The notes under the pieces were generated by a model. The model did no database searches, was not told where the DNA came from, and was given only the letters and a program-made list of their open reading frames with translations. From Fimbriimonas ginsengisoli Gsoil 348 (lineage in GTDB: Bacteria; Armatimonadota; Fimbriimonadia; Fimbriimonadales; Fimbriimonadaceae), in contig NZ_CP007139.1 of assembly GCF_000724625.1 (NCBI RefSeq), positions 4,030,001-4,094,000 of the forward strand: a DNA stretch of 64,000 nt, read 5' to 3'. The translations under genes and the position numbers were made by a program. Shown here piece after piece: positions 1-64,000 of the stretch (positions are counted from its first letter, which is position 1; every line of letters starts with the position of its first letter).

Positions 1-187
1 CCGGTCTCACGACGTGAAACAGGTCTCCCGCGTGAATGACCAAGTCGGGATCTCGCTCCGCGATCGCATCCAAAGCGGATTGGAAGGTGGCCATCACGTC
101 CGCCTCGCGCTGGTTCAAACCACCCGGCGTGGTCCGGCCGTAAGCCCGGAATCCGAGGTGGGTGTCACTGAGGTGGGCGAGCGTCAT
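1..187 (-). CDS. sbcD: SbcD/Mre11-type metallophosphoesterase, N-terminal part only
   Basis: Reading leftwards from the ATG at 187 gives 62 codons that run off the window edge. The start reads MTLAHLSDTHLGFRAYGR, and about 40 residues later comes DLVIHAGDLFH. The DxH of SDTHLG and the GDLFH are the first two metal-binding motifs of calcineurin-like phosphoesterases, and LSDTHLG is typical of the SbcD/Mre11 subfamily. In known systems SbcD pairs with the ATPase SbcC as a DNA end-processing nuclease that opens hairpins and protein-blocked ends. The C-terminal two thirds and any sbcC partner lie outside the window, so another DNA-repair-type phosphoesterase of the same superfamily cannot be excluded. 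Confidence 0.8.
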   Translation of the reverse strand, partial: MTLAHLSDTHLGFRAYGRTTPGGLNQREADVMATFQSALDAIAERDPDLVIHAGDLFHVVRP

Positions 188-250
188 GGGACCATTACTT
201 CTACGTTCATCCACCCTCCCGCATCCTGACGACGCGAGAGGTACGCTCGT

Positions 251-1135
251 TTGGTGCTTAGACCGGCCCTCTCCTCCCCTGGCGCGACATTACGTTCAAT
301 GATCTCGGAGGATACGGTGGTGATGCCGGGTGTATTCAACGGCATTTCGGCGGTGTCCGCCCACAAAGCGGGTGCCCGGGCCTTGTACTTGAGCGGGGCC
401 GGTATCACGAATGCCGCCCTCGGTGTCCCGGATATCGCCCTTGCAACCCTCACCGAATTCGCTCAGCAGGCCGCATACGTCACCCAAGTTGCTCCCGTAC
501 CGGTCCTCTCGGATGCCGACACCGGTTTTGGCGAAGCGCTGAACGTGGCTCGAACGGTGATCGAAATGGAGCGCGCTGGCCTGGCCGGAATCCACCTCGA
601 GGATCAGATCTCTCCCAAGCGTTGCGGACACCTGGACGGCAAAAGCTGCATCGAGCCGTTGGAAATGGCCCGCAAGATCAGGGCCGCCGTCGACAGCAAG
701 CGCGACCCATCGTTTATGATCGTCGCCCGAACCGACGCCCGCGGGGTAGAAGGTCTGGACTCCGCCATCGAACGGGCGAGGCGGTACGAGGGTGCCGGCG
801 CAGATGCAATCTTCCCAGAAGGCCTTACAGGCGAGGCCGAGTTCGAGGCGTTCCGTGGAGCCGTTTCCATCCCCCTGCTCGCCAATATGACCGAGTTCGG
901 CAAGACCCCGATCATTCCAGTCTCGCGGTTCCGCGAACTTGGCTACGGTATGGTGATCTTCCCGATGACCGCGTTCCGAGTGATGCTCCGAGCCCTCGAC
1001 GAGACGTACGCCGAACTCCTCTCGACCGGCACCCAGGCCGGAATCCTGGACCGAATGCGAACGCGGGCCGAGTTATACGACCGGATCGACTACGCTCAAT
1101 ACGACGATGCCGACCGCCGCTGGTCGGGCAATTAG
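251..1135 (+). CDS. prpB: Methylisocitrate lyase-like (isocitrate lyase/PEP mutase family)
   Basis: A 294-residue protein, the normal length for PrpB. It carries the family landmarks in order: PGVFNGISAVSAHKAGARALYLSG near the N terminus, the metal-binding SDADTGFG, HLEDQ, and the catalytic-loop signature KRCGHLDGK. Methylisocitrate lyase cleaves 2-methylisocitrate to pyruvate and succinate in propionate catabolism; related oxaloacetate or phosphonate C-C lyases share the fold, but the KRCGH loop favours the lyase group. The reading frame opens with TTG at 251 (or GTG at 254), preceded by GAGAGG at 236-241; a later ATG at 299 would cut into a region that resembles the family N terminus. No prpC or prpD is next to it, so pathway membership is inferred from the family alone. 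Confidence 0.8.
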   Translation: MVLRPALSSPGATLRSMISEDTVVMPGVFNGISAVSAHKAGARALYLSGAGITNAALGVPDIALATLTEFAQQAAYVTQVAPVPVLSDADTGFGEALNVARTVIEMERAGLAGIHLEDQISPKRCGHLDGKSCIEPLEMARKIRAAVDSKRDPSFMIVARTDARGVEGLDSAIERARRYEGAGADAIFPEGLTGEAEFEAFRGAVSIPLLANMTEFGKTPIIPVSRFRELGYGMVIFPMTAFRVMLRALDETYAELLSTGTQAGILDRMRTRAELYDRIDYAQYDDADRRWSGN

Positions 1136-1182
1136 CTGTATGTTGAATAAAGCGCCGGCGTAGACCGAGCGCTTTGAGAAAC

Positions 1183-2118
1183 ATGAAGCGAATGTTATCG
1201 GGGTTCGGGCTTGCGGTCCTCACGCTCGCGGCGCTACCGATATTGCCGGACTTCCTCACAATCGCACTCCGGATTTTCACGTGCTTGGCGGTTGCGGCCT
1301 ATCTCTTGCTGACCTACTTGGCCTACGTTCCATCACGGGTAACCGTGGGTCTCCTCCGATTCTTCGCCCTAATAGCTGGAGTAGGCTTCGCTTGCGAGCT
1401 GATGTTAGTCGCTAAGCATCTGGACCTACCGGAGATCGCGCTGGCATCCGCTTTCGCGGGCGGCGCCATCGTAGCCGCCGTCGGCCCCTTTGTGGCTCTT
1501 TCCTTGCGAAGAAAGCTCTACTTTGCTTTCATCGTATGGCTGTGGCTCGTAATTGCCCTTCTCGCCAGTACCTTGTCCCAGTTATGGGCGAGCTCCCTAG
1601 GAACGTGGGCGGTTCTCCTAATCCCGATCGCCGCGCGATTGAGGTGGGAGTTGGCACACTGGGAAAAAACGGGACAATCCGTATTGGTTCACGAGCTCGA
1701 GCAAAGCCGAACTACTTCCTGGCAAATCTTGGCGGAATTAAGATTTCACTCACGTGAGAAAGCGGTCGCTGCCTGGGAAGAGCGACAATTCTGCGCCGGC
1801 TTGGTCGAAATGAGAAAGCGGGAGGCCACCTCCGCCGAGCGATACGAGGAGTTGATCCGCCTCTGTCGCGCCTATCCAAGGGTTCCGCTTGCATGGCGCC
1901 TCGCCTATTCGGCCGCGATTAGTCGCGGAGATCATTTGCTGGCCTCCGAGCTTTTGGTGTCATGTGAGGAGCTGGGGCAGCGCGAGGTGTTGGATACTTT
2001 CAACACCTCAACGCCGGAAGCTCCTTGGCTCACCTGGAGACAAGGGGACAAGCGGTTCGAACGAGCCCAAGACGACTTAGCTTCCATCGGTCTCTCGCTT
2101 GGGACCGCCGGCCCATGA
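1183..2118 (+). CDS. Uncharacterised multi-spanning membrane protein (first of a tandem pair)
   Basis: About 311 residues. The N-terminal 170 residues are strongly hydrophobic with roughly five or six membrane segments; the C-terminal half is soluble and charged. I do not recognise a family. The soluble part contains a segment of the form SAERYEELIRLC...PLAWRLAYSAAISRGDH, which is repeated in the next gene, so the two are paralogues. The helical, evenly spaced pattern could be a TPR-like hairpin. The start is uncertain: TTG 1174, ATG 1183 and ATG 1192 are all possible and none has a good ribosome site. Its TGA stop overlaps the ATG of the following gene (ATGA), implying translational coupling. 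Confidence 0.6.
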   Translation: MKRMLSGFGLAVLTLAALPILPDFLTIALRIFTCLAVAAYLLLTYLAYVPSRVTVGLLRFFALIAGVGFACELMLVAKHLDLPEIALASAFAGGAIVAAVGPFVALSLRRKLYFAFIVWLWLVIALLASTLSQLWASSLGTWAVLLIPIAARLRWELAHWEKTGQSVLVHELEQSRTTSWQILAELRFHSREKAVAAWEERQFCAGLVEMRKREATSAERYEELIRLCRAYPRVPLAWRLAYSAAISRGDHLLASELLVSCEELGQREVLDTFNTSTPEAPWLTWRQGDKRFERAQDDLASIGLSLGTAGP

Positions 2119-3014
2119 CCCTCCGAAAGTCCGCCCTGGCGGTGGGGCTCCTCCTCGTCGTGGTGACGCCGTTCTTGCCGCCCGGATACGCGGAGGCCGT
2201 GCAAGTGCTGGCGGCAATCGCGCTTATCTTCCACCTCGTGGTGATTGGCATAGCAAGGATCCCCACTCCGCGGATCATCGCGGGTTTACGGATCTTATGC
2301 GCGTTAGCGGCCGTGCTATTTGCCGCTATGGCCATGAACCCGCCCCTGGCCAATGACCGCGAGAGAATATATCTTGGCTGCCGGGCACTTGGTTTGGCGA
2401 TCATCGCCGTTGGCCCTTGGATTCCGAAGGGTCCTAGGATTTGGCTTTACTACGGGGCCATTCTTGTCTGGGTGGCGTCGGGGCTTGACACTGCGATTCT
2501 TGCCGGAAAAGGGACCCTGATGGAGTACGCCACGCTCGTTATCTATCCCCTCATCCTTATCCACGGCATTTCCAACTGGGCGAACACCGGCGTTTCATTC
2601 GTTAGCCGAGAACTGGAGGTTACGAAGCGTAAGGCTCGGAAACTGCTAAAAAGGCTCGACGAGAACGTGTCGTTCGGTGAAGTGCCGCAACGCGAAAAGC
2701 TCGTGGTGGCGTTACGAGCTCTGGCTGGCGCCTCCTTATCGGAGCAGGAAAGATATGACCGCCTGCTGCAGCTATGCGCCGAGAATTCGAAGAGCGCTCT
2801 GGCTTGGCGATTGGCCTTTGCCGCGGCATGGCATCGAAACGACCACAACCGCGTAAGGCAACTAACGCTGGAGCTGGAAAAGGCCGATATGGCCACCGAG
2901 ATCGGCCTCTCCTCAAATGTTAACGATCTGCGAGCCCAACTTCAGACCGCTGACGAGCGCACCGAAACCTGGCTTCGAGAGGACAAGCTCTTCGCCGAGC
3001 TGCACGGCGCCTAA
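2115..3014 (+). CDS. Uncharacterised multi-spanning membrane protein (second of a tandem pair)
   Basis: 299 residues from the ATG at 2115, which overlaps the stop of the upstream gene by 4 nt; the frame stays open further upstream but that stretch lies inside the neighbour. The layout matches the upstream protein: a signal-like first helix, about five membrane segments to residue 170, then a soluble C-terminal half with SEQERYDRLLQLC...LAWRLAFAAAWHRNDH. This shared block marks a local duplication. No catalytic motif is visible. The two proteins may form a hetero-oligomer, which is a guess from coupling and paralogy only. Confidence 0.62.
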   Translation: MTLRKSALAVGLLLVVVTPFLPPGYAEAVQVLAAIALIFHLVVIGIARIPTPRIIAGLRILCALAAVLFAAMAMNPPLANDRERIYLGCRALGLAIIAVGPWIPKGPRIWLYYGAILVWVASGLDTAILAGKGTLMEYATLVIYPLILIHGISNWANTGVSFVSRELEVTKRKARKLLKRLDENVSFGEVPQREKLVVALRALAGASLSEQERYDRLLQLCAENSKSALAWRLAFAAAWHRNDHNRVRQLTLELEKADMATEIGLSSNVNDLRAQLQTADERTETWLREDKLFAELHGA

Positions 3015-3090
3015 GAGCCAGCCCGGCCTAGTGCAGCGTCTCGTCGATCTCAGGTCAGCGTAGATGCCTCCCGAAGCGTTGGAACAACGC

Positions 3091-3162
3091 GTCGTCGGGA
3101 GGCTAAGCGCCTTCCCGACGATCATCACTGCACCTGGTCCCTTTAGTGATGATGATCGTCGG
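3091..3162 (+). promoter_or_regulatory. Competing hairpins in the mnmG leader
   Basis: Three pairing arms are visible: arm 1 GTCGTCGGGA (3091-3100), arm 2 from TCCCGACGAT through ATCACT (3113-3129) and arm 3 AGTGAT...GATCGTCGG (3145-3162). Arm 2 can pair with arm 1 or with arm 3 (the latter with a 3-nt bulge) but not both. No T-run follows, so it is not a simple terminator. It lies 76 nt ahead of the likely mnmG start codon. Regulation is inferred. Confidence 0.4.
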
Positions 3163-3237
3163 CCCACCCAACCGACCATCCTAAACCAGCCTCGAAGAGG
3201 CGACCGCACCCATGCCGGAGGCGTCACAATACGGGGA

Positions 3238-5151
3238 GTGACCGAATTTGACGTCGTGGTGGTTGGCGCCGGCCATGCTGGGATCGAGGCGGCCCTGGCG
3301 TCCGCCCGGATGGGGCTGCGGACGGCCTGCATCACCATGCGGCTCGACCGGGTCGGCCATCTCCCCTGCAACTGCTCCATTGGCGGCCCGGCGAAGGGGC
3401 ACATGGCGAGGGAAGTCGATGCCCTCGGCGGACAAATGGGGGTCACCACCGACTACGCGCTGACCCATATCCGCCGCGTCGGCACCGGTAAGGGACCGGC
3501 CGTTCAAACCGTTCGGGCGCACGTCTGCAAGTCGCTCTATCCACGATTGATGCAGCAGGTCATGGCCCAGCAGCCGAACCTCACGATGATCGCCGGAGTG
3601 GTTCTGCGCGTCCTCGAATCCAATGGCCGCGTGGTCGGCGTCCAGCTTGGCGAAACTACGATCTCTGCCAAGGCCGTCGTCCTCACCACGGGCACGTTCC
3701 TCAACGGACTCTGCCACGAGGGACGGAACAAGACCCATGCCGCGCGCCAGGGCGATGCGCCGAGCGTCGACTTATCCACCTTCTTGCGCGACCTGGGGGT
3801 GAACCTTCGCCGTTTTAAGACAGGAACGACTCCGCGAATCCGCCTCTCCAGCATCGACTTCTCCAAGACCCCTGCCCTCGACAGCGAGCCCGAGGCTGGA
3901 CCGGTCTCGTTCCTGCACGACCGCACCTTTCCCGAACGCCCGTTGCTCCCCTGCTGGCAAACCCGCACCTCGGCCGAAACTCATGAGCTGATCCAGGCCA
4001 ACCTGCACGAGAGCGCCATGTACGCTGGCGAAATTGAAGGGATCGGGCCGCGCTATTGCCCAAGCATCGAAGACAAGATCGTCCGCTTCGCGGACAAGGA
4101 GTCGCACCCGATCTTCCTCGAGCAAGAAGAATGGGATTCCGAGTCGGTGTACGTCCAAGGCGTATCGACCTCTTTGCCCGCCGAGATCCAGATCAAGCTC
4201 TTGCGAACGGTTTCGGGACTGGCCGACGTGGAGATGCTTCGTCCCGGCTACGCCGTCGAGTACGACATGGCCGACCCGCTTCAGCTCACGCCGCACCTCA
4301 TGAGCAAGCTCCTGCCCGGTCTCTTCCTGGCCGGCCAGCTCAACGGAACGAGCGGATACGAGGAAGCGGCGGGGCAGGGAATCGTCGCCGGCATCAACGC
4401 GGCCCGATTCGCCTCCGATGAAGAACCGGTCGACTTCCACCGAAACGAGAGCTTCATCGGAGTCATGGTCGACGACCTCGTAACAAAGGGGGTGGAGGAC
4501 CCGTACCGGATGCTGACCGCCCGCGCGGAGCACCGCCTTCTGCTTCGGCACGACAACGCCGATGCCCGCCTGACCCCCCTCGGCCGGTCCGTCGGCCTTG
4601 TTTCAGACGCCCGGTGGGAGCGGCTCCTCTCGAAGCAGGAAGCCATCGCTCGAGGGCGGGCATCCCTGGAAGGAACCTACGCTTTGCCTATTCACAACGA
4701 CGTTCTCGGCGAATACGACACCTCGCCGGTGGACGGAAGGGTCTCGTTGTTCGACCTCCTGAAGCGGCCGGAGCTGAGTCTGGACGCCATCGTGGGAATC
4801 GCAAACCGCTGCGACCTTCCGATCCATGAGGTGCTGTTAAGCGGACGAGGCGCCTTGGGCGAGCAGGTGCGAGAGCAGATCGCGCTGTCCGGCATGTACG
4901 ACGGGTACATCCAACGCCAAGAGCGTTTGGCCGGGCAGCACCGGCGGCTTGACGCCATGCGCATCCCCGCGTCGTTCGACTACACCACGCTCGGCGGACT
5001 CAGCTACGAAAGCCGGGAGAAACTCGGCCGAGTCCAGCCGGCGACGGTGGGGCAGGCATCCAGAATTCCGGGAGTGCGTCCCGCCGATGTTGCGCTACTG
5101 ATCGGGCACCTGAAAGCTTCCGGTCGTCGGCCGACGTCGGTGCTAAGATGA
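3238..5151 (+). CDS. mnmG: MnmG (GidA), tRNA U34 carboxymethylaminomethyl modification enzyme
   Basis: 637 residues from GTG 3238, within the 620-650 typical for MnmG. The FAD-binding motif VVVGAGHAGIEAALA is at the N terminus, followed by the family-specific CNCSIGGPAKGH block, the TGTFLNG strand, FKTGTTPR, and the C-terminal helical MnmE/tRNA-binding part with LTARAEHRLLLRHDNAD. With MnmE it installs the cmnm5 group on wobble uridine of several tRNAs in the cytoplasm, using FAD, NADH and methylene-THF. The frame is open back to 3064, but residues before TEFDVVVVGAG look non-conserved and contain the leader hairpins, so GTG 3238 is preferred; its GGGGA sits very close, so the start is only moderately certain. 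mnmE is not in the window. Confidence 0.93.
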   Translation: MTEFDVVVVGAGHAGIEAALASARMGLRTACITMRLDRVGHLPCNCSIGGPAKGHMAREVDALGGQMGVTTDYALTHIRRVGTGKGPAVQTVRAHVCKSLYPRLMQQVMAQQPNLTMIAGVVLRVLESNGRVVGVQLGETTISAKAVVLTTGTFLNGLCHEGRNKTHAARQGDAPSVDLSTFLRDLGVNLRRFKTGTTPRIRLSSIDFSKTPALDSEPEAGPVSFLHDRTFPERPLLPCWQTRTSAETHELIQANLHESAMYAGEIEGIGPRYCPSIEDKIVRFADKESHPIFLEQEEWDSESVYVQGVSTSLPAEIQIKLLRTVSGLADVEMLRPGYAVEYDMADPLQLTPHLMSKLLPGLFLAGQLNGTSGYEEAAGQGIVAGINAARFASDEEPVDFHRNESFIGVMVDDLVTKGVEDPYRMLTARAEHRLLLRHDNADARLTPLGRSVGLVSDARWERLLSKQEAIARGRASLEGTYALPIHNDVLGEYDTSPVDGRVSLFDLLKRPELSLDAIVGIANRCDLPIHEVLLSGRGALGEQVREQIALSGMYDGYIQRQERLAGQHRRLDAMRIPASFDYTTLGGLSYESREKLGRVQPATVGQASRIPGVRPADVALLIGHLKASGRRPTSVLR

Positions 5152-5177
5152 TGCGATAGCTTCGGAGGATTCCCCCA

Positions 5178-6354
5178 ATGCGTCGGCTACTTTTTTTTCG
5201 TCCTTCTCGGGATCGCGGTCATCGGGTGCGGAGGCGGTAGCTCCAATCTCAGCCCCGGAGGCTCACCGACGACTCGGACGCGGGAAGCAGTCAAGCAGTC
5301 TTACATTCGAGCCCTCTTTAGCGCGGCCCAGTCCGGCGCATTCGGCGCCGGCGGAGGAACGGGTGGGTCGACGGGAAGCGGCACGACCGGCAGTACTACC
5401 GGCGGCGGAGGTTTCGGCTTCCCGATTATCGGCGGCTTCATCCACCAGTTCGTTCCCGTTCCGGGACGTGGCGCGACCAGTCCCCGGCAGTCGTTTTTGG
5501 AGCACCGCCTCGCGATCAGCCGGGTTGGGACCACTGGCAGTGGCACCGATGGCGGAGGCACGGCCGACGGAGCCACGAATGGCATGGGGTCGTCGACCGG
5601 ATCGACCGCCGGTACGAGCACCGGCGGAACCGGCGGTGGGGGCTGGAACGACTTCTATTTCGATGACTACCTTGGCCTGTGGGTGCAAACGGAGTCCACG
5701 GACACGTCGTTCACCCAGCACCTCTACGCCGATGAGGCGAAAACGGAGCCGGCCGGTCTGTTCCAGACCAATTTCCCCTCCGGCTGGAACGTTTTCCCCT
5801 ACCAATTCAGCTCGAGCTTTGCGATCACGCGAGGCAATTTCACCGGCGCTCGCGGCATGTACGTGACGACCGTCACCAGCGACGTAAAAGGAAGCTCCTC
5901 GTACGAAAACGTCTGGCCTGGCTACGGCTCGGATAAGGGAACCTCGTCGTGGAATGGCAGCTCCAGCGCTTGGAGCAGCGAAGCTAACGACACAACGGGC
6001 GCATGGTGGAAAGGCGGCGGCCAATACTTCGACGATGGCCACGGCTCCAGTTCGTATGAGGACTCGCTCGGGTTCAAAGCTTCGTTCGTCTACAACGCCG
6101 ACGGCAGCGGCAGCGCGAGAATGGAAGGCCCCGTCACCGGCTTGCCTGCCACCATCACCTGGACTGCATCCGGCCACACGCGCATCGTCTACGCGGACGG
6201 CACGGTGGAAGAGTGGGACGCCGGCGGATTCTTCGGCGGAGGTGGAGAGGGCGGAACAACCGGCGCAGGTACTGACGGCGGCAACACCGGCGGTGGCTCA
6301 ACCGGCGGCACCGGCAATGTCACCACCGGTGGCGCCCCCAACAAAGTGAAATAG
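5178..6354 (+). CDS. Glycine-rich lipoprotein, reading frame broken at a T8 run
   Basis: A strong ribosome site (GGAGG at 5164-5168) sits 9 nt before ATG 5178, which reads MRRLLFF and then fails: as sequenced, the frame ends at TAG 5238-5240. Removing one T from the eight Ts at 5191-5198 joins it to an open frame running to 6354 and gives about 391 residues starting MRRLLFFVLLGIAVIGCGGG, a textbook lipoprotein signal with lipobox VIGC. After that come Gly/Ser/Thr-rich linkers, a middle region rich in Trp, Tyr and Phe (about residues 150-350), and another Gly/Thr-rich tail. No known domain is recognised. The downstream frame has no start codon near its beginning, so the two pieces belong together. 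Explanation could be slippage, phase variation or a sequencing error. Confidence 0.75.
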
Positions 6355-6389
6355 CTTCGAAAGCTGAGCCCGCTGGTACCATTCGTTCA

Positions 6390-7280
6390 ATGGCCCGCGT
6401 GACCGTAGCCTTGGCTGTCTATAACGGTTCGGCCACCATCGCGCAAGCGCTCGACGCCGTTTTTGCTCAGACGTATCGGGACTTCGACGTCCTTGTGCTC
6501 GACGACGGCAGCACCGACAACACCACGGAAATCGTGGCCAAATACGATTGCCGGCTGATCCAAGTCGAGAATGCCGGCCTCGGCGCGGGCCGTAAGCGTT
6601 TAGTCGAGGAAGCGGCCGGCGAGCTCGTCGCGTTCGTAGATCACGATGATTTTTGGCTCCCCGAAAAGCTAGAAAAACAGGTGCGACTCATCGACGAGAC
6701 CGGCGCATCGCTCGTGCACGCTGACGGTTGGTACGTCTACGAGGACGGCCGCGAGGTCGCCCGGGATCTCCGGCTTCCGGCCGATGCCCGCTCGTTCGAT
6801 CACATTCTGCCTAGCAACGTCGTCATCGCCAGCACCGCCGTGTTTAGCCGTAAGGCGATGCTAGATGCCGGAAACTTCGTCGCAGACACCGTCCGCTGCT
6901 CCGATTGGTATGGCTGGTTGATCCTGGCCCCGGGCCGCACGTTCGCGCACCTTCCGGAGAAGCTGGTGAGGTACTCCGTTCTCTCCACCTCTTTGGCCAA
7001 CGCCGGCTACCGGTTTCACGCCGCCCAGCACTACTTACTCACTCACCACATCCTCCCGCGCCGTCAAGAGTTGTTCGGAGCTCTCCCCGCCGATGCCCGT
7101 GCGCGTTACACGAAGATGGTGGTCCGAGATATCGGCGTGGCCCTCAGCAACATGGCAAAGCACAAACTCGCCCAAGGCGACCGTCAAGAATCCCGCCGCC
7201 TAGCCCGAGAAGCCCTCCGCCACGCCCCCGACGTCGCCCGCGTCTGGACCCGAGCGATAAAGACGTTCTTACCTCGCTAA
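6390..7280 (+). CDS. Family 2 glycosyltransferase
   Basis: 296 residues starting MARVTVALAVYNGSATIAQAL, then FDVLVLDDGSTDNT and VAFVDHDDFW. The VxxYNG start, the DDGSTD nucleotide-binding motif and the DxD-like DHDD are hallmarks of GT2 (GT-A fold) enzymes that move a sugar from a nucleotide donor. The C-terminal part (residues 200-296) is helical and not membrane-spanning. It is followed on the opposite strand by a GT4-type transferase, so the two may act on the same surface glycan, but no wzx/wzy or lipid-carrier gene is near and the acceptor cannot be told. Confidence 0.88.
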   Translation: MARVTVALAVYNGSATIAQALDAVFAQTYRDFDVLVLDDGSTDNTTEIVAKYDCRLIQVENAGLGAGRKRLVEEAAGELVAFVDHDDFWLPEKLEKQVRLIDETGASLVHADGWYVYEDGREVARDLRLPADARSFDHILPSNVVIASTAVFSRKAMLDAGNFVADTVRCSDWYGWLILAPGRTFAHLPEKLVRYSVLSTSLANAGYRFHAAQHYLLTHHILPRRQELFGALPADARARYTKMVVRDIGVALSNMAKHKLAQGDRQESRRLAREALRHAPDVARVWTRAIKTFLPR

Positions 7281-7450
7281 TCCCCATCCCGATGGACCGC
7301 TGGTCTCCAGACCGGCCCTTCCGGACAGCAAACGCACGTACCCCACATCCGGAACGACCGCGAAGCTCCGGCGAGATCGTCACCGAATGCACCTCTTGCG
7401 GGCCCGTTGCCTGGGATTATGGTCATTCACAAATTGGGTTTACGTCTGTC

Positions 7451-7490
7451 TTGCCCGTAGCCCGGGGATAAATCCCCGGGCTACGGGCAA
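7451..7490. repeat. Perfect 19-bp-arm palindrome
   Basis: The arm TTGCCCGTAGCCCGGGGAT is followed by AA and then its exact reverse complement. The core and its left flank (7420-7450) recur in inverted orientation at 23641-23740. It lies between two converging glycosyltransferase genes and could also stop transcription. Confidence 0.85.
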
Positions 7491-7558
7491 TGGAAGAAAG
7501 TCAGCGTATTTCGCTTAACAAGCACCATCCAATGGACGAAATAGACTGTCGGTGACCA

Positions 7559-8671
7559 TTAACGAGAGCACGCCGAAGCCACCACTCCCCGGTAAGCACT
7601 GAGCAACCGCTCCCCGTGCCCCTCTCCATCGACCAGCCCCAGGCCCGAGGCACCGGGAACAGCCGCACCTTCGACAAGAGCGGATTCGAGGGACGTCGCC
7701 GCACGGCGAGAGTCGTCGACCGGGAAGAACCACGCCCCCGGAACGCCGAAGCCCGACCGAAGCGCTGGAATATCGCTGAGAACGAGCCGGCACCCGCACA
7801 ACGCCGCCTCCGCGACCGAAAGGCCAAACCCCTCGCGAAGACTGGCGTGCAGCAAAACTTTGGAGCGGCGGAGGAGCGTCGAGACCTCCTCCGGGCTTTT
7901 AACACCTAAAAACTCAATCCCTGCACTCGGGGAAACAGCGCCGAGCGCCTCCTCCTCCCCTGTCGCCCCGATCCACGCGAAACGTGCATTCGGACGGGTT
8001 TGCCGTAGCCGCGCCAAGGCCTCGGCGATGAGCTTCGGGTTCTTCATGGGCACAGGACGGCCGACGACCGCCACATCGATGTCCCGCCCTCCCGATTCGG
8101 CCGGCAAAAAGAAGGCATCATGGATCGGGTTCGGCAAGTATTGGACGTGGCTGGCCGCCCCACCGAAGATCTGCTTCATGTGCTCCCCAACCGCCGGCGA
8201 CACCGCGAAGAACCCTTTGGACTCCGCAATCGCCTCCCGGATCATCCGGAACTGTAGGCGGCGTTTTGGCTTATAGGACCATCTCCACTTGGTCCATCGC
8301 TCCCCCCATGTATGGGCGGTGAAGAAGAGTGGAATATCCAGCGCTCGGGTTAGCAAGAGCGCCTGAGGGAGGATCGTGATGTTATGGCAGTGCAGCAGAT
8401 CCGCTCGATGCTCCCGAAGAAACGCCACCGATTCGGGAATAACCACCTCGGCTGAACGTCGCGCCTCGCGAGGAGACAAATCGTGCCCGTGGAAGGCGCG
8501 CCAAGGCGCGCCCACCGAATCCTCGTACCCGCAAGGGTCATAGGCGACCAGAAAGGATGTGTGGTGCCCGTGGGCAGCCAAATAGCGGAGCTCGCTCTCG
8601 CTAACGCGATCACCACCCGAGCCGGTAAGGCACGGGTGGTAGTGGGCTACCGAGAGCGGCTGGCCGCCCAA
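7559..8671 (-). CDS. Family 4 glycosyltransferase (GT-B fold)
   Basis: 370 residues from a TTG start at 8671, two nt after the stop of the upstream gene, which suggests co-transcription. The N-terminal half has the GT4 layout with LLHCHNITILPQALLL and FFTAHTW; the C-terminal half has DVAVVGRPVPMKNPKLIAEAL and the EGFGLSVAEAALCG motif, the E-x7-E donor-binding element of GT4 enzymes. Predicted to transfer a sugar from a nucleotide donor to a lipid or polysaccharide acceptor at the cytoplasmic face. The exact sugar is unknown. Confidence 0.85.
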   Translation of the reverse strand: MGGQPLSVAHYHPCLTGSGGDRVSESELRYLAAHGHHTSFLVAYDPCGYEDSVGAPWRAFHGHDLSPREARRSAEVVIPESVAFLREHRADLLHCHNITILPQALLLTRALDIPLFFTAHTWGERWTKWRWSYKPKRRLQFRMIREAIAESKGFFAVSPAVGEHMKQIFGGAASHVQYLPNPIHDAFFLPAESGGRDIDVAVVGRPVPMKNPKLIAEALARLRQTRPNARFAWIGATGEEEALGAVSPSAGIEFLGVKSPEEVSTLLRRSKVLLHASLREGFGLSVAEAALCGCRLVLSDIPALRSGFGVPGAWFFPVDDSRRAATSLESALVEGAAVPGASGLGLVDGEGHGERLLSAYRGVVASACSR

Positions 8672-8673
8672 AG

Positions 8674-9315
8674 TTAATCGCCGACTTCCGCCACTTCGGC
8701 GACGTCGGAGAAGTCCGGCGCATCGACCGGCTCATCGATCTCGATTGGCTTGGCGCTCGCGCGAGTCGTTCGCTTCTTGGGTCCGACTCCCATCTCGATG
8801 CCGACCGCGCCTTCGGTGAAGCTAGCCTTGATCTTGATGCGGCGGCTGACCTCGCCGTTGGAGATGGTGTTCCAGTTCGCACGGTCCAGGGCCCACTGCC
8901 AACCGATGTCGGTCGGGCTGTAGGAGAACTCGACCCCTTCCTGAAGGATGTCGCTGAGGACCGCCTTGAGGTCGTCCCGGCTCTCGAGAAGGTTCTCGCC
9001 GGCGGTGAGGTTCGGCATCAAGCCGACGGTCACCGTGACCGGCTCCTCTTCGACGGTCGACTTCGCCGCCCGCTTAGGGGTGCTATGCTCGATCGCCTCG
9101 TTCACCATATTGATCTGGCTGACCATGGCGCGGGTAAGCCGCTCGTAGTCGTCCGGCCAAACATACTGCTCACCTTCGTACAGCGCGATGGCGTGGCGAC
9201 CGGTTAGCGAAAGCGCCGTCGCGATGAGCGCGGCGTCCGCCGGTGCCAGCTTGGAGTGGGTTTTCTTAATCTGGTCCAGTGCGCTCTCGAGCTTGGTGAG
9301 TTGAATCGTGATCAA
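8674..9315 (-). CDS. Hypothetical protein with acidic tail
   Basis: 213 residues from TTG 9315, with AGGAG about 10 nt upstream on the transcribed strand. It starts MITIQLTKLESALDQIKKTHSKLAP, continues with a mostly helical first half and a short basic linker (residues 80-90), then a beta-rich stretch and an Asp/Glu-rich end. No membrane segment, signal peptide or known motif. It is immediately upstream of the GT4 gene, and back to back with the BMP-family lipoprotein gene. Function unknown. Confidence 0.65.
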   Translation of the reverse strand: MITIQLTKLESALDQIKKTHSKLAPADAALIATALSLTGRHAIALYEGEQYVWPDDYERLTRAMVSQINMVNEAIEHSTPKRAAKSTVEEEPVTVTVGLMPNLTAGENLLESRDDLKAVLSDILQEGVEFSYSPTDIGWQWALDRANWNTISNGEVSRRIKIKASFTEGAVGIEMGVGPKKRTTRASAKPIEIDEPVDAPDFSDVAEVAEVGD

Positions 9316-9412
9316 ATCTTGCGGTCTCCTAGGGTGGGGGGCAGGGGCGCGCTAAGTCCTTGACAGACCGTGCGCCATAATCGCACAGTTTACCTCTTAG
9401 GAGACTTCCAAC

Positions 9413-10474
9413 TTGAAGATCGGACATATCGGCATTCTGGCGACGGCACTATTCCTTTTCGGCTGCGGCGACACCGGCAGCAAGACTCAAGACACGACCA
9501 CCGGCGGTACCACGGGCGCCACTACATCGGCGGGTGAGAAGCTCAAGGTCGGCGTAGTCTTCGACAGCGGCGGACGAGGCGACAAGTCGTTTAACGACAG
9601 CGCCTACGCCGGCATCGAACGCTCTCAGAAAGAGCTCGGGATCGAAGAGAGCCATATCGACACGAAGAACGCCAAGGATTACGAGACGAATCTTGGAGCC
9701 CTCGCCGATCAAGGTTGCAAGCTGATCTTTGCGGTTGGCATCACCCAGGCCGACGCCCTCAAGGCCGTCGCTCCGAAGTACCCGGATGTGAAGTTCGCAC
9801 TGATCGACGGCGACGTCAAAGCCGACAACGTCCGCTGCCTAACTTTTGCCGAAGAGCAGGGAAGCTTCCTCGCCGGCTACGCGGCCGGACTGGCCACCAA
9901 AACGAACAAGCTCGGCTTTGTCGGTGGAATGAAGTTCCCGCTCATCAAGAAATTCGAAGTCGGATACATCGCGGGCGCCAAGACCGCCAACCCGCAGGTC
10001 GAAGTGTTGCCTGCCCGATACACGAATAGCTGGGACGACGTCGGACTTGGCAAAGCCGCCGCCAAGGTCCTGTTCGATGGCGGCGCCGACATCGTTTACC
10101 ACGCCGCCGGCCGATGCGGACTAGGCGTTCTCGGCGCTGCCAAAGATGCCGATAAGCTCGCCATCGGCGTCGACGGAAACCAGGACGACGTCCAGCCGGG
10201 CCACGTCCTCACCTCGATGATCAAACGTGTCGACACCGCCGTTTACGACACGGTGAAAGAAGTCGAAGCCGGCAAGTTCACCCCCGGCGCCAAGCGCTAC
10301 GATCTCGCCGCCGGCGGCGTCGGCCTCACCGACTTCAAATACACCAAAGCCCGAATCGGCGAAGCCAACCTCAAAAAGATCGACCAAGTCTCCAAGATGA
10401 TCGTAAACGGCGAAATCAAAGTCCCCGCCACCGAGGAAGAGCTGGCGACGTTCAAGCCCCCAACGATCAAGTAG
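9413..10474 (+). CDS. BMP-family substrate-binding lipoprotein
   Basis: 353 residues from TTG 9413; AGGAG at 9399-9403 gives a 9-nt spacing that fixes this start. The signal MKIGHIGILATALFLFGCGD ends in a lipobox (LFGC), so Cys17 would be lipidated. A Thr/Gly linker leads into LKVGVVFDSGGRGDKSFNDSAYAG, the signature of the BMP/PnrA/TmpC family, then KFALIDG, EEQGSFLAGYAA and the conserved DVVYHAAG-like strand. Family members bind purine nucleosides or related ligands for an ABC importer. No ATPase or permease genes are adjacent, so here it is an orphan, or its partners lie elsewhere. A strong hairpin follows it. Confidence 0.88.
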   Translation: MKIGHIGILATALFLFGCGDTGSKTQDTTTGGTTGATTSAGEKLKVGVVFDSGGRGDKSFNDSAYAGIERSQKELGIEESHIDTKNAKDYETNLGALADQGCKLIFAVGITQADALKAVAPKYPDVKFALIDGDVKADNVRCLTFAEEQGSFLAGYAAGLATKTNKLGFVGGMKFPLIKKFEVGYIAGAKTANPQVEVLPARYTNSWDDVGLGKAAAKVLFDGGADIVYHAAGRCGLGVLGAAKDADKLAIGVDGNQDDVQPGHVLTSMIKRVDTAVYDTVKEVEAGKFTPGAKRYDLAAGGVGLTDFKYTKARIGEANLKKIDQVSKMIVNGEIKVPATEEELATFKPPTIK

Positions 10475-10515
10475 CTTCCGAAAGCCCCTTCTCCCTTCTC
10501 GGGATAAGGTAGTTG

Positions 10516-10560
10516 CCCGCCATCATCTCCTGCATGGGTAGGAGATGATGGCGGGATCTT
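10516..10560 (+). terminator. Hairpin terminator after the BMP lipoprotein gene
   Basis: CCCGCCATCATCTCCT (10516-10531) pairs perfectly with 10540-10555 across an 8-nt loop. Only a short T stretch (ATCTTTG) follows, so strength is uncertain. The stem is symmetrical and may also stop leftward transcription of the tRNA. Confidence 0.6.
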
Positions 10561-10635
10561 TGCGCTCCACCAAGCATAAATACGGGATTGGAACTCCGAA
10601 TTCGGTAAACCCTCGTAAGCTGACTTTAAGAGGGA

Positions 10636-10711
10636 TGGTGGGCGGTGAGGGACTCGAACCCCCGACAGCCTCGGTGTAAACGAGGTGCTCTACCAACTGA
10701 GCTAACCGCCC
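10636..10711 (-). tRNA. tRNA-Val (UAC anticodon)
   Basis: The reverse strand folds into a full 76-nt cloverleaf: acceptor GGGCGGT/ACCGCCC, D-arm with AGCTCAGTTGGTAGAGC, anticodon stem CCTCG/CGAGG around the loop TTTACAC (anticodon TAC), T-arm with GGTTCGAGTC, and an encoded 3' CCA. It reads GUA codons. It stands alone between the BMP gene and the amidase gene. Confidence 0.97.
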
Positions 10712-10762
10712 GACACAGATTATGGACCGGTCTTTACAAAACCGAGCCCACCTGATTATGCG

Positions 10763-12406
10763 ATGAGGGATACACTGTACGCAACGCTGAGGATGAAGCG
10801 CTCTCCGATCGCCCTGCTGCCATGGATGGTATTAGCAACGGCGGCCTACGGTCAGACCCGTTCCGCCGACGTTCTGTACACCCATTTCGACGACATCCCG
10901 ACTCATGCCCTTCGAGTCGGCGATGAGGCGTTCGTGGCGGTCGACGACGTCAGCCGCTGGGGTTGGAAGACGACCGCGTGGGCGGATATGGTCGACGTCA
11001 AGGCCGAAGACAAGAAAGTCTCGGTTCCGTTTCGCGTCTTCAACGGCCGCCAGATGTTCCCTTTACGCGCAGCGGTTAAGAAACTCGGCGGCGAGAGCGA
11101 ATGGGTGGGCAATACCGACACGCTTTGGGTTTACGGGAAACTGAGCTCCATCAGCGTGAAAGAAGGGAAGCTTCATATCGAATCTTCGATCCGCTTTCAT
11201 CCCCGGACCACCATGCTTCTGAATCCTTCGCGCTTGGTCTTGGACCTCGAAGGGGTTCGGCTCGACCCGAAGACGGTGCTCGACTTGGATCCGACGGCGC
11301 GGGTAGTGCAGTACAAGCCGAACGTGGCCCGGCTTATCGTCGAGACGTCGGATTTCGTCGACCTCGACAAACTGAACGGCCCGGAGACGGCGGACCTGGA
11401 GCTCGAGTATGCGACGCCTAAGAAGACGCCTCCCGCGGAGCCGTCTCAAGAGGGCTCGCCGGCGACCGACGTGAAGACGCAGCCGCCCGCGACGCCACCC
11501 GTCATCAAACCGGCGGGAATCCTCGACGTACAAGTCGACTCGGAAACCGGCAGCGAACTTAAACTGCGGTTCGCGGTTCAGCCGCTCGGCGAGCCGGTGT
11601 TCCGCAAGCCGAGTCCCACTTCGCTTGAGGTCGTCTTGCCCGGCATCGCCGTGACGCTCCCGGCCGACTTCAAGGTTGCTAGTTCCAGCATCACCTCCAT
11701 CTCGGTTCGTTCAGCCCCCGAAGGAACGATCGTGACCCTTGGGTTGGCCCGCGCGATGGGTGCTCAGATTTACTTCAACGCGGAAGGGGTGTTCCTGCAG
11801 TTGTCGAAGCCGAACGTAGGAGATGGACGGCTGGCAGGCAAGCTGATCGTGGTGGATCCCGGACACGGGGGACACGATAACGGGGCCAATTCGGGGGGCG
11901 TGTTCGAGAAAAATCTCAACCTTTCGATCGGCAAGCTGATCGCGGCGGAGTTGGCGAAGGCCGGCGCCACCGTCATCATGACCCGGAAAACGGACGTCTT
12001 CATCCCGCTCAACACGCGAGCTCAGATCGCGGAACAGAACCACGCGGACCTGTTTATCTCTAACCACATCAACTCTACCGGCGGTTCGGGCAGCCAATCG
12101 GGCGGGATCACTTTCCACCACCTCGGCCGGCCCGTCTCTCGCCTCCTCGGCGAGTGCATTCAGGCGGAGCTTGCCAAGGTCGGTGGGATTCCGAACCTTG
12201 GCACCTGGAGCGACGGAAAGATCTACCGCAGCGGATTCGCGGTGCTACGCCAGACGAACATGCCGGGCGTGCTTCTGGAGCTGGGTTTCATCAACCATCC
12301 GCGCGATCGGAAGCGGCTCGTTTCGGAAGAATTTCAACGCGGCGTCGCAGCCGCCGTAGTACGTGGTATCAAGGTGTTTCTAGGCGATGCCAAAAAGAAC
12401 GACTAA
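10763..12406 (+). CDS. N-acetylmuramoyl-L-alanine amidase with AMIN domains
   Basis: Up to 547 residues. A signal peptide lies around KRSPIALLPWMVLATAAYGQ, so the ATG at 10793 is as likely a start as 10763; neither has a clear ribosome site. After the signal comes a stalk-like domain (residues 35-125), two AMIN-type beta domains (about 125-215 and 250-350) separated by a Pro-rich linker, and a C-terminal Amidase_3 domain from about 358. The zinc ligands and catalytic residue are visible: DPGHGG (His368), the Glu in FEKN (382), SNHIN and LLELGFI. Amidase_3 enzymes cut the amide between MurNAc and the stem peptide in the periplasm during cell separation. The next gene overlaps its end by 20 nt. 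Confidence 0.9.
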   Translation: MRDTLYATLRMKRSPIALLPWMVLATAAYGQTRSADVLYTHFDDIPTHALRVGDEAFVAVDDVSRWGWKTTAWADMVDVKAEDKKVSVPFRVFNGRQMFPLRAAVKKLGGESEWVGNTDTLWVYGKLSSISVKEGKLHIESSIRFHPRTTMLLNPSRLVLDLEGVRLDPKTVLDLDPTARVVQYKPNVARLIVETSDFVDLDKLNGPETADLELEYATPKKTPPAEPSQEGSPATDVKTQPPATPPVIKPAGILDVQVDSETGSELKLRFAVQPLGEPVFRKPSPTSLEVVLPGIAVTLPADFKVASSSITSISVRSAPEGTIVTLGLARAMGAQIYFNAEGVFLQLSKPNVGDGRLAGKLIVVDPGHGGHDNGANSGGVFEKNLNLSIGKLIAAELAKAGATVIMTRKTDVFIPLNTRAQIAEQNHADLFISNHINSTGGSGSQSGGITFHHLGRPVSRLLGECIQAELAKVGGIPNLGTWSDGKIYRSGFAVLRQTNMPGVLLELGFINHPRDRKRLVSEEFQRGVAAAVVRGIKVFLGDAKKND

Positions 12407-13046
12407 CTCTCCCTCCGGCCGAGCAGTCACAACAATTATGTTGGTCGCGGCTCTCGGTGTTATTGGTTTTGCCGCTTACGTGAAAATGGCCCCCGGGGCA
12501 AGTCACGTTCCGGAGCCGTTGCGGCGTCCGGCGATCGAGTCGCCCGTCGGCAACCTGCCTTCGTCGCCTCGTCGTCACAGCGCCGGTCCGGATGTGAAGG
12601 TGGATTCCCATACGGATCCGGACCTCAAGGTTCCGGCCGTTCAGGGAAACGACGTCAAGCTCGCCCACTCGGCTGGAAAGGTGCCGGACGGGGTCAAGCC
12701 GATGGTGTTTCTGGCCAACGCAACCTTGGAGTCTCTGAAGATTGAGAAGGCGAAGGCGTTGGGGGTCGAGATTAAAGATCGGAATGCGCTCGTCGACTTC
12801 AACCCCGAGCTTGAGAAGGGATATGGAAGCACGGAAGAGGGGCAGCTCATCAAAGCGCTTCAGATGGCGCTCGGGCAGTTCCCGGACATCGACACGTTCC
12901 AGATCGTGATCGACGGGAAGACGATCGACTCCCTGGGTCAGATCGATCTTTCGGAGCCGATCAGCGTGATTCGGCCGGACGGGACGGAGGCGAAGCCGCC
13001 GTCGACCAAGCCCGACGAAGACCCAGCGTCACGAGCGCCAAACTAA
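12387..13046 (+). CDS. GerMN-domain membrane-anchored protein
   Basis: 219 residues with one N-terminal membrane helix (about 14-33), a disordered Pro/Ser-rich stretch, and a GerMN domain at about 105-195, recognisable by MVFLANATLESLKIEKAKA, ALVDFNPEL, STEEGQLIKALQMALGQFPDIDTFQIVIDGK. GerMN domains are known from GerM of spore formers and from many non-sporulating bacteria, commonly next to a cell wall amidase, as here. Overlap with the amidase gene indicates one operon and a shared role in peptidoglycan remodelling (inference). Its last 86 nt run through the 3' end of the convergent M50 gene. Confidence 0.8.
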   Translation: MPKRTTNSPSGRAVTTIMLVAALGVIGFAAYVKMAPGASHVPEPLRRPAIESPVGNLPSSPRRHSAGPDVKVDSHTDPDLKVPAVQGNDVKLAHSAGKVPDGVKPMVFLANATLESLKIEKAKALGVEIKDRNALVDFNPELEKGYGSTEEGQLIKALQMALGQFPDIDTFQIVIDGKTIDSLGQIDLSEPISVIRPDGTEAKPPSTKPDEDPASRAPN

Positions 13047-13677
13047 AGAGGCACCAGAGAACGGCCCACGCCATCGCGGGGATGTGGGTCTGATTCTCCA
13101 GGATTTTGGCATCGCTTACCCGCTCGGTAAGGGCGCTGATCTGTAGCAGCTCGTACAGAGAATGCACGGCATTCAGGCACTGCTGGATACCGATAAACTG
13201 CGCGACGAAAAGAATCGTAGGGCCCTTGGCGTAGCTGGAAGCATAGAACAGCGCCGCCACCCAGGCGAAGCCAGAAAGAATTCCCGCCAGATCGCCGCGT
13301 ACCCAAAGGATCATGACGAACGCCAAAACGACGGCGAGAGCGCGCAACGTCACCTTTGCCGATTTCTCGTTCCGGCCCACCTGCATGATGATGGCGCCGA
13401 TAATCGCGGCTCCGATGTAGCCGGCGGACGCGGCGAGAAACCAGTTGCCGCCGCTGATATTCGTCACCCCGCTGCCGTCGGCGTACACGTTGATCGTCGA
13501 TACGTGTCCGCCGGTAGCGGTGGCCACGAGGGCGTGCGACAGCTCATGGAAATGCGTGTTTAGATACTGGAGAGGGAGCATCAGAAGATGCAGCCCCGGC
13601 ACCGCCCAGAGCACGAGAGACGTGAGGGTCGCGGCGATGATCGCTACTTGGTGCGGCTTAAGCGGGTTCGATTTCAT
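12961..13677 (-). CDS. M50B-type membrane metalloprotease
   Basis: 238 residues from ATG 13677. HFHELSHALVA near residue 42 supplies the zinc motif HExxH inside a hydrophobic helix, as in M50 intramembrane proteases; about six membrane segments follow. The short length and lack of a PDZ domain place it with the M50B-like group rather than RseP. The third metal ligand (usually NxxPxxxLDG) is not obvious. It overlaps the PAP2 gene upstream by 20 nt and would be the last gene of a leftward operon. Its 3' end overlaps the convergent GerMN gene by 86 nt. Confidence 0.75.
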   Translation of the reverse strand: MKSNPLKPHQVAIIAATLTSLVLWAVPGLHLLMLPLQYLNTHFHELSHALVATATGGHVSTINVYADGSGVTNISGGNWFLAASAGYIGAAIIGAIIMQVGRNEKSAKVTLRALAVVLAFVMILWVRGDLAGILSGFAWVAALFYASSYAKGPTILFVAQFIGIQQCLNAVHSLYELLQISALTERVSDAKILENQTHIPAMAWAVLWCLFSLALVTLGLRRAWSTAASPPSRPAESR

Positions 13678-14266
13678 GGTCGAGCTTACGGGCAGCTTCT
13701 TCTTTCTGGCCGTCTTCCACTTCTAATACGGAACCGCGTTTCCTTTGGATTAACTCCCAGCCCTTTGTGACCAATAATCCTGCTACGACCCCGCAAGTCC
13801 AGCCCAATAGCACCTGGTATGGGTAGTGAACGCCGTTATAGACCCGTGACAGGCCGGTAATCAGCGCCACCAAAACCCAGGGGAAGCCCCACCAACCGAG
13901 GTGGTAGACGAAGACGAAGGCGACTACCGCCATATTCGCGCTGTGCGCGGAGGCGGTGCCGGCGCTGGCCGACCAACCTCCCCGGAGAACCATATCCGTG
14001 CCGGCGATCTCCTGAAATGGGCGGTGCATCGGCAGGCCGTGCTTGAAAAGATCGGTGAACCCGTTAGCGATGAGGAACCCGAGGAGAGCTTGCGCGCCCG
14101 CCCGCCTGGTTCTACCGGGCTTTGCGATGAGCGCGATCACCAACGCGCCCAGGACGAGTTTGACCCAGAGCAGGCTCGTGGCCTCGCTGAAGAACCGCAT
14201 GGTGGGCGCGAGCGACTCCGGCCAGCCGTTGATGGCGTGGAATAGCTGGCGGTTCAGGTCGGCCAT
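13658..14266 (-). CDS. PAP2-family membrane phosphatase
   Basis: 202 residues with about five membrane segments. The three acid-phosphatase motifs are present: KHGLPMHRPF (K-x6-RP), SASAHSAN-type motif 2 (here TASAHSANM in place of PSGH) and SRVYNGVHYPYQVLLG (SR-x5-H-x3-D-like, with Gln where Asp is usual). Family members dephosphorylate undecaprenyl-pyrophosphate or phosphatidate-type lipids at the membrane. Sitting directly downstream of murB, a role in undecaprenyl carrier recycling is plausible. The Asp-to-Gln change in motif 3 is worth noting, since that Asp normally supports the nucleophilic His. Confidence 0.82.
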   Translation of the reverse strand: MADLNRQLFHAINGWPESLAPTMRFFSEATSLLWVKLVLGALVIALIAKPGRTRRAGAQALLGFLIANGFTDLFKHGLPMHRPFQEIAGTDMVLRGGWSASAGTASAHSANMAVVAFVFVYHLGWWGFPWVLVALITGLSRVYNGVHYPYQVLLGWTCGVVAGLLVTKGWELIQRKRGSVLEVEDGQKEEAARKLDHEIEPA

Positions 14267-14275
14267 GATTTGAGT

Positions 14276-15229
14276 CTACTGTTGCGAATACCCGGACCAG
14301 TCGCCCAGATAAAGGACCTCTTCTTCCAGCGAGACCTGAAATCGGCGGTACACGGTTTCGCGGGTGAAGGCGGCTAGCCGGCGGATCTCGGTGGCCGACG
14401 CTCCTCCTACGTTGAGAACGAAGTTTGCGTGCCGCCGCCCGAGCATCGCCCCCCCCATTCGAAATCCCTTCAGCCCCGATGCCTCGATCAAATAACCGGC
14501 GGGGACAACGCCGGCCATTTTGAGCGGTCCCGGCAGGGTCTCCAGGCTCTCCGCGAGCTCGCGGTCGTTGACGTTCTTGAAGAAGCTGCCGGCGCTGGGG
14601 GACGGAGGCTGTTTGCCGATCCGCTGCCGCTGGTATTCGCGCGCTTCGTCGTAGATGCGCATTGGTTCGCCGACCGGCAGGCGCATGGAGACGCGCAAGA
14701 CGACGGCGGCTGGCGGATTGGGGCGACGCAGAACGCTGTCGCGGTAGGAAAACTGCATCCAGTCCGGCGATACCCACTGACGCTTCCCCTCGTGGACGAT
14801 CTCCAAACTCGTCAGGAACTCGGAGATGTTGCTGCGATAGGCGCCCGCGTTGCTGACCAGGGCCCCCCCGAGGGTTCCGGGGATGCCGACGGCGAACTCG
14901 AGCCCGTGGAGTCCGCATTGGGCGGTCTTCAGGAAGAGCTCTTGAAATCCGCACCCGGTGTCCGCAACGACTTCGCCGGTTCTGGCGATGCGGATGCGGC
15001 GGGCGAGGTTGAGAATGGTGAGGCCGGGGACGCCGGCATCGGAGGGGAGCACGTTGCTTCCCGATCCGAGGACCGTCGCCCGCTCTTGGCTGAGTTGAGC
15101 CTGTTCCGCCAGGGAAGCGAGCTGCTCGACGTCGTCCGCGATCGCGAACCGCTCGGCCGGACCGCCTGCCCGCAAGGTGGTGTAAGGGCGCAACGGAACA
15201 TTGAGGCGGATTTCTGCCGGATTAGCCAT
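14276..15229 (-). CDS. murB: MurB, UDP-N-acetylenolpyruvoylglucosamine reductase
   Basis: 317 residues from ATG 15229, with GGGAGG six nt upstream on its strand. The FAD-binding part carries TTLRAGGPAERF and LGSGSNVLPSDAGVPGL, then GLEFAVGIPGTLGGALVSNAGAY; the substrate domain has SPSAGSFFKN with the proton-donating Ser. This pattern fits the compact type II enzymes. MurB reduces the enolpyruvyl group to give UDP-MurNAc in the cytoplasm. It overlaps the end of tsaB by 8 nt and is followed by PAP2 and M50 genes, so all are likely co-transcribed leftwards. Other mur genes are not in the window. Confidence 0.94.
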   Translation of the reverse strand: MANPAEIRLNVPLRPYTTLRAGGPAERFAIADDVEQLASLAEQAQLSQERATVLGSGSNVLPSDAGVPGLTILNLARRIRIARTGEVVADTGCGFQELFLKTAQCGLHGLEFAVGIPGTLGGALVSNAGAYRSNISEFLTSLEIVHEGKRQWVSPDWMQFSYRDSVLRRPNPPAAVVLRVSMRLPVGEPMRIYDEAREYQRQRIGKQPPSPSAGSFFKNVNDRELAESLETLPGPLKMAGVVPAGYLIEASGLKGFRMGGAMLGRRHANFVLNVGGASATEIRRLAAFTRETVYRRFQVSLEEEVLYLGDWSGYSQQ

Positions 15230-15803
15230 TGGAACCTCCCGGACGAAGCCCGTAGGGAACTTTCGGGATGGAGATACTCGGCTCGATCAGATACTTGGGC
15301 GCGAAAAGGACGGCGTCCTCCCGCGGCAACCGGGTCAAGAGCGGGCCAAAGCGCGCGGCCAGGGGGAACACTTCGTGGTTAAGCCCTGGCCCGAAACCAA
15401 GGAACGGCTCCGCTGGCAAATCGGCCGTCCTAACTGGCGCCTCGCCGGGCCGGCGAACGAAGAACTCGCCGCGTTTGCTTGGAAGCACCACGATCCCCTG
15501 CGGATCGATGAGATCGAAGGCGTCGGCTCCCATTACCGGGCGCCCATAGATGAAGGCGAAGGTTTTGGCGAGGATTACCCCAACGCGGACGCCGGTGAAG
15601 CTCCCGGGACCCAAGTCGGCGGCAAAGGCGTCGGCGCGCTCGGGGCCGAATCCGAGCTCGCGACGCATTTCGGAGAGCAGATCGAGGCAGACGCCGCTTG
15701 CTTGATGGAGAGCCGGACGTTCCCCTTGCCACAGCACGTCGCCCGAGGGGGCGAACGCGGCTACGCTGGCAAGGGGGCTGGACGTGCTGAACGCGACGAT
15801 CAC
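15222..15803 (-). CDS. tsaB: TsaB, tRNA threonylcarbamoyladenosine complex subunit
   Basis: 193 residues if started at GTG 15803, whose GTGA overlaps the stop of the upstream gene; the frame is open further upstream but that part lies inside the neighbour and is not protein-like. It begins VIVAFSTSSPLASVA and contains DLGPGSFTGVRVGVILAKTFAF, the signature of the TsaB/YeaZ ASKHA-like fold. TsaB is the inactive partner that pairs with TsaD and TsaE to make t6A at position 37 of ANN-reading tRNAs. The length is a little short compared with about 230, with a reduced C-terminal half. Confidence 0.88.
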   Translation of the reverse strand: MIVAFSTSSPLASVAAFAPSGDVLWQGERPALHQASGVCLDLLSEMRRELGFGPERADAFAADLGPGSFTGVRVGVILAKTFAFIYGRPVMGADAFDLIDPQGIVVLPSKRGEFFVRRPGEAPVRTADLPAEPFLGFGPGLNHEVFPLAARFGPLLTRLPREDAVLFAPKYLIEPSISIPKVPYGLRPGGSNG

Positions 15804-16867
15804 GGCTGGACGGTTTCCAAGGCGATCTTGTCGAAAAGGTCCTTGATCAGGTTCTGGTCTCCTTTCAGAGCCGCCTTGGAGGTGATTCGGTAGCTTGCAA
15901 GAAGGTAGAAATCGCTCTGCTCGCCCGTGGCGTTGAAGGTGATGAGATCTCCATCTTTTCCGCGCCCGATTCGCCAAACCGTGGAGACGGAGCATCCCGC
16001 GGCGTTCGGCTTCGGCTCGGTATCCAGCCGCTTGACGCCGGCCTCAAAGTCGGGCAGTGTGACCGCCGCCTGCTTCAACAGGGCGGTTCCCGCTTTTTCG
16101 CTATCGAGAACGGAGCGCACTTCCACCGTAATCGGCGCGCTTAGCTTGGCGTGGTGCAGGGTTAGCTTTCCGTCGCTGATATCCGTGGCCGACCAGCCGT
16201 CGGGAATGCGGAGCGTTACCGACTTTGTCGAAACGGTAAGGGGAACCGCGACTTTCGGTTTCACGAGCTTGGCATTTCGCTTACCCGAGTCGATTACCTT
16301 CGCTTTGGGCGGAGCCGGCTGAATCTTCTTGGTGACGTCGAATTTGATGTTCTCGTCGTCTTCGACCGGCTGGGTGCCGTTCGTGGTGTGCAGGGTTTCC
16401 AGGGCGGTTTGGAACTCGTAACGCACCTTGTCGAAGTCGGCGGGCGGAGAGGTCAGCCGAACCAGCATCTTGAGGGGCGTGCGGGTGAAGTAAAGCCCGG
16501 TCAGCGTAGTCTTCGCGGTCCCCTTGTCGCTCCAATTGATCTGCGTGAACAGAATCGGCACCTGGATAACGTCTTGCTCCCATTGCCGGACGATTTCCCG
16601 GTGGAGGGTCTCATTCGTGCGAAGCTGGATGGTTTGCCAGATCTCTTTGCTCGAATGGAAAGGAGCTCGAATGATCTCCAATTCGGCAGGGGTCGAAGAC
16701 CCTTCGATCGGCAACGAGTATCGCGTCATGTCCTTCGTCTTCCGAACGAGGGACCAGCCCGGAGGAATATTGAACGCAAGTCCAAGATAGTCGTCGGTAT
16801 ACGTGGCGTTAGCGGCCGTTCCTTGCGGAGCGAGCGCGAACACGGCGGCGAGAAGTGGAATCATCAT
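15800..16867 (-). CDS. Secreted protein of unknown function
   Basis: 355 residues. The N terminus MMIPLLAAVFALAPQGTAANA looks like a cleavable signal peptide. Two similar halves follow, each starting with a 'dye...F.IPpGW' type phrase (YLGLAFNIPPGWSLVRKTKD and SVTLRIPDGWSATDISDGK), separated by a Lys/Pro-rich linker near residue 185-210; this is the look of a duplicated PsbP/DcrB-like beta-rich domain, which is inference. It is the first gene of the leftward group containing tsaB and murB. No enzyme motif is seen. Confidence 0.65.
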   Translation of the reverse strand: MMIPLLAAVFALAPQGTAANATYTDDYLGLAFNIPPGWSLVRKTKDMTRYSLPIEGSSTPAELEIIRAPFHSSKEIWQTIQLRTNETLHREIVRQWEQDVIQVPILFTQINWSDKGTAKTTLTGLYFTRTPLKMLVRLTSPPADFDKVRYEFQTALETLHTTNGTQPVEDDENIKFDVTKKIQPAPPKAKVIDSGKRNAKLVKPKVAVPLTVSTKSVTLRIPDGWSATDISDGKLTLHHAKLSAPITVEVRSVLDSEKAGTALLKQAAVTLPDFEAGVKRLDTEPKPNAAGCSVSTVWRIGRGKDGDLITFNATGEQSDFYLLASYRITSKAALKGDQNLIKDLFDKIALETVQP

Positions 16868-17000
16868 GTGCGGTCAAAGCTCCAGACGCGCCGGAAGAGT
16901 GCGACGCTTCGCTTAACAGTATTATGACGTTCCGCCAGATTCCGATCTTTCGAGATCGATGGTTAACTTAACCGCTTTTACGTCGGGGAGTTGTATAAAT

Positions 17001-17198
17001 ATGAGGATGCAGGTCCATCTCTCGGAGGAGATTGAGCGGTTCGTTCGGGACCAGGCCGCTACCGGCAAATTCGCGGACGAGTCAGCGATCGTCGAGGCAG
17101 CGCTTCGCCAAATGCGTGATCGCGCCCGCAAGATGGCGGAGGTCCAGCGAGCCATGCTCGAGGTGGATCTTATGGACCCGGTCGCCCCGAGAGGATGA
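17001..17198 (+). CDS. ParD-like ribbon-helix-helix protein
   Basis: 65 residues from ATG 17001, with GGGGAG ten nt upstream (16985-16990). It starts MRMQVHLSEEIERFVRDQAATGKFADESAIVEAALRQM, matching the ParD/CopG-type antitoxin N terminus: a beta strand that would pair in a dimer and contact DNA, then the two helices. No ParE-type toxin follows; instead its stop overlaps (ATGA) the start of a glycerate kinase gene. It may be an orphan antitoxin or a local repressor of its own operon. Confidence 0.78.
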   Translation: MRMQVHLSEEIERFVRDQAATGKFADESAIVEAALRQMRDRARKMAEVQRAMLEVDLMDPVAPRG

Positions 17199-18502
17199 CC
17201 GTTCGTGCCACTCCTCGGAGCTCCGCCGGGCAGCTTGCCGTAGAGATTTACGGCGATGTGCTCGAGCAGGTTCGCGCCGATCGATTGGTGCGTGCTTCGC
17301 TCCAGTACGAAGCCGGTCTCCTGATGATCCAGGGGCACCCGTACGATCTATCGGAATTTCGTCGCGTACAGATCGTTGCGGTGGGCAAGGCGGCCGCGCC
17401 GATGGCGCGGGAAGCGGCGGACCTTCTTGGCTCCCGTCTAGATGGCGGCTTGGTAGTCACCAAACCAGGGTACGGAGAGCCGGTTAGTGGGCTCGAATTG
17501 TTGGAAGCGGGGCATCCGGTGCCTGATGAGGGGTCGCTGGTGTCCGGGCGGCGCATTCTGGAGCTCGCCGAACAGTGTGGCCCCGACGATTTCGTGCTCT
17601 TCCTACTTTCCGGCGGCGCTTCGGCGCTGATGGAGGCGCCGAACGGTTCGGTTACGCTGGAGGATCTGCGGGCCACCAATGAGCGGCTGTTGGCTTCGGG
17701 GGCGGATATCGCGCAGCTCAACGCGATTAGGTCGCGCGTCTCACGCATCAAGGCCGGGGGGCTGGCTCACGCTTTCCGCAAGGCGAAGGTGGTAGCCCTG
17801 GTGCTCTCGGACGTGATCGGAAACCACCTCGCAACGATCGGCTCGGGCCCTCTCGTCTCGCCAAATCGCATGGGGCCGTTTCCGTATGCGTTGCTGGACC
17901 AGATGCCGGAGACGGTTCGTGCCGAGGTCCTCACCCGGGATCTCGTCACATTCGAGGTTCCGCGAGTCGACCATTACGTGATTGGAAGCTTGTCGGTCGC
18001 CGTCCATGCGGCGGCCGACGCGGCAAGGGCGCGCGGGCTCGATCCGCTTCCTTACGGCGATCCGATGCAAGGAGAGGCGCGCGAGATGGCTCGACGGATC
18101 GTGGCGCTGGCAAAGCGGCATGTGGAGGCTCGGCCGGGCGATCGCTTTTGCCTCATTTTCGGGGGCGAGACCACCGTTACCGTTCGAGGGAGCGGAATCG
18201 GCGGCAGGTGTCAGGAAATGGTGGTGGCGGCGGCTCCCGCGGTGGCGAAGCTGGCGGACACCGCGTTTCTCGCTGCGGGTACCGACGGGGCCGACGGCCC
18301 AACCGAGGCGGCAGGCGGTCTCGTGGAGACGGACTCGCTTCGGCTTGCCAAAGAGGTCGGCAACGACCAGCGTAAGGCGCTGGTCAACAACGATAGTTTT
18401 CGTTACCTGCTCCAGTGTGACGGTCTGCTCTTTACCGGTCCGACCGGGTCGAACGTGAACGACCTTTGCCTTGTGGTTCACGCGCCCACTGATAGGACCT
18501 AG
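17195..18502 (+). CDS. Glycerate 2-kinase (MOFRL family)
   Basis: 435 residues, the normal size of the GckA/TtuD/GLYCTK family. The N-terminal DUF4147 domain shows VAVGKAAAPMAREAADLL, VVTKPGYG, EAGHPVPDEGSL and FLLSGGASALMEAP; the C-terminal MOFRL domain shows FGGETTVTVRGSGIGGRCQEMVVAAA and AAGTDGADGPTEAAGG. Such enzymes phosphorylate D-glycerate to 2-phosphoglycerate in glyoxylate, serine or sugar-acid breakdown. It is translationally coupled to the small RHH gene upstream, and a lipid-kinase gene follows 23 nt downstream. Confidence 0.92.
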   Translation: MTVRATPRSSAGQLAVEIYGDVLEQVRADRLVRASLQYEAGLLMIQGHPYDLSEFRRVQIVAVGKAAAPMAREAADLLGSRLDGGLVVTKPGYGEPVSGLELLEAGHPVPDEGSLVSGRRILELAEQCGPDDFVLFLLSGGASALMEAPNGSVTLEDLRATNERLLASGADIAQLNAIRSRVSRIKAGGLAHAFRKAKVVALVLSDVIGNHLATIGSGPLVSPNRMGPFPYALLDQMPETVRAEVLTRDLVTFEVPRVDHYVIGSLSVAVHAAADAARARGLDPLPYGDPMQGEAREMARRIVALAKRHVEARPGDRFCLIFGGETTVTVRGSGIGGRCQEMVVAAAPAVAKLADTAFLAAGTDGADGPTEAAGGLVETDSLRLAKEVGNDQRKALVNNDSFRYLLQCDGLLFTGPTGSNVNDLCLVVHAPTDRT

Positions 18503-18525
18503 CTCTAGCCGAACTGAACCGGAAA

Positions 18526-19461
18526 TTGGGCGGCGCGGTCCCATTGTCCGTGTCAGGGCCAAGTTGCGTGAGGCGATGGGCGGTTTTGTTGAACGAGAGG
18601 TCGGGAGGCGCGGACGAGCACGTGCGCCCGGCCATCGAGGCGGCGATGCGATCGGGTGGGTCTGACTGGTTTCCGGTCGAGGTTGGCGAGGGTGAGAGCG
18701 CGTCCGAAAAGATTTGTTCGCTTGACCGAGACTCGTTCGACGGCTTGATAGTGGCTGGCGGGGATGGCACCGTGATGGAGGCAGTCAACGGTCTCATGCG
18801 GTACCGGATCGATGTTCCGCTTGCCATCGTTCCGACCGGTACGGCGAACTTTGTGGCGCGGGCGCTCGATGTTCCTCAGGACGCTTCCGAGGCGCTCGCA
18901 ATCGCGATGGCGGGGTCGATAAGACGGATCGACATCGGGCAATGCGGGACCCGCTTTTTTGCGCTGGGGGTCGGCCTCGGACTGGCCGAGCGGTTTGTGA
19001 CCGCCACCGAAGAGGGAGAAAAACGGCGGCTTGGTCCCTGGGCCTATCTCCTGACGTTGATTCGCGAGGTGAGAACGCCGAACGCAGTGTTCGTCTTAGA
19101 ACGTCCAGATGGTACGAAGGAACAATTGGAGGGGGTGGCGATGGTGGTGGCAAATGCCGCGGGGCTGGGCAATGGCCACGCAATCAGCCGCGAAGTGCTG
19201 CCCGACGATGGGTTGTTGGATGTTGTCATACTTCATCGGTTAAGTTCGATCGATGCTTGCCGGTTAGCAATAAGAGCGCTCGGAGGCAACCTGACCCGCG
19301 ATCGTGTGGTAACTCATCGTCAGGGAAGGGAATTCACCCTCCATAGTCGACCAAAGGTGCCGATACAAATCGATGGTGACGACGTGCCTCAAACGCTTCC
19401 GCTAAGGGTGACCATTCATCCGCTGAGCTTGAGCGTCTTCGTAAGACCGAAATTCACCTAA
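18526..19461 (+). CDS. Diacylglycerol kinase-like lipid kinase (YegS/DagK family)
   Basis: Up to 311 residues; TTG 18526 gives the longest form, but GTG 18568 starts just before the conserved WAVLLNERSGG and may be the real start. Motifs: NERSGG, LIVAGGDGTVMEAVNGL (the GGDGT nucleotide-binding loop), AIVPTGTANFVARALDVP (GTxNDFA-like, here GTANFVA), and the C-terminal beta-sandwich with PDDGLLDVVILHRLS. The family phosphorylates diacylglycerol, other lipids or sphingoid bases at the membrane, using ATP. The substrate cannot be read from sequence. Confidence 0.87.
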   Translation: MGGAVPLSVSGPSCVRRWAVLLNERSGGADEHVRPAIEAAMRSGGSDWFPVEVGEGESASEKICSLDRDSFDGLIVAGGDGTVMEAVNGLMRYRIDVPLAIVPTGTANFVARALDVPQDASEALAIAMAGSIRRIDIGQCGTRFFALGVGLGLAERFVTATEEGEKRRLGPWAYLLTLIREVRTPNAVFVLERPDGTKEQLEGVAMVVANAAGLGNGHAISREVLPDDGLLDVVILHRLSSIDACRLAIRALGGNLTRDRVVTHRQGREFTLHSRPKVPIQIDGDDVPQTLPLRVTIHPLSLSVFVRPKFT

Positions 19462-19536
19462 GCTCATGGCTTTTGCGCACCACACGCCATCGATAACGTG
19501 ATTTCATTTCTCTAAACTGAGACACAGATATTCGCC

Positions 19537-21960
19537 GTGCATCCATCGCTCGCACTAAAGACCAACGATCCTGCCTGGACTTCCCGGCAGTCGATCTTGT
19601 TTTGGGCGACCTTTGGATTCGGCGCGAATCTGGCGATGGCGCTGCTGGTCCAGTTCGGGCCGTTTACCCGCACTCAACGCTCGGTCGTTTGCGACCTGCT
19701 CGCTCTGGTGATCCCGCTCGCCACCGTGCACCTTTGCTTTTTGCCGATCGCCGGCAAAAAGCGGACGGTTCCCACGATTCTCGGTTGGGCAACCATCGCT
19801 TACGCCGCGGGGCAGGCGATCTACTTCGTGGAGCGGTACGGATTGCACGCGGAGGGGAGCCCGGCTTGGTCGGACATTGCCTGGATCGGCACCTATCCGC
19901 TCCTGATGATCGGGATTCTGGCTTGGCCGGCAAGGTACGAGCCGCTCGGGCGCAACTTCCGGTTCGTGCTCGACCTGCTGGTCGCCGCGGTCGGCCTGCT
20001 TGCCTACAGCTGGGTTTTCCTTGTGGCCCCGTATGGCGAGAGCGCGACGAATCTGGGTCTCAAGAGCTTCATTTCCGTCGTCTATCCGATCTGCGACATT
20101 CTGCTGGTGCTGTGCCTATTTCACATGCTTCGGCGTGGATCCGATCCGAGATTCCGAGCCCCGGCCCGCATCTTCGGCCTGGGTCTGCTGGCGGTGGTGA
20201 CCATCGATATGGTCTACGCCTACAACATGATCAACCTGAACGGGGCGGGGGGAACCCTCTTCAAGATGGGTTGGCCGATCAGTTGCACAGCTTCGAATCT
20301 CGCCGCCTTCATCTTCTTGCTTCGGATGCGAGATATCCCGGAAGAGGAAACCGCTCCCGAACACCTTGAAGAGGCGCTCGCCGTTCAGCCTTGGCTATCG
20401 GTGCTCCCCTACGCTCTTATTCCCGCGGTCCTCGGCCTTATCATCTTCGTCCATACGTACAAGCCGGCGAAGCAGTACGAGGCCGCCACGTTCTTTGTCG
20501 CTACGCTGATGGCGGTCGGACTCGTCATTCGGCAGATCTTGACGATCAAGGAAAACGCGATGCTGCTGACCAAGCTTCAGGGGGCTTACCGGGAGCTGAG
20601 CGCCAAATCGAGCGAGATCCGCCGGGCGAACCAGGACCTGAAAGACGCGCTCGGGCGGCTGGCGACGAACAACGACGATTTGGCGGAGGCGAACTCACAG
20701 CTCGCGCAGTTGGTGACGATCGACGGAATGACGGGGCTGGAGAACCATCGGGCGTTCCAGCAGCACTTGCGGCTGGAAGTCGATGCCGCCAAACGGCATC
20801 GGCATCCGCTATCGCTGATCATGGCGGACGTCGACTTCTTCAAGCGATACAACGACGAGTTCGGCCATCCCGCGGGCGACGAAGTACTGCGGCAGATCGC
20901 GACGACCATCGTGGACGAGGTCGGCGAGAACGCCTACCCGGCTCGGTACGGCGGCGAGGAGTTCGCGGTCGTTCTGCCATATCTCGGCGGTGCGGAGGCA
21001 CTGCTTGTCGCGGAGCGAATTTGCCGTTCGGTGGCGACCCGCCTTCGGATCCGGCGGAAGATCACTATGTCGCTTGGCGTCGCCACGCTGGAACCGTCGT
21101 GGACGGCCGAGACCCTGGTCAGCGAGGCGGACCGGGCGCTTTACGCCGCCAAAGGGTGGGGGAGAAACCGGGCGATCGCGGTTTCCGACCTGGATCGCCA
21201 GCGTCTGAGCCTGGACATTCTGAACGAGGGGACTACCGAATACGATCCGAATGAGCCGATGGGGCTGGCCGCGATCGTTTCGGCTGGACTTCGAAACCAC
21301 CCTCAAGCGCTCGGTATTGAACCGGATAGCCAGCTCGCCGGCGGTTTACTCGGCACGTTGGAGTTGAAGGACGTGGAAACGCGCGACCACAGCGAACGGG
21401 TGATGTGGTACGCCATGCGGCTGGCTCAAAGCGTGATCGACAGCGGGATCTCGACGATGACGCACCAAGAGCTGCGGTCCCTCGCTTACGGGGCGCTGCT
21501 CCACGACATCGGAAAGATCGGCGTGCCGGAGAATATCCTGAAGCATCCCGGCGACCTTGACATCGAGATGAAAGCGGTCATCCGGGAGCATCCGCGGCTT
21601 GGGGCTCAAATCGTGCAGCGGTTCCCATCGCTCGACATGGCGCTCGCCGTGATTCGGAATCACCACGAGCGGTGGGACGGGCGCGGATACCCCTCGGGTC
21701 TTCGCGGTACGGATATCCCCTTGGTGGCCAGGATCTTTTCTGTGGTGGACGGCCTGGAGGCGATGCTTAGCGCGCGACCCTACAGCGGCCCGATGCCGAT
21801 CGAGGATGTGACCAAGCAGTTGACGCTTGGGAGCGGGACGATCTACGATCCGGCAATGCTCCGCGCGTTCCAGCTCGTCCCCCCGGAAGAGTGGGTCAAG
21901 ATCGCGGACCGCGAGTCGACGCTGACGCGCAACGTTCCGATTTCGAGCGTCAGCGGTTAG
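19537..21960 (+). CDS. Membrane GGDEF plus HD-GYP c-di-GMP protein
   Basis: 807 residues from GTG 19537. An N-terminal membrane part of about eight to ten helices (to residue 340) is followed by a coiled coil (about 340-395), a GGDEF domain with ARYGGEEFAVVL at about 470-480, and an HD-GYP domain with the metal motif HDIGKIGVPENIL (about 655) and HHERWDGRGYPSGL (about 709). The intact GGEEF and HD/GYP residues suggest both synthesis and breakdown of cyclic di-GMP may be possible, with the membrane part as sensor. The combination is known in other phyla. Its stop overlaps by 4 nt a small convergent gene. No ribosome site is clear. Confidence 0.92.
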   Translation: MHPSLALKTNDPAWTSRQSILFWATFGFGANLAMALLVQFGPFTRTQRSVVCDLLALVIPLATVHLCFLPIAGKKRTVPTILGWATIAYAAGQAIYFVERYGLHAEGSPAWSDIAWIGTYPLLMIGILAWPARYEPLGRNFRFVLDLLVAAVGLLAYSWVFLVAPYGESATNLGLKSFISVVYPICDILLVLCLFHMLRRGSDPRFRAPARIFGLGLLAVVTIDMVYAYNMINLNGAGGTLFKMGWPISCTASNLAAFIFLLRMRDIPEEETAPEHLEEALAVQPWLSVLPYALIPAVLGLIIFVHTYKPAKQYEAATFFVATLMAVGLVIRQILTIKENAMLLTKLQGAYRELSAKSSEIRRANQDLKDALGRLATNNDDLAEANSQLAQLVTIDGMTGLENHRAFQQHLRLEVDAAKRHRHPLSLIMADVDFFKRYNDEFGHPAGDEVLRQIATTIVDEVGENAYPARYGGEEFAVVLPYLGGAEALLVAERICRSVATRLRIRRKITMSLGVATLEPSWTAETLVSEADRALYAAKGWGRNRAIAVSDLDRQRLSLDILNEGTTEYDPNEPMGLAAIVSAGLRNHPQALGIEPDSQLAGGLLGTLELKDVETRDHSERVMWYAMRLAQSVIDSGISTMTHQELRSLAYGALLHDIGKIGVPENILKHPGDLDIEMKAVIREHPRLGAQIVQRFPSLDMALAVIRNHHERWDGRGYPSGLRGTDIPLVARIFSVVDGLEAMLSARPYSGPMPIEDVTKQLTLGSGTIYDPAMLRAFQLVPPEEWVKIADRESTLTRNVPISSVSG

Positions 21961-22292
21961 TCGGCCAAGTCGGCGCCCAGAGTAGGGTGCTTTATGTCCT
22001 CTTCCGATTCCTCCACCGGTCCCAGGAAATAGTCGATAATGCGCCCGACCACGTATCCAAAGATGCTCACGAGTGTGATCGAGGTCAGGACCGCCCCAGT
22101 TTGAGAGGCGACCGGCAATTCGGCCAGCATGACCCCGGCGATTCCCGCACAGAGCAATGTGAGGACGCCGACGAGGAGGTTCCGCTCGATGTTTTCCGCT
22201 TTGACGAAGAGAAGCGACAACCCGAACAGAACCATGATGCCGACGAAAACGACGGCTAGGATGTAGAGAACAGGGTTTCCGGTCGGGTTCAT
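21957..22292 (-). CDS. Small three-helix membrane protein
   Basis: 111 residues with three hydrophobic segments (about 8-30, 38-60, 66-90) and an acidic C-terminal tail (EESEED). AAGGAG lies just upstream of ATG 22292. No known family is recognised. Its 3' end touches the end of the convergent GGDEF/HD-GYP gene, and it sits 41 nt downstream of the 5'-to-3' end of the trans-sulfuration gene, so it may be co-transcribed with that gene. Confidence 0.6.
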   Translation of the reverse strand: MNPTGNPVLYILAVVFVGIMVLFGLSLLFVKAENIERNLLVGVLTLLCAGIAGVMLAELPVASQTGAVLTSITLVSIFGYVVGRIIDYFLGPVEESEEDIKHPTLGADLAD

Positions 22293-22333
22293 AGCTCCTT
22301 AGGCCGCCGGTAGGTCTCCGCGGTTCGGTCGAC

Positions 22334-23506
22334 CTATACGGCGGCTAGGGCCTTATCCAGGTCGGCGAGCAGATCGTCGACCGCTTCGATACCGACCGAG
22401 ACCCGAATGAGGTTGTCGAGGATCCCGATTTGCTTTCTCACCTCGGCGGGCACCGAAGCGTGGGTCATGGTGGCGGGGTGCTCGATGAGGCTCTCTACGC
22501 CGCCGAGCGACTCCGCGAGGGTAAAGAGCCGCACCGCTTCTAGGAATCTTCGGGTTCCGGCAAGGTCGCTACGAAGGAGGAAGGTCATCATGCCGCTAAA
22601 ACCAGAGGCTTGGCGCTTCGCGATCTCGTATTGGGGATGGGAGGCGAGGCCCGGATAGAGAACGCGCTCCACCTTCGGGTGAAGCTCCAGGTACTCCGCG
22701 ATTTTCATCGCGTTGTCCGCATGCCGCTGCATACGGACGGCAAGGGTCTTGAGCCCGCGCAGAACCAAAAAGCTGTCGAATGGCCCGGGGGTGGCGCCGA
22801 TCGAGTTCTGGAGGAACTTCAATCTAGAATAGAGGGTTTCACCATCATCCAGGGGCCGGTCGTTAAACATCAGCGCGCCCATGACGACGTCGCTGTGGCC
22901 ATTCAGGTACTTGGTGATCGAGTGCATCGAAATGTCGACGCCGAGCTCCAGCGGCCGCTGGAAGTAAGGGGACATGAAGGTGTTGTCGACGGCGCAGAGC
23001 GCCCCATGCCGCCGAGCGACGTCGGCGACCATGGAGATGTCGGTGACGATCATCATCGGATTCGTCGGCGATTCGAACCAGACCAATTTTGTGTTCGGGA
23101 GCATTTCGGCCCGAAGAGCGGCCTCGTTGCCAATGTCGACGAAGGAGAATTCGATGCCTCGGTTAGCGGCGACCTTGGTAAAGAGGCGGCGCGTTCCGCC
23201 GTAAAGGTCGTCGCCGGCCACGATGTGATCGCCGGCTTTCAGAAGGTTCACGACGGCGTCGATCGAAGCGAGTCCGGAGGAGAAGACGAGTGCCTTTTCG
23301 GCGCTTTCCAAGTCCGCAAGTTGGGCTTGAAGAACGGTTCGGGTTGGATTGTCGGTTCGCGAGTACTCATATCCCCGATGCTCGCCGGGGGAGGCCTGGG
23401 CATACGTGCTGGTTTGGTAGATCGGGGTCATTACCGCGCCGGTTTGCGCATCGGGCTGTACGCCCGCATGAATGACCTTTGTCTCGAACCGCATGGGAAG
23501 ATCCAT
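22334..23506 (-). CDS. Cystathionine gamma-lyase/synthase family PLP enzyme
   Basis: 390 residues from ATG 23506 (ATG 23494 is an alternative, giving MRFETKVIHAG). Motifs: YEYSRTDNPTRTVLQAQLADLE, SSGLASIDAVVNLLKAGDHIV, DDLYGGTRRLF, FESPTNPMM, and SITKYLNGHSDVVMGA with the PLP lysine. This is the Cys/Met metabolism group, which includes MetB, MetC and MccB/CGL; sequence by eye cannot separate them. The nearby cystathionine beta-synthase and cysteine dioxygenase genes favour a gamma-lyase in reverse trans-sulfuration (methionine to cysteine). The reading frame is open further upstream to 23611 but the extra part is not conserved-looking. Confidence 0.9.
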   Translation of the reverse strand: MDLPMRFETKVIHAGVQPDAQTGAVMTPIYQTSTYAQASPGEHRGYEYSRTDNPTRTVLQAQLADLESAEKALVFSSGLASIDAVVNLLKAGDHIVAGDDLYGGTRRLFTKVAANRGIEFSFVDIGNEAALRAEMLPNTKLVWFESPTNPMMIVTDISMVADVARRHGALCAVDNTFMSPYFQRPLELGVDISMHSITKYLNGHSDVVMGALMFNDRPLDDGETLYSRLKFLQNSIGATPGPFDSFLVLRGLKTLAVRMQRHADNAMKIAEYLELHPKVERVLYPGLASHPQYEIAKRQASGFSGMMTFLLRSDLAGTRRFLEAVRLFTLAESLGGVESLIEHPATMTHASVPAEVRKQIGILDNLIRVSVGIEAVDDLLADLDKALAAV

Positions 23507-23599
23507 TCCCCATTTTAGACGAGCCGGTGGCGGTGCCACGGGTCGAATGACATCTCCGGACTGCCATCTTTGCTTGCTCCGAGGACTGCTGGCTCGGGG

Positions 23600-23740
23600 A
23601 TTTATGGTCATTGACGAAATAGGCTGGCTATCTTCGCCCGCCCGTAGCCCGGGGATTTATCCCCGGTTCAAGGCCCCTCCGGGGATAAATCCCCGGGCTA
23701 CGGGCAAGATAAACGTAATCCCAATTTGTGAAGGACCGTG
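23600..23740. repeat. 26-bp perfect inverted repeat with internal palindromes
   Basis: The arms at 23641-23666 and 23679-23704 are exact reverse complements (26 bp) around a 12-nt loop, and each arm contains its own GGGGAT/ATCCCC palindrome. The right flank (23701-23740) matches, in reverse, the left flank of the palindrome at 7451-7490, so both are copies of one mobile or dispersed element. It sits between the trans-sulfuration gene and a small membrane protein gene. Confidence 0.85.
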
Positions 23741-23797
23741 GGCCACGGGCAGGTGAGATGAAGGGGCCTTAAACCGCCGCGAAAGCGGCTCCAATCT

Positions 23798-24379
23798 TCA
23801 ACGGCCCTGGAGTTGAGGCGATGGAGAGGGCGCGGGCTGCGAGGCCGGCGACGCGGCAGGGAGGTGGAAAACTTGGGCTTGCGGGTGAGGCTGTTTCGAT
23901 CGCTCGGCGGCGAGGGCGAGCACTTTTGCCCGCTGGACCGAGCGGCGAGCTTCTCGCTGCCGCTCTTCGAACTTCGCGATCCCGCCGGTGGCGAAGGTCT
24001 GAAGGACATCGCGCGCAATGGTGTAGACCAACACGGCGAGGAAGAAGCTCATCCAGGAAGGCTCCACGTCGGAGTGTTGATACAGGTCGTGAAGGATGAA
24101 TAGCCAGGCGGCCGAGCCGACGAAAGTGGTCAGCATCCGGAACACGATCCAGCCGTCGGCCCTCAGGTTCGCATCTGGCAGAGCCCGCGCGGTTCCGAGC
24201 ATCCCGGCGGCGATCCCACCCAGAGCGGCCCAGGGAAGGAGCATCGGGTCGCCCTTGGTGCTGAGCTGGTAGAGAAGCGAGGTCGTTCCGAGCCATACGA
24301 ACAGCGACGCGAGCAAGAGCGATTGCCCCACGGCCCGACGGCGACGCTCTGACGGGCGATGGCGACCCAGGGTGTTCAC
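23798..24379 (-). CDS. Four-helix membrane protein with charged tail
   Basis: 193 residues from GTG 24379. A basic N terminus (HRPSERRRRA), about four membrane segments to residue 135, then a long helical, Arg/Glu-rich segment (FEERQREARRSVQRAK) and a Pro/Ser-rich end. No family recognised. It is preceded by a promoter-length 275-nt gap shared with the divergent ankyrin gene. Confidence 0.55.
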   Translation of the reverse strand: MNTLGRHRPSERRRRAVGQSLLLASLFVWLGTTSLLYQLSTKGDPMLLPWAALGGIAAGMLGTARALPDANLRADGWIVFRMLTTFVGSAAWLFILHDLYQHSDVEPSWMSFFLAVLVYTIARDVLQTFATGGIAKFEERQREARRSVQRAKVLALAAERSKQPHPQAQVFHLPAASPASQPAPSPSPQLQGR

Positions 24380-24654
24380 GACCCGTTCACCGTACCCGCC
24401 CCCAGGAACCTAAAACAGAGGATCTGATTACTCATGCGCGAAGAACGGTCGATAGAGGCATTGTGCCGCTTACCGGTTTTTCGGCCGTAGCCCCTTTTTA
24501 TGCGACCTTGCTGTGTTAGGATGGGAAAGAAGGCGCTTCGAGGCGCCTCCAGGTCCGCGGAAAGGGCAGCGCCCACTCGATCTAATGGCACGTAAATCGT
24601 CGACCAACGTGCTGCCTGTTCGGCGGACCACAGGCGAAAGCATGGAGGTTTAAC

Positions 24655-25794
24655 ATGTCGTCGCTACCCGATCGGCCCTGCTTGGAGCAGTATCGCCGTC
24701 AAGCCAAAGATCTCGCCGCTGCCGCGCGGAGAGGCGAGCCCGAAGCGCTCGCATCGCTTCGCGATCATCATCCAGAGTCGCTCGCCAAGCCTTCGTTGCG
24801 GCTCACCGACGTACAACACGCGCTCGCCCGCTCGCTTGGATTTGAAAGTTGGCCAAAGCTTAAGGCGGCCATACTCGAACAGTCGGCGCCTCACTTCTTT
24901 GCCTCCGTCCGAGACGGAAATGTCGAGGAAGTCAAACGCGACCTTGCCTGCGCCCCGGAGCTTGTAAAGCGGATCGACGAGGAGGGACGAACGGCGCTCC
25001 ACGTCGCGGCTGAATTCAACCGGCCCAGCCTGGTGGAACCGTTGGTGCGCTGTGGCGTCGATCGTTCTCGCCGGTATGGATATTCGGCGCACACCGCTCT
25101 TTCATGGGCCGTCACCGTCGGCTCGTTCGATTTCGTTCGCGAACTCGTGCGGCTTGGGGATGAGGTCGACCTCTTTTGCGCGGCTGGGATCGGCGATCTG
25201 GAGCTGGTAAAGCGGTTCTGGGATGGGGATTCGCTTCGTCCCAATCCATCGCAAACCGGCAGCAGCCGTTTCGCGGAGGACGGAAGCCGCCTTCCTCGCC
25301 CGCCGGAGACCGACGCGGATCAGCTAAGCGACGCCCTGTATATGGCCGCTCGTCAGGGGCGGCTGGAGGTTGCGCGGTGGCTACTCGACCACGGCGCGGA
25401 TCCCAACTTCCGGGGGTACCTAGGCGCGACCTGCCTCCACTGGGCGGAGGCCTCCGCCCATCCGGCCGTGGCCGACCTGGTACGGGCGGCGGGGGGCTCG
25501 GACGAACTGCGGGATAACTCTTACGGCACGCTTCCGCGCGACTTTGGAGTCGTCGTCACCGCCTCATGGGGGTTGGAGCACTTTCTCGTTCGGCTCCTTG
25601 AGAAGAATCCCGACCGGGTGGACGCCAAGTGGCGGGGTGGAACGGCGCTTCACGTGGCGGTGGCGGAGGGCCAGGCGGGCTCGGTCTCGATTCTGGTCTC
25701 CCATGGCGCAGATCGTGCTGCCAAAGATCCGCAAGGGCGGACGGCCCTCGATCTCGCCGGCGGGAAACCGGAGCTGGTGCGGTTGCTGGAGTGA
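24655..25794 (+). CDS. Ankyrin-repeat protein
   Basis: 379 residues from ATG 24655, with GGAGG about 8 nt upstream. After an N-terminal helical part (YRRQAKDLAAAARRGEPEAL, ARSLGFESWPKLKAAI, a phrase common at the start of bacterial ankyrin proteins), several ankyrin units follow, e.g. EGRTALHVAAEFNRPSLVEPLVRCGVD, DALYMAARQGRLEVARWLLDHGADPNF, GGTALHVAVAEGQAGSVSILVSHGAD. No signal peptide or membrane segment, so probably cytoplasmic and protein-binding. Partner unknown. Confidence 0.88.
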   Translation: MSSLPDRPCLEQYRRQAKDLAAAARRGEPEALASLRDHHPESLAKPSLRLTDVQHALARSLGFESWPKLKAAILEQSAPHFFASVRDGNVEEVKRDLACAPELVKRIDEEGRTALHVAAEFNRPSLVEPLVRCGVDRSRRYGYSAHTALSWAVTVGSFDFVRELVRLGDEVDLFCAAGIGDLELVKRFWDGDSLRPNPSQTGSSRFAEDGSRLPRPPETDADQLSDALYMAARQGRLEVARWLLDHGADPNFRGYLGATCLHWAEASAHPAVADLVRAAGGSDELRDNSYGTLPRDFGVVVTASWGLEHFLVRLLEKNPDRVDAKWRGGTALHVAVAEGQAGSVSILVSHGADRAAKDPQGRTALDLAGGKPELVRLLE

Positions 25795-25803
25795 CTAGAA
25801 CCG

Positions 25804-25890
25804 GTAGCGTCGGCGTCCGCGCCGATGATTCCGGTGTACCTTCGGTACACCGGGCGGCACACGTAGGTGCCGGCTACACGGCTTCGCCGT
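25804..25890. repeat. Dispersed hairpin repeat, copy 1
   Basis: GTAGCGTCGGCG...CGCCGATGATTCC followed by GGTGTACC-TTC-GGTACACC, then a further ACGGC-TTC-GCCGT hairpin at about 25879-25891. The same two-hairpin unit recurs at 34704 and 50798-50880. Confidence 0.82.
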
Positions 25891-25916
25891 AGGGGCCGAC
25901 GGACTCCCTCATCCCA

Positions 25917-25963
25917 AGCCCCTCTCGCTCGTCGTCATACATCCCGAGGAGGGAGAGGGGGCT
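25917..25963. terminator. Weak hairpin between convergent genes
   Basis: AGCCCCTCTC (25917-25926) pairs with 25953-25963 with one bulged G across a 26-nt loop. It lies between the ankyrin gene and the convergent cysteine dioxygenase gene. No T-run, so a terminator role is only suggested by position. Confidence 0.35.
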
Positions 25964-25973
25964 CCGGAGCTTG

Positions 25974-26531
25974 CTATTGAGTGTAGGCGAGCTCGCGCTT
26001 GACCATCTGGTACCCGCCTTCGACGGGGACGAAGGCGTCGCACCAGCGCATTTCACCGCCGTAGACGTGTAGTGTCACGGCAGGAGTGGCGTCGGCGTTG
26101 GCGAGCGTGTGGTGGTCGAACGGGGGGATGAGCGCGCCGGCTTCGCCGGGAGAGGCGAAAACCTCTAGCTCGGGAGTGAACTGGTGGAGCCCTTCGTTGA
26201 TCCCGGTGCAGGAGTAGGAGGTCACCTTGATCCTGCCGCGGTAGACGCACTCGACGCACCACATTCCGGCGTGGTCGTGGAGGGAAGTGCCCTGGTCCTT
26301 GTCCCAAACCATAACGAGCACCGAATAGCGCTGGCGCGGGTCGAGGTGGAGGAGCCGCCGCGCGTAACGGTCGGGCGCGGTCTGCAAGTATTCGGCGGGA
26401 ATAAAATCTTCGCCGGAATTTACGATGTGCTCAAGGGTTTTCTTGACGGCGGTACAACAGCCGTGGACCTCTTGCCGCTCGACGGCCTCGTCGAGCATAC
26501 GGATCATTTCATCAACGCGTGAATGGACCAT
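25974..26531 (-). CDS. Cysteine dioxygenase (cupin)
   Basis: 185 residues from ATG 26531, with GAGG eight nt upstream on its strand. The cupin metal residues are clear: SLHDHAGMWC gives His85 and His87, and PPFDHH gives His140/141. Cys92 and Tyr157 (LHVYGG) correspond to the Cys-Tyr pair that is cross-linked in mammalian enzymes; many bacterial members lack this Cys. The enzyme adds O2 to cysteine to form cysteine sulfinate. It lies downstream of a cystathionine beta-synthase-type gene (52-nt gap) and an Lrp regulator, so a cysteine breakdown unit is likely. 3-Mercaptopropionate dioxygenase is a close alternative. Confidence 0.85.
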   Translation of the reverse strand: MVHSRVDEMIRMLDEAVERQEVHGCCTAVKKTLEHIVNSGEDFIPAEYLQTAPDRYARRLLHLDPRQRYSVLVMVWDKDQGTSLHDHAGMWCVECVYRGRIKVTSYSCTGINEGLHQFTPELEVFASPGEAGALIPPFDHHTLANADATPAVTLHVYGGEMRWCDAFVPVEGGYQMVKRELAYTQ

Positions 26532-26583
26532 TTAGTGCACCTCATTGTGCGATGGCCGGAGCCAATCTAGCCAGAGTGTAGCG

Positions 26584-27549
26584 CTAAAAGCCCAAACCTC
26601 TCTCCGCGCGCCAGACCGGATCGAGGAACTTACTCATGTAGTTGCGGACATTGTCCGGGAGAATTACGACGATCCGCTCGCCCCCTTTGCACCGCTTCGC
26701 GATCTCGAGAGCGCCTTGCATGGCCGATCCGCTGCTTCCGCCCACCAGCATCCCTTCCTCTCGGATGAGCCGCAGGGCGAGCTTGAGGGAGACCGGGTCG
26801 TTCGTCTTGATGTACTCGTCGACGAGGGTCTGGTCGAGGATCGCGGGAATGAAGTCGTAGCCGATCCCTTCCACAATGTAGGGACCGCCCGGCTCGCCGC
26901 CGCCGATGATGGAACCTTCCGGGTCGACGCCGATGATTTTAACGTTCGGGGCGGCTTCGCGGAGTCGGCGCGCGACGCCGGTGATGGTGCCGCCGGTGCC
27001 GACGCCGCAAACGAAATAGTCGAACTTGCCACCGGTTTGCTCCAAGATCTCTTCGGCGGTTCCGTAATAGTGAGAGTCCGGATTGGCCGGATTCGTCCAC
27101 TGGTCCAGGATGTGGGCGTTCGGAATCTCTTTACAGAGCCGCTCGGCGACGGCGAAGTTCGAATCAGGACTGTCGTGAGCTGCCCCGGTGGGCGTACGGA
27201 CGATCTCCGCGCCGAGCGCTTCCATCGCGAGCTGTTTTTCGCGGCTCATCTTCTCCGGCAGGGTGATGATGAGTCGGTACCCCTTGATCGCGCAGGCCAT
27301 GGCGAGGCCGATCCCGGTATTGCCGCTGGTCGCCTCGATCAGAGTGTCGCCCGGCTTGAGCCGGCCCTGCCGCTCTGCCTCCTCCACCATTCGGTAGGCG
27401 ACCCGCTCCTTGACCGAGCCCCCCGGATTGAGGAACTCGCACTTGGCGAGGATCTCGACCGGGTACTCCGCGCCGACCTTGTTCAGGCGAACCATCGGTG
27501 TCTGACCGATTGCTTGCAGGATATTGTCGTAGATACCAGGATGGTTCAT
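26584..27549 (-). CDS. Cystathionine beta-synthase-type PLP enzyme (catalytic core only)
   Basis: 321 residues. PLP lysine in NPGGSVKERVAYRM (Lys47), TSGNTGIGLAMA phosphate loop, GVGTGGTITGVARRL, and near the end EGIGYDFIPAILDQ, REEGMLVGGSSGSAM and VVILPDNVRNYMSKFL. The last three blocks are the signature of CBS rather than O-acetylserine sulfhydrylase CysK. No C-terminal CBS-pair regulatory domain is present, as in many bacterial forms. It joins serine (or O-acetylserine) and homocysteine to give cystathionine. Neighbours: Lrp regulator upstream, cysteine dioxygenase downstream. Confidence 0.9.
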   Translation of the reverse strand: MNHPGIYDNILQAIGQTPMVRLNKVGAEYPVEILAKCEFLNPGGSVKERVAYRMVEEAERQGRLKPGDTLIEATSGNTGIGLAMACAIKGYRLIITLPEKMSREKQLAMEALGAEIVRTPTGAAHDSPDSNFAVAERLCKEIPNAHILDQWTNPANPDSHYYGTAEEILEQTGGKFDYFVCGVGTGGTITGVARRLREAAPNVKIIGVDPEGSIIGGGEPGGPYIVEGIGYDFIPAILDQTLVDEYIKTNDPVSLKLALRLIREEGMLVGGSSGSAMQGALEIAKRCKGGERIVVILPDNVRNYMSKFLDPVWRAERGLGF

Positions 27550-27673
27550 GGGCAGGCTTGAGGGGCTCCAAGGCTCTGGAGGCTCGTAGTATTGTGGCCA
27601 ACAAGCCGCAACTTACTAAGCCGAAGAGCCCACGACCGAGCCCTTCGAGACCTGGAGCCCAAAAGCCCTTCCC

Positions 27674-28138
27674 TCAGATCGGAATCTGCGTCGTCATCTT
27701 GTTTGTCGCAAGAACGAAGTTCGTCGTGATTTTGCCGATCCCTTTGATCTTCGAGAGCTTCTCGCGAAGAAACACTTCATACGATCGCATATCGCGGACG
27801 ATGACTTTGACTAGGAAGTCGAAGTCGCCACTAACGTGATAGCACTCCGTGATCTCGGGGATGTCCTGGATGCTTCGGCGGAATCGCTCGATCGGTTGTT
27901 CTTGGTGGAGCGAGAGCTGGATCATCACTAACGCCGTGATTCGCAGCCCAAGCCGCTCGTGGTCCAAAATCGCATGGTAACCACGGATGAGGCCGGCCTT
28001 TTCTAGCGTTCGAACTCGCTGAAGGACCGAAGGTGGGGAGAGGCCGACACGCTTAGCGAGGTCGGCATTGGTGATCCGGCCGTCGTCCTGCAGCGTTGCG
28101 AGGATTTGGACATCGACTTCGTCGAGGTGGGTCTTCAT
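27674..28138 (-). CDS. Lrp/AsnC-family transcriptional regulator
   Basis: 154 residues, family-typical length. N-terminal winged helix with LDEVDVQILATLQDDGRITNADLAKRVGLSPPSVLQRVRTLEKAG, then the RAM ligand-binding/dimer domain with ITALVMIQLS...ECYHVSGDFDFLVKVIVRDM. Such proteins sense amino acids and often control adjacent genes. It lies upstream of, and in the same direction as, the CBS and cysteine dioxygenase genes and divergently from an oligopeptidase gene, so control of one or both is a good guess. Confidence 0.92.
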   Translation of the reverse strand: MKTHLDEVDVQILATLQDDGRITNADLAKRVGLSPPSVLQRVRTLEKAGLIRGYHAILDHERLGLRITALVMIQLSLHQEQPIERFRRSIQDIPEITECYHVSGDFDFLVKVIVRDMRSYEVFLREKLSKIKGIGKITTNFVLATNKMTTQIPI

Positions 28139-28193
28139 TGGGGTTCATGTACAGATTACACAACCGCCAGTCGGTATCGTTCAGACTTGGGCA

Positions 28194-29999
28194 ATGGTCA
28201 CTACCGCGATGCCGCGTTGGGACATGGAGATCGTATTCCCCAGTCTCAATTCGCCCGAGTTCGAAGCTGCTTTTAGCGATGTCGTACGTTCGATCGACGA
28301 CTTAGAAGCTTTGTTCGACAAAGAGAATATCGCGGCAAGGGAAGCCGGCGACGTCGATGCCGAAACCGCGTCGATTTTCGACGAAGTGGTGGGGCGGTTC
28401 AATTCGCTTACCGAGCGGCTTCGAACGGTGAACGCCTACGTCCACGCGTTTGTAACGACCGATTCGCGAAACGAAGAGGCGCTCGCCCGTTCCAGCCAAA
28501 TGGACCCGCAACTGGCCCGGCTACGCAAGCTCTCGAAGCGATACACCGCCTGGGTCGGCTCCCTCGATATCGACGAGCTAAAGGCACTGAGCCAAGTCGC
28601 GCGCGACCATGCCTACGCCATCGAAAAGGCGAAGACCTCCGCTCAGCACATGCTTTCGCCGGCGGAAGAGGCGCTGGTTTCCGATTTGGAGCTAACCGGA
28701 ACCGTAGCTTGGGGGCGGCTGCACGGCAATGTTACGAGCCAGCTCGCGGTACCGATCGACCTGCCCAACCAGCCCGAGCGGCTTCCGATGTCGGTGGTCC
28801 GGTCGCTGGCCTACGACGCCGACCGCGAGACGCGTCGGATCGCCTATGAGGCGGAGCTTGCCGGCTGGCAGACGGTGGAAGTGCCGATGTCGGCCGCGCT
28901 CAACTCCATCAAAGGTGAAATCGGGCTGCTCAGCCGGCGCCGGGGATGGGGCTCCGCGTTGGACGAGGCTTGCGACGCGAGCAATATCGACCGGGCGACT
29001 CTCGAAGCGATGATGGAGGCCGCGGACCGGTCGTTCCCGGTCTTCCGTCGGTACCTCCGCGCCAAGGCCCGGATGTTCGGCACGGAGCAACTTGCCTGGT
29101 ACGACCTGTTCGCGCCGCTCGGGGAAGAGAAGCGGAAGTGGCAGTTCGACGAGGCCGCGAGCTTCGTGGAGGATGCGTTCCGTACCTATTCCGACCGGAT
29201 GGCCGACTTCGCGGCTCGATCGTTCGCGGGGCGTTGGACCGACGCCGAGCCGCGAGCCGGGAAGCGCGACGGGGCGTACTGCATGTCGATCCGCGGCGAC
29301 GAGTCGCGGATCTTGATGAACTTCAAACCGTCGTTCGGGTCGGTGAGCACCCTTGCCCACGAGCTGGGTCACGCCTATCACAACCTTTGCCTCGCCCCTC
29401 GCACCCAGCTCCAGCGCGCCACACCCATGACCCTGGCCGAAACCGCGAGCATCTTCTGCGAAACGATCATCCGAGAGGCGGTGTTGAACGAGGGGAGCCC
29501 GGCCGAACAACTTGCGGTTTTGGATGCATCGCTGCAGGGAACGACGCAGGTGGTGGTCGACATCACCAGCCGGTTCCGATTCGAGAGCGGCGTCTTCCAG
29601 CGTCGCGCGGAGCGGGAGCTTTCCGCCCGCGAGTTCAACGAGCTGATGCTGGACGCCCAGCGATCGACGTATGGGGACGGCCTCGACCCGGCGATCCTGC
29701 ACCCTTACATGTGGATCGTGAAGAGCCACTATTACGGGCGGAGCTACTACAACTTCCCGTATATGTTCGGCTTGCTCTTCGGGCTCGGCCTTTACACCAT
29801 CTACCGCCAAGATCCGGACGCGTTCCGCTCACGGTATGACGAGCTGCTCTCCTCGACCGGTCTCGCCGACGCGGCGACGCTGGCGAATCGATTTGGGATC
29901 GACATCCGTTCGACCGCCTTTTGGCAGGGAAGCCTCCGGCAGATCGAAGCGGATGTCGAGCGGTTCGAGAGGCTTACGCAACCACAGTCCAGAACTTGA
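28194..29999 (+). CDS. M3-family oligoendopeptidase (PepF-like)
   Basis: 601 residues from ATG 28194 (ATG 28209 is also possible). The zinc motif HELGHAYHNL is at about residue 392, followed by the third ligand in ETASIFCETI. The N-terminal helical domain (SIDDLEALFDKENI...) and C-terminal YRQDPDAFRSRYDELLSSTG match M3B oligoendopeptidases. These cytoplasmic enzymes trim peptides of 5-20 residues. No signal peptide. The 3' end overlaps the convergent DUF4139-like gene by 26 nt. Confidence 0.9.
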   Translation: MVTTAMPRWDMEIVFPSLNSPEFEAAFSDVVRSIDDLEALFDKENIAAREAGDVDAETASIFDEVVGRFNSLTERLRTVNAYVHAFVTTDSRNEEALARSSQMDPQLARLRKLSKRYTAWVGSLDIDELKALSQVARDHAYAIEKAKTSAQHMLSPAEEALVSDLELTGTVAWGRLHGNVTSQLAVPIDLPNQPERLPMSVVRSLAYDADRETRRIAYEAELAGWQTVEVPMSAALNSIKGEIGLLSRRRGWGSALDEACDASNIDRATLEAMMEAADRSFPVFRRYLRAKARMFGTEQLAWYDLFAPLGEEKRKWQFDEAASFVEDAFRTYSDRMADFAARSFAGRWTDAEPRAGKRDGAYCMSIRGDESRILMNFKPSFGSVSTLAHELGHAYHNLCLAPRTQLQRATPMTLAETASIFCETIIREAVLNEGSPAEQLAVLDASLQGTTQVVVDITSRFRFESGVFQRRAERELSAREFNELMLDAQRSTYGDGLDPAILHPYMWIVKSHYYGRSYYNFPYMFGLLFGLGLYTIYRQDPDAFRSRYDELLSSTGLADAATLANRFGIDIRSTAFWQGSLRQIEADVERFERLTQPQSRT

Positions 30000-31617
30000 C
30001 GACGATCGACTTTCTCTCGCCGGCCGCCAAGTGAAGATGCCAAGTAAGGTAACTCTCCGGATTGAACGGGTCTAGTTTGGGAATCTTCGTGACGGTGGCG
30101 CCGGCGGCGTCGGCGACGGCGCCGATCACGTCGTAGGTGATCTCCGTTTCGACCGATTCCGGACGGGTATTCGTGACCTCGATCGTCGTCTCGCTCAAGA
30201 CGGAAATCGGATTGTCGCGTTTCGGAATGACGATCGGCTTTCGCTCGAGTTCGCGCACGTTCACTGAGTGCAGGAGATCTTCGGCATTGCCCAAAACGAG
30301 GTCCGCGTCTTGGTCGGGAGCCGTGAAGGGCATTTCCACCTGGGCGAGCGGAATTCCGTTGTTCTGCAAAAAGATAAGCCCGTTGGGCCAACCCGCTTTC
30401 GAGCTGTTATGCAGGCGCAATACATGCTCGAAGTTGGTGGCGGGGCTGACGCTCCATCGGTAGATGGTGGTCAGCGGAACGTCCTGGTCCGACAGGATGC
30501 GCGTTATCCGGCCGCCGGGAGGGAGCGTGACCGTCCCGTATTCGTACGTGTGAAGGTCCTCGACCCTGGCCGCGCTGATCGCGGTGCGGAGGAATTGGGG
30601 AACGTTGGAGTCGTTCTTGACGACAAGCGAGTTGTCGGACGGATCGTAAGAGATGAAGTCCACTCCATTCGGAACGGGCCCTTGTCCGCCGCCTCCGATT
30701 CCTCCACCTCCGAATCCACCGCCTCCGCCGTACTGAGGGGTGAAGACAGGCGCGCTTGCGCTGCGGATCATCCGCTCGGCAAGGTCGTACGGATCGATGG
30801 CGGTCTGCGCCATCGATCCGCTCTGGTTATCTAAGAACGAGCTCAAGGAGCCCGAACCGGCCGACATGTCGAGGCGCGTGCTCGGTTTAAGGTTTGGCAG
30901 GCCGCTGACGAGGCGAACGTGAGTTCCCTTCAACGAAAGCCCCGCAAGCCCTAATTGGGCGGCGCTCTCCAAGTGTCCGGAATCGCCGGCCACGTCCAGG
31001 CGGTAATTTGCCACCCACGCGGCTCCGGTTTCCAGGCTCACAATTCGAATCCGGCTTGGCTGACTCGCCTCAACTCGAAAGCGTAGAGCGACTTTCGGAA
31101 CCTGCCGATCGACTTGCGTGGGCAGTCCGGTCCCATCTATCTCGATGATTTCGTACAGGGTGATTGGGCGGAGATGGCCGTTGGGGAGCCGGACGGTCAC
31201 CGTTCCCTGCGGGTCGATGCTGATCACTTTCCCCTTTATGATTCGATGGTCCGCTAAGACCCGTTCGCCCTTAAGCGTGAACTCGATGGTTCGTCCCACG
31301 GAAGCGGCGAGGATTTGCGGAATCGAAACCAAGTCTCGTTTCCCGGCGGGACTTTGGAGATCGAGCGTCGTCTGGATCTCGCTGAGCTTGGCTCCGTCCG
31401 GCGAGGAGTACCACATCGTTCCGTCCATCGCCTGCGGCACCCGGTTCAACCGGCATTGGTGGAGACCGGCCGGCACCGTCGCCTCTCGTACGACGTACAC
31501 CAGGCCCGGTTTGAAGACGGCGACCTCGGCGACGGTCGGGTTGAGAACGATTTCGGTCGGCTGGGCAGCTTCACGCTGATGCGCGAGAGTGGCGATAAGC
31601 AAGGGGAGTACAAGCAT
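29974..31617 (-). CDS. Secreted DUF4139-like protein
   Basis: 547 residues with a short signal (MLVLPLLIATLAHQREA) and GAGG seven nt upstream of the ATG. N-terminal part resembles DUF4140-type strands (VAVFKPGLVYVVREATVPAGLHQCRL); the middle carries VALRFRVEASQPSRIRIVSLETGAAWVANYRLDV, typical of DUF4139; there is a Gly-rich insert (about residues 298-318). The C-terminal half is beta-rich with EITYDVIGAV. Members are exported proteins of unknown role, usually about 500-600 residues. The family match is by pattern, not by search. Confidence 0.65.
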   Translation of the reverse strand: MLVLPLLIATLAHQREAAQPTEIVLNPTVAEVAVFKPGLVYVVREATVPAGLHQCRLNRVPQAMDGTMWYSSPDGAKLSEIQTTLDLQSPAGKRDLVSIPQILAASVGRTIEFTLKGERVLADHRIIKGKVISIDPQGTVTVRLPNGHLRPITLYEIIEIDGTGLPTQVDRQVPKVALRFRVEASQPSRIRIVSLETGAAWVANYRLDVAGDSGHLESAAQLGLAGLSLKGTHVRLVSGLPNLKPSTRLDMSAGSGSLSSFLDNQSGSMAQTAIDPYDLAERMIRSASAPVFTPQYGGGGGFGGGGIGGGGQGPVPNGVDFISYDPSDNSLVVKNDSNVPQFLRTAISAARVEDLHTYEYGTVTLPPGGRITRILSDQDVPLTTIYRWSVSPATNFEHVLRLHNSSKAGWPNGLIFLQNNGIPLAQVEMPFTAPDQDADLVLGNAEDLLHSVNVRELERKPIVIPKRDNPISVLSETTIEVTNTRPESVETEITYDVIGAVADAAGATVTKIPKLDPFNPESYLTWHLHLAAGERKSIVVKFWTVVA

Positions 31618-31691
31618 GATAAATCCTCATAGGCTCAGACGCCGGGCCTGGCCGAAGGCTTCGCCAAAGGGTTGGGCAGGTACAACGGGGT

Positions 31692-33227
31692 ATGGCGTCG
31701 GTTCGGATTCCGTACGACAGTTTCACCCTGAGCGCGGTTGTCGCCGAGCTTGGGGCGTATGTTGGCGGCAAGGTCCAGGGAATCCGGCAACCGAACGAGA
31801 CGGACATCGCCATCGCGCTTTACTCTCGCGGCGAGGCAATGCTGTTGTTGAGCTGCGATCCGATGTTCGCGCGGGCTCACTTTATTACGAAGCGGCCATC
31901 CACACTGCCAAACCCTCCGGCCTTCGTGGCGGCTCTGAGGTCTCGAATCGAGGGCGGTACCTTGATCGACGTCCGGCAGATACAGGGAGACCGGGTGCTC
32001 GAGCTTCGCTTCGAGACTGAAACCGGCACTTATCTGTTCGTGGCGGAGCTGATGGGGAAGCACTCGAACCTGATCCTGGTGGAGCCTGGCGGGCGGGTAT
32101 TCGCCGCCGCGAAGTGGGTGGGGAAAGGGAAGAGCTTCCGGCTGATTCAGCCTGGCGTCCCCTATCAGTGGCCACCGGTACTCATTGGGGGCGAGGACCT
32201 CAAGCCTTCGCCGTTCTACCGAAAGCTGACGGAAGCCCTGGGTCATCCACCGGAGCTGGGCCGCCCCGTTCTTTCGCCGGGGCATGGCGCATATCCGTCG
32301 AGCGTGGCCGCCCTAAATCTGCCCGAGTTTCCCCGGCAGTCGATCTCGATCGCCTTGGAGCAGCACTACTCCCAGGCGATACCCAGTTACGAAGCGGACC
32401 AACTGCGCACCGGCCTGCTGACCCAGCTTCGCCGAGTCCTTCTCGCGCGGGAAACGGCTCTGTTCGACCTCGACCAGGCGCTGCAGGCGGGCGAGAAAGC
32501 GGGCCGATGGCAGCGCTTCGGGGAGCTCCTTCTTGCCTACCGGCCAGTCATCGTCGAGGGCGCAACCTCAGTGGCGGCTTGGGACTATGACGGGAACGAG
32601 GTTCAAATCCGAGTCGACTCCGAGCTCGATTTCAAGGAAAATGCCAACCGGTATTTCGAGCGAGCCAAGAAGGCGAAGGGAAGCATGGGGATCGTGCGCG
32701 ATCAGATCGGGCGTCTGGATGCGGACCGCGCCGCTCTCGAAGCGCTGATCGTCCGAGTCGAGTCGGCGGTCCGGCTCGACGAAATGCGGGCGCTGCAAGA
32801 GGAAGCTCGCGGGAAGCGCTGGCTGATTCAGCAAACCACTCAGACGACGGTCAAAGAGGACCGGCCGTACGAGGGACACCGGATACGTGAGCTCGTCGGT
32901 CCGGGCGGCTGGACGGTCCTGTACGGCGAGAATGCGGAGGCGAACGACTACCTTACGTTACGGGTGGCGAAGCCGGACGACTGGTGGCTGCACATCCGCG
33001 GCAACACCTCGGCGCACGTTGTGGTCGTCACCCGAAAGCAACCGGACCGGGTTCAGCGCGAAACGCTCGAGTTCGCCGCTAAGGTCGCCGTCCAGCACTC
33101 GCCGAGCAAGCACGGCGGGTATATCCCGGTGGACTACACGCTTCGCAAATATGTCCGCAAACCGCGCGGCGCCGCCAAAGGGAGCGCGCTTTACACGCAC
33201 GAGAAGACGCTGCACATCCAGCCTTAA
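31692..33227 (+). CDS. rqcH: RqcH, NFACT-family ribosome quality-control factor
   Basis: 511 residues (Bacillus RqcH is about 570). The NFACT-N domain begins ASVRIPYDSFTLSAVVAELG and carries the Asp-Arg pair GDRVLELRF (D100-R101) needed in B. subtilis for alanine-tail synthesis; a coiled-coil middle and the NFACT-R (DUF814) domain follow, with DDWWLHIRGNTSAHVVV and the tail IPVDYTLRKYVRKPRGAAKGSALYT. RqcH binds 50S subunits with stalled peptidyl-tRNA and adds C-terminal alanines that mark the chain for degradation. The gene stands alone, divergent from the DUF4139-like gene. Confidence 0.92.
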   Translation: MASVRIPYDSFTLSAVVAELGAYVGGKVQGIRQPNETDIAIALYSRGEAMLLLSCDPMFARAHFITKRPSTLPNPPAFVAALRSRIEGGTLIDVRQIQGDRVLELRFETETGTYLFVAELMGKHSNLILVEPGGRVFAAAKWVGKGKSFRLIQPGVPYQWPPVLIGGEDLKPSPFYRKLTEALGHPPELGRPVLSPGHGAYPSSVAALNLPEFPRQSISIALEQHYSQAIPSYEADQLRTGLLTQLRRVLLARETALFDLDQALQAGEKAGRWQRFGELLLAYRPVIVEGATSVAAWDYDGNEVQIRVDSELDFKENANRYFERAKKAKGSMGIVRDQIGRLDADRAALEALIVRVESAVRLDEMRALQEEARGKRWLIQQTTQTTVKEDRPYEGHRIRELVGPGGWTVLYGENAEANDYLTLRVAKPDDWWLHIRGNTSAHVVVVTRKQPDRVQRETLEFAAKVAVQHSPSKHGGYIPVDYTLRKYVRKPRGAAKGSALYTHEKTLHIQP

Positions 33228-33293
33228 GTTTCATCGATTGTTCACCCGCCGTTCATTCACGGATCTCGACCGGGTTGGCACAATAAACGTGCG

Positions 33294-34646
33294 ATGAACA
33301 GCATCCCGGAGATCAACGACGCTCTCGAAAAACTGCGAACCTACCCGTTCCTCCAAGCCCTTCTCGACCGCCGCTCGCGCCGTTTCGGACGCGGGATGGA
33401 GATGAAAAGCGGGCCGATGGCGTTCAAGAGCCGGCAGTCGGGCGAGCCGCTGACCGAGGAGGAGGAAGCGCTCATGGTCTTTGCCGCGTGCGGGATCACC
33501 GGCTATGCGTTGGGCGACCTCGACTACGGCAAGAACGGTGGTGGAAATATCATGGTGAGCACGGTCGGGCGCACCATCCCGAGCGGAGACGCGATGCATA
33601 CCGTCGCGCTGATGGTGACGAACGACCAAGCGACCTATTTCATCCGACGTCCCCAAGACTTGCCGCCCGACGATATTCCGGCGCTCGTGGAGCTGGCGAA
33701 AAACCACGAGTTCGTCGAGATCTACCGCCGAATGCGGGTGAGGATCAAAGATGGCCGGGTCGCCCCGCCGATGGAGCCACTTTACAATCTCGACGTCAAC
33801 CGGTGGTCTTGCTACGACAAGAACGGGACTTACTTCGTGCCGGTTTGCGAGTACACCCAGCTCCTGATCAATGGCCTGCTCGAGATCTTTGGCCGGAACG
33901 TCGGCGCATTTATCTTGGATGAGCGAGCGACTTTTCGCCCGGCGGGAATCGGCAAGTTCGCGAAGAGCAAGGGGGGACACCTCAACGACAACGCGGCGAT
34001 GGGACGGGTCCAGACGATCGAAGCGCTCGAGGGGCTCGTGTCGGAGGCGGTCACGGTGGAGCAGGGAATGATGCTGCAGAACCTGGCGCTGATGGCTCAG
34101 TCGCTCGGGCTAGGCGGCTTTCCAAACTGGGCGGCCCACCCGTTCGGCTGGCTGGAGGCGGCCGGCTTCCGGCTGACGACCATGCCATCGAGCCAATACT
34201 TAGGGATGAACCCTGCGCTCGCCGCTTTGGCCAAGGCAGCCGGAAAGGTGATGCCGATTCCCCTGGTACAGGGACTGGAGAAGGACGGGGAAGTGCTGAT
34301 GAAGCCGTTCTGCCCACCCTACTACGCATCCATGAGCGAGGCGGTCCAGGCCGCAGTCGACATCAAGTTCGGCCCCGACGGCATGTTTCGTGGACGAGCA
34401 TCAAAGAGCGCCTGGCTCAACTGGATGGGGATTCAGGAGCAGGTCGAGGAGTTCACCCCCGAGCAGGTGGAAGCCACCAAGGCGTACTGCGAGTACGTCT
34501 ACCGCCGCTACGGACGGTTCCCCGCCTACGGCCCGCCCATCAAGACCCTCATCGGCTTCCAATCGAGCCGCCTCGACTTGGAGTTCTACGAGAAGTTCTA
34601 CAAGCCGGAGGCGGTCAGCACTCAACAGGCGAAGCGTGAGGCGTAG
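33294..34646 (+). CDS. Uncharacterised 450-residue protein, possibly nitroreductase-like
   Basis: 450 residues, no signal or membrane segment. The N terminus LQALLDRRSRRFGRGM...EPLTEEEEALMVFAACG and a later NLALMAQSLGLGGFPNW recall the FMN-binding nitroreductase fold (RRSxR start, and 'laaqslGLgs' helix), but the spacing is longer than usual and other FMN contacts are not evident. The rest includes long conserved-looking stretches such as FVPVCEYTQLLINGLLEIFGRN. I cannot assign a reaction. Confidence 0.5.
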   Translation: MNSIPEINDALEKLRTYPFLQALLDRRSRRFGRGMEMKSGPMAFKSRQSGEPLTEEEEALMVFAACGITGYALGDLDYGKNGGGNIMVSTVGRTIPSGDAMHTVALMVTNDQATYFIRRPQDLPPDDIPALVELAKNHEFVEIYRRMRVRIKDGRVAPPMEPLYNLDVNRWSCYDKNGTYFVPVCEYTQLLINGLLEIFGRNVGAFILDERATFRPAGIGKFAKSKGGHLNDNAAMGRVQTIEALEGLVSEAVTVEQGMMLQNLALMAQSLGLGGFPNWAAHPFGWLEAAGFRLTTMPSSQYLGMNPALAALAKAAGKVMPIPLVQGLEKDGEVLMKPFCPPYYASMSEAVQAAVDIKFGPDGMFRGRASKSAWLNWMGIQEQVEEFTPEQVEATKAYCEYVYRRYGRFPAYGPPIKTLIGFQSSRLDLEFYEKFYKPEAVSTQQAKREA

Positions 34647-34659
34647 TTAACGCGAAGCG

Positions 34660-34782
34660 TTGTAGCCGCAGGTTGGCTCGTACCTGCGCGAGACCCTTTC
34701 GTCGTAGCGTCGGCGTCCTCGCCGATGATTCCGGTGCACCTTCGGTACACCGGGCGCAGGTACGAGCCAACCTACGCTACAA
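34660..34782. repeat. Nested repeat: inverted pair enclosing dispersed hairpin copy 2
   Basis: AGGTTGGCTCGTACCTGCGC (34670-34689) recurs as an exact reverse complement at 34754-34773; flanking TTGTAGC/GCTACAA extends the match. Between the arms lies the second copy of the GTAGCGTCGGCG...GGTGCACC-TTC-GGTACACC unit (34704-34756). It sits between a rightward gene and a leftward gene that ends at 34786. Confidence 0.87.
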
Positions 34783-34785
34783 GCC

Positions 34786-35778
34786 CTAGCGCTTTGCCCG
34801 ATACCCTTGCCAGACCCACTCCAAGGCCTGCGGCAGCGTCTGATTAACGACGCGGCCGTCGACGTGGCCCGCTTCCTTGGAAAAGACGAACTGGTAGTGG
34901 TATTCCTTCTTCTTAAGCGCCGCCGCCATCCGCTCGTTCGCCATCGGCCAGTTGTGCAGCGTCTCAGGCGGATCGTTCGGCCGGAGGTCGTGGTCGCCGA
35001 CCTGCATCCAGATGCGGATCGGTTTGCGTGGAGTTTGCGGAATAAGGTGCTCGTGGTATTCCCAGGCGCCGTGGGGAGTGGCCTCTTTGGGAGGCGACAT
35101 CTGGTCTACGTAGGTGCCTGAGTAGGTGAGCACCCGATGGTAAAGGTCCGGGTGATACCACGCCATCGTGAAGGCACACGCTCCGCCGGAGCTGCCGCCC
35201 ATCGTCATCCGTGCGTTCGGGTCCTTGGTGAATGTCACTTTGTAGTCGCGCGAGATTCGCGGCAAGACCTCGGTTTCGACGAACTCGGCGTACTTGCCCG
35301 ACATCGTGTCGTACTCCAGCCCCCGCTCGCTGCCGAAAGAGTCGCCGCCGCCAGAATCGATGAAGATTGCGACCATCGCCGGGAGGCGATGGTCCGCGAT
35401 CATATTGTCGAGGATGGTCGGCATGATCCCGGAGGTCATGCTGTCCTGCGAGATCAGGAATGGCGTCGCGGTCCCCGGCACGTACTGGCTGGGGATGTAC
35501 ACGCTCACGCGCCGATGGTAGGGAACCACCTGCCCCGGCGCGGTCTTGGCAATGCCGGGATACAGCTTGCTGTCGTGAGAGTCCATGACGAATCGCTGAA
35601 CCGTCCCCTTCGGCACCCCATCCCGCGCGGTGAGCTCATCGGCGTCCGTGTACGGAGGCGCGACGAGGTAATCCCCGTCGCCGACACCCGGAAGGTAGGG
35701 CGGCAGCTTAGAAGTATCCATCCGCGGCGTCTGCGCGGTGGCAAGGGTGGCGAGGCAAGTTAGCAGTCCGGCAATCAT
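34786..35778 (-). CDS. Secreted esterase (Fes/esterase D-like alpha/beta hydrolase)
   Basis: 330 residues with a signal peptide MIAGLLTCLATLATAQ. Nucleophile elbow GGSSGGACAFTMAW (Ser in GxSxG), preceded by VYIPSQY and AIFIDSGGGD, with an acid DHDLRPND and terminal His in KEAGHVDG. This pattern fits the PF00756 esterase group (enterochelin esterase, feruloyl esterase, mycolyl transferases). A small-molecule or carbohydrate ester is the likely substrate; no siderophore genes are near. Confidence 0.82.
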   Translation of the reverse strand: MIAGLLTCLATLATAQTPRMDTSKLPPYLPGVGDGDYLVAPPYTDADELTARDGVPKGTVQRFVMDSHDSKLYPGIAKTAPGQVVPYHRRVSVYIPSQYVPGTATPFLISQDSMTSGIMPTILDNMIADHRLPAMVAIFIDSGGGDSFGSERGLEYDTMSGKYAEFVETEVLPRISRDYKVTFTKDPNARMTMGGSSGGACAFTMAWYHPDLYHRVLTYSGTYVDQMSPPKEATPHGAWEYHEHLIPQTPRKPIRIWMQVGDHDLRPNDPPETLHNWPMANERMAAALKKKEYHYQFVFSKEAGHVDGRVVNQTLPQALEWVWQGYRAKR

Positions 35779-35808
35779 CGCGTATCTCTCAACTCGAGCA
35801 CAAGTCTA

Positions 35809-36675
35809 TCAGGCTGAAGCTGCCCATGCTTGCTCGGCCAGCCGCTTCATTATCAGGCTCTGCTCCCACCGGTCGCTGAACTCCTTGCCGTCCGGCAAGG
35901 TGATGGCGTATCGGGGCGGGCCGAGTTCGCTGGCGAACGGGAAGACGTCGCCCGGGCCGGCGCCTTTGCGCCACTCGCGCATAGCCGCCGTCCAGATCCG
36001 GACGAAGAACTGGGCCGTCTGCCCCGATCCATCGCCGACGTCGACCTGTACTTGCTCGCCGTTCGAAATCCGTCCGTGCAGATGCGACGTGCGAGAAAGA
36101 ACCGGCATCAGCCGGTCGACCGCTCGCTCGTATTCCAACCCGTAGAACTCGCTGACCACCACGAAGTGCGAAAAATCGCCCGTGAATCGCACCTCGGGCA
36201 AATACTCGATCAGCTCCAGGGCCTGGTTCAGGCTCTCCGGGATGTTGTTTCGGTGCGTTTCCACAAAGAAGGCGATCCCTTCGCCGTTAGCGATCTTCCG
36301 CGCCTCCCGGCAGAACTCGGCCGCCTCCTTAATCGGATAGAACGGGTTGAGCGGCTGGGCAAAAACAAAGTCCGCCTTCAGCCGCTTCGCTCTCGCCACC
36401 GTCGCCCGCACGTCATCCAAAGTGTGGGGGTGATGCCCAAGGGTGAGCCTCAGCCCCTCCGCGTCCAGCGATGCGCGGCGCTCCGCCTCGTCTTCGTCGC
36501 TCAGCCAACACTCGACCCCTTCGAATCCGGCGGCCTTCACCCGGGACAGCTTTACCGCAATCGTCCACTCCGTCGGCGAGTTCATCGGCAGCCCGATGAG
36601 CGACCAGAGGGAGTGCTGAATCTGCAATCGCGGCGTGTTCTGGCTACCGTCGTTGTAGCGGTCGAAATGGCCCAT
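35809..36675 (-). CDS. TIM-barrel sugar isomerase/epimerase-like protein
   Basis: 288 residues. Xylose isomerase-like TIM barrel features: LSRVKAAGFEGVECWLSD, ...FFVETHRNNIPESLNQALELIE, VRFTGDFSHFVVVSE and SHLHGRISNGEQ, giving the Glu, Asp, His and His that bind a divalent metal in this superfamily. These proteins isomerise sugars, myo-inosose derivatives or hydroxypyruvate. Adjacent genes (esterase, phosphodiesterase) do not define a pathway. The ATG at 36675 is followed by a slightly odd polar start; an in-frame later start at SLWSLIGLPMN region is possible. Confidence 0.75.
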   Translation of the reverse strand: MGHFDRYNDGSQNTPRLQIQHSLWSLIGLPMNSPTEWTIAVKLSRVKAAGFEGVECWLSDEDEAERRASLDAEGLRLTLGHHPHTLDDVRATVARAKRLKADFVFAQPLNPFYPIKEAAEFCREARKIANGEGIAFFVETHRNNIPESLNQALELIEYLPEVRFTGDFSHFVVVSEFYGLEYERAVDRLMPVLSRTSHLHGRISNGEQVQVDVGDGSGQTAQFFVRIWTAAMREWRKGAGPGDVFPFASELGPPRYAITLPDGKEFSDRWEQSLIMKRLAEQAWAASA

Positions 36676-36729
36676 TCCGGTGTTCTACCTTGTGGACCCA
36701 CGAAACAACCCTAGCAACGATTGGGGGGC

Positions 36730-36879
36730 TTAGTGCCTCTTGAAGTACTGGACCTCTCGCTCGTGCTTCTCCGCCGCTTCGCGGGTATCAAAAGTGCCGA
36801 GGTTCTTGCGCTTGTCGGTTTTTGGGTCCTTCTTTCGCGAATAGAGCCGGAACTGTCCTGATTTCAGCTTTCGGATCAT
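36730..36879 (-). CDS. Small basic protein, 49 residues
   Basis: Reading leftwards from ATG 36879 gives MIRKLKSGQFRLYSRKKDPKT... ending ...REAAEKHEREVQYFKRH. It is strongly basic at the N terminus and helical at the C terminus, with no hydrophobic core. The clean start, stop and regular amino-acid pattern (KxxGxFDTREAAEKHExxVQYFKRH) suggest a real gene; I recall similar short proteins from other bacteria but cannot name a function. Confidence 0.7.
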   Translation of the reverse strand: MIRKLKSGQFRLYSRKKDPKTDKRKNLGTFDTREAAEKHEREVQYFKRH

Positions 36880-36903
36880 GGTTCTTTGACCGGCAGACAA
36901 GGG

Positions 36904-37719
36904 TCATAGATCCAAGGCTTCGCCGACGATCCGTCCGTCCCACTCGCGAGCCGCCGGTAAGCCAAGGAGGTGGGCCAAGGTCGGGCAAGTGTCGTAAATC
37001 CGGACGCCGCCGTCGAGGGTATTCCCGGCTTTCACCCCGTGGCCGCTCAGAATCCAAGGGATCGTCATGTCCTCGTCCATCTCGGTGCCATGCGAACGCT
37101 CGTGTCCGCCATGGTCGCTTTGGATCAGGGCTACCCACGACCGGTCGCCTTCATCCAGAGCGGCCAGGACCATACCGACGCAGGCGTCCGCGTGTTCGAT
37201 CGCTTCGATATATCCGGGGCTCATCCATCCTTCAGCGTGTCCTCGTTCATCCACATGGCCCAGATAGACGAAGAGGAAGTCGAAAGGCTCCTCGCGCTGG
37301 TGGGCAGCGGCGGCTTTGGCAACGCGCGTGTCGCCTTCCATGCGGTGGGCGTCTTGAACGAAGTAGCTCACGTCGAAGCTGCCCGGTTCGGCGAGGTCCC
37401 TCAGCTCACCCCAGTTGAAGAAGAAGCCGGTACGCCGACCATGCGTTTTTGCGACGTCGATCACACTCGGAACCGGGCGGGCCAGGGGAGAGAAACGGTT
37501 CGAGGTGATGCCGTGCCGGGGGACGTCGACCCCGCGCAGCATGCTGGTGTGGCAGGGAAGGGTCACGCTTGGCATCACCGTCCGGGCATTCCAGCACACC
37601 GTTCCGTTCGCGACCAAGCGGTCGAGGTACGGAGTATTGGCCGACCGAAGCGCGTCGGGGCGCATTCCGTCGATCGAGACGAGCAACACGGTCGGTGGCA
37701 CCCGCAGATTGTGTTGCAT
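36904..37719 (-). CDS. Nucleotide pyrophosphatase/phosphodiesterase-like (alkaline phosphatase superfamily)
   Basis: 271 residues. VLLVSIDGMRPDAL gives the first metal Asp, RTVMPSVTLPCHTSML contains the catalytic Thr of the NPP group, VYLGHVDERGHAEG and SDHGGHERSHG provide further metal Asp and His residues, and IPWILSGHGVKAG closes the active site. These enzymes cut nucleotide phosphodiesters or lipid headgroups. No signal peptide is visible, which is unusual for NPP relatives and suggests a cytoplasmic place, or a start further upstream. Confidence 0.85.
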   Translation of the reverse strand: MQHNLRVPPTVLLVSIDGMRPDALRSANTPYLDRLVANGTVCWNARTVMPSVTLPCHTSMLRGVDVPRHGITSNRFSPLARPVPSVIDVAKTHGRRTGFFFNWGELRDLAEPGSFDVSYFVQDAHRMEGDTRVAKAAAAHQREEPFDFLFVYLGHVDERGHAEGWMSPGYIEAIEHADACVGMVLAALDEGDRSWVALIQSDHGGHERSHGTEMDEDMTIPWILSGHGVKAGNTLDGGVRIYDTCPTLAHLLGLPAAREWDGRIVGEALDL

Positions 37720-37913
37720 TTCTTCTGATCGAGGCGCCTAACGATCTAAGGTGCGTCCCCGCACGGATCCCTGAATCAGCGCTGAAGGCGCGGTGTCTCA
37801 AAGCCAAGGGCGAGCGAAGCGTAACCCTGGTAAAGGTGCTTTCCACCGTAGGGAAGCGGGACCTCCAGAACCGCACCTGCAATTTCCCTGTCCGAATGAA
37901 TGGGTAAACAAAC

Positions 37914-38321
37914 TTGAACGAAAAATTCTCAAGGATCGCTAGATGGGCTTCGAACATCGCGGGATCGGCTCCCGCCTTTGCGGCTTGCGTACTGCTGATC
38001 GTGGTGTGGGCCGCCTTCGGGCCAGTTTTTCACTACTCGGACACTTGGCAACTGGTCATCAACACGAGCACCACGATCATCACCTTTCTGATGGTGTTTC
38101 TAATTCAAAACGCGCAGAACCGCGATGCGAAGGCGATCCACCTGAAACTCGATGAGCTGATTCGAGCCCAGTCGGGGGCCCGTAACAAGATGATCGATCT
38201 GGAGAAGCTGACAGACGCCCAACTGCAACGGCTTCAACAGGAGTTCGACAAGATCTGTAACGAGGAGGAGCCTCGGACCGCCGCTGGGCGGGCGCAAGAA
38301 GATACAAAGCAAGCGGCGTGA
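37914..38321 (+). CDS. Low-affinity iron permease-like membrane protein
   Basis: 135 residues from TTG 37914. Two membrane segments (about 18-38 and 48-66) in SAPAFAACVLLIVVWAAFGPVFHYSDTWQLVINTSTTIITFLMVFLIQNAQNRD, then a soluble Lys/Glu-rich helix ALHLKLDELIRA...KLTDAQLQRLQ. This is the known layout of the Iron_permease (PF04120) family. The name comes from yeast Fet4 homology; transport by the bacterial short forms is not proven. Confidence 0.87.
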   Translation: MNEKFSRIARWASNIAGSAPAFAACVLLIVVWAAFGPVFHYSDTWQLVINTSTTIITFLMVFLIQNAQNRDAKAIHLKLDELIRAQSGARNKMIDLEKLTDAQLQRLQQEFDKICNEEEPRTAAGRAQEDTKQAA

Positions 38322-38393
38322 ACCGACGAGGCCGGAAAGGCGTTGAAATGGGTGCGCGGTAGACTTTGAGGTCGGCCCGCGGTCGATCCTCTG

Positions 38394-39245
38394 ATGCTTC
38401 CTATCCTCTTTCACATCGGCAAATTTCCCGTGCGCAGCTACGGGATCAGCATTCTCGTTGCCTTTCTATCGGGCCTGTGGCTCGTTCGGAAGCGGGCGGA
38501 GAAATTCGGTTTCGATAAGCAGAAGGTCACCGACCTCTGTTTTTACTTGCTGATCATCGGGATTCTAGGCGCTCGTATCCTATTCCTGGTTCAGGACATC
38601 CCGTATTACTCGAAGCACCTCAACGAAGTGTTTTCGCTGACCTTCGCGGGTCTGACCAGCTTCGGCGCGCTCATCACGGGCGGCGCGTACGTGATCTACT
38701 GGGCGAAGAAGCATCACGCCCGGCTTGGAAACCTCTGCGATCTACTGGCGCCCGGCTTTATGCTGGCGCACGTCTTCGGCCGGATCGGCTGCTTTCTCAA
38801 TGGCTGCTGCTACGGCGGGGTCTGCGACGCTTCCGTGCCGTGGGCGACCCACTTCGAAGGCGTAGTGGGGCTGCACCATCCGGCGCAGCTTTACGATTCA
38901 CTTATGAACCTCGTTGGGCTCGGTTTGCTTTTGCTCTATGAGCGAAAGGGATTCCGCCCGGGGCAGGTCACCGGCATGTTCTTGATCCTGCACGGACTGA
39001 CCCGGTTTATCTACGAATTCTGGCGGGCGGGAACCGATCAAGAGGTTCAAACCGGGCTCGCCTCCTCGACCTATTGGACGAAGATCGGCAGCCTCCAAAT
39101 CACCCAGGCCCAAGGCGTGGCGCTGGCGATGATCGTCGGCGGTGTCGTTCTCTGGTTCCTCGCCGGCCGCCGGCAGGTTTCGCCTCAGGATCCCACGGAA
39201 TTAGAGCCGAAATCGGACGTGGCGCCGGAGATGCAAGCCGCGTGA
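38394..39245 (+). CDS. lgt: Lgt, prolipoprotein diacylglyceryl transferase
   Basis: 283 residues with about seven membrane segments. Signature blocks: VRSYGISILVAFLSG, ITGGAYVIYWAKKHH, HVFGRIGCFLNGCCYGGVCD, HHPAQLYDSLMNL and LTRFIYEFWRAGTD, including the conserved Arg residues. Lgt moves diacylglycerol from phosphatidylglycerol to the lipobox Cys of prolipoproteins at the inner membrane; several lipoproteins in this window (5178, 9413, 41685) would be its substrates. The next gene starts within its stop codon (GTGA). Confidence 0.94.
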   Translation: MLPILFHIGKFPVRSYGISILVAFLSGLWLVRKRAEKFGFDKQKVTDLCFYLLIIGILGARILFLVQDIPYYSKHLNEVFSLTFAGLTSFGALITGGAYVIYWAKKHHARLGNLCDLLAPGFMLAHVFGRIGCFLNGCCYGGVCDASVPWATHFEGVVGLHHPAQLYDSLMNLVGLGLLLLYERKGFRPGQVTGMFLILHGLTRFIYEFWRAGTDQEVQTGLASSTYWTKIGSLQITQAQGVALAMIVGGVVLWFLAGRRQVSPQDPTELEPKSDVAPEMQAA

Positions 39246-40204
39246 CCCCCGGCGAGCTCTTGGCGAGGTTTCGCGGTCGGCGCGCGCTCGTCGTCGGCGA
39301 CCTGATGCTGGACGAGTACATCTTTGGCCGCGCGACCCGGATCTCGCAGGAGGCGCCGGTGATGGTCGTCCGGCAATCGTCCACTCGCGCGGTTCCGGGA
39401 GGAGCCGCCAACGTGGCGAGCAACATGGTCGCCATGGGAGCGCTGGTAAAGATGGTCGGCGTGGTAGGCAGCGACGCGCCGGGAGATTTGCTCTCCGCCT
39501 CGCTTCGCGAATACGGGCTCGATGGAGAAGGGCTGGTCCGCGATCCCAGCCGGCCGACGACCCGAAAGACGCGCGTCCTGGCAAACCATTCGCACCAGGT
39601 TCTACGGATCGATCACGAAGACGAGGCTCCCGTCTCCGGGGCGGTCGAAAATACGGTTTTGGAGCGAGCGATCGCCGCGATGGCGGAGGTCGACGTGGTG
39701 CTGATCAGCGACTATCAAAAGGGATCTGTCACCGAGCGGATCATCCGGGGGATCGTCGAAGAGGGAGGTCGAATTCGCGTGCCGGTGGTGGCAAACCCCA
39801 AGCCGAAGAGCCTTCCGTTTTACGAAGGGGCCGCTTTGGTGAGCCTCAACCAGTTCGAGGCTGGAGAAGCCGCCGGATTGGGGGGCGCGGTGCCCGTCGA
39901 GGACGCCGAGAGAGTCGCGGACGAATTACGGCGCCGTCTTGGGGTCGACCAGGTTTTGGTTACGTTGGGCGCCAATGGGATGGCGGCGGCGGGTGCGGAT
40001 TCGTTCCGTGTTCCGGCGATCCGGGTCGAGGTTTACGACGAGGCGGGCGCGGGCGATACGGTTATCGCCACGGTAGCGCTCGGAATCGGATCGGGCGCGT
40101 TCCGGCGAGAGCTGCTCGAGCTAGCGGCGCAGACCGCCGCCGCGGTGGTTCGCAAGGTCGGCGTGGCGGTACCGTCGGCCGAAGATCTGGCGGCAATTCG
40201 CTAG
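39242..40204 (+). CDS. hldE: HldE-N-type D-glycero-D-manno-heptose-7-phosphate kinase
   Basis: 320 residues from GTG 39242, overlapping lgt's TGA by 4 nt; the frame is open earlier but runs through lgt. PfkB-family kinase: VVGDLMLDEYIFGRATRISQEAPV, PGGAANVASNMVAMGA, KTRVLANHSHQVLRIDHED (heptose kinase feature) and the ATP/anion loop EVYDEAGAGDTVIATVALGI with the catalytic Asp. The nucleotidyltransferase half of E. coli HldE is absent, so this is a kinase-only HldE1/HldA-like protein. It would make heptose-1,7-bisphosphate for LPS or glycan heptose; a separate adenylyltransferase must be elsewhere. Confidence 0.85.
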   Translation: MTPGELLARFRGRRALVVGDLMLDEYIFGRATRISQEAPVMVVRQSSTRAVPGGAANVASNMVAMGALVKMVGVVGSDAPGDLLSASLREYGLDGEGLVRDPSRPTTRKTRVLANHSHQVLRIDHEDEAPVSGAVENTVLERAIAAMAEVDVVLISDYQKGSVTERIIRGIVEEGGRIRVPVVANPKPKSLPFYEGAALVSLNQFEAGEAAGLGGAVPVEDAERVADELRRRLGVDQVLVTLGANGMAAAGADSFRVPAIRVEVYDEAGAGDTVIATVALGIGSGAFRRELLELAAQTAAAVVRKVGVAVPSAEDLAAIR

Positions 40205-40276
40205 GCTTCCCATACGGGGTATCCTGATGGGAATCCGCCGCCTGTGAGGGGGCATCCGATTGAGGCAAAACAGAGA

Positions 40277-40474
40277 ATGAGAGTTCGAAACAAAGAAATC
40301 CGCACGCGGCGACACCGGAAAGAGCAGGTGATCAAGGCTGCCGAGAGAGCACTTCGTGAGCAGTACGGCGACAAGAAGGCCGCCCCCGCGCCTAAGCCGA
40401 AGCCGGCCCCCGCTCCGAAGAAGGCCGCCGCGAAGCCGGCTGCTGACAAGAAAGCTCCGAAGCAAGAAGCCTAA
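40277..40474 (+). CDS. Small Lys/Ala/Pro-rich basic protein
   Basis: 65 residues from ATG 40277 (GTG 40244 would add 11). It begins MRVRNKEIRTRRHRKEQVIKAAERALREQYG, a basic helix, and ends in a repetitive KKAAAKPAA/KPKPAPAPKK tail as in bacterial histone H1-like or ribosomal-protein tails. It likely binds nucleic acid, but no named family is evident. A TTCCCAT...ATGGGAA hairpin (40207-40233) lies upstream and a strong terminator just after, so it is its own transcription unit. Confidence 0.65.
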   Translation: MRVRNKEIRTRRHRKEQVIKAAERALREQYGDKKAAPAPKPKPAPAPKKAAAKPAADKKAPKQEA

Positions 40475-40488
40475 GCGGTTTCGAATCG

Positions 40489-40535
40489 AATTGGCCCGCA
40501 CGCCGTCTGGCGTGCGGGCCAATTTTCGTTTTTCG
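40489..40535 (+). terminator. Strong rho-independent terminator
   Basis: A 16-bp perfect stem AATTGGCCCGCACGCC (40489-40504) and 40509-40524 around the loop GTCT, followed by TTCGTTTTTCG. It ends the small basic-protein gene. Confidence 0.9.
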
Positions 40536-40641
40536 TGAAAATAACGTGGCACGGGCGGCCCGCCCCTGTGCAAGGAGATGCGCTTACTTGACCTCCAATA
40601 AGGTCGGCGCGCCGGGTTGGAGGGCGCGGGCTGGTATCGTG

Positions 40642-41688
40642 ATGGATATGCCGGATGAGGCGATCAGTTATCGGTCGGCGGGAGTCGATATCGACGAGGC
40701 GCAGCGGGCTCTCCGCGCGGTGACACCAAGGATTCAATCCACCCATAACGATGCCGTCATCGGCGGAATCGGTGGCTTCGGCGGGCTCTACCGCGGAGTT
40801 TTTCCGGAGATCGACAAACCGATCCTCGTTAGCTCGATCGACGGGGTCGGAACCAAGACCAAGATCGCGGCGATGGTAGGGAACCACTCCGGGTTGGGTC
40901 ACGACATCGTCAACCACTGCGTCAACGACATTCTCTGCCAAGGGGCGCGGCCGCTTTTCTTCTTGGACTACTACGGCTGCTCCCGCCTGGAGGGCCTGGT
41001 TTTCGAAGAGATCGTCTCCGGCATGGCGGATGCCTGTCGGGACGTCGGCTGCGCGCTGATCGGCGGCGAAACCGCGGAGATGCCGGGGGTCTATACCGAT
41101 GGCGAGATCGACGTGGTCGGCGCGGTTGTCGGCCTCGCCGACGCGGACCGGAAGCTTCCGAGAGGGAAGATGCAGCCGGGCGACTCGGTGATCGGAATCG
41201 CGAGCAACGGATTGCACACCAACGGTTTCTCGCTCGCCCGTCGAGTGCTGTTCGACGTGGGTGGGCGCTCGGTGCGCGACGAGGTTCCCGGACTGGGCAG
41301 GTCGATTGGAGAAGAGCTGCTTCGGCCCCACCGCTGCTACTTCAACTCGGTCTATCCGATCGTGCAGGAGCTCGAGCGGGTTTATGCGGTCGCCCACGTT
41401 ACGGGAGGCGGTCTCTACGACAACTTGCCGCGGGTGCTCCCTTCGGATGTTCGGCTCGTGATCGAGAAACGAAGCTGGACGCCGCTTCCGATCTTCCAAT
41501 TGATTCAAGCGACCGGCAACGTCCCCGATGTGGAGATGTACCGGACTTTCAATATGGGAATCGGCATGGTGATCATCGTCGACCGAATGGACGCCGCGGG
41601 CGTGGTCCAGCGGCTCAACGAGGCGGGCGAGTCGGCCGCCGTCATCGGCGAAGTCCAAGCGGGCTCGCCGGACGTCCAAATAGTGTGA
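40642..41688 (+). CDS. purM: PurM, AIR synthetase
   Basis: 348 residues from ATG 40642, matching the usual 340-350; the frame is open upstream to 40546 but that part is not PurM-like. Motifs: YRSAGVDIDEAQRAL, SIDGVGTKTKIAA, HDIVNHCVNDILCQGARPLFFLDYYG, GCALIGGETAEMPGVY, GIASNGLHTNGFSLARR and HVTGGGLYDNLPRVLP. It closes the imidazole ring of FGAM with ATP in purine synthesis. No other pur gene is in the window. The downstream lipoprotein gene overlaps its stop by 4 nt. Confidence 0.95.
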   Translation: MDMPDEAISYRSAGVDIDEAQRALRAVTPRIQSTHNDAVIGGIGGFGGLYRGVFPEIDKPILVSSIDGVGTKTKIAAMVGNHSGLGHDIVNHCVNDILCQGARPLFFLDYYGCSRLEGLVFEEIVSGMADACRDVGCALIGGETAEMPGVYTDGEIDVVGAVVGLADADRKLPRGKMQPGDSVIGIASNGLHTNGFSLARRVLFDVGGRSVRDEVPGLGRSIGEELLRPHRCYFNSVYPIVQELERVYAVAHVTGGGLYDNLPRVLPSDVRLVIEKRSWTPLPIFQLIQATGNVPDVEMYRTFNMGIGMVIIVDRMDAAGVVQRLNEAGESAAVIGEVQAGSPDVQIV

Positions 41689-42041
41689 CGGTGCGCGCCT
41701 TGGCTTTCCTATCCCTATCGCTTTGCCTTTTGGCGCTCGGATGCTCGTCCGGCTCGCCACAATTGTCGGTTCACAACACAGGTCCGTTCGGAGCCACGGT
41801 ATGGGCGCTGGACGGGAGCGGCCCGAAGCCCCAGTGGAAGGAGCTCGGGGTCGTAGGCACCTCTGAAACGAAGGAATTCGACCTCGGCTCGTTAGCCCCG
41901 AACAAGAATTTGCGCGTTCAGTGCGGTCCGTCGCCGGTCCAGATTCTCGCCATAAGCAACAAAAGCTCCGGTGGCTGTAGCCGGCCAAAAGCGGGAGTCT
42001 TAATCGACTCGCAGGGTCGAGCCGATCTTACGAACGGATGA
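41685..42041 (+). CDS. Small lipoprotein
   Basis: 118 residues from GTG 41685. The signal TVRALAFLSLSLCLLALGCSSGS ends in a LALGC lipobox. The mature part is about 95 residues of beta-type sequence with no recognised domain and two further Cys residues (QCGPS and GGCSR) that could form a disulfide. Coupled to purM by the GTGA overlap, although a functional link to purine synthesis is not apparent. Confidence 0.72.
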   Translation: MTVRALAFLSLSLCLLALGCSSGSPQLSVHNTGPFGATVWALDGSGPKPQWKELGVVGTSETKEFDLGSLAPNKNLRVQCGPSPVQILAISNKSSGGCSRPKAGVLIDSQGRADLTNG

Positions 42042-42049
42042 GCCGTTTG

Positions 42050-42700
42050 CCCGATTGCAGCGGGTTCCCCGGAACCTTTTGGTTCAGGTTTAAGATGTGA
42101 TGGACTTCGCCTCACCACCAGACGAGGTAACCGTGCGGAGCGCAAAGAGGTTTGCCGTAGCCTGAACCGCCCACGCATGGCACCCCGATCCCGGCATTCG
42201 GGCTAACTTAGAGGTTCAAAAGCCCGCTTTGCGGGCGGCGGACGAGGCGTCCGTGAACCCAGATGCGGGCGGGTCGCCCGCGCTCCAAGAGATTTAGTCG
42301 GCGCGATTGCCCCGATCCCGGAGGGATCAAAGAAATTAGCCGCGGGTCGGAGCCCCGGGGACAAGGAACCCACAAGCCTCCCCGACCCCGGCAGGCGGTC
42401 GCAGAGCCCATCACCAGGCGCGAACTGAACTGTCGGCGGCGACGCTGGCATGAAGAACGATAGGTGCGGGTAACGACGAGCTCCACTCAGGGGCGAGATT
42501 CGTCTGAAGATGGTTTGCCGCATTGGGGGACGCAACCCCGTTGGGGTTAATGAGATTGTCGGCCTTGGTACCAGGGTAGGACTCCGCTGCGCGGGTCCAA
42601 CCCTTCGCTGGGGACGGAACCTCTTCGAGGTTCGGGAGGGTATCCGCGGCGTGGTATCGGTGGAACGCTAGGCAGGGTGCCGCCTATCGGTTGGGCGTCG
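42050..42700. repeat. Non-coding block made of short hairpins with 3-nt loops
   Basis: This 717-nt gap has no convincing gene on either strand. It holds a string of small perfect hairpins: GCCCGC-TTT-GCGGGC (42222-42236), CGGACG-AGG-CGTCCG (42239-42253), both inside a GGTTC/GAACC stem (42213-42259), GATCCC-GGA-GGGATC (42314-42328), AACCCC-GTT-GGGGTT (42534-42548), GAACCTC-TTC-GAGGTTC (42617-42633), and overlapping GGTTCC/GGAACC and GAACC/GGTTC hairpins at 42063-42085. Such density is far above chance. It could be a structured RNA, a degenerate mobile element or a palindrome cluster. Confidence 0.75.
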
Positions 42701-42758
42701 GAATCGCTTCTGGTGATTGGTGCTTGGTGCGCGTTTTTGAAGTAGGCTGCGAATTGAG

Positions 42759-43322
42759 ATGAAGGTTCGAACACTTATCCTCGCCGTTTTGGCCGTCCTA
42801 CCGTTAGCGGCGGCCGGCGCCACGCCGTCCTCCGATTCCGTGATGGCCAAGGCTCGTGCCGAAGCAAAGCGCAGCGGGAAGAACGTTCTGGTCATCTTCC
42901 ACGCCTCGTGGTGCGGTTGGTGTAAAAAGCTCGATAAGATGCTGGAGAGCAGCGACGCCGGACCGGCAATGTCCAAAGCGTTCGTGATCGTGCACCTCAC
43001 GGTGGATGAGAGCAAAGACAAGAAAGATCTGGAGAATCCCGGAGCGCCCGAATTTCGCGCTTCGCTCGGCGGAGCGGACGCGGGCTTGCCGTTTTTCGCG
43101 GTGGTCTCGCCCAAAGGGAAGGTTCTCGGCAACTCGATCGAGCCGAATAAAGGAAATACCGGCTACCCCTCGGCTCCCCATGAGATCGCGTATTTCATGG
43201 AATTGATGGGCAAGACCACTCCGAAGCTCAAAGATGGCGAGCGCAAGAAGGTTGAGGCTTACCTGCGAGCCAACGCCGCTCCGGCGGCGCCGGCCCCGGC
43301 AATCGGCGGCGGCGGCCACTAG
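42759..43322 (+). CDS. Exported thioredoxin-fold protein
   Basis: 187 residues. Signal peptide MKVRTLILAVLAVLPLAAAGA, then a thioredoxin fold with the active site HASWCGWCKKLDKML (CGWC). An insert rich in Lys/Asp (DESKDKKDLENPGA) and LPFFAVVSPKGKVLG lead to a Pro/Ala/Gly-rich tail. Related proteins are periplasmic thiol-disulfide exchangers or DUF255/Thioredoxin_7-type proteins. No DsbD or cytochrome genes are adjacent. Confidence 0.82.
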   Translation: MKVRTLILAVLAVLPLAAAGATPSSDSVMAKARAEAKRSGKNVLVIFHASWCGWCKKLDKMLESSDAGPAMSKAFVIVHLTVDESKDKKDLENPGAPEFRASLGGADAGLPFFAVVSPKGKVLGNSIEPNKGNTGYPSAPHEIAYFMELMGKTTPKLKDGERKKVEAYLRANAAPAAPAPAIGGGGH

Positions 43323-43372
43323 AAAGCACGATCGGGCTTCAGCCGGATCGGCTTGGCGAGTACAGTGAGGGA

Positions 43373-44275
43373 ATGCGTCTCGTCGCGGATAGACCTGAGC
43401 GGCTGGACAAGTTCTTAGCCCGCGTGCTTCCCGAGCACAGTCGTACCAAATTGGCGCGGCTCATCGAAGAGGGGGAAGTGATGGTGGATGGAAACGTCCA
43501 AAAACCGAAATTCCCCCTGGAACCCGGAATGGAAGTGGTTCTAGACGAGCCGGAAGGAACTCCTGCTCATAACCTGGCCCCCGCCGACATCCCGCTGGAG
43601 ATCGTATTCGAGGACGACGACCTGCTCGTCGTGAACAAACCGCGCGGCCTCGCCGCCCACCCGGCAACCTCGCTCAAGGAGCCGTCGCTGGTGAACGCCC
43701 TCTTAGGCCGAAACACGGTGCTCAGCACGGCGGGCGGCGATTTCCGCCCCGGCATCGTGCACCGGCTCGATAAAGAAACGACCGGTTTGATGGTCGTCGC
43801 CAAAAACGACCAGGCGCACGTGAGCTTGGCGCGGCAGATGGAGGCGAAGACGGCCGAGCGACGCTATTTCGCCGTCGTTGGTGGCAATGTGGAACAGGAA
43901 CGGTTTACGGTGTCCGCGCCGATCGCCCGTTCGAAGCATAACCGCCTGTTGATGGCGGTGGATCCGCACGGAAAGCCGGCAGTGACGCACGTCAAGCGGA
44001 TCGCCCGGATGGAGACCGGTACCTTGGTCGCTTGCCGTCTAGAGACCGGCCGAACCCATCAGATCCGAGTTCACCTTCGTGCCATCGGCCTTCCGGTCCT
44101 TGGCGACACCATTTACGCCCCAAGGGAGTACGCGAGCGGGCCGCTGCAGCTTCACGCAGGATTCCTAGCCTTCGACCATCCCAGAACGGACGAGCGGGTC
44201 TCGTTCTACGCTGCGCCGGATAGCGAGTTCTTGGGGCACGAGCTAGTCTCGCGGGCGGCGCTCGAAGAGTTCTGA
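43373..44275 (+). CDS. rluD: RluD-family 23S rRNA pseudouridine synthase
   Basis: 300 residues. N-terminal S4 RNA-binding domain (RLDKFLARVLPEHSRTKLARLIEEGEVMVDG) and the catalytic PsuA domain with VVNKPRGLAAHP, the catalytic Asp in GIVHRLDKETTGLMVVAKND, and TGRTHQIRVHLRAIGLPVLGD. RluD makes pseudouridines at 1911, 1915 and 1917 of helix 69 in 23S rRNA; paralogues RluA/RluC are similar, but S4 plus this length favours RluD/RluC type. Followed by kdsB 18 nt downstream. Confidence 0.9.
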   Translation: MRLVADRPERLDKFLARVLPEHSRTKLARLIEEGEVMVDGNVQKPKFPLEPGMEVVLDEPEGTPAHNLAPADIPLEIVFEDDDLLVVNKPRGLAAHPATSLKEPSLVNALLGRNTVLSTAGGDFRPGIVHRLDKETTGLMVVAKNDQAHVSLARQMEAKTAERRYFAVVGGNVEQERFTVSAPIARSKHNRLLMAVDPHGKPAVTHVKRIARMETGTLVACRLETGRTHQIRVHLRAIGLPVLGDTIYAPREYASGPLQLHAGFLAFDHPRTDERVSFYAAPDSEFLGHELVSRAALEEF

Positions 44276-44293
44276 GGGACGCATAATTCCGCC

Positions 44294-45019
44294 ATGCGCT
44301 GCTGCATCGTGATCCCGGCTCGAATGGCATCAACCCGGTTCCCCGGAAAGCCGCTCGTCGACCTCATGGGCAAGCCGATGGTGCAATGGGTCGTGGAGGC
44401 GGCGCGGCGGGCGGAGATCGCCGAGCGAGTCGTCGTCGCCACCCCAGACCGCGAAATCGCCGACGCCTGCTCGGCATTCGGGGCGGAGGCGGTAATGACC
44501 CGACTGGATCACCCGACCGGCACCGATCGAATCGCGGAGGTGAGCGAGAGGTTAGAAGCCGACGTGTATGTGAACGTGCAGGGTGACGAGCCGCTCATCC
44601 GTCCGGAAAGCATCCGCGCGTGCGCACAGCCACTGGTGGCCGACTCCTCGATTCCGATGGGAAGCGTTTACTCCGACTGTTCCGAAGAGGAGGCAGAAAA
44701 TCCGGCGGTGGTGAAGGTGGTGACCGATCTGGCCGGATTTGCGCTGTACTTCAGCCGGCACGCCATCCCATACCCTCGCGCCGTACGCTCGACGCCGGTC
44801 AAAAAACACGTGGGGATCTACGCCTACCGCCGCGAAGTGGTCCAGGCATTCTCCCGGTGGCCGCAATCGCCGCTGGAAATGGCGGAGAGTCTGGAGCAGC
44901 TCCGGTTTATGGAGAACGGCGTACGGATCCGAATGTCGGAAGGCGCGGGCAGCGAGTTGGCCGTCGATACCCCCGAGCAAGCCGAAGAGGTGAGGCGAGT
45001 TCTTAACGCCAGGCGTTAA
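44294..45019 (+). CDS. kdsB: KdsB, CMP-Kdo synthetase
   Basis: 241 residues, the normal length. IPARMASTRFPGKPLVDLMGKPM at the N terminus, RLDHPTGTDRIAEV, VNVQGDEPLI and KHVGIYAYRRE are the signature of KdsB. It activates Kdo to CMP-Kdo for lipid A-core assembly, so the organism makes Kdo-type LPS or an equivalent. The last codons (AAC GCC AGG CGT TAA) form a small palindrome that belongs to the heptamer-type repeat that follows. Confidence 0.95.
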   Translation: MRCCIVIPARMASTRFPGKPLVDLMGKPMVQWVVEAARRAEIAERVVVATPDREIADACSAFGAEAVMTRLDHPTGTDRIAEVSERLEADVYVNVQGDEPLIRPESIRACAQPLVADSSIPMGSVYSDCSEEEAENPAVVKVVTDLAGFALYFSRHAIPYPRAVRSTPVKKHVGIYAYRREVVQAFSRWPQSPLEMAESLEQLRFMENGVRIRMSEGAGSELAVDTPEQAEEVRRVLNARR

Positions 45020-45050
45020 CCTTTTTCCAACGCCCAACGCCCAACGCCGG
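45003..45050. repeat. Heptamer repeat overlapping the kdsB stop
   Basis: TTAACGCC-A-GGCGTTAA (45003-45019) includes the stop codon; three copies of a CCAACGC-type heptamer follow at 45028-45048. Related arrays occur at six other places. Confidence 0.72.
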
Positions 45051-45085
45051 TAGTTGCCGATCCCCACACCTGCCTCCGCTCTGGG

Positions 45086-45148
45086 ACTTCTGGCGCGGTT
45101 CGGCTGCAAGAGCGAACCGGCGGTGCTCTTCAGCCGGTCGCCAGAAGT
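45086..45148 (+). promoter_or_regulatory. Long imperfect hairpin ending at a start codon
   Basis: ACTTCTGGCG (45086-45095) pairs with CGCCAGAAGT (45139-45148), and GGCTGcAAGAGC pairs with GCTCTTCAGCC inside it. A second, competing inner hairpin is CGGTTCG (45096-45102) with CGAACCG (45113-45119). The base of the right arm directly precedes ATG 45149, so it could block or guide translation. Confidence 0.5.
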
Positions 45149-45361
45149 ATGAGTTCGCAGGTTCGAACGCTTGGGATCGGGGCGGCGATCGGTTTCGCGC
45201 TTTGGTTCTTCATTTACCAGCTCATGTATTCCAACGACGCCAACCTCGGCGCCGCCATTCAATCGGCGGAAGACCAAGGGCTTGCGGTGCTGGTGCTGAC
45301 CGGCGCCACGGTAGGAGCTCTCATCGGGGCCGCGGCGCACCGTCGGCCGCGAAATTTTTAA
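45149..45361 (+). CDS. Small membrane protein
   Basis: 70 residues, MSSQVRTLGIGAAIGFALWFF..., with two hydrophobic segments (about 8-26 and 44-62) joined by an acidic loop and ending in a basic tail (HRRPRNF). No family recognised. There is no Shine-Dalgarno site; instead a long hairpin abuts the start codon. Probably inner-membrane. Confidence 0.55.
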   Translation: MSSQVRTLGIGAAIGFALWFFIYQLMYSNDANLGAAIQSAEDQGLAVLVLTGATVGALIGAAAHRRPRNF

Positions 45362-45653
45362 AGAAAAAGCGCGGGGACGCTGAAAGGAGAGCAAAGCACG
45401 CCCCCGCGAGGCTTCTGCCAAGACCCGTTCTTCTAATTTGTACGAAACTTCTTCGCACTGCGAGAACTTCGGCCCCTTGGCTGTGGTTGCAGTATAGACG
45501 GGGAATCCCTAAATGGGGGATTCTTCGAGTTGCTTCATCGGTGCCAAAGCCGTTTTCGCCTGTTTCTTCTGTTTAGAGAGCCTGGTGGGTGCGGGAAATT
45601 GTGCCGGTTGTAGCAGCCTCGGGGCGGCTTATCCCAACAAAAGTGGGCATAGG

Positions 45654-45659
45654 TATACT
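45654..45659 (+). promoter_or_regulatory. Possible -10 box TATACT before the ABC operon
   Basis: The box lies in GGTATACTCC, which also occurs before secDF (52133). No good -35 hexamer is 16-18 nt upstream. The distance to the TTG start at 45697 is 37 nt. Confidence 0.35.
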
Positions 45660-45696
45660 CCGGGACCCAACCTACCCACAGGGAGGTGCGCAGCCC

Positions 45697-46644
45697 TTGG
45701 CCGCCGCCATCGAAACTAAGAAGCTGACCAAAAGCTATAAGTCGCGCCAGCATGGCCACATCAATGTGGTCGATCATCTCGACCTCATCGTTGAGGAAGG
45801 AGAGATCTTCGGATTTCTCGGACCCAACGGAGCCGGGAAGACAACGACCATTAAGATGCTTCTCGGAATCATCTACCCGACCTCCGGCGAGGGCTATGTC
45901 CTCGGTAAGGAGATCGGCGACATGGACGTCCACCGGATGATCTCGTATCTCCCGGAGCGGCCGTACTACTACGAACATATGACGGGCCCGGAGATTCTCC
46001 GGTTCTACGGATCTCTCTTCGGAATCAACGACGAAGCGAAATTCCAAGGCCTGCTCGAAAAGGTCAATCTCCACCGAGACACGACCAAATCGATCTCTCA
46101 ATACTCAAAAGGTATGCAGCAGCGAATCGGTCTGGCCCAAAGCCTGATCAACGATCCGAAGCTTCTGTTCCTGGACGAACCTACCGGCGGCCTCGACCCC
46201 ATCGCGCACCGCGAAATTCGAGATCTCATCATTTCCTTCCGGGATGAGGGGCGGACGGTATTCATCTCCAGCCACGAGCTGAGCGAAGTCGAGCTGATCT
46301 GCGACCGGGTTGCGATTATCGACCGCGGCATCATCCGCCGCCAGGGCAAGCTCACCGACCTCCTTCGAGGCGGCCGAATCGAGATCATGGCGACGGAAGT
46401 CGCCGCCAAGGTTCTCGAGAGCCTGAATCTCACCGACAGCAACGTGCGAACGGTTCCGCAAGGAATTCTCTTCGACATTCCGGAAGAGAACGACGTCAAT
46501 GGCATCATCGACGCCATTCGCACCGCCAAGGGGAACATCCTGAGCATCGTTCCGCGCAAGAAGCGACTGGAAGATCTCTTCGTGGAGACCGTTCAGAACA
46601 AGCCGACCCCCGTCGGCGCCGCTCAAGATGGAGGCGCGAAGTGA
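45697..46644 (+). CDS. ABC transporter ATP-binding protein
   Basis: 315 residues from TTG 45697, fixed by GGGAGG at 45681-45686. Walker A GPNGAGKTTTIK, signature QYSKGMQQRIGLAQSLI, Walker B LLFLDEPTGGLD and the H-loop SSHELSE are all intact. The C-terminal 90 residues form the extra domain seen in ABC-2 exporter ATPases. It is coupled to the permease gene by a GTGA overlap. With the permease it should export a lipid, drug or polysaccharide precursor, but the substrate is not determinable. Confidence 0.92.
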   Translation: MAAAIETKKLTKSYKSRQHGHINVVDHLDLIVEEGEIFGFLGPNGAGKTTTIKMLLGIIYPTSGEGYVLGKEIGDMDVHRMISYLPERPYYYEHMTGPEILRFYGSLFGINDEAKFQGLLEKVNLHRDTTKSISQYSKGMQQRIGLAQSLINDPKLLFLDEPTGGLDPIAHREIRDLIISFRDEGRTVFISSHELSEVELICDRVAIIDRGIIRRQGKLTDLLRGGRIEIMATEVAAKVLESLNLTDSNVRTVPQGILFDIPEENDVNGIIDAIRTAKGNILSIVPRKKRLEDLFVETVQNKPTPVGAAQDGGAK

Positions 46645-47426
46645 GACCGATTATCGCTATCGCGAGCACCACCGTGGGTGAGGCGATCCGCCGGCGCGTC
46701 CTGCTGATCATCCTCCTCCTCGGCGTGGTTCTCCTCGTCGTCGCTCCCGGCCTCGGAATCCTTTCGGCACGGTCGGAAACCACCGTCTTGAAGGGAATGA
46801 TGCTTGGCATCATCCAGCTCACCAGCGCGGTCATCGCAATCGTTCTTACGGTCTATATGATCCCGAACGAGATCGAGCGCCGCACCATCTATACAATCCT
46901 ATCGAAGCCGGTTCAACGCTGGCAGTTCTTGGTAGGGAAGTATCTGGGCGCGGTCTCCGCGCTCGGCCTGATGATGGCGCTCATGTGCGCGGTCCTCTTC
47001 GTCGTGTTCCTCATCGAGAAGCAAGACATGGGGATGATCCTCGACGTCATGAAGGCGCCGCTGATGTACTTCGTGCAGATGAGTCTGCTCGCAGCCGTCG
47101 CGATGTTCTTCTCGACGTTCGTGGCGCCGCTGGTGAACTTCTTCCTGTCGGGAGGTCTGTTCCTCCTCGGATCGTTGTTCAACCCGTTCTTCCAGACGCT
47201 GCAGGATAACTCCAAGGCAACCGGCTTCGCAAAGCTGGCGGCCACGGTGTTCAACACGATTCTGCCGAACTTCGCGAACTACAACATCCAAAACCCGATC
47301 ATCAACCCGCAGAGCCAGATCCAGAACGAGAAGACGTACTATCTCAGCATCACCTTCTACGGTGTCTGCTATATCGTCGCCCTCCTCGTCGCCGGCATCT
47401 GGGTTTTCGACCGTAGAGAGGTTTAG
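46641..47426 (+). CDS. ABC-2 type permease
   Basis: 261 residues from GTG 46641. Six membrane segments; NEIERRTIYTILSKPVQRWQFLVGKYLGA is the conserved cytoplasmic coupling region of ABC-2 permeases with the E-R-R pattern. It forms the membrane half of the exporter with the upstream ATPase. Six nt separate it from the TPR-type gene. Confidence 0.88.
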   Translation: MRPIIAIASTTVGEAIRRRVLLIILLLGVVLLVVAPGLGILSARSETTVLKGMMLGIIQLTSAVIAIVLTVYMIPNEIERRTIYTILSKPVQRWQFLVGKYLGAVSALGLMMALMCAVLFVVFLIEKQDMGMILDVMKAPLMYFVQMSLLAAVAMFFSTFVAPLVNFFLSGGLFLLGSLFNPFFQTLQDNSKATGFAKLAATVFNTILPNFANYNIQNPIINPQSQIQNEKTYYLSITFYGVCYIVALLVAGIWVFDRREV

Positions 47427-47431
47427 ACGCG

Positions 47432-48838
47432 ATGAAAAGCCGAATCTCAACCCTTTCCGTCGGAGTGTTGGCCGGTGTAATGGTCCTTCAGGGGCTGCTG
47501 CAGCGGACGGCGATCTACGATACTTGGTCGAAGAATTACAGCCCGGCGGCAACCGGTAAAGGCGTGGTCACCAAGGGTCTCGACCCCTTGCAGATGATCT
47601 TCGCCCTTGCCGGCTTCCGCGAGATGATCGCGGGAATCCTCTGGGTGCGCGCCGACTCGTTCTTCGACTCAGGCAACTACGATGCGATCCTGCCGATCAT
47701 CCGGCTCGTGACGCTCCTCGATCCGCATGAGATCGACGTGTACGCGACCGGTATGTGGCACATCGGCTACAACTTCACGGATGAGGAGCAGCGCTCCGAC
47801 CGCCGCTATATCCCGTCGGCATTGGCCCTCGGCAAAGAAGGCGCGCGGAACAATCCGGACACGTACGAGCTGTACTTCGAAACCGGTTGGCTCTGGTACC
47901 ACAAGATCGACGACGACTATCAGAACGCCGTCGATTGGTTCCTGAAGGCTCAAGAAAAGCCGGATATGATTCCGGCTCGAAAGAACCTGTTGGGCATGGC
48001 GTATCAGCGCAACGGCGAGATCGAAAAAGGTCTCGACACGTACATGCGGCTTTACAAGGAAGCCGACGCCGTGTACCAGAAGAACAACAAGGAGTTCCAA
48101 AACCACCAGAACGTGGCGGTCATCGAGCAGAACATCGATACGATGCTCGTTCGAATGGTCCAACGTGGCTGGGTGGCGGAGCAGCAGGGCCGGCCCCTCA
48201 CTCCGTACGACGTTTATCCGCCGTTCGACGTCGGATTCAGCGTCAAGGCGACCGTCGTCGAGCCGCGCGTGATCAAGTTCGAAGGGACTTGGAACGTTCT
48301 CCCGGTCGGAACGCGCATTCGCGTCACCCTTCGTGACGAGAACTACACGGCCGACATCGACGGGTCCGCCAAGGACGTTACCGAGCCCGCCGGCCTGAAG
48401 TGGGATTACTCGGACAACGTCAACCTCGATCCTCCTCGCGATCGAACGTTCATGCAGGATCAGCTCTTTGTTCGCAACCGGCGGTTTAACCGCAAGGTGG
48501 ACATGAGCAAGGACCCGACCATGTACCCGTTCACCAGCGAGAAGTATCTCCTGGAGTTCTACTACAATCCGCGCAGCGCGCCTCCGCACATCCAAGACAA
48601 ATTCTCTTGGAACGGCGAAGGGATGACGGACAAGAACTTCCTGAATACGGATATCAAACCGAAGCAGCGAGTCGTCTATGCCCGTCTGTATCTCACGCGA
48701 GACCAGATCCTGCGCCACGGCGACTGGCTCGACAACACTCCGGTCGTGAAGACCCCCAACTACAAGGAAATCGACCGCGCGTCCAGTTCGGACGACGTGA
48801 TCGTCGACATTCCATCTCTTCGCTCTGGCGGAAAGTAA
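47432..48838 (+). CDS. Large protein with TPR-like part, third gene of the ABC operon
   Basis: 468 residues. One N-terminal membrane anchor (about residues 8-27), a helical, TPR-like middle (SFFDSGNYDAILPIIRLVTLLDPHEIDVYATGMWHIGYNFTD, NPDTYELYFETGWLWYHKIDDDYQNAVDWFLKAQEKP, AYQRNGEIEKGLDTYMRLYKEADA) and a beta-rich C-terminal third. It lies 6 nt after the permease and ends at a strong terminator, so it is very likely an envelope-facing accessory of that exporter. Function is not known. Confidence 0.7.
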   Translation: MKSRISTLSVGVLAGVMVLQGLLQRTAIYDTWSKNYSPAATGKGVVTKGLDPLQMIFALAGFREMIAGILWVRADSFFDSGNYDAILPIIRLVTLLDPHEIDVYATGMWHIGYNFTDEEQRSDRRYIPSALALGKEGARNNPDTYELYFETGWLWYHKIDDDYQNAVDWFLKAQEKPDMIPARKNLLGMAYQRNGEIEKGLDTYMRLYKEADAVYQKNNKEFQNHQNVAVIEQNIDTMLVRMVQRGWVAEQQGRPLTPYDVYPPFDVGFSVKATVVEPRVIKFEGTWNVLPVGTRIRVTLRDENYTADIDGSAKDVTEPAGLKWDYSDNVNLDPPRDRTFMQDQLFVRNRRFNRKVDMSKDPTMYPFTSEKYLLEFYYNPRSAPPHIQDKFSWNGEGMTDKNFLNTDIKPKQRVVYARLYLTRDQILRHGDWLDNTPVVKTPNYKEIDRASSSDDVIVDIPSLRSGGK

Positions 48839-48847
48839 GGGTTCGGG

Positions 48848-48884
48848 AAAAAACGCCCCGGGGCTTAGCCTCGGGGCGTTTTTT
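48848..48884 (+). terminator. Rho-independent terminator of the ABC operon
   Basis: AAAAAACGCCCCG (48848-48860) pairs with CGGGGCGTTTTTT (48872-48884), with the T-run at the end. It closes the operon ahead of the SRP RNA. Confidence 0.92.
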
Positions 48885-48934
48885 GTTTGGCGATATGTCA
48901 AGCGCAGGAGCGTGCGCGTCTGCTAACATCTCTC

Positions 48935-49030
48935 TGCCGGGAACTGCGCGGCGGCAGGTCGGTGAACCCCGCCAGGACTGGAAGGTAGCAACGGTAAGTC
49001 GGTTCTCCGTGCGACGCATCCTTCCCGGCT
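48935..49030 (+). ncRNA. ffs: SRP RNA (4.5S-type)
   Basis: A 95-nt hairpin starting TGCCGGGAA and ending TTCCCGGC. The apical core GGTGAACCCCGCCAGG and CTGGAAGGTAGCAACGG carries the conserved Ffh-binding loop of bacterial small SRP RNA (GGAAG...AGCA). A run CTTTTCC follows as terminator. It lies ahead of dnaX, as in many bacteria. Confidence 0.92.
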
Positions 49031-49041
49031 TTTCCATTTTC

Positions 49042-49166
49042 GATTGCTGGATTGGTTGATTGCTCGATTGCTTGATTGTTCGACTGTTTGATTGCGTCGG
49101 TTAATCCCGTGATCAAACTGGCTGGCAATTGTGTAATCGAGCGATCAAGCAATCAAGCAATCCCGC
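49042..49166. repeat. Octamer array in inverted halves
   Basis: Seven GATTGNNN-type octamers run from 49042 to 49097 (GATTGCTG, GATTGGTT, GATTGCTC, GATTGCTT, GATTGTTC, GACTGTTT, GATTGCGT). On the other side of a 37-nt spacer four AATCNNGC-type octamers (49135-49166) read as their inverse. The array fills the space between ffs and dnaX. Confidence 0.78.
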
Positions 49167-49174
49167 AAGTGAGA

Positions 49175-50788
49175 ATGTCTTACCAGTCGCTCTACCGCAA
49201 ATACCGGAGCCAAACCTTTGGCGATCTGATCGGGCAGGACCACGTGGTCAAGACGATCCAGAATGGTATCGCGTCGGGGCGGATCGCCCACGCTTACCTG
49301 TTCACGGGGCCGCGCGGAACGGGTAAGACCTCCACCGCCCGGTTGCTTGCCAAGGCGCTCTGCTGTGAGAGCGGACCCACACCAGAGCCCGACAACACCT
49401 GCGAGATCTGCCGAGACATCACGGTGGGAAGCTGCGTCGACGTCGTCGAAATGGACGCCGCCTCCGAGTCGGGTGTGGACGACATTCGCGAGCAGATTGT
49501 GGAGGTCACCGAGTACCAGCCGATGGTCTGCCGGTACAAGATCTTCATCATCGACGAGGTGCACGACCTGTCGGCCAAGGCGTTCGACGCGCTCCTGAAG
49601 ACGATCGAAGAGCCGCCGCCCCACATCATTTTCATCCTCGCGACCACCGAGTACAACAAGGTTCCACCCACGATCCGGTCTCGTTGCCAGAAATACGAGT
49701 TTCACCGGGCGAGCATGCAAGACCTGATTCGCCGCCTCACCCACGTCGCGGAGCACGAAGGGGTTCAAGCCGAGCCGGCGGCGATCACTGCGATCGCCCG
49801 GATGGCGGACGGCGGCTACCGCGACGCGTTGACGCTGCTGGAGCAGGCGATGCTGACGAGCACCGACAACGTGATCACCCTTCAGCAAGTGTACGACCAG
49901 CTCGGCTTGGTATCCGAGGAGGCGGTGGACGGCTTGCTGCTCGCGATCCGCGAGGCGGATGTGCCCGCGATCATGCGTATTCTTGCCGACATCGCCCGGC
50001 TCGGCCGCGACCCGCGTTCGATCCTCGAATCGGCGATGTACCGACTTCAAGACCTAACGCTGGCTTCGTACCAGGCGCATCAGGACCTGTCCGACGCCGC
50101 TCGGGAAGCGTCGCTGCATGAGACCTCGACCCGGCTCGGCCGGGAGTTCATCCTGCGGATGCGGGGCGACCTCGCCGAAGCGCACAAGGCGATCCGCGAC
50201 ATCTCGCTGCCTCGCCTGTGGCTGGAGAGCGAGTTGCTGCGGCTCTCTCAGCCTCGAAGCGCCGCGCCCGCTCCGGTAGCGGCGGCGCCTGCGGCGCCGA
50301 GGCCCGCCAAAGCGCCGGAACCGGTGCGGCAGGAAGCCGCTCGCCCGGCGACGCCCCGGCCTCCCGATCCGTCACCGACGCCGACTCCCAAAGAAGAGCC
50401 GGTCGCGGCGGTGGGAATGCCGGCCGTGTTGGAGGGAGACAGCCCGGAGGCTGTATGGTCCAGAGTTCTCGCTTCGTTGCCCGTAAAAGACGGACAGCCG
50501 GCGGCAATTACTAAGAAGGCGCGGGCGGCGACCCTTATCGGGCTAGAGGGCCAAGAGCTCGTCATCGAGGTCCCGAGACGAATGGACGCCGAATGGTTTA
50601 CGGACGACATCAAGCGAATAGCGCTTTTGAATCGCCACGTGCAGGCCCAGGGTGGGGAAGGGTGGATGATCCGAGTACGGGCTTCGGCCAACGGATCGTC
50701 TTCGCTTGGCGACGAGTCGTCCACCGTGGAGCTGCCGGCCGAGGGGGAGCGGCTCGAAGAGCTGGCGCGTAAGGTTTTCGGCGTCTAA
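49175..50788 (+). CDS. dnaX: DnaX, DNA polymerase III gamma/tau subunit
   Basis: 537 residues from ATG 49175 (MSYQSLYRKYRSQTFGDLIGQ); the open frame further upstream runs through the octamer array. Walker A GPRGTGKTSTARLLA, zinc module with Cys residues in ALCCESGPTPEPDNTCEIC, Walker B FIIDEVHDLS, sensor 1 FILATTEYNKVPPTIRSRC. A Pro/Ala-rich linker (about 390-440) precedes a C-terminal domain, so it is tau-like. It is the ATPase core of the clamp loader. Followed by ybaB and recR, the classic cluster. Confidence 0.95.
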   Translation: MSYQSLYRKYRSQTFGDLIGQDHVVKTIQNGIASGRIAHAYLFTGPRGTGKTSTARLLAKALCCESGPTPEPDNTCEICRDITVGSCVDVVEMDAASESGVDDIREQIVEVTEYQPMVCRYKIFIIDEVHDLSAKAFDALLKTIEEPPPHIIFILATTEYNKVPPTIRSRCQKYEFHRASMQDLIRRLTHVAEHEGVQAEPAAITAIARMADGGYRDALTLLEQAMLTSTDNVITLQQVYDQLGLVSEEAVDGLLLAIREADVPAIMRILADIARLGRDPRSILESAMYRLQDLTLASYQAHQDLSDAAREASLHETSTRLGREFILRMRGDLAEAHKAIRDISLPRLWLESELLRLSQPRSAAPAPVAAAPAAPRPAKAPEPVRQEAARPATPRPPDPSPTPTPKEEPVAAVGMPAVLEGDSPEAVWSRVLASLPVKDGQPAAITKKARAATLIGLEGQELVIEVPRRMDAEWFTDDIKRIALLNRHVQAQGGEGWMIRVRASANGSSSLGDESSTVELPAEGERLEELARKVFGV

Positions 50789-50797
50789 GTCAAAAAC

Positions 50798-50880
50798 GTA
50801 GCGTCGGCGTCTCGCCGATGATTCCAACCGTAGCGTCGGCGCCCTCGCCGATGATTCGGTGTGCCGCAAGGTACACCCGC
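50798..50880. repeat. Dispersed hairpin repeat, copies 3a and 3b
   Basis: Two units: a half copy (50798-50825) TCGGCG-TCT-CGCCGA, then a fuller one (50830-50880) with TCGGCG...CGCCGATGATTC and GGTGTGCC-GCAA-GGTACACC, slightly diverged. They lie between dnaX and ybaB. Confidence 0.82.
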
Positions 50881-50961
50881 CCCGATCATTAGAACTCCCT
50901 TAGAAGTACCGGCACGCGGTAGAATCAGCAAGCCTGCGGCTATTTCCCGGGCGATAACACC

Positions 50962-51288
50962 ATGAAACTGCCCAAGAATTTTGGCCCTCAGGGTTTCGGC
51001 GGCGTGATGCAGCAGATGAAGGACGCGATGGCGCGTGCCCAGACTCTCGAGGCCGAGCTTGCAAACGAGCGAATCGGCGTCGACAAGGGGCCGGTCAAGG
51101 CGTTGTTCAATGGCACCGGCGAGATCCTCAAGCTCACGATCGACAAGTCGATCGTCGATCCCGAGGATGTCGAAGCGCTCGAAGACCTGATTGTCAGCGT
51201 GGTTCGCGACGGCTTTAATGCGGCGACCCAGCTTCGCGAGTCGAAGGTTCAGGGAATCCTCCCGAACGTCCCCGACCTCGGAATGTAA
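50962..51288 (+). CDS. ybaB: YbaB/EbfC nucleoid-associated protein
   Basis: 108 residues. MQQMKDAMARAQTLEAELANERI is the N-terminal helix and GTGEILKLTIDKSIVDPEDVEALEDLIVSVVRDG the conserved beta-helix part. Family proteins form dimers that bind DNA non-specifically. The N terminus starts with a Gly/Phe-rich PKNFGPQGFGGVMQQ. The dnaX-ybaB-recR order is conserved across bacteria. Confidence 0.93.
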   Translation: MKLPKNFGPQGFGGVMQQMKDAMARAQTLEAELANERIGVDKGPVKALFNGTGEILKLTIDKSIVDPEDVEALEDLIVSVVRDGFNAATQLRESKVQGILPNVPDLGM

Positions 51289-51386
51289 GGTGAGGCCGGC
51301 TTCCGGCCGGCCACTCGGACTGCCGCGTTAGAGGTCGTTCCGGCGTATTTATAGGTGGTTCCCGACGCGCTTTCGACCCCTCTTTT

Positions 51387-51983
51387 ATGCTGTTTGCCCG
51401 CCCTCTCGCCGAATTGATTTCCGAGCTCGAAAAGCTGCCCGGAGTTGGTCCGAAATCCGCCCAACGCCTCGCCTATCACCTTCTGCGAGTACCCGAGCAC
51501 GAGGCGGTTTCGCTCGCGAACGCGATCCGAAACGCAAAACAGCGTCTACGCTTTTGCGTCCGATGCCAGAACATCTCGGAAGCGGAGACTTGCGAAATCT
51601 GCCTAGATGGCCGAAGAGACCGCTCGATGGTCTGCATCGTCGCTGAGCCGCGCGATATCGCCGCGATCGAGCGGATCCACGAATACAAGGGCGGCTACCA
51701 CGTGTTACACGGCCTTCTAAGCCCAATGGACGGCCTGGGGCCGGAGCAGCTCCGCGTAAAGGAGTTACTGGGACGCCTTGCCGACGGCGATATCGAGGAG
51801 ATCATCCTCGCCACCAACCCGACGATCGAGGGCGACGCCACCGCGCTTTACTTGGCCAAATTGCTTAAGCCGATCGGCCTTAAAGTGACGCGCCTCGCCC
51901 ACGGTATGCCGGTGGGCGGCGAGCTCGACTACGCCGACTCCGCCACCTTGCTCAGCGCGCTTGAATACCGGCGAGAAATGTAG
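51387..51983 (+). CDS. recR: RecR recombination mediator
   Basis: 198 residues. Helix-hairpin-helix at the start (LPGVGPKSAQRLAYHLL), a zinc finger with CVRCQNISEAETCEIC, the Toprim domain with CIVAEPRDIAAIE, LLSPMDGLGPEQLRV, ILATNPTIEGDATALYLAKLL and C-terminal VTRLAHGMPVGGELDYADSATLLSAL. RecR with RecO/RecF loads RecA onto gapped DNA. Confidence 0.96.
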   Translation: MLFARPLAELISELEKLPGVGPKSAQRLAYHLLRVPEHEAVSLANAIRNAKQRLRFCVRCQNISEAETCEICLDGRRDRSMVCIVAEPRDIAAIERIHEYKGGYHVLHGLLSPMDGLGPEQLRVKELLGRLADGDIEEIILATNPTIEGDATALYLAKLLKPIGLKVTRLAHGMPVGGELDYADSATLLSALEYRREM

Positions 51984-51990
51984 ACGGGGA

Positions 51991-52082
51991 TTGGCGTTGG
52001 GCGTTGAGGCGCTGGGCGTTGACTCTCGTTAGCACTGTGGTCCCGCTCAGGTTAACGCCCAACGCCTCAACGCCTAACGCCG
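51991..52082. repeat. Inverted heptamer arrays after recR
   Basis: Left: TTGGCGTTGGGCGTTGAGGC and on (51991-52021); right: GTTAACGCCCAACGCCTCAA and on to 52082. The arms are near-perfect inverse copies of an AACGCCC-based heptamer around a 29-nt spacer. Confidence 0.82.
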
Positions 52083-52132
52083 CGACACCAAGCGAATCGA
52101 CCACCCACCCCCCGGCCGGAGCCTCCCCAAGG

Positions 52133-52138
52133 TATACT
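52133..52138 (+). promoter_or_regulatory. Possible -10 box TATACT before secDF
   Basis: In GGTATACTCC, identical to the sequence before the ABC operon at 45654. It is 42 nt from the TTG start at 52180. No -35 match is clear. Confidence 0.35.
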
Positions 52139-52179
52139 CCGCGAACTCGGGAGGGTGCGCCAGGAGGCGCGAATAGACG

Positions 52180-54732
52180 TTGCGGTCAAAGAGTTACCTG
52201 TTTCTTCTCCTAGTCCTTGGGCTCGGAATTATTTCCGGCATTTTCTACAAGCAGACGAAGTACAACTTCGGTCTGGACGTTCGTGGCGGTGTCGCTCTCA
52301 CGTACGAGATGGTGCTTACGCCGGAGGAACGTAAAAAAGCGGAGGAGATCCGTAACCGGCTTATTCCAATTTTGATGGCTCGCGCCGCCGGTTCACTTGC
52401 CGTTGCGGAGCCGTCCATCGTTCCTAAAGGGACGGACCAGATCGTCATCGAGCTGCCGGGCGCCACCGACGTCGAGAAGGCGCGGCAGACCATCGGCTCG
52501 AGCGCGAAGATCCAGTTTTACTGGGCGAAGAACGTCGTCGGCCCCCAAGCTTCCGCTCGGCCGTACACCGCTCAGGACGACAAGGATCCGAAGAACCCCA
52601 CGGTTAACTTCCGACGAACCTACGGCGGCAATGGTGAGGAGATCAAATACCTCGGCCCGGATGGCAAGCCCAACCCGGCGTATGCTGACGTTATCAAGGG
52701 CTGGCAGAAGATCTTGGAAGGCCAAGATCTCGACCACGCCGTCATGCAGTCCGCCGGAAGTGGATATCAGCCAGAGATGATTTTCTCCGGCACCGGAGCC
52801 CAGAAAATGGGCGAGTGGAGCCGCCGGTATCAGGGCAAGGAAGAGAATATCGCCGCCGTCCTCGACGGGCGCGTGATCAGCCTCGCGCATGTCCAGGGCG
52901 ACACCATCCTTCGGGACGAGGCGATTATCAACGGCACCTTCCCAGACGCCTACGTCCGGAATCTCGTCGACCTTCTGAACGCGGGCGCGCTTCCGGTCGA
53001 CCTCAAGGTGCTCAGCAGCCAGCGCGTCGAAGCGACGATCGGCATGCAGGCGCTGGACAAGATGGTCACGGCGGGCGTCATCGCCTTCGGCGCGATCTCC
53101 ATCTTCATGCTCGCGTACTACGCCTTCCCCGGCTTGGTTGCGATCATCGCCCTCGCGCTCTACGTTCTATTTACGCTGACCGTCCTTAAACTGGCCAACG
53201 CCACGTTCTCGCTCGCCGGCATTGCGGGCTTCATCTTGTCGGTCGGTATGGCCGTCGACGCTAATATCCTCGTCTTCGAGCGATTTAAGGAGGAGATGAA
53301 GCGGGGCAAGTCGTTGCAGACCGCCATCGACCTTGGCTTCCGCCGCGCCCTGCCCGCAATTATCGACTCGAACGCCTGTACCGTTCTCACTTCGCTTGTC
53401 CTTGCCTACCTCGGCACCGGACCAGTCAAGGGATTTGCGACGACGCTGATTATCGGTGTCGTGATCTCGTTGTTTACCGCCGTCACGGTTACGCGGTCGC
53501 TTCTCGTGTTCGTCACGAACAGCGGAATCGCGGACAACGTGAAGCTGTACGCCGCCGACCGCAACTGGTTCAAGCGGTTCGAAGAGCGAGCCGACACCGA
53601 GCCGGTCGAGGTCGTCAACAAGCCGGCCCGATACTTCTGGCTCTCGGCGATTTCGATCGCCGTTTGTCTTCCGTTCGTCTTCTTGGGCGGCCTTAAGCCG
53701 AACGTCGAGTTCCGCGGCGGCTATGAGCTTCAGTACAAGATCGGCTCCAAAACGATGTCGGCCGACTCGGTTCGCTCCGGATTGGAGAAGATCGGTCTTC
53801 GCGGCGCGAACGTGAAGTTCGGCGGCGAAGGGGCCGACCGAGTGGCGATGGTGACCGCACCCGCCGAAGGTCAGCTAGTCGACAAGACGCCGGAACAGGC
53901 GCAGTCGATCGTGGGAACGGCGATCGGGTTTAGCGCCGCGGACTTCGGCGGCAACTCCTTCGTCGGTCCAGCCATTCAGGGAGAAACGATTCGGAACGCC
54001 ATCATCGGCGTCGTCCTCTCGAGCCTTCTGATCGTCGTGTACCTCGCGCTCCGCTTTGGCTTCGCCATCGGCGGCTTCGTTCAAGGTCTACGCTTTGGCG
54101 GCTCCGCCATCGGCGCGCTGGTCCACGACGTTCTCTTCGTCGTCGGCTTCTCGGCGGTGGTGGGGTTCCTCAATGGCTGGGAGATCAGCGCGCTCTTTAT
54201 CACGTCGATCCTCACGGTCATCGGGTTCTCGGTCCATGACACCATCGTCATCTTCGACCGAATTCGAGAGAACCTTCGCCGGCCCAAGCCGGGCGACGAT
54301 CTGGCGCACCTGATGAACCGATCGATTACCCAATCGTTCGCCCGGTCCCTAAACACCTCGATGACGGTCGTCTTGACCTTGTTCATCATGTTGTTCGCCG
54401 GTACCACGACCCCCGACCTCAAGCTGTTCTGCGCGACGATGCTCGCCGGAATCATCTCCGGAACCTACTCGTCAATCTACAACGCCTCACCGATTCTCTA
54501 TCTCTGGGATCGTTCGATCGGCAGGCGAAAGGGCGAGGGCGAGACATTGCTCGGCAAGGCAAGGGGAGAAGCCGCCAAGCAACGGGTCATCACAACGCAG
54601 ACGGTGGCGCCGATCGCCGACGTCCCCAACCCGACCCAGCCTCCCGCCGGACGCTCTTATGGTCAGGTTCGCCGCCGAGCGAACGAACCGAAGAAGAAGC
54701 CGGGGCACATCGAGATAGAAGACGATCTCTGA
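52180..54732 (+). CDS. secDF: SecDF fusion protein
   Basis: 850 residues from TTG 52180, with AGGAGG at 52162-52167. The SecD half has an N-terminal membrane helix, FGLDVRGGVALTYEM, a large periplasmic domain with VIELPGATDVEKARQTIG, and five more membrane helices with GIAGFILSVGMAVDANILVFERFKEE. The SecF half begins around residue 485 with VEFRGGYELQYK and has its own six helices with SVHDTIVIFDRIREN. The fusion, seen in several phyla, uses the proton motive force to pull exported proteins across with SecYEG. Neither yajC nor secA is adjacent. Confidence 0.95.
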   Translation: MRSKSYLFLLLVLGLGIISGIFYKQTKYNFGLDVRGGVALTYEMVLTPEERKKAEEIRNRLIPILMARAAGSLAVAEPSIVPKGTDQIVIELPGATDVEKARQTIGSSAKIQFYWAKNVVGPQASARPYTAQDDKDPKNPTVNFRRTYGGNGEEIKYLGPDGKPNPAYADVIKGWQKILEGQDLDHAVMQSAGSGYQPEMIFSGTGAQKMGEWSRRYQGKEENIAAVLDGRVISLAHVQGDTILRDEAIINGTFPDAYVRNLVDLLNAGALPVDLKVLSSQRVEATIGMQALDKMVTAGVIAFGAISIFMLAYYAFPGLVAIIALALYVLFTLTVLKLANATFSLAGIAGFILSVGMAVDANILVFERFKEEMKRGKSLQTAIDLGFRRALPAIIDSNACTVLTSLVLAYLGTGPVKGFATTLIIGVVISLFTAVTVTRSLLVFVTNSGIADNVKLYAADRNWFKRFEERADTEPVEVVNKPARYFWLSAISIAVCLPFVFLGGLKPNVEFRGGYELQYKIGSKTMSADSVRSGLEKIGLRGANVKFGGEGADRVAMVTAPAEGQLVDKTPEQAQSIVGTAIGFSAADFGGNSFVGPAIQGETIRNAIIGVVLSSLLIVVYLALRFGFAIGGFVQGLRFGGSAIGALVHDVLFVVGFSAVVGFLNGWEISALFITSILTVIGFSVHDTIVIFDRIRENLRRPKPGDDLAHLMNRSITQSFARSLNTSMTVVLTLFIMLFAGTTTPDLKLFCATMLAGIISGTYSSIYNASPILYLWDRSIGRRKGEGETLLGKARGEAAKQRVITTQTVAPIADVPNPTQPPAGRSYGQVRRRANEPKKKPGHIEIEDDL

Positions 54733-54738
54733 GATGGG

Positions 54739-54791
54739 TTAGCGGTTAGCAGCGGGAAAGGGATAGTCCACCGCTAACTGCTAACCGCCAA
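54739..54791. repeat. Inverted heptamer repeat abutting a stop codon
   Basis: TTAGCGG and TTAGCAG (54739-54752) face CCGCTAA, CTGCTAA and CCGCCAA (54771-54791). The last unit ends one base before the stop codon of the leftward gene. It lies between the convergent secDF and ZipA-like genes. Confidence 0.75.
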
Positions 54792-55718
54792 CTATTCCGC
54801 AAACAGTTTCACTGCTTCGGGTGCGCCGGTGGTCATTCCGGCGTTTGAGAACGCGCCGATGGCGAGCCGGAGGTTTTCTCGCAGCTCCTGACGGATTTTT
54901 TCTGTCAGCTTGCGATCGTCTTGATCTCGAACGTCGCCTCCCATGTCACGCGAGATGATTTGCGCGACATGAAAACAGCCCTGAAGCGCCTGGCTTGGCG
55001 AGGGAGAGAGGGGAAGGCTGAAGCCGATGGTGACGCCTAGGTGGGTGGCTCCGGCATTCACACCGCTAAGGGCAAAGGCGTCCGTGTCTCCAAATGGGGT
55101 TACGCTCAAGAGCGGGTGAGCAAAGCCGGGCAATTGCCAGTCGAACGATCCGTGCGATCCGAACTTAAGCCCCAAGCGTGCGCACATCACCCATAGGTCA
55201 CGCTCCCGGTAGCCCCCTGGGGGCGCGTAGATGGAAAGCGCGAAACCGATGTCGAGCGCATCCCGGATCTCTATCAACGACTTCACCACCCGGTCGATTT
55301 CCTTGGGATCCGGTAGCGGAATGACTCGGCGTTGGATAAACGGGGCGAACCGCTCCGCGGTTTGAAGCAGATGGGTGGCGGCAGACTTGCTGATCGAGCC
55401 GCGGGGGGTGACCATGTCCCAGGCTAGGGCGAGCGAGTCGTAGGATCCGTCGATCGAATTCGTCAACTGCTGCCACTGGAGGTCGGCCGGGCGCATGGCG
55501 AAGAGCTGGGGTTGACCCAACGCCTGGTACCACTCGGAAGCCAAAAGATGGGTCGCGGCAGGCGCGGGGATCGACCGCGGACCTACGAATTCGACGACGA
55601 ATTGAACCTTATGCAGCGGTCCCGCTTTGGTGGGCGGAGCAACGTCCAGAACCGGAAGCGCCACGGCCGGATCGGCCTGTAACGCCGCTCCGAATGGATC
55701 GGCGCCCCCGGGAATCAC
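54792..55718 (-). CDS. ZipA C-terminal-like protein (tentative)
   Basis: About 308 residues if started at GTG 55718, which overlaps the era stop (GTGA); an ATG at 55763 would add 15 residues inside era's end. The pattern KVQFVVEFVG...DLQWQQLTNSIDGSYDSLALAWDMVTPRG...ERFAPFIQRRVIPLPDPKEIDRVVKSLIEIRDALDIGFALSI...SHGSFDWQLPGF resembles the ZipA_C fold of FtsZ-binding proteins, but there is no N-terminal membrane anchor. I am not sure of the family. Coupled to era. Confidence 0.5.
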   Translation of the reverse strand: MIPGGADPFGAALQADPAVALPVLDVAPPTKAGPLHKVQFVVEFVGPRSIPAPAATHLLASEWYQALGQPQLFAMRPADLQWQQLTNSIDGSYDSLALAWDMVTPRGSISKSAATHLLQTAERFAPFIQRRVIPLPDPKEIDRVVKSLIEIRDALDIGFALSIYAPPGGYRERDLWVMCARLGLKFGSHGSFDWQLPGFAHPLLSVTPFGDTDAFALSGVNAGATHLGVTIGFSLPLSPSPSQALQGCFHVAQIISRDMGGDVRDQDDRKLTEKIRQELRENLRLAIGAFSNAGMTTGAPEAVKLFAE

Positions 55719-56689
55719 TCGCTGTACTCCAGCTCCCGCAGAATACGCGGGTTCATGCGCCATCCCTCGCTCACCTTCACGTGGAGGTCGAGGTGCACCC
55801 GATGTCCGAGAAGCTCTTCGATCTCCGCTCGGGCTTCGGTACCGATCTTCTTGAGGAACTGGCCCTGTTTGCCAATAAGGATGCCGCGCTGGCTGACCTT
55901 CTCAACGAGAATGCTGGCTCCGATCCGAGTGAGATCCCCCTCGTCTTCCCACTCTTCGATCATCACCGCCACGGAGTGGGGAACCTCTTGCCGCGTTGCG
56001 ATTAGGATCTTCTCTCGCACGAGCTCGGCGGCCAGGAAGCGGCTCGACTGATCGGTGAACTCGTCCTCATCGTAGATAGGGTCACCCACGGGTAGGCGGC
56101 TGACGATCATATCCATCAGCTTGTCCACGTTGTGCCCTTGCGTGGCAGTGGTCAGCATGTAATCGTCCTCCGTGATCCCGAGGAGCCCAGTGTAGGCCTC
56201 CACATTCCGGACGACGTCCTCCGCCTTCAGGAGGTCCATCTTGTTCATGCAAAGGATGATCGGGACCTTCACCTCGCTCGCCTTGACCATCTTGGCGATC
56301 AGCTTGTCCAAGTCGCCAGGATGGTGAGCGCCGTCCGCGACGTAGACCACAAGGTTGATGTCTGCCAACGACATCTGGGCTTGCTCGATCATCTGCTTTC
56401 CAAGCTGAGTATGAGCCTCGTGCACCCCCGGCGTGTCGATAAACGCCGCCTCATACCCCGGCCCATGCGCAATCCCAATCACCCGCCGCCGAGTCGTCTG
56501 CGGCTTGTTGCTAACAATCGAAACCTTCTGCCCCACGATATGGTTGAGCAAAGTGCTTTTGCCCACGTTCGGCTTGCCGATAAGGGTGACGTAGCCGGAC
56601 CTAAAGGGCGTTGGGCGTTGGGCGTTGGGCGTTGGGGGGCTGGCCTCAACCGGCTGCTCGATCGGAGGAATAGCTTCGTTATCTGTCAT
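55715..56689 (-). CDS. era: Era GTPase with a repeat-coded N-terminal extension
   Basis: 324 residues. G1 LIGKPNVGKSTLLNHI, G3 FIDTPGVHE, G4 CMNKMDLL, and a KH domain with ILVEKVSQRGILIGKQGQFLKKIG are present. Era binds 16S rRNA helix 45 during 30S assembly. Residues 17-27 ([13 protein letters not shown]) are encoded by the heptamer repeat at 56605-56637, and the first 30 residues are absent from normal Era. The stop overlaps the next gene. The (AACGCCC)12 array lies 77 nt beyond the start codon. Confidence 0.95.
   Translation of the reverse strand: MTDNEAIPPIEQPVEASPPTPNAQRPTPFRSGYVTLIGKPNVGKSTLLNHIVGQKVSIVSNKPQTTRRRVIGIAHGPGYEAAFIDTPGVHEAHTQLGKQMIEQAQMSLADINLVVYVADGAHHPGDLDKLIAKMVKASEVKVPIILCMNKMDLLKAEDVVRNVEAYTGLLGITEDDYMLTTATQGHNVDKLMDMIVSRLPVGDPIYDEDEFTDQSSRFLAAELVREKILIATRQEVPHSVAVMIEEWEDEGDLTRIGASILVEKVSQRGILIGKQGQFLKKIGTEARAEIEELLGHRVHLDLHVKVSEGWRMNPRILRELEYSE
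56605..56637. repeat. Heptamer repeat inside the era coding region
   Basis: Four GGGCGTT units on the plus strand, i.e. AACGCCC on the coding strand. Because seven is not a multiple of three, the three frames give the peptide [10 protein letters not shown]. Confidence 0.87.
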
Positions 56690-56766
56690 GGGTTAGTCTT
56701 GTGATTTCTTTTCCAATGCTCCAATCTGATTGACGCTTCGTGGCGTGACCGAGGCCACAACTCCTA

Positions 56767-56850
56767 AACGCCCAACGCCCAACGCCCAACGCCCAACGCC
56801 CAACGCCCAACGCCCAACGCCCAACGCCCAACGCCCAACGCCCAACGCCC
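56767..56850. repeat. (AACGCCC)12 tandem array
   Basis: Twelve exact heptamers over 84 bp, between the giant hydrolase-like gene (stop at 56854) and era. Its orientation is opposite to the units inside era, so the two can pair in RNA. Confidence 0.95.
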
Positions 56851-56853
56851 GTA

Positions 56854-59800
56854 CTATTCTCTTTTCCTAAACATCACGTTCAGCCCAATGTCGTCGAAAT
56901 CGCTGGACACCTCGACGGTGGATTCGGACCTTCGGCTTGGGGTGGGGGCGGAGCCGTTGCCGTCTTGGCCGTTCCCCTTGCCGCGCCGGCGTCGGCGTCG
57001 GCGGCCGACTCCGGAATCGGACTCTTCCGCAGGACCGGGGCGATCTTCTTCGATGTGCTGCGGGCGAAGGAACCACTCGTCGGCGTTGTCGTCGGAGTCG
57101 CTTCCTCCCATCCACTCATCGAGCTTCATGATCGGTACGTCGAAGTTGGAACTGTCGATCCGCATGTTCGTCTCCCGCGGGGGCAGTTTCTCGATGTGTA
57201 GGACGGTTCTCGGATCGGCGTGGAGCTGGTGCTCCAGCTCGTCTCGCGGGCCGACGAGGAAGCAGTGGGTTGAGCCGTCTACCGCAGTAAAGCGGACATT
57301 CGGCGAGTCGACCGCACTCCATTCGTCCGAAAGGAGGTTGTAGGCCGAGAACTTGCCGGGAAGCATGATCGTTCGCGGCCCGGCTCCCTGGCAGTGAACG
57401 GTGCAGAACGGGTGACGGACGTGCACCACGTCTTCCTGGTGGTTCCAGACATGGGCGCCCGCCATCTGGGCGAGCGCGCGGATGAGGGCTGGGTTCACGA
57501 CCGGCTCCCCGAGGAAGACGCTCGTCCAATGCGTATCGGCCGGACCCTCGTTGAACTCCTTCACCACGAAGCTCGGCAACCCGGTTTGGGTGTACTCGCC
57601 CAATACTGTCGCGCCCTCGGGGATCGCGAAGTAGCTGGGTTCCAACTTGGAGCCTCCCGCCACATTTCGATCGGGGAAGGCTTCCGCAAGCGGGTGCCGA
57701 CGGTTCAGGATCGTGGTGCCGGCCTTGCTATAGAACGGCTGTGGCTTCAGCGCAATACCGGTAACTTCACGGGCTCGCTCCAGCGACTCGCGTCCGGCAT
57801 CGAACAGTCCGGCTGCATATAGCCAGAAGAGCACCTTGTTGTCGCGCTGCAGGCGCGACTTGATCGCCGCGCGCAGCTCCGGCCGAACATCCCAGGCATT
57901 AACGAAGATGTAAAGCTTGCTCTCCGGGAATTTCTCACGGTGGGCAAGATCGCTCAGCAAGTAGAAAGCGGCGCTGACGCCGGCGCGGAGCACCGACTCA
58001 CGGACGTTTTGGACCAACAGCTTGAATGCGTGGCTGTCCACGAGATAGGCGAGGGCCCGCTCGTCGATGAAGATCGCGACTTCCGGATCGTCCAACGGAG
58101 CGGCAAGCCGGTCGATCATCGCCTCGCGAACCTTGCGAGCTCGCTGCCAAACGGAGTGAGTTCGCAGCCATCCGTTCCCCCAAAGATCCATCCAGGCGAC
58201 GCCGCTGGCGTGCGCCAGGGCCGCGCCCGCGCCGCGCCAGTGCACGCTTTCCAGCGCCTGGGGGGTCTTGAGCTGCGGGTTGAAGTCGTCGGGCTCATGG
58301 CCGACGCTGAGAGACGTCTTGAAGTCTTCCTCGCTGATATACAGTTTGCCGTTGAGGGCGAAGCTGTCGATCGGCCCGGGGAACGGCGCGCTGCCGCCCG
58401 GCTGCCGACTGCGGTAGCTGGGAGGACCGGCGATGAAGTCGATCTCCGGCGTGCGCAGCAGCTTGCCCAACGAGAGGTGGCCGCTGGCCGGGTGCGACCA
58501 CTCGAAGGTGTAGCCGTAGCTGGCCCCGATCAGGAAGTACCCGTCGCTCGCCGCCTTGGCCGCGTAGGCCAGGTCGGCGATCCGCTGCACGGTGGCGTCG
58601 CTGAGGAACAGGTGGTAGTCGACGTAGCGCCGCTGGCGTCGCGACGACCGGATGAACCGCTCGCCGTCTTCTCCCTCCGGCTGATAGGGCGGAATCTGGA
58701 TATTGTCGAACCGGACGGTGCCGTCGAACCAAGACGCGCGAAGCGTGACCTCGTCGTCCAGATACCGGGTTCGAGCCCACTCGCGGAACTTCGTTTGGGC
58801 CGCCTTCGAGTCGTCGTAGCCGGCTCCTTCGCCGAGGAACCACTCGCCTCGCTCCAAATGGACTCCAAGGATGTGGGCGTTCAGATCAAGAAGGCGCATC
58901 TGCTTGACGAATCGTTCGAGGCACGCCTTCGTGACATTCCAATACTCGTCGTCGCAGATGCTCGGCTCGGCGATCGTGCCGTCCGGTTGCTTATAGCGGG
59001 CGTTGGTAAAGGTATCTTCCCAGTTCCGGGGGGCCTGCAAGACGAGGCGGAAGATGACTTGGCTCTCGGGGTCGATCTGCACCGAGCGAGCAAGGATATA
59101 AGCCGCGAATCGGGCTGAATCGTCCACGGCGGCGAGATCGGTTTCCAGTTCGACCAGGTAAGAGTGAAGATGAACGCCCGCCTCGGCGGCCATGCGAACC
59201 TCTTCGAGGACGGTATCGGCTCGCCGCTCGTCCGAGGGGGACCCGAAGAACATGATGGGCGGATACACCTGGTGGTTTCGCACCAAGGTCGGGACACCGT
59301 TTCGGACGACTACCTGGGGGGCGTCGTCGGGAATCGGGATTGCCGCTTTCTCCGGCGGTTTCACCGTCGGCCGGTCGCGGCGAACCGCGGAAGGCTCCCG
59401 GGGGGCGATCGTCGTTGTCGGAGCCTCTTCCGAGGGGGCCGTGGCCACCGGTTCCGAGCCTCGCTCGGGGCGGTTTCGACCACGCCGGCGATCCTTGGCT
59501 ACGACTTCCACCGGTGCGGGCGCAGGCGTCGCGATATCGGGAGCCGGCGCGGCCGCGACGGGGGTCTCCGCGACCTCTTCTTGCTGACCGTTCCGTCCGC
59601 GCCGTCGTCGCCGTCGTCGCCGCGAGGCATCGCCGCTCTCCTCCGTAGGTTCGGTGAACTCATCCGAAGCAGCTTCGTCGTCGACCGCTTCGGCCTTTGG
59701 CGTCGTCGTTTGCCTTGGGCGCCAGATCGGCTCCGGAAGCTCGAGGGAGGCGAAATCGTAGTTTTCCGGCCTTACCGGCTCAGCGGCTTTTGCCACCGCA

Positions 59801-60390
59801 GGCTCGGGGGCAGGGGCGGAGACGGGGGCGGAGGTGGGAGTTTTGGCCCCGCGACCCCGGCGGCCCCGTGCTCCCTTGGTGGGGGCCGATTCCGACGGTT
59901 CTTCGACCGGGGTTTCTACCACCGCGACCGGCTCGGGCATCGGGATGGGGGCGGCCACGACCGGCTTTGCCTTGGCGCGGCCACGATTTCGTAGAGGGCC
60001 TTTGGCGGAGGACGGTTCGACTTCGGCGGAAACCGAGATCGGCGCGGATTCCTCTGGGAGGGCGACTTCGGCCGCGACCTCGGCAAGAACCTCCGGCGTG
60101 TTCACCTCAGGCTCCGCCACGATGGGTGAGCTCGCGCTCTTTGGCGAACTCCTGCCTCGGCGGCTGGGCGCTACCTTTGCCGGCTTCACGGGCATCGGTT
60201 CGCTGATCGCTTCGGCGACTTGAACAACCTCCGGCTCCGGGGGCGCGACTACTGCGGCCGGCTTTTTGGTCTTGGCGGCCACGGCTTTCGCGGGACGAGG
60301 GGACGATTTCGCTTTCTTCGGTTCGGGCGCGGCGGGCGGGGTCGGTTCCGGGGTTGTTTCGGCGGGCTTTTCTAGCTTCTTTCGCGGCAT
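56854..60390 (-). CDS. Giant GH42-like protein with Arg-rich disordered ends
   Basis: 1178 residues from ATG 60390; the frame is open further upstream but that part lies inside the neighbouring HAD gene. Residues 1-350 are Pro/Ala/Glu-rich and disordered, with clusters [25 protein letters not shown] and RRRGRNR. From about 351 to 1090 comes a folded part; [34 protein letters not shown] (about 511-545) and [27 protein letters not shown] (about 830) recall the GH42 beta-galactosidase and trimerisation-domain group. The last 80 residues contain [13 protein letters not shown]. There is no signal peptide. The tails look like RNA-binding tails of RNase E-type proteins, so an RNA- or ribosome-associated role cannot be excluded. 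Confidence 0.6.
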
Positions 60391-61076
60391 GGTGTCTGTA
60401 AAAAGGCGGTCTCGGTCCATGCGAGCAGCGCTTCGGGCGTTTCGATCAGTAGGTCGGGCTGCTCGTTCAGCAGCTCGTAGCGGAGGCCCGCGCCGTACGC
60501 GACGGCCACCGCGGTTAGACCGGCTTGCCGGGCGCATCGGAGATCGTAGATCGAGTCGCCGATCATTGCGGCGCGCTCGGGACGGACTCCGAGGATCTCG
60601 CACGCTCGTAACGCGCTCTCGGGATGGGGTTTCGGTTGATGAACATCGGAGGCGCACACCGTCGCGTCGACGTATGGCGCGCCCTCAAATCGTGTGAGAA
60701 AGGCGTTGAGCTCCACGGTCGACTTACTCGTCACCAGCGCGGTTCGGACGCCCTGGCGGTGGAGAAGTCGAAGGCAATCGACGGCGGGCTGGAAAAGACG
60801 CTCGAGCTCTTCGTGGACGGTGAACCGCTCGATGGCATAGGCGCTCATTTCCAAGACCTGCTCATCGGTCGGCTCGTATGAAAGGAACAGGCCAACCTGG
60901 TCCGTCAGCGGCTTTCCAATCTGGCGGAGGATCGTTTCCGGGGGGGGCCGGACTCCGGCAAACCTCTCGAACGTATCTCCGAGCCCACGTACGATCATTT
61001 CCAAACTGTCGACAAGCGTCCCGTCCACATCGAAGAGAACAGCGTCAAAGTCGAACAGTAATCGCCCGTGCGGCAT
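60372..61076 (-). CDS. HAD-family phosphatase (Gph/PpaX type)
   Basis: 234 residues from ATG 61076. VLFDVDGTLVDSLEMI (DxDGT nucleophile), TALVTSKSTVELNAFL (motif II Thr/Ser), HQPKPHPESAL (motif III Lys) and MIGDSIYDLRCARQAG (motif IV Asp). Such enzymes hydrolyse phosphoglycolate, pyrophosphate or sugar phosphates. Its last 19 nt overlap the start of the giant downstream gene. Confidence 0.88.
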   Translation of the reverse strand: MPHGRLLFDFDAVLFDVDGTLVDSLEMIVRGLGDTFERFAGVRPPPETILRQIGKPLTDQVGLFLSYEPTDEQVLEMSAYAIERFTVHEELERLFQPAVDCLRLLHRQGVRTALVTSKSTVELNAFLTRFEGAPYVDATVCASDVHQPKPHPESALRACEILGVRPERAAMIGDSIYDLRCARQAGLTAVAVAYGAGLRYELLNEQPDLLIETPEALLAWTETAFLQTPCRERS

Positions 61077-61100
61077 TCGCCCGAGTATGACAGATTCTAC

Positions 61101-61222
61101 GAAGGCGGAAGGCGGAAGGCGGAAGGGATTGAGGGCGCTGGGCGTTAAGGCGTTGGGCGTTTCTCCAGCGACGATTAAGAACGCCGCAACGCCCAACGCC
61201 TTAACGCCCAGCGCCTCACGCG
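61101..61222. repeat. Heptamer repeats and 28-bp inverted arrays
   Basis: Three GAAGGCG heptamers (61101-61121), then an array at 61134-61161 (GCGCTGGGCGTTAAGGCGTT...) whose inverse is at 61188-61216, a perfect match of about 27 bp. It is in the gap between two divergent genes (HAD and RidA), so it cannot be only a terminator. Confidence 0.87.
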
Positions 61223-61238
61223 TAGTATCCTCCTCTCT

Positions 61239-61619
61239 ATGACACGAGAGCCCCTCTCGACCTCATCCGCCCCCGGCGCGATCGGCCCATACAGCCAGGC
61301 GATCAAGGCCAGCGGCAACTTCCTTTTCTGCAGCGGCCAGATCCCGCTTACTCCGACCGGAGACCTCGTCACCGGCGACGTGAAAGACCAGACGACGCAG
61401 GTGATGAAGAACATCTCGGCCGTGTTGGAAGCCGCCGGGCTCACGTTCGCGAACGTGGTGAAGACGACCATCTTCCTCTCCACCATGGACCACTTCGCCT
61501 CCGTCAACGAAGTCTATGGCTCCTACTTCACCTCCGAGCCGCCTGCCCGCTCCACCGTCGCCGCCGCCGGCCTCCCTCGCGGAGTCGACGTGGAGATCGA
61601 AGTCCTCGCCGTCTACTAA
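61239..61619 (+). CDS. ridA: RidA-family enamine/imine deaminase
   Basis: 126 residues. APGAIGPYSQAIKASGNFLFCSGQIPL at the start and PARSTVAAAGLPRGVDVEIEVLAVY at the end, with the conserved Arg that salt-bridges the substrate carboxylate. It hydrolyses reactive 2-aminoacrylate from PLP enzymes such as serine dehydratase. The PLP enzymes of the sulfur cluster in this window could be a source. Confidence 0.94.
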   Translation: MTREPLSTSSAPGAIGPYSQAIKASGNFLFCSGQIPLTPTGDLVTGDVKDQTTQVMKNISAVLEAAGLTFANVVKTTIFLSTMDHFASVNEVYGSYFTSEPPARSTVAAAGLPRGVDVEIEVLAVY

Positions 61620-61698
61620 CCTCCGGAGCCCCCTCTCCCTCCTCCAGATGTTTGTGCTGGACGAGGGAGAGGGGGTTGGGGGTGAGGGAGAAGTCGCT

Positions 61699-61761
61699 GT
61701 ACCTTTGGTACGGCGGGACAAGGGCTGGAAGCCCTTGGAACCCACTGGCAAGATGCCAGTG
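61699..61761. repeat. Three adjacent triloop hairpins
   Basis: GTACC-TTT-GGTAC (61699-61711), CAAGGGCT-GGA-AGCCCTTG (61719-61737), and CACTGGCA-AGA-TGCCAGTG (61743-61761). Same style as the block at 42050-42700, here just ahead of the 61770 gene. Confidence 0.8.
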
Positions 61762-61769
61762 CCACTTTT

Positions 61770-62669
61770 ATGAAACGCGTCGTCTCAATTTCACTAGGTA
61801 CCAGCAAGCGCGACAAAAAGGATGAGCTCGAGATTCTTGGGCAGCCCTTCTCTTTGGAGCGGATTGGCACCGATGGGGACATGGCCAGGTTTGCGCAGAT
61901 GTTCTGCGACCTGGACGGCAAGGTCGACGCGCTCGGGGTAGGGGGCGCGGACATCTGGGTGGTGATCGAGAATCGCAAGTACGCCTTCCGGCAGATCGCC
62001 AAACTGATCGTCGGGGCGACGAAGACGCCGGTCGTCGATGGAAGCGGACTCAAGCACACGTTGGAACGGGAGACGATCCGAACTCTGCAGAGCAGCGGTG
62101 TCGTGGATTTTCACAAGAAGAAGGTCTTGCTCGTCTCGGCGGTCGACCGATTCGGTATGGCGCAAGCCCTTGTGGCGGCGGGGGCCGACGTCGTCTTCGG
62201 AGACCTTATGTTTGGTGTCGGCTTGAACATCCCGCTTCGCACGACGGGCCAGCTCAAGGCGTTCGGCGGCACGTTGCTGCCGATCGTGACCCGCCTCCCG
62301 TTCAAGTGGTTCTATCCGACGGGAGAGAAGCAGGAGCAGCGGACTCCAAAATTCACCAAAGCCTTTAAGTCGGCGGACGTCATCTGCGGAGATTGGCATT
62401 ACATCCGCCGGTATGCCCCCGACGATTTGAGCGGCAAGACGATCATCACCCAGACCCTGAGAAAAGCCGACTTGGAGCTGCTCAAGAGCTGGCATGTGGA
62501 CCGCGCGATTACCACCACGCCCGTGATCGGCGGCGAAACGTTCGCCACGAACGTCATGGAAGGTGTGGTCGTCGCTCTACTTGGCAAGCGCCCCGAAGAG
62601 CTCACCGAGCGGGACTACCTGGACACGCTGGCGAAACTAGAGTGGAAACCTAACGTAATTCAGTTATAG
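61770..62669 (+). CDS. Quinate/shikimate dehydrogenase-like protein
   Basis: 299 residues. KRVVSISLGTSKRDKKDELEILG at the start, VDGSGLKHTLERETIRTL, KKKVLLVSAVDRFGMAQALVAAGADVVFGDLMFG and TTTPVIGGETFATNVMEGV. I recall database entries of similar proteins called quinate 5-dehydrogenase; the dinucleotide-binding LVSAVDRFG is not a classical GxGxxG, so the enzymatic activity is unproven. It forms an operon with the acyl-ACP-reductase-like gene (gap 7 nt). A different dehydrogenase or a partner protein is possible. Confidence 0.6.
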   Translation: MKRVVSISLGTSKRDKKDELEILGQPFSLERIGTDGDMARFAQMFCDLDGKVDALGVGGADIWVVIENRKYAFRQIAKLIVGATKTPVVDGSGLKHTLERETIRTLQSSGVVDFHKKKVLLVSAVDRFGMAQALVAAGADVVFGDLMFGVGLNIPLRTTGQLKAFGGTLLPIVTRLPFKWFYPTGEKQEQRTPKFTKAFKSADVICGDWHYIRRYAPDDLSGKTIITQTLRKADLELLKSWHVDRAITTTPVIGGETFATNVMEGVVVALLGKRPEELTERDYLDTLAKLEWKPNVIQL

Positions 62670-62676
62670 AGCCTTA

Positions 62677-63819
62677 ATGCCAACGCCGACCTCAGAACTC
62701 CAAATGCCCTCCGCGAAAGTAGACGCCATGACCCGTTTCGGCTTCATCATTCATCCGCTTACGCCGAAACAGATTGCGAAGGCTTATCCGATCGCGCAGT
62801 ATCTTCCGGACTCGGTCATCGAGTTTTTCAGCGCTCGCAAAGGGCCGAAACTGATGAGCGAGATCACGGGAGTCCGTTCCAAGACCGGGGCGGAAACGGA
62901 AGGTTGGTTTATCGGATGTCCGCTTACACCGGACCAGATGCTGAAGAAGCTCCCGCTTGAGAAGGTTTACGAGCGGCTGGTTCAGTGCACCGATATGGCG
63001 GCCGAGCTTGGCGCCTCGCTCATCGGTCTGGGTGCGTTTACATCCGTCGTCGGCGACGGCGGCGTGACGATCCAGCAACGATCGAAGATCGGCGTGACCA
63101 CCGGGAACAGCTACACGGTCGCGACCGCGATCCAAGGGACGATCAAAGCCGCGCATCTTCTGGATATCGATTTGAAGAATGCGACGCTGGCGGTGGTTGG
63201 AGCCACCGGTTCCATCGGAAAGACCTGCGCCAGAATTCTCGCCCGGGACTTCGGCCGAACCATCCTCATCGGGCGCGATCCCGAACGCACTGCCGCTCTC
63301 GCGGCGGAGATCCCAAACTCGGAGCCGAGCACGGACGTGGGCGACATTAGGGAAGCGGACGTCGTGATTACTGTCAGCTCGGCGGGGAAGGAGCTGATTT
63401 TGCCGGAGCACCTGCGGCCCGGTTCGATCGTATGCGATGTCGCCCGACCGCGCGACGTTTCGGTTCGCGTGACCAAAGAGCGGCCGGACGTCCTCGTTAT
63501 CGAAGGGGGAATCGTACGGGTGCCGGGCAATGTGGAGTTCAACCTGAACTTCGGCTTTCCGGAGAAGACCGCCTACGCCTGCATGAGCGAAACCATGCTG
63601 CTTGCCCTAGAAGGCGATTCTAGCCTCTTCAATTTCACGTTGGGCAAGGACGTCACCGTCGAACAAGTCGACCAGATCAGCCGCTTGGCCGACAAACACG
63701 GCTTCGAGCTGGCCAGCTTCCGCTCCTTTGAGAAAGAGGTTAGCGACGACGCCATTCTCCGAGCCCGAAAAGCCCGCATCACCGCGCCGACCATCGCGCG
63801 GTCGAAGCCGGCGGTGTGA
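62677..63819 (+). CDS. Acyl-ACP reductase (AAR)-like oxidoreductase
   Basis: Up to 380 residues; ATG 62677 opens the frame, but ATG 62728 (MTRFGFIIHPLTPKQ) matches the AAR start. The layout is that of cyanobacterial long-chain acyl-ACP reductase: GLGAFTSVVGDGG, TTGNSYTVATAIQGTIKAAHLLDID, the NADPH loop AVVGATGSIGKTCARIL (175-191), GGIVRVPGN, and TAYACMSETMLLALEG with Cys302 at the place of the thioester Cys294 of S. elongatus AAR, then FTLGKDVTVEQVDQISRLADKHGFEL. AAR makes fatty aldehydes from acyl-ACP. Annotation as shikimate dehydrogenase-like would miss this. No aldehyde decarbonylase gene is nearby. Confidence 0.75.
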   Translation: MPTPTSELQMPSAKVDAMTRFGFIIHPLTPKQIAKAYPIAQYLPDSVIEFFSARKGPKLMSEITGVRSKTGAETEGWFIGCPLTPDQMLKKLPLEKVYERLVQCTDMAAELGASLIGLGAFTSVVGDGGVTIQQRSKIGVTTGNSYTVATAIQGTIKAAHLLDIDLKNATLAVVGATGSIGKTCARILARDFGRTILIGRDPERTAALAAEIPNSEPSTDVGDIREADVVITVSSAGKELILPEHLRPGSIVCDVARPRDVSVRVTKERPDVLVIEGGIVRVPGNVEFNLNFGFPEKTAYACMSETMLLALEGDSSLFNFTLGKDVTVEQVDQISRLADKHGFELASFRSFEKEVSDDAILRARKARITAPTIARSKPAV

Positions 63820-63824
63820 GGGGG

Positions 63825-63877
63825 TTGAGGCGTTGCGGCGTTAAGGCGTTACCCTATTTCCAACGCCCTAGCGCCTG
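63825..63877. repeat. Heptamer/octamer repeat over the stop of the YjbR-like gene
   Basis: TTGAGGCGTTGCGGCGTTAA and on to 63850, then CAACGCCCTAGCGCCTGA (63861-63877) in the opposite orientation. The TAG stop (63868-63870) of the leftward gene lies in the right arm. Confidence 0.78.
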
Positions 63878-64000
63878 AAATCCTCAAGCATTTTCTTCGA
63901 CGCCTTTTCCTTCCAAGCCTTCTCGATCAAGCGCGAGAGCTCGTCGGGATCGACGTTAGAGAGGCGGGCGAGGACGGCTGGGTAGCCGCTGTAATGATCG
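63868..64000 (-). CDS. MmcQ/YjbR-like protein, C-terminal part
   Basis: The last 43 codons of a leftward gene that begins beyond the window: DHYSGYPAVLARLSNVDPDELSRLIEKAWKEKASKKMLEDFRR. The HYxGYPAVLxRLxxVDxDEL...xAW pattern matches the C-terminal end of the MmcQ/YjbR family (small DNA-binding-like fold, function unclear). The stop codon lies inside a heptamer repeat. Confidence 0.65.
   Translation of the reverse strand, partial: DHYSGYPAVLARLSNVDPDELSRLIEKAWKEKASKKMLEDFRR

Follow-up and report, generated by a model that had tools for sequence, protein, structure and literature searches.

Dispersed three-hairpin repeats form an intergenic mosaic in Fimbriimonas ginsengisoli and are probably associated with Y1/HUH transposases carrying subclass 1.2 motifs

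Several described systems pair a Y1/HUH transposase gene with hairpins located on either side of it. In REP/BIME and RAYT systems, also known as “REPtrons” (PMC2817692, PMC8266576), the gene is flanked by inverted hairpin elements that are also dispersed between genes; there is one element family per enzyme, elements occur as paired inverted copies, and gene copies are few and divergent. A canonical REP is a palindrome of 20-40 nt with a GTAG or CGTC foot, with CGTC REPs having loops of 4-5 nt, and RAYT enzymes are recognized by a YxxNP motif. Known relatives of these enzymes bind folded, single-stranded hairpins, exploiting irregularities in the stem, and the Stenotrophomonas TnpAREP cleaves at a CT dinucleotide (PMC8266576). 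Di Nocera 2013 (PMC3733652) described “TIRtrons,” RAYT-like genes bounded by long terminal inverted repeats, which certain species also carry in dispersed form; Quentin 2018 (PMC6006769) placed the corresponding TIRYTs in subclasses 2.1, 2.2, and 2.5, not in 1.2. IS200/IS605 insertion sequences likewise have a Y1/HUH transposase between hairpin ends, typically with several near-identical copies per genome. Lastly, Quentin 2018 defined a TnpAY1 subclass 1.2, found mainly in Cyanobacteria and Bacteroidetes, with “no” entered in its REP column and described as being without IS properties (PMC6006769).

Here, we describe a hairpin-rich intergenic stretch in the genome of Fimbriimonas ginsengisoli Gsoil 348 (5.23 Mb, a single contig), located within “the window,” the whole 64,000-nt stretch of DNA that was analyzed. 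We consider it very probable that this intergenic stretch is a mosaic of DNA hairpins associated with transposases, and that its family A and family B elements (Table 1) are non-autonomous copies of the ends of Y1/HUH genes with subclass 1.2 motifs, an assignment made by motifs and length (about 148 aa).

The hairpins lie in a 717-nt spacer (42042-42758) between a lipoprotein-like gene and a thioredoxin-like gene. An earlier note on this DNA had described at least seven hairpins with 3-nt loops (“triloops”) and stems of 5-8 bp, a three-way junction, and no gene. The spacer does contain seven perfect triloop hairpins with stems of at least 5 bp (mean of 0.94 and maximum of 4 in 200 shuffles), and six with stems of at least 6 bp, as against 0.26 expected (maximum of 2); these counts rule out chance hairpins in GC-rich DNA. 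The seventh hairpin (42269-42281) overlaps another (42265-42281), leaving six independent hairpins with stems of 6-7 bp; stems range from 5 to 7 bp, and none has 8. The junction, in which GGTTCA...TGAACC encloses two triloop hairpins, is present in the MFE fold. Loops of 4 nt and of 6-8 nt show no clear enrichment over shuffles in the spacer, and the counts for 5-nt loops come from identical triloop hairpins read one pair shorter. The tested ORFs of the stretch have no Pfam domain, in agreement with the earlier note and ruling out a missed coding gene. Elsewhere in the window, 25831-25853 is a perfect 10-bp triloop hairpin (CCGGTGTACCTTCGGTACACCGG), the longest-stemmed of the window, and two adjacent 8-bp triloop hairpins (61719-61737 and 61743-61761) are possibly another repeat in this style.

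Table 1. Features of the hairpin-rich spacer and related elements; positions are those of the 64,000-nt window.
Feature	Position	Strand	Remarks
Divergent three-hairpin element	37766-37874	-	R2 E 1.5e-4; R1 E 0.013; resembles the element at the L039 transposase
Small lipoprotein-like gene	41685-42041	+	Left neighbor of spacer
Possible family A end remnant, weak	42183-42210		CCCCGATCCCGG..., TTAG; 12-nt repeat common to family A
Family C	42207-42286 (block about 42191-42299)		Junction 42213-42259, then hairpin 42265-42281 with GCTCC tail
Triloop hairpin	42222-42236		Perfect, stem at least 6; within three-way junction, family C
Triloop hairpin	42239-42253		Perfect, stem at least 6; within three-way junction, family C
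Triloop hairpin	42265-42281		Perfect, stem at least 6; family C, then GCTCC tail
Family A three-hairpin element	42302-42416	-	R2 E 2.3e-7 at 42302-42409; R3 110 bits at 42308-42416
Triloop hairpin	42314-42328		Perfect, stem at least 6; family A, HP3 read on - strand
Family B three-hairpin element, complete	42525-42644	+	R1 134 bits (R1 built partly from it); R2 84.8 bits, E 6e-21
Triloop hairpin	42534-42548		Perfect, stem at least 6; family B HP1
Family B central imperfect hairpin	about 42573-42604	+	GCT at 42607-42609
Triloop hairpin	42617-42633		Perfect, stem at least 6; family B HP3
Thioredoxin-like gene	42759-43322	+	Right neighbor of spacer

BLASTN of the stretch against its own genome yielded 53 further partial matches, arranged in separate blocks. 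The stretch is therefore a mosaic of at least three dispersed elements, which we refer to as families A, B, and C, and not one structured RNA or one designed element. This disposes of the single designed element proposed in the earlier note and favors its suggestion of a mobile element with REP-like subunits; a lack of other copies in the genome, which the note had named, together with a lack of transcript, as evidence against its view, was not what we found. In the family alignments, element boundaries are visible and hairpins are preserved by paired changes. Family C, with 18 genome matches at E ≤ 1 (itself included), is weaker than A and B, and the likeness of the possible remnant to family A was judged by eye beyond the shared 12-nt repeat. 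No convincing copies of 42042-42182, 42417-42524, or 42645-42758 were found in the same genome.

The three-hairpin element is about 110 nt long and consists of a triloop hairpin, a linker, an imperfect central hairpin, and a second triloop hairpin. In family B, the order is GGGGACG, HP1, a linker of about 25 nt, the central hairpin, GGGGACG again, and HP3. R1, a covariance model trained on 12 copies from the same genome, has 76 matches there at E ≤ 0.1, with E below 0.001 for 65 of them. A second model (R2), which holds elements from other genomes only and no own-genome sequence, although it was gathered with R1, has 96 matches at E below 0.001; a third (R3) was built partly from the family A copy in the window (42308-42416). 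R2 detects both window elements, family A being on the other strand. Because R2 was gathered with R1, its detection of family B is partly expected; more telling is that it detects family A, for which R1 had reported no match in the window. With three hairpins in about 110 nt and a consensus foot of GACG, these elements are distinct from the short palindromes with GTAG feet of described REPtrons. CGTC-tagged REPs were ruled out, since their loop and stem sizes differ.

Y1_Tnp matches number 13 in the genome, and one kind among them comprises five full-length and two broken genes. The five full-length enzymes are 147-151 aa long and carry the motifs DH[VI]H, WQ, and YxxxQxxHH; in the one encoded at C1:18654-19103, Cys replaces the catalytic Tyr. 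R2 matches are found on either side of each of the five intact genes, with weak scores (16.7-27.4 bits) for the ends of L041 and L043. The gene at C1:4494039-4494482 has two family B elements per side, inverted and with HP1 towards the gene, and relatives of family A flank the gene at C1:4511960 and the broken gene at C1:2983114. The earlier note had suggested a target of a REP-associated transposase and proposed a search for the enzyme; Y1/HUH genes flanked by the same elements are what this search returned. Two of the transposase genes, L041:2121-2573 and L043:2152-2604, are near-identical; the L043 copy reads SCIQNQEAHH, and is probably inactive because Cys occupies the position of the catalytic Tyr. 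The transposase genes are under purifying selection, with dN/dS of 0.05-0.14 in nine computable pairs.

Judged by its sequence, the cognate enzyme of the main elements is not an ordinary RAYT. RAYTs have YxxNP where these enzymes have YxxxQxxHH, and against the NCBIfam RAYT model for YxxNP enzymes (NF047646) the three-hairpin enzymes score at most 23.9 bits, with a cut-off of 80. They are at or near the cut-off of the NCBIfam IS200 model, and their profile matches ISHp608 TnpA (E 1e-8), indicating a homologous catalytic core. Length and motifs are those of subclass 1.2; the differences are that the published enzymes are listed without REPs, and that ours have three-hairpin elements and come from phyla other than the Cyanobacteria and Bacteroidetes that dominate the published set.

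Family C probably has a different partner. The protein encoded by L048:1785-2384 (C1:31784-32383) passes the NCBIfam RAYT model (91.4 bits, cut-off 80), and its gene has inverted repeats with the same layout as 42239-42286, i.e., a double hairpin (42239-42281) followed by the GCTCC tail. Given this layout and one 22-nt match (E 0.007), we have moderate confidence that family C belongs with the canonical RAYT at L048. This one genome hosts several RAYT systems, separate from each other: each of the class-2 Y1 transposases L045, L046, L048, and L050 comes with short inverted repeats specific to it (92-100% identity). In the case of L046, a longer dehydrogenase-like ORF contains the Y1 domain in the same frame. 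On many contigs of a genome from the same order (G035), a 34-nt segment of family C (42262-42295) was matched at least 12 times with 88% identity; this hairpin is thus abundant in another family of the order.

Scanning genome contigs with four of the F. ginsengisoli proteins, we obtained 80 named loci in Verrucomicrobiota, Planctomycetota, Armatimonadota, and further phyla, many of them in MAGs and some with doubtful labels (e.g., Treponema denticola). The proteins have DH[VI]H or close variants, plus YxxxQxxHH. At 66 of 79 loci, the two flanks form an inverted repeat with each other within 400 bp; the figure for control windows from the same loci is 0 of 245, at odds with the published absence of REP-like sequences from subclass 1.2; in the other 13 loci, both flanks are present and no such repeat was found. 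Within 300 bp of the gene, the density of R1 matches is 38 times that found elsewhere. Their orientation is also consistent: the nearest match is on the - strand upstream in 43 of 55 cases and on the + strand downstream in 46 of 51. Independently of any model, triloop hairpins with stems of at least 6 bp number 1.23 per 200 nt downstream and 1.34 upstream of the genes, as against 0.08 in controls and 0.05 in shuffles, with other loop sizes much less enriched. Among 101 genomes of the class, 23 have gene and element, 7 the gene only, 4 the element only (1-2 copies each), and 67 neither (Fisher p 8e-13, in a test that ignores shared ancestry). In Bacteroidota, one of the phyla for which subclass 1.2 was described, a three-hairpin element lies on either side of a Persicobacter plasmid gene (E 1e-10 and 5e-9), and the inverted repeats of a Bernardetia relative are built differently. 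Overall, the genes lie between inverted copies of genome-dispersed elements, which is the layout of RAYTs and REPtrons.

Do the hairpins act as DNA or as RNA? The earlier note had raised the possibility of a large non-coding RNA, and had called for covariation analysis with other copies. In the cross-phylum alignment, all 21 pairs show changes on both sides, and the covariation score is above that of every shuffle and every slid version, in an alignment that was fitted to the model and so favors structure. A functional RNA is expected to tolerate G-U pairs, while a hairpin read as DNA is not. Counted from alignment tables, G-U makes up 21 of about 2895 paired cells of the elements (0.7%) and 91 of 794 in SRP RNA of the same class (11.5%; L219, with coordinates that are off, was left out), the two alignments having been made in different ways. 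The difference points to folding as DNA, as an argument rather than a proof. That the stretch is one large structured RNA is therefore hardly credible: dense packing of hairpins is in its favor, but no Rfam family reaches the gathering score in the stretch, its blocks occur separately elsewhere in the genome, the covarying helices are not G-U-tolerant, and whole-stretch folding is not unusually good relative to shuffles (z of -1.1 on the + strand and -2.1 on the - strand), which argues for separate small hairpins. It is also improbable that copies are retained for roles in transcripts, as mRNA stabilizers, attenuators, or terminators, with the transposase link being mere history. Such roles have been proposed for REPs (PMC3733652), and 114 nt separate the family B copy from the thioredoxin-like gene that follows it on the same strand; against this, the pairs covary almost without G-U, and the only terminator-like site (42062-42077) lies outside elements A-C and is not above shuffles. 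Transcript roles would be compatible with the main explanation.

A more serious rival would have an ordinary IS family in place of a REP-like system, the elements being ends of active IS200/IS605-type insertion sequences together with MITE-like deletion derivatives of these. The likeness to ISHp608 TnpA and to the IS200 model favors this, as does the position of a homologous Y1/HUH gene between hairpin ends. Abutting element pairs fit as well: eight are in - + order and none in + - order, as if each were a unit minus its gene. We nonetheless regard the rival as unlikely. The ends are far larger than those of IS200/IS605, solo ends are abundant, with single elements far more numerous than genes, and no tnpB was noted in the loci read. 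Gene copies are few and divergent: the F. ginsengisoli proteins share 41-61% identity with the L042 protein, the L041/L043 pair being the only near-identical one, and subclass 1.2 was published as lacking IS properties (PMC6006769).

In the window, families A and B are in - + order about 110 nt apart, like both ends of one unit, and a search for a transposase remnant between them found none. Signs of mobility are found at several loci, the eight abutting - + pairs among them. A decayed unit at L248 (G000:C1:1741500-1742700; unit 1741789-1742429) retains both ends and about the last 60 transposase codons, its interior holding other sequence with its own inverted repeats. In two Verrucomicrobium strains (L114 and L126), one site carries the unit in opposite orientations, with 72% identity between units and 88-91% between flanks. 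In the genus of the window, a repeat-rich island at one site differs in transposase gene number between two genomes (L264 in G013 and L265 in G014), two against one, and its elements are rearranged. Neither comparison yielded a clean empty site; both show rearrangement. At relatives' thioredoxin loci, examined for synteny around an empty site, no purM, lipoprotein, or rluD homologue was found within the flanks covered.

Under the transposase-associated reading, the window elements are most likely non-autonomous and moved as single-stranded DNA. An A-A mismatch is conserved in the central hairpin (84% and 89%), and 97-98% of aligned copies have CT after this hairpin, making it nearly invariant. 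A model-free check, taking in each stretch the longest hairpin other than a triloop, found CT after it in 39 of 77 stretches downstream and 28 of 74 upstream, and no preference for a following CT at triloop hairpins. By analogy with the known enzymes, the central hairpin and CT form a putative recognition and cleavage module, to which the triloop hairpins would be accessory. We infer that an element would fold while the DNA is single-stranded, e.g., on the lagging-strand template, that the transposase would recognize the hairpins and cleave near the conserved CT, and that copies would be joined into new intergenic sites. On this view, those in the window would have arisen by insertion of this type, adjoining repeats of a second, canonical RAYT.

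A full-text search of open-licence papers (text without figures, no preprints) found no three-hairpin elements described for this enzyme class, and we therefore count them as new, within a known type of system. TIRtrons come close, having a Y1 gene between long inverted repeats; they differ by enzyme subclass as given in the published text, and may overlap with the elements described here. Whether subclass 1.2 transposases and three-hairpin elements constitute a separate single-stranded DNA transposition system across several phyla is close to evenly balanced, and we propose it tentatively. In such a system, the end would be composite: a cleavage module of central hairpin and CT, flanked by a pair of triloop hairpins unmatched in REPs or IS200 ends. 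The association provides a cognate DNA partner, across soil and water phyla, for a transposase class described as having none. It makes REP evolution testable outside Proteobacteria, through enzyme-element pairs for which both the recognition hairpin and the cleavage dinucleotide are predicted. It also explains a widespread type of unannotated intergenic repeat, for which the models supply a means of annotation.
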